Shown here piece after piece: positions 1 through 27,970 of a stretch of DNA of 27,970 nt. This DNA comes from a virus. The notes beneath the pieces were generated by a model, which made no database searches, was not told the origin of the DNA, and saw only the letters and a program-made list of their open reading frames with translations. The translations under genes and the position numbers were made by a program. How positions within the stretch are numbered: position 1 is the first letter of the stretch; every line of letters starts with the position of its first letter. The DNA is taken from the IMG/VR virus record IMGVR_UViG_3300017779_000111, positions 1 through 27,970 of that record. One strand, written 5' to 3'.

Positions 1-102
1 AAATCTAAGGGCGGTTCTTTGATGAAGAAATCCAAAGGTGGAAAGATCATGAAGAAATCTAAGGGTGGCATGATGATGGGCAAAAGCAAAAAAATTAGAT
101 AA
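1..102 (+). CDS. Lysine/glycine-rich repeat protein, C-terminal end (partial)
   Basis: This frame is open from the first base of the window to a TAA, so only the last 33 residues are seen. They contain three copies of a short unit, MKKSKGG or close to it, and end in GKSKKIR. The DNA repeats with the protein. The charge suggests binding to nucleic acid or to an acidic partner. It is followed by two more very basic small proteins (816-995 and 995-1297), so it probably belongs to a group of basic phage proteins expressed with the structural genes. Function unknown; the start lies outside the window. Confidence 0.65.
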   Translation, partial: KSKGGSLMKKSKGGKIMKKSKGGMMMGKSKKIR

Positions 103-121
103 TAAAAAAAGGAAATAGATA

Positions 122-796
122 GTGGCATATCTGATGAGCAACATCCCACATTTCAAATGTTGGGTAAGGAGACAGTTCACCCATAATCATGAAAAGTATC
201 ATGATGAGTACATTCATGCACTAGCAATCGCAGTTAATACCATTCCAGATCGATCTCTCAGCTTTCAGGTTGTGTTTACTGGTTGCGAATCTGATTGTGA
301 AGATAACGATGAAGGCAATATACATGGTGGCGCGATGTGGGCGAGATTGCCTATTCAAGCTCTGGTTGCTGACATACCTAATGAAGATTTCCCAGTACCC
401 ATGGAAGATCATTTAGCACAACCTTGGGATTGCGAATCGAGAGATCACGCTGTAGTTGTACTAGATCGAGTTAGTTCGAGTCCATGGTTATGCAAGATAG
501 ATGGTTGTTTTTATAAAGGTAAGTATCTCTTTACAGTAGATTACACAGATTCTGATATCGCTGATGATTCAGCGCAACATAAACAATCGCATGTGCTATG
601 CATCACAGAAGATTGCAAATGGAAAGGTAATCTAGTTGCTTTACCTAATAATAGAGTTAGAGCTACTAGCCCAGCGTTATGGGTGACAGGTGAAGGCGCA
701 CCAGATTTTAAACCATCTCAATGGACTCATTCAGCTGAAGGACATGAATCTTATTTGGATCCTAGCGTAACTTTTGATAACCTGTATGAAGATTGA
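122..796 (+). CDS. Conserved hypothetical phage protein
   Basis: A 224-residue protein. A GTG start at 122 sits about six bases after a good ribosome-binding site (AAAGGAA), so it is preferred; an in-frame ATG at 134 is the alternative. The protein is soluble and acidic, with many Trp, Cys and His residues and no signal peptide or membrane segment. Cysteines are scattered (for example in CESDC and in two CxxD/CxxC-poor stretches) and do not form a clear zinc ribbon. It lies between lysine-rich small proteins at the end of what looks like a structural operon, so a virion or assembly role is plausible but not shown. I do not recognise the family. Confidence 0.7.
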   Translation: MAYLMSNIPHFKCWVRRQFTHNHEKYHDEYIHALAIAVNTIPDRSLSFQVVFTGCESDCEDNDEGNIHGGAMWARLPIQALVADIPNEDFPVPMEDHLAQPWDCESRDHAVVVLDRVSSSPWLCKIDGCFYKGKYLFTVDYTDSDIADDSAQHKQSHVLCITEDCKWKGNLVALPNNRVRATSPALWVTGEGAPDFKPSQWTHSAEGHESYLDPSVTFDNLYED

Positions 797-815
797 GTAA
801 CTAAAAGGAAATAAA

Positions 816-995
816 ATGGCTGTACCTAAAAAAAAGACTCATAAAACTAAGTCTGGAAAAATTGCTAAGAAAGGTTTGTATTACAACATAAACCAAAAGA
901 AAAAAGCTGGCAAAAAAATGCGTAAGAAAGGAGCTAAAGGAGCACCCACTGCTGGAGCTTTTAGAAAAGCAGCGAAGACTGCACAGAATAAGTAG
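816..995 (+). CDS. Small very basic protein (59 aa)
   Basis: ATG at 816, preceded by AAAAGGAA at a normal distance. The 59-residue product is about one third Lys/Arg, with a central YYNIN segment and a basic tail. Proteins with a YYNINxKKKAG-like segment are, to my recollection, common in marine phages and have no known function. Its start (MAVPKKK) resembles ribosomal protein L32, but nothing after that matches. The stop overlaps the next start (TAGTG), so the two are probably translationally coupled. DNA binding or a role inside the capsid would fit the charge but is inference. Confidence 0.7.
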   Translation: MAVPKKKTHKTKSGKIAKKGLYYNINQKKKAGKKMRKKGAKGAPTAGAFRKAAKTAQNK

Positions 996-1297
996 TGGCT
1001 ACCAAGCGCAAAGCCAAGCCAATAAGAAAAACCACTACAGGCAAAGGTGCGAATTACAGACCTACTAAGTCTGGAGCTGGGATGACCAAGAAAGGTGTAA
1101 AAGCCTATCGTAAAAAGAACCCGGGCTCGAAACTACAGACTGCTGTAACAGGTAAAGTTAAAAAAGGCAGTAAAGCTGCCAAGAGAAGAAAGTCATACTG
1201 CGCCAGATCTCTTGGTCAGCTTAAAAAAAGTTCTGCCAAAACTAGGAACAATCCTAATTCAAGAATTAGACAAGCTCGAAGAAGATGGAAGTGCTAA
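995..1297 (+). CDS. Basic phage protein, DUF6321-like
   Basis: A 100-residue protein that starts at a GTG overlapping the previous stop by one base. It is strongly basic. Two segments, VTGKVKKGSKAAKRRKSYCAR in the middle (shortened: VTGKVKKGSKAAKRRKS) and RRWKC at the very C-terminus, resemble a widespread small phage family that I associate with DUF6321. The family has no established function. The gene ends convergently with the minus-strand operon: its last 39 bases overlap the 3' end of the gene at 1259-1501. No terminator hairpin is evident between them. Confidence 0.75.
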   Translation: MATKRKAKPIRKTTTGKGANYRPTKSGAGMTKKGVKAYRKKNPGSKLQTAVTGKVKKGSKAAKRRKSYCARSLGQLKKSSAKTRNNPNSRIRQARRRWKC

Positions 1298-1501
1298 GAT
1301 TTTTTCTTTGTGTTTCTTAAAAGCATCGATTAAATCATTATAAGCATTCACATCAAGATCTTTAATTGAACCAATTGCCTCTTTGTTTATTGTGTAATAA
1401 CTATTCAAAGACTCAACTGTGTCAGCTCGATCCATAAATGTTTTTACAATCTGTGCTAAATCTCTAGCTCCAACATCTAACTCAATTTTTTCTTCAGCCA
1501 T
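1259..1501 (-). CDS. Small hypothetical protein (80 aa)
   Basis: Last gene of a five-gene minus-strand operon. The start chosen is the ATG at 1501 (protein begins MAEEKIELD), which overlaps the end of the upstream 46-residue gene. A longer in-frame version from 1528 would lie wholly within that gene and is less likely. The 80-residue product is acidic and probably helical, with a serine-rich end. Its 3' end overlaps the convergent basic-protein gene by 39 bases. No family recognised. Confidence 0.6.
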   Translation of the reverse strand: MAEEKIELDVGARDLAQIVKTFMDRADTVESLNSYYTINKEAIGSIKDLDVNAYNDLIDAFKKHKEKILALPSSSSLSNS

Positions 1502-1634
1502 TCCTAATCCCCATCTTATTTTGTTCATCTTGCATTAGTGTTGCCAGCTTAATTAATTTTTCTTCAACTTCTAAACTGGTTTCCATCCCACACAGTTCAT
1601 CAACTATATCTATCATCTCTTGTGTTAGTTTCAT
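1494..1634 (-). CDS. Small hypothetical protein (46 aa)
   Basis: A short gene with ATG at 1634, an AGGA ribosome-binding site about eight bases upstream, and its TGA overlapping the first codons of the next gene. The product begins MKLTQEMIDIV and is acidic and helical (Glu, Leu and Ile at regular spacing). It fills the gap between the genes at 1638-1937 and 1259-1501 exactly, as expected in a compact phage operon. No function can be assigned. Confidence 0.55.
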   Translation of the reverse strand: MKLTQEMIDIVDELCGMETSLEVEEKLIKLATLMQDEQNKMGIRNG

Positions 1635-1637
1635 AAC

Positions 1638-1937
1638 TCAATCCTCGATCTTTGAATTTCTAATAAACATCATGCCACTTTTGCTAGGCAACCATGGCTT
1701 CCCATCTTTCATCACATTAGTGACTTGATCTGAATGATGAGCTTCATAGATGCAATCACCACATAGCACTGCAAATTTAGCTGCATCATCATTCATCATC
1801 ATTCTTACCCATCTGGTATCAGTTGGCATACCTCGATGCATCTTCACACCAAACTCTGGTGGACCTAGTTGCTGACACATATGGCAGTACACCTCATGAC
1901 GTTCTTCAATATGAAATACTAAATTTTGCTTTTCCAT
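1638..1937 (-). CDS. Putative zinc-ribbon protein (99 aa)
   Basis: The start is the ATG at 1937, about seven bases after AAAGGAGAG; a GTG one codon earlier is too close to that site. Two CxxC pairs, CHMC near residue 20 and CGDC near residue 60, with nearby histidines, suggest a bound metal, probably zinc. Such small zinc-ribbon proteins often bind nucleic acid or modulate transcription in phages, but no specific role can be read here. The start overlaps the upstream stop (TGATG), indicating coupled translation. Confidence 0.65.
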   Translation of the reverse strand: MEKQNLVFHIEERHEVYCHMCQQLGPPEFGVKMHRGMPTDTRWVRMMMNDDAAKFAVLCGDCIYEAHHSDQVTNVMKDGKPWLPSKSGMMFIRNSKIED

Positions 1938-2305
1938 CACACTCTCCTTTTTGATAATTTACGAAACGCAAGACCATAAGAATACTTGCTACCATCTTGC
2001 TCTTGAACTAATAACGCTCCAGCTTTATTCCAATCATGACCAAGAATCGTTACTTGATTTTCTTTTACTAGGTGCTCTCTGAGTTGGATTAAGCAATTCC
2101 ATTTCTTATCTAGCAATGGATCATCGCCAACTGGCTTGATAGGTTTCTCAACTGAAGGTGCTTTCAACATTACTGATATGTAATCTTGCACAATCTTGTT
2201 GAGGTCAGCTCTGGTCAAAAGTTTCTTAGAGCTGGTGTTGTTATATTTTTGAGCAAGATTTAATCGTTGCTCATCGTTAAGCTCGATTGCTATATTTGTT
2301 TTCAT
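1937..2305 (-). CDS. Hypothetical protein, possibly DNA-binding
   Basis: A 122-residue protein. The first 50 residues contain a short strand (NIAIELN) followed by two helices, one with LTRADLNKIVQDYI. This loosely recalls ribbon-helix-helix or other small regulators but is not diagnostic. The C-terminal part (residues 65-120) contains a compact mixed segment with GHDWNKAGALLV. The ATG follows an AGGAG site and overlaps the preceding stop by one base. Being second in an operon that faces the early control region, it could be regulatory. Confidence in the function is low. Confidence 0.6.
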   Translation of the reverse strand: MKTNIAIELNDEQRLNLAQKYNNTSSKKLLTRADLNKIVQDYISVMLKAPSVEKPIKPVGDDPLLDKKWNCLIQLREHLVKENQVTILGHDWNKAGALLVQEQDGSKYSYGLAFRKLSKRRV

Positions 2306-2532
2306 TACACTTTCTCCTTTAAGTGTTTTTCAATCACATCATCGAAGGCATCATTTAATTTTATAGCTAAATCTTCATCTATAGAAAGAGAAGAAAATAC
2401 ATTAAGCCTTCTATTATTTAGGCGAAAGTCATGGTCGCCTTCTCCATTTTTCAAAGCCTTCAATATATAAAATTGATATTCCTTACCATAAAAATCTTCA
2501 AACTTAGCTGTTTTACTCTTAGGTGTTTCCAT
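2305..2532 (-). CDS. Small hypothetical protein, first gene of the minus-strand operon
   Basis: A 75-residue protein beginning METPKSKTAKF. The ATG at 2532 is chosen because AAGGAGA lies seven bases upstream and a well-formed promoter sits just before it (2569-2597). A longer in-frame version from 2625 would run through that promoter. The product is acidic at the C-terminus and predicted mixed alpha/beta. It leads the operon 2532 to 1259, whose genes overlap or touch. Function unknown. Confidence 0.65.
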   Translation of the reverse strand: METPKSKTAKFEDFYGKEYQFYILKALKNGEGDHDFRLNNRRLNVFSSLSIDEDLAIKLNDAFDDVIEKHLKEKV

Positions 2533-2568
2533 TACTTTCTCCTTGTTAATTAATATTTCCACTCTCTT

Positions 2569-2597
2569 ATTATGCCTGAAAGTATATAAATGTGCAA
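2569..2597 (-). promoter_or_regulatory. Sigma70-like promoter for the minus-strand operon
   Basis: On the minus strand, TTGCAC (2597-2592) is separated by exactly 17 bases from CATAAT (2574-2569). Transcription would start near 2562, giving a short leader before the AGGAGA site and the ATG at 2532. The -35 region lies inside a 24-base element (2583-2606) repeated perfectly on the other strand at 3626-3649. Confidence 0.75.
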
Positions 2598-2716
2598 ATT
2601 TTAATATATAGCACTCGTAAGTCATTGATTCTTGGTATAAACTTATTATATCGATAGTCTCAAACCCTTATAAACAAAGGCTTGCGGAAAAATAAAAAAA
2701 ATAATTGTATAAATAC

Positions 2717-2745
2717 TTGCACATTTTAACAAAAAACATTAGATT
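2717..2745 (+). promoter_or_regulatory. Sigma70-like promoter, apparently leaderless
   Basis: TTGCAC (2717-2722), a 17-base spacer and TAGATT (2740-2745). A start site about seven bases downstream falls at or next to the ATG at 2752, and no ribosome-binding site is visible, so the transcript may be leaderless. An upstream box at 2703-2721 matches 27512-27530 at 17 of 19 positions. Confidence 0.6.
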
Positions 2746-2751
2746 GGACTC

Positions 2752-3177
2752 ATGAACAAAAAAATATACAACTGCAAACAATGTGGAGATCAGTTAAAAG
2801 GATCAAGAAGGAAGTTCTGTAGTCGTGACTGTAATGCAACATGGCAAAGAGAGCAGAATATAATGGATTTCGGCACTGGGCATTGTCATAATCATCATTC
2901 AAGATTTGGCGAGGATGCTTCTATTGAATCTCTCCATGTGCCATATAATGTTTTGCAAGAAGCAAAAAATATATCTGATCTCACAAACGAGAGAAACATA
3001 GTTGAAGATCTTGAGACAGTAAGTATGGCAATGCAATGTTTATCAAGAAATACACCTACACATATATACAATGCAAAACATTTAAACCATATGCGCTGGA
3101 AGAAAAAACAAATAAAAGAAAAAGGCTATTGGTTAAAGATAGGAGCTGGGCATTATAATGAACGACAGAAGAAATAA
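2752..3177 (+). CDS. Zinc-ribbon protein of unknown function
   Basis: A 141-residue protein. Residues 8-27 carry CKQCGDQL followed by FCSRDC, a treble-clef or zinc-ribbon-like four-cysteine site of the kind often found at the N-terminus of HNH-type or DNA-binding phage proteins. A His-rich stretch (GHCHNHHS) follows near residue 45 and the C-terminus is basic. The starting ATG lies directly at the predicted transcription start with no Shine-Dalgarno sequence. Its 3' end overlaps the HD hydrolase gene by 20 bases, so the two form an operon. The cysteines support metal binding; the cellular role is unknown. Confidence 0.65.
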   Translation: MNKKIYNCKQCGDQLKGSRRKFCSRDCNATWQREQNIMDFGTGHCHNHHSRFGEDASIESLHVPYNVLQEAKNISDLTNERNIVEDLETVSMAMQCLSRNTPTHIYNAKHLNHMRWKKKQIKEKGYWLKIGAGHYNERQKK

Positions 3178-3631
3178 TCTTGAATCACAGATTGCTAAAA
3201 GTTTGGCAATCTGGACTCACAAAGATCAAGTAGATAAACTAGGTAATCCATACCTTGATCATGTTTTTCATGTAGCAAATGCAGTTAAAGAATTAGGACA
3301 AGATTATTATGTGGTTGGACTTTTGCATGATGCAGTTGAGGATACAAAGAACAGAAAAAGTTTGATGAGTGATATCGTATTTTATTTCGACAAGAAAATA
3401 ATCGAAGCAATCGTTTCAATTACAAAAAAAGATGGCGAAGATTATTTTGAAGATTACCTAAACAGAGTTGTCTCTAACAAAATTGCTCTTGCTGTTAAGA
3501 CAGCAGATGCGAAACACAATTTAATCAGAACAAGATACATAGAAGATAAAATTACAAGAAAAAAACTTGGCGATAAATATCTCAAAGCATCAAGGTACTT
3601 ATCCAGAATGAACAACAGGAAGAATTATTAA
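3158..3631 (+). CDS. HD-domain hydrolase, SpoT/MESH1-like (putative alarmone hydrolase)
   Basis: A 157-residue single-domain HD protein. The order of motifs fits the (p)ppGpp hydrolase branch (SpoT hydrolase domain, MESH1): H21 before KxGNPYLDH (H35), then LLHDAVEDT (H57, D58, E61, D62), then VKTADAKHN (D117, N121). These residues hold the Mn2+ ion and the catalytic water in characterised members. No synthetase, TGS or ACT domain is present; the length is near that of MESH1. In an early-looking operon it could lower the host's stringent alarmones or remove related nucleotides during infection; that role is inference. It overlaps the zinc-ribbon gene by 20 bases. Another nucleotide phosphohydrolase activity is possible. 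Confidence 0.8.
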   Translation: MNDRRNNLESQIAKSLAIWTHKDQVDKLGNPYLDHVFHVANAVKELGQDYYVVGLLHDAVEDTKNRKSLMSDIVFYFDKKIIEAIVSITKKDGEDYFEDYLNRVVSNKIALAVKTADAKHNLIRTRYIEDKITRKKLGDKYLKASRYLSRMNNRKNY

Positions 3632-3634
3632 AAT

Positions 3635-3663
3635 TTGCACATTTATATAAATTATGTTTTAAT
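3635..3663 (+). promoter_or_regulatory. Sigma70-like extended -10 promoter
   Basis: TTGCAC (3635-3640), a 17-base spacer and TTTAAT (3658-3663), with TG one base before the -10 (extended -10). It drives the gene at 3697. The -35 lies in a 24-base element (3626-3649) identical to the inverted copy at 2583-2606. Confidence 0.7.
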
Positions 3664-3696
3664 ACTTATTCGATTAATAACAAAAAAGGAAAAGGT

Positions 3697-3930
3697 ATGT
3701 CAGTACAAGCCATAAAAAAAGAAAAAGCATATGTCGATCCATATACAGCAGAGTTATTTGCTAGTTACGAGAATGTAGGCACTGACCTTAATTTTGATGA
3801 ACTGGTAGCAATTGCTGATGATTTCATTGAGATTGTAAATAGTTACTTTACAGGTATTTCAATTGACTATGAGTCACATGACTATGCTAATTACTACATT
3901 GAAAACAATGTAATGGAGAAAACAATATAA
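3697..3930 (+). CDS. Small acidic hypothetical protein (77 aa)
   Basis: ATG preceded by AAAAAAGGAAAAGG at a suitable distance and by its own promoter. The 77-residue product is acidic and rich in Tyr, Asp and Asn, with no cysteines and no membrane segment. It is the last gene before the non-coding gap with the parS-like palindrome. Small acidic early phage proteins often inhibit or mimic DNA-binding host targets, but nothing here proves this. No family recognised. Confidence 0.65.
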   Translation: MSVQAIKKEKAYVDPYTAELFASYENVGTDLNFDELVAIADDFIEIVNSYFTGISIDYESHDYANYYIENNVMEKTI

Positions 3931-3948
3931 TGGATTGGGAATCGTAAG

Positions 3949-3962
3949 GTTCCACGTGGAAC
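3949..3962. promoter_or_regulatory. parS: parS-like palindrome
   Basis: GTTCCACGTGGAAC is a perfect 14-base palindrome and is followed by A, giving 15 of 16 matches to TGTTCCACGTGGAACA, a variant of the bacterial centromere parS (consensus TGTTNCACGTGAAACA) bound by ParB. It lies in the 132-base gap 3931-4062 between an early gene and a serine recombinase gene. No parA or parB gene is in the window, so host ParB would be the natural binder. Alternatives are an operator or a recombination site for the neighbouring recombinase. Confidence 0.6.
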
Positions 3963-4062
3963 ATCAAGTCACAACGCTAATCTCCTTTTAGTGCGTATAT
4001 AGGCAAGAGTGGTTCACTTGTGTGACGAAAACGAACTTTAATTAACTATAGGGTAGTCTATT

Positions 4063-4860
4063 ATGAATCCAGTAAAACAAATCAATAACATTTACGCATA
4101 TGTCAGAGTGTCAACTGTTGAGCAAGCCAAGAATGGTATCTCACTAGAAACGCAAAAGATGCTGATAAATGAGTTTGTTAAAAACAAATTTAATCGTGAG
4201 GTTGACCATTTCTTTGAAGATGCTGGTATATCTGGCACAGTTCCAATAAACGAAAGACCAGCTTCCAGAGAATTGACTGACACTATGGATGAACACGATA
4301 TTTTGGTTTCAACCAGATTGTGTCGTTTATCCAGATCAATGTCTGATCTAACGAAAATGATACCTATATTTGAGCAAACTGGTGTCACTTATTATTTGTG
4401 TGAGCAGTTTGGTGATATGCCAATATCATACCCAAAACCCAAAAACAGCAAATCATTACATAATAAATTCGATATGAATGTTATGGTAAACAAGATAATG
4501 CTAATATTTTTATCAGCATTTGCAGAGATTGAACATGGCAATACCAAACAAAAATTTGCTGAAGGTAAGTTGCATTGGGCAGAAAAAGGTTATGCAGTAG
4601 GTGGAGCATCACCATTTGGATTTAAGAAACAAGAAGAAAAGTTCAAAGAAGGTAATCGTATCAAGCGGAGAATGAAACTTGTACCAGTACCAGAAGAACA
4701 AAAAGTCCTTTCATTCATTAAAAAGTTAAGAGATAGAGGATTAGGACCTACTAGAATACATAGACAGGTTACTGAATTTTTTCCAGAATTTGCAGACATA
4801 CCATATTGGAAAATTAGAAATATTATTGATCGCAAAGTCCAAGGTTTGCATATAGCCTAA
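4063..4860 (+). CDS. Serine site-specific recombinase (resolvase/invertase family)
   Basis: A 265-residue recombinase. The N-terminal resolvase domain starts with YAYVRVSTVEQ (nucleophile Ser17) and contains DAGISGT and the RLCRLSR segment (Arg85, Arg88, Arg91). A long helix (AEIEHGNTKQKFAEGK) leads to GGASPFGFK, typical of the joint with the recombinase DNA-binding domain. The C-terminal part, about 80 residues, is much shorter than in large serine integrases, so it sits between small resolvases and integrases. It could integrate the phage, resolve multimers or invert a fibre segment. The adjacent gap 3931-4062 with its palindrome is the best place for its DNA target. No integration site pair can be identified. 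Confidence 0.85.
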   Translation: MNPVKQINNIYAYVRVSTVEQAKNGISLETQKMLINEFVKNKFNREVDHFFEDAGISGTVPINERPASRELTDTMDEHDILVSTRLCRLSRSMSDLTKMIPIFEQTGVTYYLCEQFGDMPISYPKPKNSKSLHNKFDMNVMVNKIMLIFLSAFAEIEHGNTKQKFAEGKLHWAEKGYAVGGASPFGFKKQEEKFKEGNRIKRRMKLVPVPEEQKVLSFIKKLRDRGLGPTRIHRQVTEFFPEFADIPYWKIRNIIDRKVQGLHIA

Positions 4861-4894
4861 AAAACAGTAAAATCAAATGTAAAAGGGTTTTTAT

Positions 4895-5032
4895 ATGACA
4901 ACAAAAGAAAAAGTACAATCTAGTCTTACAAAAATTAACAAAATATTGTCAGAAGATTTTATTACTGTTCCTGTAAAAGAAAGTTTAACAGTGATCAAAA
5001 ATGAATTAACAACTGCAATATCAGAATTATAG
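4895..5032 (+). CDS. Small hypothetical protein (45 aa)
   Basis: ATG at 4895, with a modest AAAGGG site upstream and the stop eight bases before the next gene. The product (begins MTTKEKVQSSL) is a Thr/Lys/Glu-rich probable helix. It fills the space between the recombinase and the appendage gene. Conservation would be needed to be sure it is expressed. No function can be assigned. Confidence 0.45.
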   Translation: MTTKEKVQSSLTKINKILSEDFITVPVKESLTVIKNELTTAISEL

Positions 5033-5040
5033 GATAAACA

Positions 5041-5775
5041 ATGGCTGGTTTAACAGGTTGGGGAAGAACAGGTTGGAGCTCTGGAGCATGGTCACAAGCT
5101 GGTAATATTCAACTTACAGGTATAGCTTCAACTTTTGCAGTTGGCAGCCTTAGTGTAGATGCAGAATGTAATCAAACATTAGGTACAGTTGCAATTACCA
5201 GTGCTGTTGGATCACTAACAACAAGGCATTCTAAAAATGTAGTACCAGCTTCAGTTGCGATTACCAGTGCTGTTGGAACACCAATACCAGCTTCCAATAA
5301 CAACATATCAGTTGGCACAGTAGGAGCAATAACTTCTGCTATTGGATCAGTAACAATAAAATTCCCTGTGACTGTTCGACCTTCTGGATTTGCAATAACT
5401 TCAGGGCTTGGCTCAACTACAATTTTTGAGAATGAAGTTATAAACTTACCTAGCCAAGCAATTACAAGTGCAGTGGGAGCACCAACAGCATCGATACCAA
5501 AAAGCGTTACTCTCACAGGCAGAGCAATCACATCTGCTATTGGATCAGTAACAGTACATGAAAGTATAGTAACTAGCGTACCCACACTAGCCATAACTAG
5601 CGGATTTAATGCTGGAATTGCAAAGGCTGATGCAAATGCATTAATTACAGATAGTTTTGTTGTTACAAATAGTGTAGGTAGTGTGCTAGTATGGGGAGAA
5701 ATTGACCAAGCGCAAACACCAAGTTATTCTACAATTGATGAATCACAAAACGCAACTTGGCAAGAAGTAGCATAG
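5041..5775 (+). CDS. Repeat-containing virion appendage protein
   Basis: A 244-residue protein with a Gly/Trp-rich start (GLTGWGRTGWSSGAW) and then about eight copies of a beta-rich unit of roughly 20-25 residues built around AITSAVGS. Each copy alternates a short polar stretch with a hydrophobic strand, as expected for a fibre or other elongated beta structure. Similar AxGSVTV-type repeat proteins occur next to tail-fibre genes in marine phages. A good AGGA site lies before the ATG. It is followed by two more appendage-type genes, so a tail-fibre or tail-associated role is likely; the exact place in the virion is unknown. Confidence 0.7.
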   Translation: MAGLTGWGRTGWSSGAWSQAGNIQLTGIASTFAVGSLSVDAECNQTLGTVAITSAVGSLTTRHSKNVVPASVAITSAVGTPIPASNNNISVGTVGAITSAIGSVTIKFPVTVRPSGFAITSGLGSTTIFENEVINLPSQAITSAVGAPTASIPKSVTLTGRAITSAIGSVTVHESIVTSVPTLAITSGFNAGIAKADANALITDSFVVTNSVGSVLVWGEIDQAQTPSYSTIDESQNATWQEVA

Positions 5776-5792
5776 ATTAAGAGGATAGATAG

Positions 5793-6722
5793 ATGGCAAG
5801 TACATTCGTAAATGATCTCAGATTAAATGAGATGGCAACTGGTGATGAATCAGGAAACTGGGGTAATGTCACCAATACAAACCTAGAACTTATTGCTGAA
5901 GCATTTGGTTTTGGCACTGAAGGTATCACCACTAACGCAGACACACACACATCGACAATTGCAGATGGTGCAACAGATCCAGCAAGAAGTATGTATCTGA
6001 AATACACTGGTACATTAGATTCAACTTGTACCATAACAATAGCACCAAATACTCTCTCAAAAGTTTGGATAATTGAAAACGCTACAAGTGGATCACAAGA
6101 TATAGCTATATCTCAAGGTTCTGGAGCTAATGTAACAATACCAAATGGTGCGGTGAAAGTAATTTATTCAGATGGTGCTGGATCAGGAGCTGCTGTTGTT
6201 GATGCTTTTGCTGATTTAAATGTAGGTGACAGTCTAAAAATATCAGGCACAACTCCTACTCTTACAATAGGAGATGCTGGTGCAGAGGATACAAAGATAG
6301 TGTTTGATGGCAATGCTCAGGACTTTTATATTGCTCTTGATGATTCTGCTGATGATTTGGTAATTGGTAAAGGATCAACAGTAGGAACTACACCAGCTGT
6401 ATCAATAGATGAAAACATGAATGTTACTTTTGCTGATGGTACTTCAAATGTAGATATAGCATCACATGATGCTTCGAATGGATTAAAACTAGGGGGTACT
6501 CTAGTAACTGCGCTGGCAGCAGAACTAAATATTATGGATGGTGGAACAACAGCCAGTGATATAACATTGGCTGATGCAGATAGATTGGTGTTGAATGACG
6601 ATGGCACGATGAAACAAATAGCTTTGACTAAATTAGATGCAAGAGATTTTGAAATTGCAACATCGGCTCCAACTGGCGATCAATCAGCTAAGAAAACTGG
6701 TTTTGTTTGGTACGTTGTATAA
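5793..6722 (+). CDS. Putative tail fibre/appendage protein
   Basis: A 309-residue protein. The first 40 residues (NDLRLNEMATGDESGNWG, then VTNTNLELIAEA) match an N-terminal module common to appendage proteins of marine phages, probably the part that attaches to the virion. A beta-rich shaft follows with repeated Asp/Gly/Thr motifs such as LTIGDAGAEDTKIVF and TALAAELNIMDG, the latter common in phage fibre proteins. The C-terminus (TGFVWYVV) is short and hydrophobic. A strong AGAGGA site precedes the ATG. It is likely a host-recognition or adhesion component, encoded together with the repeat proteins on either side. Confidence 0.75.
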   Translation: MASTFVNDLRLNEMATGDESGNWGNVTNTNLELIAEAFGFGTEGITTNADTHTSTIADGATDPARSMYLKYTGTLDSTCTITIAPNTLSKVWIIENATSGSQDIAISQGSGANVTIPNGAVKVIYSDGAGSGAAVVDAFADLNVGDSLKISGTTPTLTIGDAGAEDTKIVFDGNAQDFYIALDDSADDLVIGKGSTVGTTPAVSIDENMNVTFADGTSNVDIASHDASNGLKLGGTLVTALAAELNIMDGGTTASDITLADADRLVLNDDGTMKQIALTKLDARDFEIATSAPTGDQSAKKTGFVWYVV

Positions 6723-6734
6723 CGAGAATTTAGT

Positions 6735-7427
6735 ATGTCGATAAAGATTTGGGATGGTGACTCTATTGAGACACCAAATCCAATACTAATAAAAGTGACA
6801 AATGGCAATCTTCGCTTTGTCAATTTTGCTGTAGTCAAAGAAACAGATGGTTCTCTTACAACTGTATTTAATGCAATAAGACAGACATCAAGATCAACTA
6901 GCAAAACAACAACTACTTCAGTTGCAAGTAACACCACAACAACTTTTAATACTACAAAAAACACTACAACTACATTCAATACAACTAGATCTACTGCTAC
7001 GAGCAAATCAACCACGACAACTTTTAATACTACTTTTACAAGAAGCACTACTACCAGTAGAACTACAACTTTTAATACAACTTTCTTTACAGCAGACGAA
7101 AGCACACAAGGTAATATAACAACAAGCACCACTAGAAATACTGCTGTTAGCACTGACACATCAGTCACACAAAGCACTAACACAAGCACAACTACGACTT
7201 ATAACACTACCACCACTTTCTCAACCTCAAAAAACACGACTACAACTTTCAACACTACAAGAACTACTGCAACTACAGTTGTAAATAATACAACTACAAC
7301 ATATAACACTGCGATATTTGTTAGAATTACAGCAACAGGAAATACAGGATCTACTTTCGACACTGAAGTAGGAAGCGCGAGTGCGCACAGTGCAAGGTAT
7401 TGGGATGGTAGCTCTTGGACAGGATAA
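6735..7427 (+). CDS. Thr/Asn-rich decapeptide-repeat fibre protein, copy 1
   Basis: A 230-residue protein with conserved ends and a low-complexity middle. The N-terminal 50 residues (IKIWDGDSIETPNP, then VVKETDGSLTT) and the C-terminal ARYWDGSSW are nearly the same as in the protein at 10394-11359. Between them are units close to xSTTTTFNTT, period ten residues. Each NTT is an N-x-S/T sequon and the Thr runs could also carry O-glycans. The start has TATAACGAG eight bases upstream, a leader shared with the second copy. It is probably a virion surface fibre; its neighbours (glycosyltransferase, chaperone, oxygenase) suggest that it is modified. The function is inferred. Confidence 0.7.
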   Translation: MSIKIWDGDSIETPNPILIKVTNGNLRFVNFAVVKETDGSLTTVFNAIRQTSRSTSKTTTTSVASNTTTTFNTTKNTTTTFNTTRSTATSKSTTTTFNTTFTRSTTTSRTTTFNTTFFTADESTQGNITTSTTRNTAVSTDTSVTQSTNTSTTTTYNTTTTFSTSKNTTTTFNTTRTTATTVVNNTTTTYNTAIFVRITATGNTGSTFDTEVGSASAHSARYWDGSSWTG

Positions 7428-7444
7428 AATAAAATGGAAAAAAA

Positions 7445-7600
7445 ATGGGAAAAATTAAAAAAGATAGTGACATCCACGAAGAAATCAAAATTATCAATCG
7501 CAGAATGGAAGAAACTCTAGCTATCCTTGTAGAGCACTTCAAAGAAACTGAAGAAAGATTAGATAAGTTAGAAAAAAAGATAGACTCAAATGCCAATTGA
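7445..7600 (+). CDS. Small coiled-coil protein (51 aa)
   Basis: ATG at 7445; the product begins MGKIKKDSDIHEE. It is highly charged, with heptad spacing of Ile, Leu and Met that predicts one coiled coil over most of its length. It overlaps the start of the next gene by 11 bases, which suggests coupled translation. An alternative 28-codon frame from 7434 is possible but less coding-like. It may be an oligomerisation or chaperone-type subunit for the fibre or the enzymes next to it; that is a guess. Confidence 0.5.
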   Translation: MGKIKKDSDIHEEIKIINRRMEETLAILVEHFKETEERLDKLEKKIDSNAN

Positions 7601-8486
7601 GACACTGGCTTTTAACGATGTTTTGAATAATGACATTGCGCATTTCTTTAAATCTGGAAACATACGAAGATCAGATGAAAACAATCAATTAAACAAAATA
7701 CATCACTTACTACCAAAAAAAGGCAATCATGGTACTAACCTTGAATATGATATTTGGTATGATTTTAACAATGAACCTAAAATAAGAGGCTATGTCTATA
7801 CAGATTTGATGACGAAGTTCGTTTATTTGAAGCCAGCTTCTTCATTGTATTGTGTAAAATTACTCAGAGAATGTATAAAAGAAAAAATTACTGAGGAAGG
7901 AGAAAAAATATTTGAAGATATATCTCAAAATAATAAAGATAAATACAAACTTAGAGATACAAGCGAGAAACATCCTTATGTTATTTTTCTACCCGGTACG
8001 AATATCCTTAATGAAATAACAGATGATGTAAAGATCGAAAAAGCCATAAAATCTGATGGAGCAAAACTCAAACCACATCCCTTGACTTCACCTTTCATTA
8101 TGTCTTTTCTCAGAGCCAGATATGGAAAAAATTCTCTGATAAATAAAAATGCATCTGGTCATGAATTGTTAAATAAAACAGAAGTAGTTGGATTCTGTAG
8201 TAATTCAGAAATGGGTTTAATTGGTATGGCTCAAGGTAAAAGAATTAAGTTATTTGACAAACATAAAATCATAGCCAAAACATACACACACATATATGAA
8301 GTTTTGTTTCAAGATGGTTATCCAGTTATAAACGATTTAAAAAGATTACTGTCAGCAGATTACTCTGGCTTAATTTACCATTCTACAAAAAACCCAAAAA
8401 AAAGAATTAATAATTTTTTTAAATATTTTAAGAAGATAAAACATGTCAAACCCATTTCACCTAAAAATCTTAATACTGGAAAGTAA
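7590..8486 (+). CDS. Putative GT-B glycosyltransferase (capsule-synthesis-like)
   Basis: A 298-residue protein whose C-terminal half resembles the nucleotide-sugar domain of capsule-type transferases (KpsC/KpsS and related GT-B folds). It has HPYVIFLPGTN around residue 128, KLKPHP at 159-164, and a segment SNSEMGLIGMAQGK at 204-217 that corresponds to the usual 'S-x-E-x-x-x-x-G-K' loop before a strand (IKLF). No signal peptide or membrane segment is seen, so it should act in the cytoplasm. The first 120 residues are unlike any family I know and may bind the acceptor. Its place beside Thr/Asn-rich repeat proteins suggests that the fibre is its acceptor. A host-surface target is the main alternative. 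Its stop overlaps the next gene by 44 bases. Confidence 0.55.
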   Translation: MPIETLAFNDVLNNDIAHFFKSGNIRRSDENNQLNKIHHLLPKKGNHGTNLEYDIWYDFNNEPKIRGYVYTDLMTKFVYLKPASSLYCVKLLRECIKEKITEEGEKIFEDISQNNKDKYKLRDTSEKHPYVIFLPGTNILNEITDDVKIEKAIKSDGAKLKPHPLTSPFIMSFLRARYGKNSLINKNASGHELLNKTEVVGFCSNSEMGLIGMAQGKRIKLFDKHKIIAKTYTHIYEVLFQDGYPVINDLKRLLSADYSGLIYHSTKNPKKRINNFFKYFKKIKHVKPISPKNLNTGK

Positions 8487-9177
8487 CAATCTTACAAAAC
8501 TGACAACAAACTCTATCAAGAAAAACATCCCAGAAGCAGAGTACAAAGTTGTAAGAAAAGATAAAATCAAGGATAGTGTCATTGGCACTGCATTGACACA
8601 TGCTGATGGGATTACTTTGGTGGTGCAAAGTGGTATCGTTTTACAAATAAAAGATGGAGATCTACCTGATTTAAAAAAACTAAAAAATTATCACATTTGT
8701 GTCAGTAGAGAAGGTGTTTTTACAGATCATAAAAGGTTAAACGAACATTATAGATATATAGCTAAACATATTACAGATGGTGTTATTGATTTAAGTATAT
8801 TTATAATTAATCCAGATATGTGGGATGAAATACCAGAAAAAGATCAAGGTGTCTTACATGATAAGAAAAAAATGTTTATACCAAGATACATGAATCACAA
8901 GAATGATATTTTATTCCAAGAAGATTCGACAGCAGCTATAGATGCTTTTTATTATGGTGTTCTTGGAGAACAAGCAAGCGTTTTTAATTACAACAAATGT
9001 ATACAAAAAAAAGATATAAACATGTTAGAAATTTATGGCTATTGTTTTGATAAATTATTGCCATATTTAAGAGGTGTGCCAAGAAAAGAACAAAACAGAA
9101 TAAAATTTTTGGCTGATAAGACAACAACAAAAATAAAAAATATGAGAAGAAAAATACATGAAGTAAATAACAACTAA
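8443..9177 (+). CDS. Possible GT-A-like transferase (uncertain)
   Basis: A 244-residue protein. The start (LKILILESNNLTKLTTNSIKK), a helix, and a strand-like ADGITLVVQSGIVL at residues 53-66 recall the layout of GT2-type GT-A transferases, but the usual DxD is not present (VQSG lies at that place). The rest contains a hydrophobic block (SIFIINPDMW) and a basic C-terminal helix. It overlaps the GT-B-like gene by 44 bases, so the two are coupled. It may be a second transferase or a catalytically dead partner. Confidence in this assignment is low; the protein could belong to a phage-specific family. Confidence 0.4.
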   Translation: MSNPFHLKILILESNNLTKLTTNSIKKNIPEAEYKVVRKDKIKDSVIGTALTHADGITLVVQSGIVLQIKDGDLPDLKKLKNYHICVSREGVFTDHKRLNEHYRYIAKHITDGVIDLSIFIINPDMWDEIPEKDQGVLHDKKKMFIPRYMNHKNDILFQEDSTAAIDAFYYGVLGEQASVFNYNKCIQKKDINMLEIYGYCFDKLLPYLRGVPRKEQNRIKFLADKTTTKIKNMRRKIHEVNNN

Positions 9178-9187
9178 TGGAGAAAAC

Positions 9188-9622
9188 ATGTCAAAACAAA
9201 TAAATATAAAAAAAATATTCTTAGCAAACAGTGAAATAAATGTACTGGATCCAGTGAATTCAATGCAATTAGATGACTACACTGTAGACACAGAAATGAA
9301 TTGTAAATCTGAATATACAGAAATGACCTACAATGGAGTAGAAATTCACATGGTTGCTTTGCAATTTCAAATATTTTGCAATGTAAAAAATGATCCTATG
9401 TATAACATGAACTTTTCTCAAAATGGATTTTTTTCTTTAAAAGGTTACGAACATGAGGAAGTAGAAGAAGCATTAGCTATCGAATGCCCACAAATACTCA
9501 TGCCTTATGCAAGACTACATGCAGAATATCTTACTAAAAACACTGGATTAGCACCTACTCTTATACAAGATATTGACTTCAAAGAAGCCTATTACAAAGA
9601 AATAGGTAAAGAATACAAATGA
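9188..9622 (+). CDS. secB: SecB-like protein-export chaperone
   Basis: A 144-residue protein, close to the 155 residues of E. coli SecB. The C-terminal half shows the SecB signature in order: GFFSLKG (80-86), CPQILMPYAR (100-109; in E. coli CPNILFPYAR) and GLAPTLIQDIDF (120-131; in E. coli GTFPQLNLAPVNF). The N-terminus (INIKKIFLANSEIN) corresponds to the first strand. SecB tetramers hold proteins unfolded and deliver them to SecA. The acidic or zinc-binding C-terminal tail that contacts SecA is short or missing. Being encoded between fibre-modifying enzymes and a repeat protein, it may keep the fibre soluble or route proteins to export. It ends with an ATGA overlap into the oxygenase gene. 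Confidence 0.8.
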   Translation: MSKQINIKKIFLANSEINVLDPVNSMQLDDYTVDTEMNCKSEYTEMTYNGVEIHMVALQFQIFCNVKNDPMYNMNFSQNGFFSLKGYEHEEVEEALAIECPQILMPYARLHAEYLTKNTGLAPTLIQDIDFKEAYYKEIGKEYK

Positions 9623-10335
9623 GTTTTACCTATGAGGATCTTATTGATCCACTACCTTTAAAAGATTTTTATGATATCTATCATAGAAAAAGATGGTGCA
9701 TAATAAAAGGTAATGACTTTAGAAAAGATTTATTTTCAGCAACATTAAGTTGGAAACAGTTTTCTGATTACATAAATAACGACAGAGCTGTATCTGGCAT
9801 ACAAGCGATATTACCTAATGGCAAGAAACTATGTTTAGAAAAGAATAATTTATATAAAGAGAAAATACCTTCATGGTCAAGAAAAGATTATTTTGAAAAA
9901 AAATACTTACATAATATCTGGTCGAATCATGGTTCTATCATACTACCGAAAGCATCTCTTTTGACTAAAGAAATATCTAGCATTGCATATGCAATAGAAA
10001 CAGAATTTAAAGGTGCTTGCGATGCACATTTTTATTGTAGCAAAACTGCCAAAAGCAGATCATTTGATCCGCACATAGATCATGATGATAATTTCTTAGT
10101 TCATGCACATGGTGCAGTAAAGTGGACTGTCTGCAATACTCTTGATAATAAGAGAAACGATGCAACCACTTTCAATCTTACAACTGGAGATTTACTTTAC
10201 ATACCAAAAGGTCTTGCACATTCAGCAGTGCCATTGAGTAAAAGAATTTCTATATCAGTGCCTTTATTAGAGGTAAACGACATGAAAACGAATACAGTCA
10301 CTCCACTGGATCGCAAATATTATGATTTTTCTTGA
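9619..10335 (+). CDS. JmjC/cupin-4-type Fe(II)/2-oxoglutarate oxygenase
   Basis: A 238-residue protein with the core of ribosomal-oxygenase-type JmjC enzymes (cupin_4, such as YcfD/RoxA): DPHIDHDDNFLVHAHG around residues 150-165 gives the HxD iron ligands (H152, D154), followed by GAVKW. The distal ligand is H201 in GDLLYIPKGLAH. Members hydroxylate protein side chains such as Arg, His, Asp or Asn. The usual dimerisation and winged-helix C-terminal domains are missing; only about 35 residues follow the core. The neighbourhood suggests hydroxylation of the repeat fibre or a small molecule, which is inference. It starts with a 4-base overlap with the SecB-like gene. Confidence 0.75.
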   Translation: MSFTYEDLIDPLPLKDFYDIYHRKRWCIIKGNDFRKDLFSATLSWKQFSDYINNDRAVSGIQAILPNGKKLCLEKNNLYKEKIPSWSRKDYFEKKYLHNIWSNHGSIILPKASLLTKEISSIAYAIETEFKGACDAHFYCSKTAKSRSFDPHIDHDDNFLVHAHGAVKWTVCNTLDNKRNDATTFNLTTGDLLYIPKGLAHSAVPLSKRISISVPLLEVNDMKTNTVTPLDRKYYDFS

Positions 10336-10393
10336 AAACAAGTTAAACTAAAACGATGGTTTTGTTTGTGATTTAGTATAACGAGGTTTTAGA

Positions 10394-11359
10394 ATGGCGA
10401 TAAAAATTTGGGATGGTGATTCAATTGAAACACCAAATCCAATAGTCGTAAAAGTTACTGATGGAACTCTGCGTTTCGTTAATTACGCTGTCGTAAAAGA
10501 AACAGATGGTTCTCTTACTACTTTTTTTAACGCTATAAAACAAACTTCTAAAAATACTACAACCACTGTCAGTACAACTAATTCAACTACAACTACTTTC
10601 AACACAACTGCTTCTACAACAAGAGATACCTCTACAAGTAAGTCAACGACAACTACTTTTAACACAACTTTATCAACTACAACTACTTTCAACACAACTG
10701 CTTCTACAACTACGTCTTACAACACAACTAGGTCAACTACAACTTCGTACAATACGACAAGAAGCACCACTACAACTTTTGGAACAAGTCACAGTACGAC
10801 CACTACTTTTGGAACTTCTAATAGTACAACTCGTAGTACAAGTGGAACTATAAGTACAAGTTATACAACTACTTACAGTACAAACCTACCGGGTAAAGGA
10901 AACTCTAGAAATACTTCGCACACCACATCACGAAATACATCAGCGAGTTTCAATACGAGCTATACCACTTCGTTCAACACCAGTAGATCTACAACAACTT
11001 CTTACAACACAAGTAGGTCTACTACGACTACTTTTGGAACAAGTCACAGTACGACCACTACTTTTGGAACAAGTCACAGTACGACCACTACATTTAGTAC
11101 AAGTAAAAACACTACTACTACTTTTTCTACTACTAACAGCACCACAACTACATTTAATACAACAACTACATACGATACGACTGCTTCAACCTCAAAAAGT
11201 ACGACCACTACATTCAATACATCTACTACTACAGCTACAGTTATATTCGAAAGACTAACAGCTACAGGAAACACAGGTTCGATATTTGAAACAGAAGTAG
11301 CTTCAGCTAACGCACATAACGCTAGATATTGGGATGGAGACTCATGGGAAGAAGCATAA
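10394..11359 (+). CDS. Thr/Asn-rich decapeptide-repeat fibre protein, copy 2
   Basis: A 321-residue paralog of the protein at 6735-7427 with the same N-terminal module (IKIWDGDSIETPNPI, VVKETDGSLTT) and C-terminus (ARYWDGDSW). The centre contains about 20 units near xSTTTTFNTT or xSTTTTFGTSH, with an aromatic residue every ten positions. At residues 165-180 there is a Gly/Lys break (NLPGKGNSRN). Three identical 30-base units lie at 10776-10805, 11031-11060 and 11061-11090. TATAACGAG stands eight bases upstream of the ATG, exactly as in copy 1. Probably an elongated virion surface protein, longer than copy 1 by repeat expansion. Confidence 0.7.
   Translation: MAIKIWDGDSIETPNPIVVKVTDGTLRFVNYAVVKETDGSLTTFFNAIKQTSKNTTTTVSTTNSTTTTFNTTASTTRDTSTSKSTTTTFNTTLSTTTTFNTTASTTTSYNTTRSTTTSYNTTRSTTTTFGTSHSTTTTFGTSNSTTRSTSGTISTSYTTTYSTNLPGKGNSRNTSHTTSRNTSASFNTSYTTSFNTSRSTTTSYNTSRSTTTTFGTSHSTTTTFGTSHSTTTTFSTSKNTTTTFSTTNSTTTTFNTTTTYDTTASTSKSTTTTFNTSTTTATVIFERLTATGNTGSIFETEVASANAHNARYWDGDSWEEA
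10776..11090 (+). repeat. Identical 30-base repeats in the second Thr-rich gene
   Basis: The same 30 bases occur at 10776-10805 and, in direct tandem, at 11031-11060 and 11061-11090. Each copy encodes one decapeptide of the TTTTFGTSHS type. Identity at silent positions shows recent duplication or gene conversion, not selection on the protein alone. Confidence 0.8.
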
Positions 11360-11360
11360 A

Positions 11361-11918
11361 ATGACAATGACTGTAACAAAAATTAGCTATAGTGATATAG
11401 ATCAAACAATCCTTGAAGAATGTTTTACTAAATCATTACCTTACTTAGATGCAACAAAACCAAATATAGTATGGGAAGAATTTGATCTAACTGTCAGTTC
11501 TAGCACAGCAGATAAACTTGCTGTTATAAAAAATCAATTTCAAGCCAGAGAAGGCAACGATGACTATGCTATCTTCAAATTAGACATAGATGGAAGAATA
11601 GTAAATTATGGTTGTGGCAGACGAGAACAATCAGGCGATAGAATGTTTAGTCATGAACTAGACTTTTTTAGAGAAGATGCTAGTGGCAGTCAAGGTTGGT
11701 GCTATTCTACAGAGTATCATCAAAAAATAGATGCTTTTTATAAAAGTGTTTCTGATAATTGTGTCACTTCTAGTGTATGGGTTGTACAAGGCTCTAGTAT
11801 GGAAAAATCATATGGTGATGCTGTTAATGGTGGATGGCTTGATTATGCTAATCCTGAAACTTTAGAAAATTATCATGGTCATAGATATAAAAAGCTAGTA
11901 GTAACTTTTAAAGTATGA
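11361..11918 (+). CDS. Hypothetical protein (185 aa)
   Basis: The ATG at 11361 follows the stop of the Thr-rich gene by one base and is preferred to the in-frame ATG at 11334 inside that gene. The product is soluble and acidic, with no signal peptide. A strand pair around residues 70-85 (AIFKLDIDGRIVNYG) and a C-terminal stretch with HGHRYKKLVV are faintly reminiscent of GNAT acetyltransferases, but the acetyl-CoA loop is not recognisable. Its place in the fibre cassette suggests a role in the same process. Function unknown. Confidence 0.6.
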   Translation: MTMTVTKISYSDIDQTILEECFTKSLPYLDATKPNIVWEEFDLTVSSSTADKLAVIKNQFQAREGNDDYAIFKLDIDGRIVNYGCGRREQSGDRMFSHELDFFREDASGSQGWCYSTEYHQKIDAFYKSVSDNCVTSSVWVVQGSSMEKSYGDAVNGGWLDYANPETLENYHGHRYKKLVVTFKV

Positions 11919-12430
11919 TCGAAGATATTATTAAATGGATTGAAGATTTTGTGGAAAAACCAAATAAAAATTTTTCTAATTTTCCACCATGTCCATTTTC
12001 AAAAAGAACTAGAAAATTAAATAGAGTAAAATTTATTGAATATAATAACGATGAAAATAGTTTAAAAGATCACATTGATCAAATGGATACAGATAAACAT
12101 GATATGACTATTATTATTTGTGATAAAAATACTTGGACAGCAAAAGAAGCATATAAGTTAGGAAGAAAATTAGATAAGTATGCTATGAAACAAGGTTTAG
12201 CTTTTCACGAAGATCATCCTAAAATGATAGAAAAAGTAGGTGACACAATTTTAAATAATTCTAAATATATTCTTTTATATATACAAAGTTATCAACAAAT
12301 TAAAGAATCGCAAAAACAATTAAGAAAAACTAAGTATTACGATATTTGGAAAAACAATAACATTTTTGGCATAGATAAGGTGAATGATATAGATTGCCGA
12401 CAAGATGCCTACAATGATAAGTACGGATGA
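11915..12430 (+). CDS. Hypothetical protein with CPFSK motif (171 aa)
   Basis: A 171-residue protein starting at an ATGA overlap. WIEDFVEKPNKNF is followed by PPCPFSKRTR near residue 25. A pattern of Trp-Ile-Glu, then CPFxK, and later HPKMIEKVG and LLYIQSYQQI resembles a bacterial family of unknown function (the shape recalls DUF1415 proteins), but I cannot confirm it. The single Cys in CPF could be redox-active or bind a ligand. It overlaps the next gene by four bases, giving a coupled run with the CoA-binding protein. Confidence 0.55.
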   Translation: MIEDIIKWIEDFVEKPNKNFSNFPPCPFSKRTRKLNRVKFIEYNNDENSLKDHIDQMDTDKHDMTIIICDKNTWTAKEAYKLGRKLDKYAMKQGLAFHEDHPKMIEKVGDTILNNSKYILLYIQSYQQIKESQKQLRKTKYYDIWKNNNIFGIDKVNDIDCRQDAYNDKYG

Positions 12431-13398
12431 CTTTTTTTAATCCTACTTCAATAGCACTTGTAGGAGCTTCTACAAAAACTCTCGAAGAAGCTATATCTCA
12501 AAACAAGTATTGGGGTGCTGCTTTAAGAGATTCTCTTTTAGAAAGCACTACAGTTCCTTTATATCTCATTACTAAACATGAATCATATACAGATTTGCCA
12601 GAAATTCCTGATTTAGCGATAGTTGCAGTACCAAACATTATTAATGAAGTAACTAAGATTATAGCTAAAGGTACAGATAAAATTATAGTTATCAATACTT
12701 TAGATGCTTTTACAGAAAAAAAGTTATATAAAATAGTAAAAAACAAAGCAACAATCCTTGGTCCTAATTGTTTAGGTGTTCATTGTGATGCTTATTCTAC
12801 TTTTCTTTTAAATAAAAAAATTACTGGAGATATAGGTTTAGTTACACAAAGTGGTGGTGTTGGTGAAGCACTATTAGAAAATGTACCAAACTTGAGAACA
12901 GTAATAAGTGTAGGTAGCGCACAACAATATAAAATACAAGATGCAATACAATCACTAAGGCAAGAACCTAACATAAAAAGAATTGCATTATATTCAGAAA
13001 GTTATATACCAGAAGATGAAGATGTAATTACTTTAATGCCTAAACATAATAAAAAAAGTGTAAAAGCTGTTTATGATCATACAGGGTTAACTTTAGAAAA
13101 AAATAATGCAATTAATGACTTAGATAATTTTATAAAAATTTTAAATGAAAGAGTTTTAGTAGTTAGTAATTCAGGTGGTTGGCTTTGTTTGTATGCTGGT
13201 CAAAATCCTAATCAAAATATGAAATTAGTTGATACATATGCAACGACCAATCCTTTGCAAAAAGCTATAGAAATGCAATCAGGATATACTAGAGCAGTTG
13301 TGTTTTTTAATAAGTATGAAGATTTTAAAAAAGAAGAATTAGATGAGTCTAAATTACTGATACCTTACGAAATTATAAAAAGTAGTGATTTGTGTTAA
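12427..13398 (+). CDS. CoA-binding, NDP-forming acyl-CoA synthetase-like protein
   Basis: A 323-residue protein with features of the alpha part of ADP-forming acetyl-CoA synthetases and succinyl-CoA ligases. It has SIALVGAST (8-16) for the CoA-binding Rossmann fold, PDLAIVAVP (61-69), ILGPNCLGV (110-118), GLVTQSGGVGEALL (137-150), VISVGS (159-164) and IALYSES (186-192). DHTG at 217-220 aligns with the SHTG segment that carries the phospho-histidine in such enzymes. No ATP-grasp domain is encoded here, so complete ligase activity would need a partner. A role in making or transferring an acyl group in the fibre cassette is a hypothesis. It is the most unexpected metabolic gene in the window. 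Confidence 0.75.
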   Translation: MTFFNPTSIALVGASTKTLEEAISQNKYWGAALRDSLLESTTVPLYLITKHESYTDLPEIPDLAIVAVPNIINEVTKIIAKGTDKIIVINTLDAFTEKKLYKIVKNKATILGPNCLGVHCDAYSTFLLNKKITGDIGLVTQSGGVGEALLENVPNLRTVISVGSAQQYKIQDAIQSLRQEPNIKRIALYSESYIPEDEDVITLMPKHNKKSVKAVYDHTGLTLEKNNAINDLDNFIKILNERVLVVSNSGGWLCLYAGQNPNQNMKLVDTYATTNPLQKAIEMQSGYTRAVVFFNKYEDFKKEELDESKLLIPYEIIKSSDLC

Positions 13399-13429
13399 AC
13401 TAAAAAAGTATTTTTACTAAGGACAATAT

Positions 13430-13828
13430 ATGAGCAGTTCACCAGAAGCGTTTGTTTACAAGTGCAAACTTAGATCAGTAACAGATGGAGATACAATCAG
13501 ACTAGAGACTATTGATCTTGGTTTCTCAGTACAGTTACACAATAAAGCTGTAAGAATAAATGGGATAGATACACCAGAGTCTCGTATCAACATCAAAAGA
13601 TATCCTGAAAGAACGAAAGAAAAACAGCTTGGGTTACAAGCAAAACAAAAATTAAAAGATTGGCTTGTAGGTGATATAACTTTGAGATCGTATGGCACAG
13701 ATAAATATGGTAGAGTATTAGGTGATATTTTCTGTGAAAAAGGGAATGTCGCTGAATTGTTAAAAAAAGAAAATCTTGCTGTAGATTATTATGGCGGTAC
13801 TAAAATAAAAAAATGGGGGTTAGATTAA
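13430..13828 (+). CDS. Staphylococcal-nuclease-type nuclease (SNase family)
   Basis: A 132-residue single-domain nuclease. The motifs are SVTDGDTIRL (D19, D21 for Ca2+), VRINGIDTPE (R42, D47, E50) and KYGRVLGDI (R95), which match the active site of thermonuclease. No signal peptide is seen, so it should act in the cytoplasm unless released at lysis. Phages encode such nucleases for host-DNA breakdown or DNA processing. It has its own AAGGA site and an intergenic gap of 31 bases with a TTAAACTAAAA element. Its stop overlaps the next start. Confidence 0.85.
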   Translation: MSSSPEAFVYKCKLRSVTDGDTIRLETIDLGFSVQLHNKAVRINGIDTPESRINIKRYPERTKEKQLGLQAKQKLKDWLVGDITLRSYGTDKYGRVLGDIFCEKGNVAELLKKENLAVDYYGGTKIKKWGLD

Positions 13829-14022
13829 TGTTTGGATTGTGGCAAAAAATTAAAAGCGTTTTTGTAAAAGAAGAAGTAGAGTATGAAACTGTCAGAGCAA
13901 GAACTAAAAAAGGTCGATTTGTAGCTGATGATTTATCAACAAAAGATATTAATGAAGCATTCGTAAAAGTTGCTAAAAAAAAATCTAAAAAGAAAGTTGC
14001 TAAAAAGAAATCTAAAAAATGA
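13828..14022 (+). CDS. Small protein with lysine-rich tail
   Basis: A 64-residue protein; the ATG at 13828 overlaps the nuclease stop (TAATG). The first 45 residues are mixed (FGLWQKIKSVF, RARTKKGRFVADD). The last 18 are almost only Lys, Ala, Ser and Val (KKSKKKVAKKKSKK), like the tail of the protein at 23525-23854. The tail recalls histone H1-type nucleic-acid-binding segments. It overlaps the following gene by four bases. Function unknown. Confidence 0.6.
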   Translation: MFGLWQKIKSVFVKEEVEYETVRARTKKGRFVADDLSTKDINEAFVKVAKKKSKKKVAKKKSKK

Positions 14023-14201
14023 CTGAAGAACAACAATCACTTCATAAAATAGAAATGCATGAAAGAGAATGTGCAATTCGTTATGAATACATTGAAAAAA
14101 GTCTTAATGAGGGCAGAGAGAAGTTTAAAAAATTAGAAATAATGCTATGGGGTTTATATGGAGTCATGGCAGCTAATTTAGGATTTGATAAATTCTTTTA
14201 A
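14019..14201 (+). CDS. Small membrane protein, XhlA-like
   Basis: A 60-residue protein. A charged helical N-terminal part (HKIEMHERECAIRYEYIEKSL) is followed by one membrane segment near residues 43-56 (MLWGLYGVMAANLGF). This layout is that of XhlA-type phage membrane proteins linked to holins. It starts a run of four small membrane proteins ahead of the csg genes and could be part of the lysis or inner-membrane anchoring machinery. It overlaps the lysine-rich gene by four bases. Confidence 0.6.
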   Translation: MTEEQQSLHKIEMHERECAIRYEYIEKSLNEGREKFKKLEIMLWGLYGVMAANLGFDKFF

Positions 14202-14225
14202 AAGATAGTGACATTGGAGTTATAA

Positions 14226-14546
14226 ATGGATAACAACGATGTTGTCAAAAAAAAGATAGAACTAGAAGTAGAGATAGGCTCTACACATATCGAAAGAGGA
14301 ATAAATCCATATCAAAAATGGATTCATCTAGCGAAAGCTATTGATGCATGGCGCATTTTTCCAAGAATGTTCCTCAGCGTTTACATATTCTTACTGTACT
14401 ATTCAGTTATGTGGTTTATGGAATTGTCTGAGCCATCGCTTGAGCAATCAGGTTTGATCTCAATTATTGTAGGAGCTGGAGCTGCTTGGTTTGGTCTGTA
14501 TGCTGGTTCAGCATCATCAAGTAAGAATTTCAAAGGCGAGGAATAG
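14226..14546 (+). CDS. Putative holin, two membrane segments
   Basis: A 106-residue protein preceded by TGGAG eight bases before the ATG. The N-terminal cytoplasmic part ends with YQKWIHLAKAIDAWRIFPR. Two membrane segments follow, about residues 48-65 (LSVYIFLLYYSVMWFM) and 78-95 (GLISIIVGAGAAWFGLYAG), with a short charged end. The layout and the lysis-gene context fit a class II holin. Similar proteins occur in other marine phages next to lysis genes, to my recollection. The next gene starts with the TAGTG overlap. Confidence 0.65.
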   Translation: MDNNDVVKKKIELEVEIGSTHIERGINPYQKWIHLAKAIDAWRIFPRMFLSVYIFLLYYSVMWFMELSEPSLEQSGLISIIVGAGAAWFGLYAGSASSSKNFKGEE

Positions 14547-14842
14547 TGGAGCAAGCTGTTCAGCTTTTATCTGAACTTGGATTGCCTGTAGCTGGCGGTT
14601 TGGTAATGGCTTATTTTATATTTCTTGTAATGAAACAGTTAATGGATGCTTTGGTAGGCGAAATACAAACAGTCCAAGCCATATCTAAAATGCTCATTAC
14701 CAGAGCAGCAACTATGAATAACGATATGATACGCATAGATACTAGCGTTTCTAGTGCATTAGGATTATCACCAGATTTAGATAGAATAGCTAGAGCAGAA
14801 AATTTCGTTGAAGATGGAAAGATTGATGCAAGGCGAGATTAA
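14546..14842 (+). CDS. Small membrane protein A of a tandem pair
   Basis: A 98-residue protein with a GTG start overlapping the upstream TAG. One membrane segment (about residues 12-32, LPVAGGLVMAYFIFLVM) is followed by a soluble helix with TAQ-rich heptads. The layout (short N-terminal helix, GLPVAGG-type membrane entry, then a coiled coil) is shared with the next gene, so the two look like a duplicated pair. YvrJ-like or holin-accessory membrane proteins have the same plan. Role: lysis or envelope anchoring, inferred from context. Confidence 0.6.
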   Translation: MEQAVQLLSELGLPVAGGLVMAYFIFLVMKQLMDALVGEIQTVQAISKMLITRAATMNNDMIRIDTSVSSALGLSPDLDRIARAENFVEDGKIDARRD

Positions 14843-15096
14843 TGGATATTGCAAAGATAGTGGCAGAGTTTGGGTTTCCAATTACGATGGTCCTTGGTCT
14901 TGGGTATTTCGTATTTTTTGTATGGCAAACTATTACAAATAAAATTGATCCAGCGGTACAAGAAATGAAGGTAACTATCATTAGATTGACAGATCAGCTC
15001 AGATTGCTGGACCAAGACATGATCCGCTTACAGCAGAAAACGAATACTGTGCTAGAATTAAAAGAAGAAAATAAGTTGAAGGATGATGAAAAGTAG
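14842..15096 (+). CDS. Small membrane protein B of a tandem pair
   Basis: An 84-residue protein that starts in a TAATG overlap. Membrane segment at about residues 11-29 (FPITMVLGLGYFVFFVW), then a coiled-coil tail (VQEMKVTIIRLTDQLRLLDQ). It shares its plan and several positions (EFGFPxxx, YFxFxV, DMIR) with the preceding protein. Holin-like or anti-holin-like function is possible. Its end overlaps the start of the CsgF gene by 14 bases, which links the membrane cluster to the curli genes. Confidence 0.6.
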   Translation: MDIAKIVAEFGFPITMVLGLGYFVFFVWQTITNKIDPAVQEMKVTIIRLTDQLRLLDQDMIRLQQKTNTVLELKEENKLKDDEK

Positions 15097-15559
15097 TTTT
15101 TCGTGGTTTTTAGTAATATATGTATATATAGCATTGTTTTCAGTGTTATTGACTTCTTATGGCTATGCAGACGAAATAATGTTCAAGTTCAAAAGTCCAG
15201 CATTTTCTGGTATCAACACCTCAAGTCATTATCTTACAGTAGATTCGCAAGAAGCTAGTCGAAAACAAGCTGTCAAGGATGAAATTAAAGCCTATCAAGA
15301 TGAATTAGCCAGAGATGCACAAAATACCACTCTTGCTAGGTTCATCAGGAACCTAGAATCGAGAGTCTATGCACAGCTATCAAGACAAATGGTTGAGCAG
15401 CTCTTTGGCGAGACACCTCAGAAATCTGGTAAATTAGAGCTTGAGGGAAACATAATAGAATATACTGTGGAGAATGATGAATTTATTACGCTCACTATTA
15501 CAGATGAACTGGGTGGACAGACGTCTATTACTGTTCCTATTGGTAGTTTTACTTTCTAG
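15083..15559 (+). CDS. csgF: CsgF-like curli assembly factor
   Basis: A 158-residue secreted protein. The signal peptide spans residues 1-29 (hydrophobic core LVIYVYIALFSVLL, cleavage near YGYA). The mature start EIMFKFKSPAFSGIN corresponds to the CsgF segment with NPAFGG that inserts into the CsgG pore. Later it has QLSRQMVEQLFGE and ends TDELGGQTSITVPIGSF, like the C-terminus of CsgF. In curli systems CsgF forms the outer constriction of the CsgG channel and couples secretion to nucleation. It overlaps csgG by 86 bases (56 if the later start is used). csgE is not seen. Two ATGs lie at 15083 and 15086. Confidence 0.85.
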   Translation: MMKSSFSWFLVIYVYIALFSVLLTSYGYADEIMFKFKSPAFSGINTSSHYLTVDSQEASRKQAVKDEIKAYQDELARDAQNTTLARFIRNLESRVYAQLSRQMVEQLFGETPQKSGKLELEGNIIEYTVENDEFITLTITDELGGQTSITVPIGSFTF

Positions 15560-16325
15560 CTGTGCTTCCCACAACATGTTGGAAGGTAGCGGTATTCCTA
15601 GTATCGTTATTAAAAGTTCTTCTATATTAGATCTACAATCAGAAGAATTAAAAAATGTTGGTGTACCTACAAGAAAACCAGTTGTAGCCATATATCCGAA
15701 TTCTTTTGCAGATCACACAGGTCAGCGCAAAAGTAATGGACAGTTTGCATTATTTTCAACTGCTATTACCCAAGCACCAGAAGCGTTTCTTATTAGAGCA
15801 TTAAAACACAGTGGCAATGGTAAATTCTGGCGAGTTGTTGAAAGAGTAGGCTTAGATTCGCTTACTAAAGAAAGGCAGATAATTAGATCTACTAGGGTAG
15901 ATTTTGAAGATCAAAGCGAAGTTAAACCTTTACTGTTCGCTGGACTTTTGCTTCAAGGGGGTGTATTGAGTTATGATCAAAATGTACTTAGTGGTGGCAG
16001 CGGAGCAAGATACCTCGGTATTGGTAGCTCTAAACAGTACAGAGAAGATTTAATGACAGTTAGTTTAAGGCTTGTTTCAGTCAGTACAGGAGAGATATTA
16101 ATAGAAACTTCTGCGCAAAAAAGCCTACTTAGTGTTGGATTATCACAAGATATTTTTCGATTTCTAGATGAAGGACAAAGGTTGGTAGAGGTGGAAGGTG
16201 GTAGAGCGCAAAATGAATCAACTAGCATTGTATTACAATCAGTAGTTGAAAGAGCTGTACTAGAAATAATAAAGATAGGCGAGACAAAAGGGTACTGGGA
16301 GATTAGAGATGAAGAAGTTAATTAG
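15474..16325 (+). CDS. csgG: CsgG-like outer-membrane curli secretion channel lipoprotein
   Basis: A 283-residue lipoprotein. The signal ends in the lipobox LLSSC (Cys30 from this start). Characteristic CsgG motifs follow: FADHTGQ near 78-84, ERQIIRS (133-139), a membrane hairpin region with GGSGARYLGIG (174-184), VSVSTGEIL (201-209), and FRFLDEGQRLVE-like ending. The length is close to that of E. coli CsgG (277). CsgG forms a nonameric pore in the outer membrane through which curlin subunits pass. GGAG before the ATG at 15477 supports a start there or at 15474; 15504 also gives a good lipoprotein signal. It overlaps csgF and, by 17 bases, the curlin gene. Confidence 0.9.
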   Translation: MMNLLRSLLQMNWVDRRLLLFLLVVLLSSCASHNMLEGSGIPSIVIKSSSILDLQSEELKNVGVPTRKPVVAIYPNSFADHTGQRKSNGQFALFSTAITQAPEAFLIRALKHSGNGKFWRVVERVGLDSLTKERQIIRSTRVDFEDQSEVKPLLFAGLLLQGGVLSYDQNVLSGGSGARYLGIGSSKQYREDLMTVSLRLVSVSTGEILIETSAQKSLLSVGLSQDIFRFLDEGQRLVEVEGGRAQNESTSIVLQSVVERAVLEIIKIGETKGYWEIRDEEVN

Positions 16326-17013
16326 TTTATTATTAGTTTGCTGTATTGCAATAGCAGATGATAACGAAATTTATGTGGATCAAGCTGGAACATCCTCATC
16401 AATTGATTTGGAGCAATTAGGTTCTGGAAACATTATAGGTGGATTATTATCTGCACATGGATCTATGACACCATTTGATCTCGATGGCAATTCGATGACA
16501 TTAGATGTAAATTTAATTGGTAACAATAACAAGATGTTAGGCGACATAAACTCAGATACATTCACAGGTCTGTTTGACTTCGATGGTGATACCAACTCAT
16601 ATACCATTCAAGTAGATCCTACAAACACCTATTCAGCCGATAACGCAAACGTGAATGTGAACGTGGATGGATCAACAAATGCCATGACATTAGATTTAGC
16701 TACTTCTTCCTTGGCTTCTGGTGCAGATGTAGACACAATAGTTCAAGGAAATAGTAATACAGTGAATATTGACTTAGATGTAGATTCAGCAGTAAATTAT
16801 ATGGATATAGACGGAGACAGTAATACAGTAAACTACGATGGGAACGGCTATGCTGGAGCATATTTCAAACTCGAACATGATGGCTCATCGAGAGCCTTTG
16901 AAGTTGATCAACAATCTACTTTGGATAATGATTGGCTGCGTGTTATTTCAAACGGAAGCAACGGCACAGTTTGCATCAACCAGTCGGACCAAGGAACCTC
17001 AACCTCTTGCTAA
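16309..17013 (+). CDS. Curlin-like secreted repeat protein (CsgA/CsgB-type)
   Basis: A 234-residue protein with a signal peptide (MKKLISLLLVCCIAIA). The mature part starts EIYVDQAGTSSSIDLEQLGSGN, a curlin repeat pattern (I-x-V-x-Q-x-G, then I-x-L-x-Q-x-G-x-N). It continues with Asn/Asp/Gly-rich strands (MTLDVNLIGNNNKM, VQGNSNTVNIDLD, IDGDSNTVNYDG). The C-terminus (NGTVCINQSDQGTSTSC) has two cysteines. This fits an extracellular fibre-forming substrate of the CsgG/CsgF channel encoded just upstream. The repeats are more Asp-rich and less regular than in E. coli CsgA. Its last 137 bases also encode the signal peptide of the FecR-domain protein in another frame. Confidence 0.7.
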   Translation: MKKLISLLLVCCIAIADDNEIYVDQAGTSSSIDLEQLGSGNIIGGLLSAHGSMTPFDLDGNSMTLDVNLIGNNNKMLGDINSDTFTGLFDFDGDTNSYTIQVDPTNTYSADNANVNVNVDGSTNAMTLDLATSSLASGADVDTIVQGNSNTVNIDLDVDSAVNYMDIDGDSNTVNYDGNGYAGAYFKLEHDGSSRAFEVDQQSTLDNDWLRVISNGSNGTVCINQSDQGTSTSC

Positions 17014-18043
17014 AGATATTGGCTCAATCTCTGAGCTAAATGGTGTAACCAGAGTTGTTCGAGAGAAACCTTTAAAAAGTGAGGTAGGCTTCTCACTAGA
17101 TTCTATGGATAAGCTGGAAACAGCTGCTGGTCGCATGGGTGTTACTTTTCGTGATGAAACAACTATTAGGTTGACCGAGAATAGCACTGTGATTGTTGAC
17201 TCCTTTATATTTGATCCAAATCCATCTAACTCCAGTATGGCTTTAAACTTTGTAAAAGGAACCGGTAGGTTTATCAGTTCAAAGTCAAAAAGAATAAAAA
17301 AAGAAAACATTAAGATACGAGCTGGCAATAGTGCAGTTGTAGGGATTAGGGGCACGGATCTCACGCTAACAGTAAAAGATACTGGGGAGGTTCTCGTTAT
17401 TCTGCTGCCTAATGAATTTGGAGAAAGTTCAGGTGAGATAGTCGTTACAACTGCTTTGGGAAGTGTGGTTTTGAATAAACCATATCAGGCTACAACTGTG
17501 TATAACTTGGAATCAGTGCCATCAAATCCAGTAATACTAGATCTTACTTTAGATCAAATAGATAACTATTTAATTGTTTCTCCACCAGAAGAAAAACGAC
17601 TAGAGACAAATGAATCAAGCGCAACTGCATCATCATCTATATTGGACACAGATTTTCTCGAATTTGACGATTTAGATGCTGATGTGCTAGATGCAGAATC
17701 AGAGCTAGAATACACAGAGCTTGATATAGATTACCTCGCAACTAATTTTTTGGAAGATTTGCTTGATGTGATACAAGAGGTAGATGAATTGAGCAAAGCA
17801 TCAGGAGCATTGGCAAAACAAGGCTTGGAAGGTACAAGTATTGGTTATGATTCTGACACACAAATATCCAGTTTTGTGACTGATTCAGAAGTAAAATTAA
17901 TACGCGAAGTAGAAGGTAAATTACAAATACAGGTTTCTAAAGACAGCAGTACAGCAATTAGCATAGATCAAGAAGGAAAAGTAAATCAAGTCAGAGTGAA
18001 TGGTGGCACTCAATCTAATATAAATATAAAACAAGGAAGTTAA
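16877..18043 (+). CDS. Secreted FecR-domain protein with curlin-like C-terminus
   Basis: A 388-residue protein. The ATG at 16877 (or 16880) starts a signal peptide (KLINNLLWIMIGCVLF, cleavage near ATA-Q). A FecR domain covers residues 52-175: ELNGVTRVV, DKLETAAGRMGV, DETTIRLTENS and AVVGIRGTDL. A long acidic linker follows (DTDFLEFDDLDADVLDAE). The last 29 residues (SIDQEGKVNQV, then NINIKQGS) repeat the curlin Q-x-G-x-x-N pattern. No start codon in this frame exists between 17013 and the FecR domain, so it must begin inside the curlin-like gene. It is likely exported and could anchor or nucleate the curlin-like protein at the surface; that is inference. Confidence 0.75.
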   Translation: MMAHREPLKLINNLLWIMIGCVLFQTEATAQFASTSRTKEPQPLAKDIGSISELNGVTRVVREKPLKSEVGFSLDSMDKLETAAGRMGVTFRDETTIRLTENSTVIVDSFIFDPNPSNSSMALNFVKGTGRFISSKSKRIKKENIKIRAGNSAVVGIRGTDLTLTVKDTGEVLVILLPNEFGESSGEIVVTTALGSVVLNKPYQATTVYNLESVPSNPVILDLTLDQIDNYLIVSPPEEKRLETNESSATASSSILDTDFLEFDDLDADVLDAESELEYTELDIDYLATNFLEDLLDVIQEVDELSKASGALAKQGLEGTSIGYDSDTQISSFVTDSEVKLIREVEGKLQIQVSKDSSTAISIDQEGKVNQVRVNGGTQSNINIKQGS

Positions 18044-18105
18044 TGTTGTTAAAATTTATACAAATATGCTAAAGTCACCATTCTGATAATTAAACAGGCG
18101 AAAAG

Positions 18106-18510
18106 ATGAGCAAAATATTAATTGGTGTTATTCTTGTGATGTCGTTTGGTGGTTATCTGTTGTGGAATCAGAATGCAGAATTAAAAGCTCTTAACTATGC
18201 ATACGAAATTAGAGATAAAGAACAACAGGAAACCATAACTCAATTACAATCTGATTTCAGTGAACAAACAGAAGGTTTACTAGAAATACAAGCAAAGAGT
18301 AATGAAATACAAAAAGAAATGAATAATTACTTAGATGTATTTAGAAGGCATAGTTTGACTAAATTGGCATCAGCAAAGCCAAATCTTATTGAAACAAGAG
18401 CTAATAAAGGAACTAAGAATGTATTTAACAGCATTGAAGAAGATTCTAGGGTACTCGATAATCTTGACGATGGTTTGCAGTTGCAGTCTGTATCAAAGAC
18501 TGATCCCTGA
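18106..18510 (+). CDS. Putative i-spanin (Rz-like)
   Basis: A 134-residue protein with an N-terminal membrane anchor (KILIGVILVMSFGGYLLW) and a long periplasmic coiled coil rich in Gln and Glu (about residues 24-85). This is the layout of inner-membrane spanins. The next gene, a lipoprotein, starts inside it in another frame, the classical nested Rz/Rz1 arrangement. An AGGCGAAAAG site precedes the ATG. It acts in the last stage of lysis by joining inner and outer membranes. No sequence match to lambda Rz can be claimed. Confidence 0.7.
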   Translation: MSKILIGVILVMSFGGYLLWNQNAELKALNYAYEIRDKEQQETITQLQSDFSEQTEGLLEIQAKSNEIQKEMNNYLDVFRRHSLTKLASAKPNLIETRANKGTKNVFNSIEEDSRVLDNLDDGLQLQSVSKTDP

Positions 18511-18814
18511 GCCTAAGCCACCTGAAGTACAAATAATAACAAAACCAGTAGAAAAAACTATTGTACAGCCTATCATGCCTAGAGAAATTGATCTCAAGGA
18601 GCCTTATTGGTTTGTTGTAAGTAAATCTAATATTGATGAATTTATAGCCAGAGTTGAAAAAGAGCAAGGGCAATTGGTATTTTTCGCAATGAGTGTGCCT
18701 GATTACGAGCTTATGGCTTATAACATGCAAGAATTAAAAAGATACATTAACGAAATGCAAGAAATAATTGTTTATTATAGAAAAGTGACTAAAGGAGAAA
18801 ACGATGAAGATTAG
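18419..18814 (+). CDS. Putative o-spanin lipoprotein (Rz1-like)
   Basis: A 131-residue protein. The ATG at 18419 follows AAAGGA and is preferred to an in-frame TTG at 18389. The signal (LKKILGYSIILTMVCSC) ends in cysteines that can serve as a lipobox. A proline-rich part follows (IPEPKPPEVQ, IVQPIMPRE), typical of Rz1. Unusually, a helical segment of about 70 residues continues to the C-terminus, so it is longer than most o-spanins. Its first 92 bases overlap the i-spanin gene. Its end overlaps the endolysin start by 11 bases. Confidence 0.65.
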   Translation: MYLTALKKILGYSIILTMVCSCSLYQRLIPEPKPPEVQIITKPVEKTIVQPIMPREIDLKEPYWFVVSKSNIDEFIARVEKEQGQLVFFAMSVPDYELMAYNMQELKRYINEMQEIIVYYRKVTKGENDED

Positions 18815-19247
18815 TCAAGAAGGTATTGCCTTGATTAAAAAGTTCGAGGGGTGCAAGCTAGAAACCTATCGATGTAGCGCAGATGTACCTACAATTGGTT
18901 ATGGGCATACTAGAACTGTTGAAGAAAACATGAGCATTACAAAAGATACAGCTGAAGCGTTACTTGTTGAAGATCTCGAAGAATTTGAAGGGTATGTAAA
19001 TGATTTAGTGACAGTTGATCTTGATGAGAACCAATTTTCAAGTTTAGTTAGTTGGACTTTCAATTTAGGACCTAGCAACCTCAGAAGCAGTACGCTGCTC
19101 AAGTTGCTCAACAAAGAAAAATACGATGAAATACCAGCTCAAATCAAGCGTTGGAACAAAAGTGCTGGTGTCGTTTCTGATGGTTTGATCAGAAGGCGAT
19201 TGGCAGAAAGTTTATTATTCCAAGGAAAAGAATGGCATGATGTGTGA
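18804..19247 (+). CDS. Endolysin, GH24 (T4-type) lysozyme
   Basis: A 147-residue muramidase. The catalytic set E-x8-C-x5-T is present: E15 in KKFEG, C24 and T30, followed by IGYGHT. The second half has the conserved FSSLVSWTFNLGPSNLRSSTLLK and GLIRRRLAE motifs. No signal peptide or SAR segment is seen, so release through a holin (see 14226-14546) is expected. An AAAGGAGAAAACG site precedes the ATG. It cuts the glycan strands of peptidoglycan. It is the last gene before the hairpin at 19292-19341. Confidence 0.9.
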   Translation: MKISQEGIALIKKFEGCKLETYRCSADVPTIGYGHTRTVEENMSITKDTAEALLVEDLEEFEGYVNDLVTVDLDENQFSSLVSWTFNLGPSNLRSSTLLKLLNKEKYDEIPAQIKRWNKSAGVVSDGLIRRRLAESLLFQGKEWHDV

Positions 19248-19291
19248 TATATCAATTATACTAACTCTAGGCAGTTCTCCATTACTGCTGA

Positions 19292-19341
19292 GGAGATGGT
19301 AGTACCATATTGTCACTATCTAGCTACCATCTCCGATTTTT
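19292..19341 (+). terminator. Hairpin with T-run between lysis genes and terL
   Basis: GGAGATGGTAG (19292-19302) pairs perfectly with CTACCATCTCC (19324-19334) over 11 base pairs, with a 21-base loop, followed by GATTTTT directly before the terL ATG at 19342. It looks like a terminator with a large loop. Since terL has no ribosome-binding site of its own, the hairpin may instead control terL translation. Confidence 0.6.
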
Positions 19342-20829
19342 ATGAATGAGCTATCCTTAAAAGACTTCGATATACTTTCTCAAGCAGAAAAGGATGAAGC
19401 AGTATCTCTTTTAAATAGATATGAACAACTAGAAAGCCAAAAATCTTGTCACAAAGATTTTCTATCATTCGTTAAATATATGTGGGGTGATGCTTTTATA
19501 TCTGGCAGACATCACAAAATTATCTCAAAAAAATTTAACAAAATAGCTCAAGGCAAGTTAAAAAGATTAATTGTATGTTTACCACCCAGACATTCTAAAT
19601 CTGAGTTTGCAAGTACATATTTACCAGCTTGGATGATGGGTTTGAATGGTGCATTAAAAATAATTCAGTGTACTCACACAGCAGAATTAGCAGTGAGATT
19701 TGGAAGAAAGGTTAGAAACTTAATAGATAGTGATGATTTTAAAACAATTTTTCCCAACCTAAGATTACAAGCAGATAACAAAAGTGCTGGTCGTTGGACT
19801 ACAAACCAAGAGGGTGAATCTTTCTATGCTGGTGTAGGTGGTGCAATTACAGGTCGTGGTGCAGATCTACTAATTATTGATGATCCACATTCAGAGCAAG
19901 ATGCTTTGAGTCCAAAAGCAATGGATAGTGCATATGAATGGTACACATCAGGTCCTCGTCAGCGATTACAGCCCGGTGGAACTATTATTATAGTAATGAC
20001 AAGATGGAGCACTAAAGATCTTGTTGGCAGACTTTTGAAAAAACAAGGTGATGATCATGCAGATCAATGGGAAATAGTTGAGTTTCCAGCAATTATGCCA
20101 GAAAGTGATAAGCCTTTGTGGGGTGAGTTTTGGAAGAAAGAAGAATTATTGAGTGTAAAAGCATCGTTACCAGTAGCTAAATGGAATGCTCAGTGGATGC
20201 AAAATCCTACAGCTGAAGAAGGATCTATAATAAAAAGAGAGTGGTGGAAAGAGTGGCATGAAGATGCACCACCAGCTTATGAGTATGTAATACAAAGTTA
20301 CGATACAGCGTTTAGTAAAAAAGAAAGTGCTGATTATTCAGCAATCACTACATGGGCGATTTTCGAGCATGAGGATGATGGACAGCCTAATATAATACTT
20401 TTAGATGCTAAAAGAGTCAGAGTTGATTTTCCTGAGTTGAAAAGGTTAGCATGGGATGAATACAAATATTGGGAACCAGATTGTATTTTGATAGAAGCAA
20501 AAGCAACAGGCACACCTTTGACACAAGAATTGAGAAGAATGGGAATTCCTGTTACTGCTTATTCACCATCAAGAGGGCAAGATAAAGTTGCCAGAATGAA
20601 CAGTGTAGCTCCAATATTCGAGTCAGGAATGGTGTGGATGCCTGATGAAACTTTTGCAGATGAAGTGCGTGAAGAATGCGCTAGTTTTCCTTATGGAGAC
20701 TATGATGACTATGTAGATAGCATGACGATGGCTCTTATGAGATTTAGGCAAGGTGGCTTTCTTTCTTTGAATGAAGATTACAAAGATGAAGTTAAATTGT
20801 TAAAAAAGAACAGAACAGTATATTATTAA
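19342..20829 (+). CDS. terL: Terminase large subunit
   Basis: A 495-residue packaging motor and nuclease. The N-terminal ATPase part has a deviant Walker A PPRHSKSE (81-88), Walker B LLIIDDP (176-182) and a coupling motif VMTRW (218-222). The C-terminal RNase H-like nuclease begins SYDTAFSKKESADYSA (D321), with further acidic residues in LIEAKATG and DYVDSMTMAL. The size and motif order are standard. No small terminase gene is adjacent. No Shine-Dalgarno sequence lies before the ATG, where a hairpin ends. Its product docks on the portal, encoded two genes downstream. Confidence 0.95.
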   Translation: MNELSLKDFDILSQAEKDEAVSLLNRYEQLESQKSCHKDFLSFVKYMWGDAFISGRHHKIISKKFNKIAQGKLKRLIVCLPPRHSKSEFASTYLPAWMMGLNGALKIIQCTHTAELAVRFGRKVRNLIDSDDFKTIFPNLRLQADNKSAGRWTTNQEGESFYAGVGGAITGRGADLLIIDDPHSEQDALSPKAMDSAYEWYTSGPRQRLQPGGTIIIVMTRWSTKDLVGRLLKKQGDDHADQWEIVEFPAIMPESDKPLWGEFWKKEELLSVKASLPVAKWNAQWMQNPTAEEGSIIKREWWKEWHEDAPPAYEYVIQSYDTAFSKKESADYSAITTWAIFEHEDDGQPNIILLDAKRVRVDFPELKRLAWDEYKYWEPDCILIEAKATGTPLTQELRRMGIPVTAYSPSRGQDKVARMNSVAPIFESGMVWMPDETFADEVREECASFPYGDYDDYVDSMTMALMRFRQGGFLSLNEDYKDEVKLLKKNRTVYY

Positions 20830-20833
20830 TGTA

Positions 20834-21031
20834 ATGAAGATTTGGCTAACATCATATATACACGATGGCGAATTACATGCTGGACCAAATATTGTTGCAA
20901 TAGATAGAAAAAAAGCAAAATTGATTTGCACAATGGCTGGATTAGTTTTAGTTGGTGAATTAGAAATGATAATTGATAGTGAAATGAGTCTCGATGAATT
21001 TGAAATTGATCAAGACACAGTAATACATTAG
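20834..21031 (+). CDS. Small hypothetical protein between terL and portal
   Basis: A 65-residue acidic protein that starts four bases after the terL stop. It has a beta-rich beginning (MKIWLTSYIHDGE) and an acidic C-terminus. The protein may be a short head-module accessory; it is flanked closely by terL and the portal gene. No motif recognised. Confidence 0.6.
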   Translation: MKIWLTSYIHDGELHAGPNIVAIDRKKAKLICTMAGLVLVGELEMIIDSEMSLDEFEIDQDTVIH

Positions 21032-21040
21032 GGAAATATT

Positions 21041-23524
21041 ATGGCAGTTGAAAGAGTTTTAGGTACTGAGAATGATCCAGACATAATCGAAACAGGCTCA
21101 GAAATCGAGGTTGTTCCAGATAAGACTAGAGAAGAAGAACTTTTAGAAGCTGCTAGTATTGTTGTTTCTGGCGATGAAATATTTACTGAAGAAGAATTAG
21201 ATGAAAAAGCAGAGATGGTAGAAGAAGATTTCTACGCAAATTTAGCTGAAAACTTAGATTCTAGTTCTTTACGAACATTAGCTACAGAACTTGTAGAGTC
21301 AATACAAGGTGATTTCGATTCAAGATCTGAATGGGAAAAAACTTATACAGATGGATTACAGTATCTTGGCATGAAGTTCGATGAATCAAGATCACAGCCA
21401 TTTGAGGGTTCTTCTGGTGTTATCCACCCAATTTTAGCAGAAGCAGTAACTCAATTCCAAGCTCAGGCATATAAGGAATTATTGCCAGCAAAAGGACCTG
21501 TAAAAACACAGGTAATTGGAGCTAGAACAGCAGAGACAGAAAGCCAAGCTGATCGTGTAATGGAGTTTATGAACTATTACATCATGAATGTAATGAAAGA
21601 GTATGATCCAGAACTAGACCAATTGTTATTTTTCTTACCATTAGCTGGTTCAGCATTTAAGAAAATATACTATGACTTTTCATTAAAAAGAGCTGTTTCC
21701 AAATTTATACCACCAGAAGATCTTGTAGTTCCATATGAAGCACCAGATATTTCTACAGCTGAAAGAATTACACATGTAATTAGCATGTCAAGAAACGAAA
21801 TTAAAAAACAACAGCTAAGTGGTTTTTACGCTGATGTAGATATACCTGATGGTGATTACGGAGATTCAAATGATGTACAAGATGAAATTGATGATATACA
21901 AGGCATGTCACCATCTTATACAGAAGAAAGAAACAGAACAATATACGAGGTTCATACCATTCTAGATCTAGAAGGATATGAAGATATCGATGAAGAAGGT
22001 GAATCAACTGGTCTAAAATTACCATACATAGTAACCATTGATGAACAAGCGAACAAAGTCTTAGCAATCAGAAGAAATTACAATCCAGAAGATCCTGACA
22101 AAAACAAAATAAATTATTTTGTACAGTATAAATTCTTACCCGGTCTTGGTTTTTATGGTCTTGGACTTTCACACATGATAGGTGGATTGAGTAAAGCATC
22201 GACATCAATATTGAGACAGCTCATAGATGCTGGAACTTTAAGTAACTTGCCAGCTGGATTCAAAGCTAGAGGTATGAGAATTAGAGATGAAGCAGATCCA
22301 CTGCAACCCGGTGAGTTTAGAGACATAGATACTACTGGCGGTTCTTTGCGTGAAAACTTAATACCACTACCTATAAAAGAACCAAGTAATGTATTGATGC
22401 AGTTATTAGGATTGCTTATTGACTCAGGAAAAAGATTTGCTGCTATTGCTGATATGAATGTTGGTGATATGAATCAAGCTATGCCTGTTGGAACTACTGT
22501 AGCATTACTTGAGCGTGGCACAAAAGTTATGAGTGCAATACATAAAAGATTGCATTACGCACAAAAACTTGAGTTTAGCCTTTTAGGTAATGTATTCGCA
22601 GACTTTTTACCACCTGTTTACAATTACGATACTGGAACTGCGCCTAGAGAAATAAAAGCTACCGATTTCGATGATAGGATTGATGTGGTTCCAGTATCAG
22701 ATCCAAACATTTTTAGTCAAAGCCAGCGTATTACTTTGGCACAAGAATTATTGCAAATGGTTCAATCTAATCCACAGATACATGGACCTTTAGGTATATA
22801 TGAAGCATACAAAAGAATGTATGGTGCTTTAGGTATAGATAATGTTGAGTCATTATTACAGCCACCACCAGACATGACACCAAGACCAGTTGATGCTGGC
22901 TTAGAAAATTCTGGCTTCTTGTTAGGTCAACCAGCACAGGCTTTTCCACAACAAAACCATGAAGCTCATGTACAAGCACACCAAGGATTATTTTTGACTA
23001 GCGTGGTTCAACAAAATCCACAAATACAATCTTTAATAATTAGTCATGTTATGCAACATTTACAATTTTTATCTACACAAGTAGCTCAACAACAAATGCC
23101 ACCAGAGATGCAAGAAAGAATTTCTCAGTTGCAAATGCAAGCACAGCAAGTACCACCTGAGCAAGCAGAACAAATACAACAAGAGTTACAGATGATGATG
23201 GATCAGATGTCCTCACCAATTATGGCTCAACTTACTAATGATTTCTTATCTACAATACAAACAGGTGGTGACGATCCATTAGTTGCCATTAGACAACAAG
23301 AGCTTGCGCTTAAAGATAAAGAAATTGATTTAGATCAAGAAAAGTTTGTAAGCAAGCAACAACAACAGCAACAGTCGGACATGATGGATGCTCAATTATC
23401 TCAACAAAGATTAGATGTGCAAAAATCTATTGCTGACGATAAGCTACAACTTGGGTTAGACAGAATGAGACAACAAGCTGAACTTAAAATTTTAGAACTA
23501 GAGCAAAGATTTAGGAGAAATTAA
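21041..23524 (+). CDS. Portal protein
   Basis: An 827-residue protein, the largest in the window. The position after terL and the content fit a portal: an N-terminal acidic region, a central core with SRSEWEKTYTDGLQYLG, HPILAEAVTQFQAQAYKELLP, LPLAGSAFKKIYYD and GLSHMIGGLSKASTSILRQLID, then a C-terminal Gln-rich helical part (about residues 650-800, QQQQQ, QMPPEMQERIS) typical of long podovirus-like portals. It forms the dodecameric DNA entry ring of the capsid. The C-terminal extension could form a barrel or contact internal proteins. The stop overlaps the next gene's start region by a few bases only. Confidence 0.85.
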   Translation: MAVERVLGTENDPDIIETGSEIEVVPDKTREEELLEAASIVVSGDEIFTEEELDEKAEMVEEDFYANLAENLDSSSLRTLATELVESIQGDFDSRSEWEKTYTDGLQYLGMKFDESRSQPFEGSSGVIHPILAEAVTQFQAQAYKELLPAKGPVKTQVIGARTAETESQADRVMEFMNYYIMNVMKEYDPELDQLLFFLPLAGSAFKKIYYDFSLKRAVSKFIPPEDLVVPYEAPDISTAERITHVISMSRNEIKKQQLSGFYADVDIPDGDYGDSNDVQDEIDDIQGMSPSYTEERNRTIYEVHTILDLEGYEDIDEEGESTGLKLPYIVTIDEQANKVLAIRRNYNPEDPDKNKINYFVQYKFLPGLGFYGLGLSHMIGGLSKASTSILRQLIDAGTLSNLPAGFKARGMRIRDEADPLQPGEFRDIDTTGGSLRENLIPLPIKEPSNVLMQLLGLLIDSGKRFAAIADMNVGDMNQAMPVGTTVALLERGTKVMSAIHKRLHYAQKLEFSLLGNVFADFLPPVYNYDTGTAPREIKATDFDDRIDVVPVSDPNIFSQSQRITLAQELLQMVQSNPQIHGPLGIYEAYKRMYGALGIDNVESLLQPPPDMTPRPVDAGLENSGFLLGQPAQAFPQQNHEAHVQAHQGLFLTSVVQQNPQIQSLIISHVMQHLQFLSTQVAQQQMPPEMQERISQLQMQAQQVPPEQAEQIQQELQMMMDQMSSPIMAQLTNDFLSTIQTGGDDPLVAIRQQELALKDKEIDLDQEKFVSKQQQQQQSDMMDAQLSQQRLDVQKSIADDKLQLGLDRMRQQAELKILELEQRFRRN

Positions 23525-23854
23525 ATGGCTTCGTCAATACAATTAGAGATGCAAAGGCAACTCAAAGAACAAAAAAAGTTAGATAGACAAAAAGAGCAAG
23601 AAGCATGGGCAAAAGCTGAAGCAGAAGCACTTGCTAGTAAGAAAGCATCAGATGAAAGAATCGCAAAGAAAATGAAAATTATTGAATCTGGTGGTGTGGT
23701 TCCTAACCCAAAACCAAAAAAAGAAGAAGCACCTAAGAAAGCAAAAGTGGTTGAGGAAGTAAAAGCAAAGGAGCCAAAAAAAGAAGCTACTAAGAAAAAA
23801 GTAGCTAAAAAGAAAGTAGCCAAGAAAAAAGGTAGACCAGCGAAGAAAAAATAG
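23525..23854 (+). CDS. Helical protein with lysine-rich tail
   Basis: A 109-residue protein starting directly after the portal stop. The first half is a charged helix rich in Gln, Lys, Glu and Ala. The second half is Pro/Lys/Glu-rich and ends with KKKVAKKKVAKKKGRPAKKK, a histone-H1-like tail with an AT-hook-like GRP. Such tails bind DNA without strong sequence specificity. In the head module it may be packaged or help organise DNA at the portal. That is inferred; family unknown. Confidence 0.65.
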   Translation: MASSIQLEMQRQLKEQKKLDRQKEQEAWAKAEAEALASKKASDERIAKKMKIIESGGVVPNPKPKKEEAPKKAKVVEEVKAKEPKKEATKKKVAKKKVAKKKGRPAKKK

Positions 23855-23863
23855 GAGTATTCA

Positions 23864-24049
23864 ATGGATGGGTTTGATTTAGTTAGTGACATAAGAAAAG
23901 AAATACAGATACAAGTAGACTCAATACAAAATATATTGATGACAGGTCAAGTTAAAGATATGGAGCAGTATAAATTCTTTACAGGACAACTACATCAGTT
24001 ATACAATATGCAAGACTTTATTAAATCTTATAAAAAGATAGAGGATTGA
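23864..24049 (+). CDS. Small helical head-module protein (61 aa)
   Basis: A 61-residue protein with TAGGAG upstream of the ATG. It is predicted all helical (DIRKEIQIQVDSIQNILM, GQLHQLYNMQDFIKSYKK). Genes of this length are common between portal and capsid genes in marine phages, with no known function. Its end overlaps an alternative TTG start of the co-chaperonin gene, but the ATG at 24055 is preferred for that gene. Confidence 0.65.
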   Translation: MDGFDLVSDIRKEIQIQVDSIQNILMTGQVKDMEQYKFFTGQLHQLYNMQDFIKSYKKIED

Positions 24050-24054
24050 GCAAA

Positions 24055-24471
24055 ATGGGCGAAAAAGTTGAGTTGAAATCAGCTTATGTTGATGCAGATG
24101 ATGTAGTTTTGGATCCAACAAAGGTAGAAGATAGTGTAATAGAAAGAATGCCACAGCCAACTGGATGGAGAATTTTATGTTTACCATACAGAAAAAGTCG
24201 AAAAACAAAAGGTGGTATTGTTCTTACCAGAGAAACAGTAGATAAAGAATCGTTAGCTACTTTAGTAGCTTATGTGGTTAAGAAAGGACCTTTATGCTAC
24301 AGTGACAAAAAGAAGTATGGCGAGCATTGGTGTCAAGAAAAACAATGGATCTTGATTAGTAGGTATGCTGGTGCTAGGTTTAAATTAGAAGATGGTGCTG
24401 AAGTTCGTATAATTAATGATGATGAAGTCATTGGAACTATAAAGCACCCAGACGATATAGTGAGCATATAA
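24055..24471 (+). CDS. GroES-like co-chaperonin (Cpn10 family)
   Basis: A 138-residue protein. After about 30 extra N-terminal residues comes PTGWRILCLPYRKSRKTKGGIVLTRET: a Cpn10-type first strand and a mobile loop carrying GGIVL, the segment by which GroES and T4 gp31 bind GroEL. Further Cpn10 features are VAYVVKKGPLCY and a C-terminal DEVIGTIKHPDDI. It is longer than GroES (97 residues), as T4 gp31 is. By analogy it could replace host GroES for folding the capsid protein encoded downstream. The ATG at 24055 is nine bases after AGAGGA. Confidence 0.8.
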   Translation: MGEKVELKSAYVDADDVVLDPTKVEDSVIERMPQPTGWRILCLPYRKSRKTKGGIVLTRETVDKESLATLVAYVVKKGPLCYSDKKKYGEHWCQEKQWILISRYAGARFKLEDGAEVRIINDDEVIGTIKHPDDIVSI

Positions 24472-24474
24472 ATT

Positions 24475-25398
24475 ATGAGTGAAGAACAAGTAGAGCAAAA
24501 ACAAGAAGAAGAAATCGCATTCACTGTTGTAGATGATACAGCAGTGAGTCAGACCACTGCTACAGTAGATTCTGATGATGAGCTTGATAAATATACAAAA
24601 AATGTAAGCAAGCGAATCAATAATCTGAATAAGAAAACTAGACAAGCAGAAGAAAGAGCGTTGCAAGCTGAAAGATTATTAGCTCAAAAAGATGCTGAAA
24701 ACCAACAACTAAAAGCAAAAACTAGCCAATTGACTAGCAATGTATTGGTTGCTGAAGAACAGTCAATACAAGCTAAAGAACAACAAGCAGATGAGTTATA
24801 CAAAAAAGCAGTCTCTAGTGGCGATGCCGATTTAATGAGCAAAGCAGATACACTAAAAAGCGATTTGTCTATACAAAAAGAAAAGTTAAGAATTGCAAAG
24901 AATAGACAAGTACAAGAGCCAGAAGTTGCACAACAGACTGTTCAAGCACCACAACAACAAGTGCAACAGCAAGTACAGCCTAGTGATAGTGCGTTAGCTT
25001 GGAAAGGTAGAAACAATTGGTACAACCAACCAGAACATAAAGAAGAATCTGATTATGCTATGTACCAACATTATGTGCTTGAAAATGAAGGTTACATAGC
25101 TGATACTGATGATTATTGGAATGAGCTAGACACAAGAGTTCGTAAGGTTTTTCCTAATTTGGAAGAATCTGAGAAAACAGCCGAAAAAAATGATGCTAAA
25201 CCCACTGTGCAAAGAGTTGCATCAACTTCTGTAGGAAGTAGGCAAAAAACACAAGCAAAGAAAGGCGGTGTTACATTTACTAAGTCTGAACAGGCTCGCC
25301 TAAGAGCTTTAAAGCCACACAAGATGTCTGAAGATGAGTGGTTTAAAAGAGTTGCAAAAGAGAAGCAAAAAATCTCACAACAAAGAGAGGTAAGTTAA
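24475..25398 (+). CDS. Putative scaffolding protein
   Basis: A 307-residue protein located between portal and capsid genes. It is acidic at the start, has a long coiled coil (about residues 45-145, Gln/Glu/Lys/Ala-rich), a Gln-rich linker (QQQVQQQVQ), a Trp-containing middle (WKGRNNWYNQPEH) and a basic C-terminus with RLRALKPHKMSEDEWFKR. This overall plan (acidic, helical, basic helix-loop end) fits capsid scaffolding proteins, whose basic C-terminus binds the coat protein. No sequence match is claimed. Confidence 0.65.
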   Translation: MSEEQVEQKQEEEIAFTVVDDTAVSQTTATVDSDDELDKYTKNVSKRINNLNKKTRQAEERALQAERLLAQKDAENQQLKAKTSQLTSNVLVAEEQSIQAKEQQADELYKKAVSSGDADLMSKADTLKSDLSIQKEKLRIAKNRQVQEPEVAQQTVQAPQQQVQQQVQPSDSALAWKGRNNWYNQPEHKEESDYAMYQHYVLENEGYIADTDDYWNELDTRVRKVFPNLEESEKTAEKNDAKPTVQRVASTSVGSRQKTQAKKGGVTFTKSEQARLRALKPHKMSEDEWFKRVAKEKQKISQQREVS

Positions 25399-25399
25399 T

Positions 25400-25876
25400 A
25401 TGTCAGGTTTAGAAGATTACGCAAGAACTGATCGTGATTCCGAGACACACGATAAAGAAGCTCGTAGAAAACCATGGGAGCCAGTAAGAAAGCTCGATAC
25501 TCCACCACCACCAGAAGGATATGAGTATAGGTGGATTAGACAGTCTTTGCTTGGTACAGAAGATGCAAACAATGTATCTTATCGATTAAGAGAAGGTTGG
25601 GAATTCGTACAAGGATCTGAATTACCAGCTGGATGGTCATTACCAACAATGGGCGAAGAAAAAGGGCGATTAGCTGGCGTTGTATATAATGAAGGATTGA
25701 TACTTGCTAAACTTCCTGTTGAAACTAAAGGTGAAAGAAATGCTCATTATGAGCAAAAAACTCATCTCGCAAATCAAGCGTTAGATAACACTATGTTTAA
25801 TGATGCCAAAAAAGATAGTAGATACGTGAAGTACGATAGCAATAGAAAATCCAGTGTTACTTTTGGTAAAAAATAA
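25400..25876 (+). CDS. Conserved head-module protein of unknown function
   Basis: A 158-residue protein; the ATG at 25400 lies two bases after the previous stop, with AGAGAGG upstream. It is hydrophilic with a Pro-rich start (PPPPEGYEYRWIRQ), then YRLREGWEFVQGSELP. Small proteins with this YRWVR...VxxRLREGWE-type pattern lie between scaffold and capsid genes in other marine phages, to my recollection. It is likely a minor structural or assembly protein. No catalytic motif. Confidence 0.65.
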   Translation: MSGLEDYARTDRDSETHDKEARRKPWEPVRKLDTPPPPEGYEYRWIRQSLLGTEDANNVSYRLREGWEFVQGSELPAGWSLPTMGEEKGRLAGVVYNEGLILAKLPVETKGERNAHYEQKTHLANQALDNTMFNDAKKDSRYVKYDSNRKSSVTFGKK

Positions 25877-25908
25877 CCAAAGGTAGCTTTACATAGGAGT
25901 AAACAAAT

Positions 25909-26496
25909 ATGGCTAATAAAGATGCCAGTTTTGGTTGCAAACCAGTAAGAATGATGGGTGGTGCTCCTTATTCTGGCGGTCAAAGCCGTTACAGAATAGC
26001 CAGTGGTGCTACAACTCCAATTTTCCAAGGCGACTTAGTTACGCAACTAACAGCCGGAGTATTGGGTAGACACGCTGCGAGTGGAACTGTCCCTGTCGTT
26101 GGAGTATTTAATGGTGTAAGTTACACTGATCCAACATCTGGTGAGCAAATATTTAAGAACCATTATCCGGGTAGTATTTCTGCTTCGGATATCGTTGCCA
26201 ATGTGATTGATGATCCTAATGTTGTTTTTGAAATACAGTCAGACGAAGCATTTCCTGTCGCTGACTTATTTGGAAACTTCGACATTGTTGAACAATCACC
26301 AGTAGGTAGCACTCTCTCTGGGAAAAGTAATGCAGAACTCGATACCTCAACAGGTGCGACTACTGCTGGACTGCCTCTCAAGGCAATTGATATATCTCAG
26401 GATCCCGATAACTCAGACGTTGCGTCTGCCAACACCAATGTTCTTTGTGTGATACAAAATCACATCATGGGACAGAAAGGTGCTGGTCTAGCTTAA
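25909..26496 (+). CDS. Putative capsid decoration/head protein
   Basis: A 195-residue beta-rich protein directly upstream of the capsid gene, with TAGGAGT before the ATG. It is Gly/Ser/Ala/Val-rich, has no signal peptide and no enzymatic motif. The composition and place suit a head decoration or other abundant structural protein. It and the capsid gene use more GC-rich codons than most of the window, as highly expressed genes often do. The name is an inference from position. Confidence 0.6.
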   Translation: MANKDASFGCKPVRMMGGAPYSGGQSRYRIASGATTPIFQGDLVTQLTAGVLGRHAASGTVPVVGVFNGVSYTDPTSGEQIFKNHYPGSISASDIVANVIDDPNVVFEIQSDEAFPVADLFGNFDIVEQSPVGSTLSGKSNAELDTSTGATTAGLPLKAIDISQDPDNSDVASANTNVLCVIQNHIMGQKGAGLA

Positions 26497-26508
26497 AGGA
26501 GCTTAATT

Positions 26509-27426
26509 ATGGCTATTTCAAGAGCCCAACTAGCTGCGGAGCTAGAACCCGGTCTTAACAGTCTTTTCGGACTGGAATATGACCAACATGGTGAGGAATA
26601 TTCTGAAATATTCCAAATGGAAGACAGCGCAAAAGCGTTTGAAGAAGAAGTAATGTTAGTAGGATTTGGCGGTGCGCCAGATAAAGCTGAAGGTCAAGGA
26701 GTATCATTTGATAACGCAACTGAGTCATACACTGCGCGTTATTCACATGACACTGTAAGTTTGGCATTCGCACTTACCGAGGAAGCTATAGAAGATAACT
26801 TATACGACTCACTTGGTAAGAGATACACTAAGAGTCTCGCCCGTTCAATGAAACATTCTAAGGAAGTCAAAGCAGCATCTGTGTTGAACAACGCTTTTTC
26901 CAGTAGTTTCACTGGTGGTGATGGTGTATCACTAATCAATACTGCTCACCCATTAGCTGGTGGTGGTACTGAAGCTAACAGAGCAACAACAATGGCTGAC
27001 TTGAATGAAACAAGTCTTGAAGCTAACCTAGTAGATCTAGCGACATTTACTGATGATCGTGGACTACAAATTAGTGTTATGCCTTCTAAACTTGTCATTC
27101 CACCACAATTGGTTTTTGTGGCTGACAGATTGTTGTCAAGTGATTTAAGAACAGGAACTTCAGATAACGATATCAATGCAATTAGAAACACTGGAATGAT
27201 TTCTGGTGGGACTGTTGTAAATCATTATCTTAATGATCCAGATGCTTATTTCATCATAACTTCTGTAACCGACCAAGGTGATGGTCTAAAAGGCTTTCAA
27301 AGAACTGCAATGGCAACTTCAATGGAACCAGACTTCACTACTGGAAACATTAGATACAAGGCTAGAGAGCGTTATTCTTTTGGCTTTAGTGATTTTCGCG
27401 GTATCTATGGATCACAGGGTGCTTAA
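26509..27426 (+). CDS. Major capsid protein
   Basis: A 305-residue protein with AAAGGAG before the ATG. Features that fit an HK97-fold coat protein similar to Mu gpT-like capsids are: LFGLEYDQHGEEYSEIF near the start, an E-loop-like region, ALTEEAIEDNLYDSLGKR (long spine helix), LINTAHPLAGGG, SKLVIPPQLVFVADRLL and a C-terminal strand pair with RYKARERYSFGFSDFRGIYG. The position after portal, scaffold and decoration genes and before a strong terminator supports the call. About 400 copies would build the head. There is no obvious protease gene nearby. Confidence 0.85.
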   Translation: MAISRAQLAAELEPGLNSLFGLEYDQHGEEYSEIFQMEDSAKAFEEEVMLVGFGGAPDKAEGQGVSFDNATESYTARYSHDTVSLAFALTEEAIEDNLYDSLGKRYTKSLARSMKHSKEVKAASVLNNAFSSSFTGGDGVSLINTAHPLAGGGTEANRATTMADLNETSLEANLVDLATFTDDRGLQISVMPSKLVIPPQLVFVADRLLSSDLRTGTSDNDINAIRNTGMISGGTVVNHYLNDPDAYFIITSVTDQGDGLKGFQRTAMATSMEPDFTTGNIRYKARERYSFGFSDFRGIYGSQGA

Positions 27427-27463
27427 TTGAACCAACAGTAGGGTTTATTACTCAACTACTGAT

Positions 27464-27489
27464 AAAGGGTGCTTTCGCACCCTTTTTTT
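27464..27489 (+). terminator. Rho-independent terminator after the capsid gene
   Basis: AAAGGGTGC (27464-27472), TTTC loop, GCACCCTTT (27477-27485), and a T-run to 27489. A classical strong hairpin that ends the head operon. Confidence 0.95.
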
Positions 27490-27525
27490 ATACCTAAAAT
27501 AAATATAAATTAATTGTATTAATAG

Positions 27526-27553
27526 TTGCAAATATTTGCACATTTGATACTAT
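27526..27553 (+). promoter_or_regulatory. Putative promoter with double TTGCA element
   Basis: TTGCAA (27526-27531), a 16-base spacer and TACTAT (27548-27553). A second TTGCACATTT lies inside the spacer (27536-27545). The upstream box 27512-27530 matches 2703-2721. It drives the gene at 27596. Confidence 0.55.
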
Positions 27554-27595
27554 ATGTATGTGGAAACAATAATTAAAACTAAACAGGAGACAAAA

Positions 27596-27850
27596 ATGAT
27601 CAAACATAACGATCAAAAACAAACAGCAAAACAATATGCCAAAGGTAGATTTTATGAGTGCATTGCTACATTAATAGATTTTAACGCTAATTGTGATGAA
27701 GCATTGATGGATGATGAAGCGTTTATTGATTCTTTGTATTTTTTACACACTGATCCAAATGACCTTCGCAAAATGACATTAAGAGAAAGAAAAGAAGTTG
27801 TTAATCAATTGTACAAACAAGGCGAAAGATTATTAAAGGTAGTAGCATAA
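27596..27850 (+). CDS. Small hypothetical protein (84 aa), first gene of the next operon
   Basis: ATG at 27596 with AGGAGA six bases upstream; an in-frame ATG at 27554 falls in the promoter and is not used. The 84-residue product begins MIKHNDQKQTAKQY and is helical and charged, with no known motif. It follows a promoter with the shared TTGCACATTT element, so it is probably controlled like the early genes at 2752-3930. Its stop overlaps the next ATG (TAATG). Confidence 0.65.
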   Translation: MIKHNDQKQTAKQYAKGRFYECIATLIDFNANCDEALMDDEAFIDSLYFLHTDPNDLRKMTLRERKEVVNQLYKQGERLLKVVA

Positions 27851-27970
27851 TGGAAGATAAAACTTTTAAGTTACCTTTGCAGTTTGGAGAAGAAATCGCC
27901 CTACCTGATGGGCGATTTGTTTCTACTGCAATTATAGAAAAAGATAACCAAGACTTTTGGGCAATCTATC
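27850..27970 (+). CDS. Hypothetical protein, N-terminal part (cut by window end)
   Basis: Open reading frame from the ATG at 27850, coupled to the preceding gene by a one-base overlap, and still open at the window edge. The visible 40 residues (MEDKTFKLPLQFG, then LPDGRFVSTAI) suggest a beta-rich small protein. No identification possible. Confidence 0.55.
   Translation, partial: MEDKTFKLPLQFGEEIALPDGRFVSTAIIEKDNQDFWAIY

What the first reader, a model, noticed from the sequence alone, without database searches (positions are those of the whole stretch)
6735..11359. A possible fibre-modification cassette between two paralogous Thr/Asn-rich repeat proteins
Two paralogs with the same ends and leader (6735-7427, 10394-11359) enclose a coiled-coil protein, a GT-B-like glycosyltransferase, a possible GT-A-like protein, a SecB-like chaperone and a JmjC-type oxygenase, all co-oriented and overlapping. 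The repeat proteins offer dozens of N-T-T sequons and Thr runs. Together this looks like a self-contained system that glycosylates, hydroxylates and keeps soluble a phage surface fibre. I know of no described phage system with this set.
Basis: partly seen in the sequence, partly recalled or inferred. Interest (0 to 1): 0.85.

Follow-up and report, generated by a model that had tools for sequence, protein, structure and literature searches.

The report
Phage threonine-rich fibre with dedicated glycosyltransferases
A marine phage, and several unrelated phages, carry a threonine-rich repeat protein (probably a fibre) beside predicted sugar-adding enzymes, which suggests that these phages coat their own fibres with sugars; this has not been shown by experiment.

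Summary
Two paralogous Thr-rich proteins (6735-7427, 10394-11359) enclose a coiled coil, a GT-B-like protein (P298), a weakly GT-A-like protein (P244), a SecB and a JmjC-type oxygenase.

The conserved core is smaller than the finding says: Thr-rich protein, coiled coil, P298, P244. Of 41 Thr-rich genes with at least 2 kb held downstream, 33 have P298 within 1.5 kb; all 66 complete P298 copies have P244 next to them. KVP40 and two Caulobacter phages have one Thr-rich ORF each, with at most one gene between it and P298. P298 is structurally closest to KpsC/WbbB Kdo transferases, keeps their HP motif and seems to lack their nucleophilic Asp.

Likeliest function: sugar-coating the fibre before assembly, on Thr. 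Asn is poorly conserved, so N-linked sequons are not the point. JmjC is an accessory; other lineages have a sulfotransferase behind P244. SecB tracks the phage's curli operon (8 of 10 records with CsgG, 1 of 17 without), so 'keeps the fibre soluble' is doubtful.

No modification has been demonstrated. My searches found no paper describing this set.

The parts
5793..6722 (+). Tail-fibre-like gene upstream (309 aa, ends ...GFVWYVV)
   Evidence: 51 of 58 Thr-rich genes with at least 700 bases upstream follow a gene ending in WYVV; phrog_31104 E 7e-17, function unknown. Fibre role is inferred.
6735..7427 (+). RepA, Thr-rich repeat protein (230 aa), probable fibre
   Evidence: T is 71 of 144 body residues.
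7445..7600 (+). Small coiled-coil protein (51 aa)
   Evidence: found upstream of 64 of 66 complete P298 copies; coiled coil judged by eye.
7590..8486 (+). P298, GT-B-like glycosyltransferase of the KpsC/WbbB/sialyltransferase type (298 aa; phrog_26179)
8443..9177 (+). P244, possible GT-A-like protein (244 aa)
   Evidence: low-confidence model (pLDDT 65.8).
9188..9622 (+). SecB (144 aa); optional, tracks the curli operon
9619..10335 (+). JmjC_2-type 2OG-Fe(II) oxygenase (238 aa), Fe triad H152/D154/H201 conserved; optional
10357..10393 (+). Leader of RepB, worn copy of the 3' end of the fibre gene 5793-6722 plus the RepA leader
10394..11359 (+). RepB, Thr-rich repeat protein (321 aa), probable fibre
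11361..11918 (+). P194, protein of unknown function that directly follows some Thr-rich genes
   Evidence: Directly downstream of 9 of 41 Thr-rich genes; no Pfam or NCBIfam family.
11915..12430 (+). P171, unknown (phrog_28122); follows P194 in some other lineages too
12427..13398 (+). Acyl-CoA ligase (NDP-forming) alpha-like protein; optional, often next to P194
   Evidence: PF13607 E 5e-9; TIGR02717 E 2e-20, far below its cut-off.

Best explanation
A fibre-decoration cassette. The Thr-rich proteins are probably virion fibres or stalks. Their bodies have a two-residue register in which bulky residues tend to fall on one face and Thr/Ser (with Asn, Gly, Asp) fill the rest. P298 (GT-B, CMP-sugar-transferase-like) and P244 (GT-A-like, perhaps non-catalytic because a DxD motif is not evident) are a dedicated pair that put sugar on the Thr-rich body in the cytoplasm, before the fibre joins the virion; a small coiled coil goes with them. 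The JmjC oxygenase here, and a sulfotransferase in other lineages, are exchangeable accessories that modify the fibre or its sugar further. Shown: gene content, linkage, fold class of P298, Fe triad of JmjC. Inferred: that the Thr-rich protein is in the virion, that it is the acceptor, that Thr is the site, and the donor sugar.
For: Linkage: 33 of 41 Thr-rich genes with at least 2 kb held downstream have P298 within 1.5 kb; 40 of 41 have P298 or P194. All 65 N-domain hits of at least 120 aa have at least 25% Thr. In KVP40, BL199 and Lullwater exactly one ORF is Thr-rich (1 of 379, 1 of 50, 1 of 48, counted in pieces of 20 kb), with at most one gene between it and P298. Of 9 cultured phages with a P298 homologue whose region I read, 7 have a Thr-rich gene just upstream, with N-terminal domains that look unlike those of the pelagiphage type, so the repeat body is the shared element. 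In Vibrio phage F86 that gene is intact but unannotated. P298: model pLDDT 86.5; Foldseek best KpsC E 7e-5; VIA Z 9.7 over 212-220 residues; hhalign to bacterial Capsule_synth 91.7% over 67 columns; below-cut-off Pfam hits of homologues point the same way (KVP40 to GT52, E 5e-4; BL199 to Capsule_synth, E 0.0016). Sulfotransferase-like gene behind P244 in 8 of 97 loci (7 contigs; PF03567). In Halomonas, coiled coil + P298 are followed by a clear GT8 gene (E 5e-7). No transmembrane stretch by hydropathy. A gene ending in WYVV, taken as fibre, precedes 51 of 58 Thr-rich genes.
Against: No biochemistry or proteomics. The window's P298 and P244 have no Pfam hit. P244's model is poor; a P244 profile found nothing in 6 cultured phages with P298 (no positive control in that search) and did not align to the Halomonas GT8 protein. 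In 10 of 38 P298 loci no Thr-rich gene is in the stretch held, and in 4 of 7 such records none was found on the contig (fragments). DLP6 and Halomonas lack a Thr-rich neighbour in the strict sense, and Cr30's is below my threshold. The BL199 repeat does not show the even-gap register (22 of 73). The cultured nearest relatives of the window phage, HTVC027P, HTVC023P and 023Pt_psg01, lack the Thr-rich N-domain. In Vibrio phages the genes lie in or next to what PMC12028318 calls an anti-defence island (passages).
Confidence: 0.6

Rival explanations
1. The glycosyltransferases change the host's lipopolysaccharide (superinfection exclusion), and sit beside fibre genes because both are parts of a host-recognition cluster.
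For: PMC7029224 (passages) reports glycosyltransferases in the host-recognition cluster of pelagimyophages, GT8 being the commonest family, and proposes O-chain modification. P298 is nearest in fold to LPS and capsule Kdo transferases.
Against: The tie is to one kind of neighbour (Thr-rich), in phages with unlike anchor domains. No membrane stretch. In Caulobacter phages P298 lies between the tail-fibre/Thr-rich genes and the holin and terminase genes, a late operon by position.
Confidence: 0.18
2. P298 is a DNA-modifying glycosyltransferase of an anti-restriction island.
For: In KVP40-type phages a queC-like gene lies two genes behind P298, and PMC12028318 calls this stretch of 6E351A an anti-defence island and describes a 7-deazaguanine cluster (passages; I matched the locus tags by number only).
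Against: I see no such gene beside P298 in the window or in the Caulobacter phages BL199, BL198 and Lullwater. The Thr-rich gene, not queC, is the neighbour shared across groups.
Confidence: 0.07
3. The Thr-rich protein is an unmodified structural stalk, and P298/P244 act on another virion protein (for example 5793-6722 or 5041-5775).
For: DLP6 and Halomonas have P298 next to other large structural or fibre-like genes. The two-residue register could serve folding alone.
Against: The sole Thr-rich ORF of three whole genomes is the one next to P298.
Confidence: 0.13
4. SecB belongs with the phage's curli operon (Sec export of curli subunits), not with the fibre.
For: Among 27 records with a Thr-rich gene and/or P298, SecB occurs in 8 of 10 with CsgG and 1 of 17 without (Fisher p 1.7e-4, not corrected for lineage). 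In two records (G010, G021) SecB lies outside the cassette.
Against: HTVC008M and Melnitz have curli but no SecB. G087 has SecB without CsgG in a 42.9-kb fragment. SecB sits in the fibre cassette in the window and several relatives.
Confidence: 0.5

Closest known systems
Retaining beta-Kdo transferases KpsC (GT107) and WbbB (GT99), with GT-B sialyltransferases (GT38, GT52)
   Same: Fold of P298 (Z 9.7 to KpsC, 9.1 to WbbB, 9.2 to a polysialyltransferase); HP motif and the NS...G...GKP stretch.
   Different: G-[TS]-N stands where KpsS-type proteins have the conserved Asp motif, in all 40 rows by motif alignment. Acts, by inference, beside a phage fibre and not in LPS or capsule synthesis.
Serine-rich-repeat adhesin glycosylation/export loci of Gram-positive bacteria (GspB, Fap1)
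   Same: A low-complexity hydroxyl-rich repeat protein with its own glycosyltransferases; glycan modified further by an accessory enzyme (PMC5578698, abstract).
   Different: Thr not Ser; phage genes, in the cultured cases phages of Gram-negative hosts; a KpsC-like enzyme rather than the (recalled) GT4-type ones; accessory Sec not searched for here.
Glycosylated mycobacteriophage virions (Freeman et al. 2023, cited in PMC12619734; passages of the latter seen)
   Same: Phage glycosylation of virion proteins.
   Different: Those glycans are at the C-termini of capsid and tail-tube subunits; here a Thr-rich fibre is the likely target.
Ribosomal oxygenases NO66, YcfD, MINA
   Same: The JmjC protein matches them best in the PDB (E 3e-9, 2e-7, 2e-6) and keeps H-x-D...H.
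   Different: The match covers the JmjC core; substrate unknown.

Membership tests
GT99/GT107 retaining beta-Kdo transferases | Overall fold | tested here: met
   Foldseek E 7e-5 and VIA Z 9.7 to KpsC; Foldseek TM-scores by query length are modest (0.37-0.43 for the top four).
GT99/GT107 retaining beta-Kdo transferases | HP-motif histidine | tested here: met
   H163-P164 invariant in 23 rows and present in the 40-row set.
GT99/GT107 retaining beta-Kdo transferases | Nucleophilic Asp (D232 of WbbB, D160 of KpsC; PMC9587256, passages) | tested here: not met
   G-[TS]-N in place of the KpsS-type D-A-Q-I motif in 40 of 40 rows. The register rests on motif and strand order, not on a superposition.
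GT99/GT107 retaining beta-Kdo transferases | Catalytic Glu (E158 of WbbB) | not tested
   No residue-level superposition was made.
GT99/GT107 retaining beta-Kdo transferases | CMP-Kdo transfer | not testable with these tools
   Needs an enzyme assay.
Pfam Capsule_synth PF05159 | Score above gathering cut-off (20 bits) | tested here: not met
   BL199 homologue 18.4, Halomonas 14.2 bits; window P298 no hit.
GT-A / GT8 glycosyltransferases (P244) | GT-A fold | tested here: inconclusive
   VIA rows are dominated by GT-A enzymes (Z up to 9.7), but model pLDDT is 65.8 and Foldseek has no E under 0.001.
GT-A / GT8 glycosyltransferases (P244) | DxD motif | tested here: not met
   S-G invariant at the place where I expect DxD (read by eye; place not checked by superposition).
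SecB PF02556 | Full-length match above cut-off | tested here: met
   65.2 bits against 26, residues 3-139 on 6-138 of 141; below NCBIfam equivalog cut-offs.
JmjC_2 oxygenases PF08007 | Match above cut-off and Fe triad | tested here: met
   47 bits against 22; H152, D154, H201 invariant in 9 rows.
Serine-rich-repeat glycoprotein systems | Repeat protein adjacent to its own glycosyltransferases | tested here: met
   Adjacency only; that they act on it is not tested.
Serine-rich-repeat glycoprotein systems | Accessory Sec (SecA2/SecY2/Asps) | not tested
   No search for these was made.

The most novel reading that the evidence does not exclude
P298 founds a new family of ulosonic- or sialic-type sugar transferases that use the host's CMP-Kdo pool to coat Thr-rich phage fibres with an inner-core LPS sugar. 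It would be a widespread phage counterpart of Gram-positive serine-rich-repeat adhesin loci, with exchangeable hydroxylation and sulfation modules.
Probability: 0.2. Interest if true: 0.87.

Novelty: new variant of a known kind. Interest (0 to 1): 0.66.

Why it matters
If true, phages of very abundant marine bacteria, of Vibrio and of Caulobacter share a way to decorate their own fibres with sugar, which would bear on adsorption, host range and particle stability. It suggests a function for genes now labelled hypothetical in cultured phages such as KVP40, where the idea can be tested directly, and it offers a compact enzyme set for Thr-rich glycoproteins.

Tried and rejected
N-linked sequons as the modified site: weakened, since Asn is not conserved. 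SecB as fibre chaperone: weakened, but not settled. P244, and the KVP40 gene behind P298, as relatives of the Halomonas GT8 enzyme by sequence: no support. Sequence match of the P298 profile to PDB chains: none up to E 5. SecB and P244 in cultured phages by tblastn: none. P194: only an E 0.017 match to a designed amidase, not used. P298 in bacterial genomes: 60 pattern matches, one relative. The early Glycos_transf_2 search of the window gave nothing.

A first reading that F86 lacks a Thr-rich gene came from its annotation and was wrong: the ORF is there, unannotated. My first sulfotransferase count meant to scan 63 loci but, through a naming slip, scanned 34; one search repeated it over 97 loci with the same 8 hits.

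Literature: searches returned no paper. Searches returned listings (3 of 3, 15 of 22, 20 of 58, 7 of 7, 10 of 11, 6 of 7 and 11 of 11 papers shown), in which I recognised no description of this set. Passages read: PMC9599517 (plus section 7 whole), PMC12619734, PMC9587256, PMC6821194, PMC7029224, PMC12028318; PMC5578698 abstract and outline only. The library holds open-licence papers only. Supplements were not open to me, so the virion proteomics table of phage 6E351A (PMC12028318, Table S4) was not seen.

Limits: linkage counts include close relatives and some contigs twice, and are not corrected for phylogeny. Many records are fragments. The Thr-rich thresholds differ between calls (22: T+N+S over 0.38 and T over 0.15, or a [YI]W[DN]G motif; 62: T+N+S over 0.42 and T over 0.22; 99: T at least 0.20 and T+N+S at least 0.38). 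The output was cut.
Full report
What is there. The window is a 27,970-base virus record. Its terminase is nearest to phage 023Pt_psg01 (61.5%) and Pelagibacter phage HTVC027P (58.2%), so it is probably a pelagiphage of the HTVC023P type; it also carries CsgF, CsgG and FecR genes, as described for part of that group (PMC9599517, section 7). The described genes are all present and co-oriented. RepA and RepB are paralogues. Their shared leader includes a worn copy of the 3' end of the upstream fibre gene, which points to duplication of a [fibre end + Thr-rich] unit.

Core and accessories. P298 found 38 loci in IMG/VR; 25 of 38 carry a Thr-rich gene, 3 of 38 begin less than 400 bases upstream of P298, and 10 of 38 have none in the stretch held. 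In those of the 10 that I could read (L027, L028, L034, L036, output cut) the coiled coil, P298 and P244 lie just before terminase- and portal-like genes, by eye. Of seven such records searched, three carry a Thr-rich gene elsewhere on the contig and four do not; in two of the three (G004, and G001 across the contig's ends) it follows a large fibre gene and is followed by P194 and P171. The reverse search, with the N-terminal domain of the Thr-rich proteins, found 67 loci on 66 contigs. Of 69 Thr-rich genes there, 41 have at least 2 kb held downstream; 33 of 41 have P298 within 1.5 kb, 9 of 41 have P194 directly next, and 40 of 41 have one or the other. Of 66 complete P298 copies (loci, repeats of a contig included), 64 have the coiled coil and 66 have P244. 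A gene ending in WYVV precedes 51 of 58 Thr-rich genes with at least 700 bases upstream. JmjC is in 5 and SecB in 4 of 19 chosen records. Behind P244 another lineage carries a sulfotransferase-like gene (8 of 97 loci, 7 contigs).

Unrelated phages. I read the regions of nine cultured phages with a P298 homologue. Seven (KVP40, QD01, 6E35.1a, F86, BL199, BL198, Lullwater) have a Thr-rich gene just upstream; Cr30 has a short Tyr/Thr-rich one below the threshold; DLP6 has long unannotated frames with 27-34% T+N+S. In KVP40, BL199 and Lullwater that gene is the only Thr-rich ORF of the genome (1 of 379, 1 of 50, 1 of 48). Their N-terminal parts look unlike the pelagiphage type, so the shared element is the repeat body. 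One bacterial locus, in Halomonas sulfidaeris, has coiled coil, P298 and a GT8 gene, without a Thr-rich gene.

The repeat. Gaps between successive bulky residues are even in 2568 of 3335 cases (77%) over 52 distinct bodies, against 43.8% (SD 0.85) in 100 shuffles. BL199 does not follow this (22 of 73). Thr flanks Phe/Tyr at -2 and +2 in 19 of 20 and 20 of 20 cases in RepB (11 of 11 and 9 of 11 in RepA), whereas Asn follows Phe/Tyr in only 521 of 1567 cases over the 52 bodies, and sequons vary from 0.2 to 9.7 per 100 residues. If the body is glycosylated, Thr is the better candidate.

P298. The model is good (pLDDT 86.5, pTM 0.85). The best PDB matches by VIA are KpsC, KrkA, a polysialyltransferase and WbbB (Foldseek). 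In the viral library a Vibrio phage homologue matches with TM 0.71-0.74. Profile comparison with bacterial Capsule_synth proteins gives 91.7% over the nucleotide-binding half. The HP motif is kept. The Asp that PMC9587256 (passages) describes as the nucleophile of retaining Kdo transferases appears to be missing: G-[TS]-N stands there in 40 of 40 rows, while an Asp in a [YF]D motif (D54) is kept in all 40. I therefore do not file it as GT99 or GT107. P244 is weaker: pLDDT 65.8, GT-A enzymes on top, no clear DxD.

JmjC and SecB. The oxygenase is nearest to NO66, YcfD and MINA among solved structures and keeps its Fe triad. SecB is a real SecB-family protein. Among 27 records with a Thr-rich gene and/or P298 it occurs in 8 of 10 with CsgG and 1 of 17 without; lineage is a confounder. 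Cultured curli phages HTVC008M and Melnitz lack it, so curli does not require a phage SecB. The cultured HTVC027P, HTVC023P and 023Pt_psg01 have neither SecB nor this Thr-rich N-domain.

Judgement. Linkage in phages with unlike anchors and unlike genomes is the strongest evidence for a functional tie between Thr-rich body and P298. That the tie is glycosylation of the fibre follows from the fold of P298 and the sulfotransferase and GT8 neighbours; it is inference. The published alternative for glycosyltransferases near fibre genes in SAR11 phages is host O-chain modification (PMC7029224, passages), and I keep it as the main rival.

Noticed in passing
window 15083-18043: Curli (type VIII secretion) operon: CsgF, CsgG and FecR by Pfam, with a repeat protein without a Pfam hit between them, as described for some HTVC023P-type pelagiphages in PMC9599517.
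   Followed up: partly
window 4063-4860: Serine recombinase (Resolvase PF00239, E 1e-21) just upstream of the fibre genes; it might drive cassette shuffling or lysogeny.
   Followed up: no
window 24046-24471: Cpn10/GroES-like gene (PF00166, E 1e-5) in the structural region.
   Followed up: no
window 5041-5775: Repeat protein with AITSAVGS-type units, no Pfam family, upstream of the fibre gene.
   Followed up: no
L141:2906-3463 (Vibrio phage F86): Intact Thr-rich ORF missing from the record's annotation.
   Followed up: yes
L062:15861-18490 and L001:3-1655 (Stenotrophomonas phage DLP_6): Large open frames without annotation at both ends of the record, upstream of coiled coil and P298.
   Followed up: partly
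L116:8420-10563 and relatives: Recurring block behind P244: DUF7936 protein (17 of 97 loci), cupin-like protein (9), sulfotransferase (8), 175-aa protein (7).
   Followed up: partly
L130:8594-13026 (Halomonas sulfidaeris): Gene with a Hint-like part, coiled coil, P298 homologue, GT8 gene and radical-SAM-like frames in a bacterial genome.
   Followed up: partly

Follow-up and report, generated by a model that had tools for sequence, protein, structure and literature searches.

Organization of the gene set

The window analyzed here is the whole 27,970-base virus record IMGVR_UViG_3300017779_000111. It contains two genes for small membrane proteins, csgF, csgG, a gene for a curlin-like protein, and a gene for a FecR-domain protein, all located on the + strand and arranged head to tail. 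On one side, this module is flanked by another small membrane gene (14226-14546) and on the other by a spanin pair and a lysozyme gene (18106-19247), which is followed in the window by the large terminase gene. The features of the region are as follows:

14226..14546, + strand: small membrane protein whose position alone suggests a possible holin; a neighbor, outside the module (phrog_10198, E 1.6e-20)
14546..14842, + strand: small one-helix membrane protein A, part of the module and located upstream of csgF; 98 aa, GTG start (phrog_18771, E 7e-23)
14842..15096, + strand: small one-helix membrane protein B with a helical tail; 84 aa (phrog_18771, E 7e-24)
15083..15559, + strand: csgF; 158 aa, signal peptide (PF10614, E 2.6e-19)
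15504..16325, + strand: csgG, outer-membrane lipoprotein pore; 273 aa from the 15504 start (PF03783, E 2e-44)
16309..17013, + strand: curlin-like secreted protein; 234 aa, signal peptide MKKLISLLLVCCIAIA, mature N terminus DDNEIYVDQAGTSSSIDLEQLGSGN
about 16880..18043, + strand: FecR-domain protein; 387 aa if started at 16880 (PF04773, E 4e-10)
18106-18510, + strand: inner spanin (spanin pair, phrog_739 and phrog_812)
18389-18814, + strand: outer spanin, as an open reading frame (ORF) (same pair)
18804-19247, + strand: phage lysozyme (PF00959, E 3e-44)

The matches of CsgF, CsgG, FecR, and lysozyme lie above the curated Pfam cutoffs; the curlin-like protein alone is below. Neighboring frames overlap, by ~56 nt for csgF and csgG and by 86 to 134 nt for the curlin-like and FecR genes. 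The initial annotation had described a curli export set that includes a curlin-like substrate and is located beside lysis genes, and this description is supported. Both the spanins (phrog_739 and phrog_812) and the lysozyme (PF00959) are present. In pairwise comparisons of the window with five relatives, the dN/dS of every module gene was mostly 0.05 to 0.2, indicating purifying selection. Therefore, none of these genes looks like a decaying passenger.

Phage lineage and published relatives

The window terminase is 57 to 62% identical, and the window portal 50 to 53% identical, to the corresponding proteins of 023Pt_psg01, HTVC027P, and HTVC023P; Phage DSL-LC04, whose listed host is a gammaproteobacterium, is similarly close to the window by these two proteins. 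Judged from the terminase and portal identities, the contig is therefore placed in or near the HTVC023P-type pelagiphage group, and it is only from this kinship that we infer a Pelagibacter host. Since related complete genomes are 57 to 61 kb long, the window is probably a fragment of a larger genome. At the near-DNA level, no match was found in the phage collection.

The window is a new instance of a SAR11-phage system published in 2020–2022. CsgF and CsgG were described in pelagimyophages in 2020, with “sibling capture” suggested (PMC7029224). The full module including CsgA/B and FecR was reported in 2022 in nine HTVC023P-type genomes, without CsgC and CsgD, and was found at 65 of 65 ocean stations examined as well as in metatranscriptomes (Wittmers et al. 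2022, PMC9599517). This type VIII secretion system (T8SS) module has the same order as the window, small protein(s)-CsgF-CsgG-CsgA/B-FecR, and shares with it the phage lineage and the absence of CsgE. The window differs in having neither an adenylate cyclase nor a second curlin gene, and in that csgF is preceded by short one-helix membrane proteins rather than recognizable histidine kinases. The curli clusters of the T4-like phages HTVC008M and Melnitz (PMC7029224, PMC9004378) contain homologous small membrane, CsgF, CsgG, curlin-like, and FecR proteins, again in the same order; they differ in that an adenylate cyclase and a second gene with curlin repeats are present, and in the location of the module away from these lysis genes. 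A functional test of phage curli was not found in our literature search.

CsgF and CsgG belong to the curli secretion family

The initial annotation had recognized csgF and csgG, and the Pfam matches listed above confirm both. An N-terminal FxFxxPxFxG stretch of CsgF aligns with E. coli CsgF. The long csgG ORF opens at 15474, and relatives together with the lipoprotein signal LLSSC, whose lipobox Cys is invariant among relatives, favor a start at ~15504. The PF03783 match spans residues 64 to 277 of the long ORF, and comparison with the solved E. coli CsgG (PDB) using phmmer gave an E of 1e-40. The protein is 43% identical to CsgG of HTVC008M and 39% identical to that of Melnitz. Membership in the curli (type VIII) family is thus supported for CsgG and CsgF at the sequence level.

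In the CsgG tree, the window protein groups with viral contigs where adenylate cyclase was not found. The large viral clade that includes it stands well apart from three bacterial CsgG sequences, with uncertain long-branch joins. A search for CsgE (PF10627) gave no match in 16 records, several of which are fragments; the E. coli control was matched. Since CsgE is reported not to be strictly essential (PMC7029224), the absence of a match does not exclude a working export set.

Companion genes are kept across viral contigs

To assess conservation, we used CsgG-seeded searches of viral contigs, which yielded 15 close loci and the 80 best wider loci, from at least 599 relatives in all; 89 viral loci were left after removal of overlapping copies and of the window’s own copy. 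Companion genes were scored by profile HMMs, and only loci with enough flank were counted. The survey is biased to relatives of the window CsgG, and distant relatives are under-sampled. With this scope, CsgF was kept in 82 of 82 contigs, the curlin-like gene in 80 of 80, and FecR in 63 of 63; an adenylate cyclase was present in 24 of 54 loci. Relatives that keep csgG and csgF and never a curlin-like gene, the pattern which the initial annotation had held against its own reading, were thus not what the survey revealed. The supposition that the combination is unusual was not supported: it follows the published pelagiphage T8SS order (PMC9599517) and recurs in every one of the 80 related viral contigs with enough flank.

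The phage set was also compared with bacterial curli operons (E. coli csgBAC-csgDEFG and alphaproteobacterial csgFG loci). Both have the CsgG pore and CsgF together with a curlin-repeat substrate, which in the window is putative; the phage set has no detected CsgE, adds FecR and small membrane proteins, and encodes a degenerate curlin-like protein. When 289 genomes of a class taken as Alphaproteobacteria (from a Maricaulis metagenome-assembled genome, MAG) were searched, CsgF was detected at E ≤ 0.001 in 5. Three bacterial-looking csgFG loci contained csgF and csgG with two curlin-like genes, and no match to FecR, the small membrane protein, or the cyclase was found in 15 to 16 kb of these loci. 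This agrees with the published statement that bacterial curli operons do not include FecR and the cyclase (PMC9599517). FecR and the small membrane proteins therefore look like phage additions in this comparison of gene content. Relatives L095-L100 among the genome contigs were rejected as bacterial operons: where the contigs are long enough, they carry phage-type companions, and their likely origin is phage contigs that were binned into MAGs. We also considered and dropped a link between the module and a phage SecB gene, which is sporadic and occurs in few module-bearing phage records.

The curlin-like protein appears to be a diverged curlin

The window curlin-like protein matches PF07012 with an E of 0.04, below the cutoff, and contains one canonical QxGxxN repeat. 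Among its relatives, 8 of 46 match PF07012 at E ≤ 0.1 (best 2e-5), and curlin repeats above the Pfam cutoff are found in HTVC008M and Melnitz. The family alignment revealed a conserved mature N terminus, NEIYVxQxGxxxxIDLEQLGSxN, and invariant Q, G, and N positions dispersed along the whole protein. The gene has a dN/dS of 0.07 to 0.21. With this protein as the query, tblastn found nothing in the phage collection, since the family is too diverged for pairwise search.

The AlphaFold2 model, built with 44 family members, is an all-beta solenoid (mean pLDDT 87.6, pTM 0.85). When this model was searched against the PDB, only generic parallel beta-helices were matched, the best being SufB/SufD at Z 17.5, and curlin structures were not among the matches; matches of this kind are not evidence either way on curlin identity. 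We read the protein as a diverged curlin whose formation of fibers is putative. With the PF07012 E value below the cutoff and a single canonical repeat, amyloid assembly is likewise putative.

The initial annotation had assigned signal peptides to both the curlin-like and FecR-domain proteins. That of the curlin-like protein is clearly predicted; that of the FecR-domain protein is likely and depends on the start chosen.

The FecR-domain protein is more likely an export accessory

The FecR start lies inside the curlin-like gene in a different frame, and its position is ambiguous. The ORF opens at 16838; a start at 16880 yields a good signal peptide, and a start at 16928, a position usable by most relatives, yields a poor one in the window. 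An ATG 53 to 86 nt ahead of the curlin stop is available in most relatives. The protein consists of an N-terminal export signal, a FecR head, an acidic linker, and a C-terminal beta tail. PF04773 was detected in 37 of 37 relatives, and the FecR domain is the only recognizable one. In Foldseek searches with the AlphaFold2 model, the only significant match was the FecR-type periplasmic domain of PupR (6ovk, E 1e-4). Beyond the head, the model continues with an acidic linker of low confidence, then a helix, and then a beta tail at residues 293 to 356 (pLDDT about 65 to 78).

Regulators of the FecR/PupR type need a cytoplasmic anti-sigma domain ahead of the membrane helix. The phage protein shares with these cell-surface-signaling anti-sigma regulators the periplasmic FecR-type beta domain (PF04773), but it lacks the anti-sigma domain and adds the acidic linker and the C-terminal beta tail. 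No cytoplasmic anti-sigma domain was found before its membrane segment from any candidate start: the hydrophobic stretch is preceded by at most ~12 residues from 16880 and ~26 from the ORF start. The published label “iron-dependent regulator” is therefore doubtful, and this domain layout makes an export accessory more likely than an iron regulator. The FecR-domain protein is also possible as a second secreted substrate.

In relatives, the FecR-domain protein ends with two strands, each closing with Q (..IxQxGK...NGGxSSxIxIxQ..), which resemble curlin repeats. The tail was scored with a repeat matrix built from bacterial curlins and compared with single-protein shuffles. In most relatives, the best repeat site is located 31 residues before the C terminus, and shuffle p-values ranged from 0.00 to about 0.5 over single proteins, the window’s own being 0.18. 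These results are no more than suggestive of a curlin repeat in the tail.

Small membrane proteins accompany csgF

Membrane proteins A and B (14546-14842 and 14842-15096) are paralogs. Members of their family, phrog_18771, are mostly about 85 to 120 aa long, with a single hydrophobic helix followed by a helical tail. Protein B is 36% identical to an HTVC008M protein and 40% identical to a Melnitz protein, both encoded just upstream of csgF. At least one protein of this family is located upstream of csgF in 76 of 76 contigs with flank, and two are in 25. Since these proteins accompany csgF in T4-like phages even where none of these lysis genes is nearby, we assign them to the curli module and not to the lysis genes. 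The genes upstream of csgF had been called holin-like: they encode small membrane proteins and match only PHROG families of unknown function; a Pfam search of the 14226-14546 protein likewise gave no match. Among Pfam matches of 32 relatives of the small membrane proteins, there was no kinase family or core (HisKA/HATPase). By position, number, and size, the “histidine kinase” of PMC9599517 probably corresponds to these small membrane proteins.

Proposed function and alternatives

Our results suggest that the module is most likely a working curlin-type export set, well conserved by gene content and sequence. Somewhat more specifically, and with moderate confidence, we propose that it is a phage-encoded type VIII (curli) secretion module that exports the curlin-like protein to the surface of the infected cell late in infection. 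After passage via Sec, the curlin-like protein would leave the infected cell through the CsgG-CsgF pore and make a fiber or coat on the outer surface of that cell. The FecR-domain protein, remaining periplasmic or at the cell surface, would be an accessory that serves as nucleator, anchor, or gate, and would not act as an iron-responsive anti-sigma factor. Because the module lies within or beside lysis genes, late expression is plausible. The benefit would probably be an altered surface of the infected cell, with daughter cells or debris held near new virions and/or other phages blocked. Such surface-fiber roles (clumping and superinfection block) have already been proposed in the literature; infected OM43 cultures showed no clumping with a phage that carries the same set (Buchholz et al., PMC9004378). 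An elaboration that we consider tentative and rather unlikely is that the phages have a separate form of curli export with parts of their own, in which the FecR-domain protein is a nucleator or anchor whose curlin-repeat-like tail replaces CsgB, with the one-helix proteins as a dedicated inner-membrane part replacing CsgE.

The location of the module also agrees with another role, in which CsgG-CsgF has been turned into an outer-membrane pore for the timing or support of lysis, with the curlin-like protein as a plug or a hitchhiker. Such a role was proposed for Melnitz in 2022 (PMC9004378) and was among the possibilities raised in the initial annotation. In the window, the module lies between small membrane genes and spanins, and of the 24 viral contigs that extend 4 kb or more to each side, 18 have a phage lysozyme within about 6 kb, on either side of the module. 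However, the window already has its own lysozyme and spanin pair, and CsgG is therefore no replacement for them; in HTVC008M and Melnitz, none of these lysis genes was found within 7 kb of the module. A lysis pore, moreover, needs neither the curlin-like gene nor FecR, yet neither was ever missing from a sampled contig with enough flank. We thus regard this role as quite improbable. The persistence of the curlin-like gene also bears on the proposal that the pore imports or leaks small molecules (nutrients or iron chelates) for the infected cell, with FecR as an iron-linked regulator (PMC7029224, PMC9599517). The failure to find the CsgE gate gene in 16 records would fit such a pore, but import does not need the curlin-like gene, which was kept in 80 of 80 contigs with enough flank, and the FecR-domain protein lacks the cytoplasmic anti-sigma part used in transcription regulation; import appears very unlikely.

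The curlin-like protein might instead be exported as a non-amyloid, folded beta-solenoid adhesin or coat. The confidently predicted monomeric solenoid is consistent with this, as are the degenerate repeats, in which D and N are abundant instead of Q, and two conserved cysteines near the C terminus in at least 90% of relatives. On the other hand, a solenoid is also the fold proposed for curlins, the N-terminal stretch resembles a curlin repeat, and recognized curlin repeats occur in T4-like relatives. We consider a non-amyloid product unlikely.

The idea of a surface fiber given by a phage is already in print. The window adds an example and flags two likely annotation errors, the kinase and the iron regulator, which would send experiments in the wrong direction. 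Should the set be functional, a virus would equip one of the most abundant bacteria of the ocean, which reportedly lacks curli genes itself, with a surface fiber during infection, which would affect superinfection, aggregation, and the encounters of virions with new hosts.

Overlapping genes in the curli-export module, and other genes of the window and of related loci

Two pairs of adjacent module genes overlap out of frame in the window:

15504-15559, csgF/csgG overlap
16880-17013, curlin/FecR overlap, counted from the candidate FecR start at 16880

A curlin/FecR overlap is also possible in most relatives. The region coding for the conserved curlin C-terminus also encodes the predicted FecR export signal. 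In many relatives, the FecR gene is followed by a CHASE2-domain sensor adenylate/guanylate cyclase; no cyclase adjoining the module was found in the window's branch.

Other genes of the window and of the relatives' loci L011 and L051 are as follows:

Window 4063-4860, + strand, serine recombinase/resolvase-type protein (PF00239, E = 1.4e-21)
Window 9188-9622, + strand, SecB export-chaperone homologue (PF02556, E = 7e-18)
Window 10394-11359, + strand, threonine/serine-rich repeat protein (TTTTFNTTxSTT...)
Window 12427-13398, + strand, succinyl-CoA-ligase-like protein (PF13607, E = 5e-9)
L011 118-657 and 2449-3261, + strand, threonine/serine-rich repeat protein
L051 8487-10250, + strand, the cyclase

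Among the records searched, SecB was matched in the window, three further module-bearing virus contigs and one MAG; HTVC008M, Melnitz and three complete genomes of the HTVC023P type gave no SecB match. A tblastn search of the phage collection returned no match. A protein similar in look to the succinyl-CoA-ligase-like protein lies at L011 4991-5965. The serine recombinase/resolvase-type protein is possibly an integrase. The repeat protein, also carried by related phages and conserved at its ends, is perhaps a tail or surface protein.
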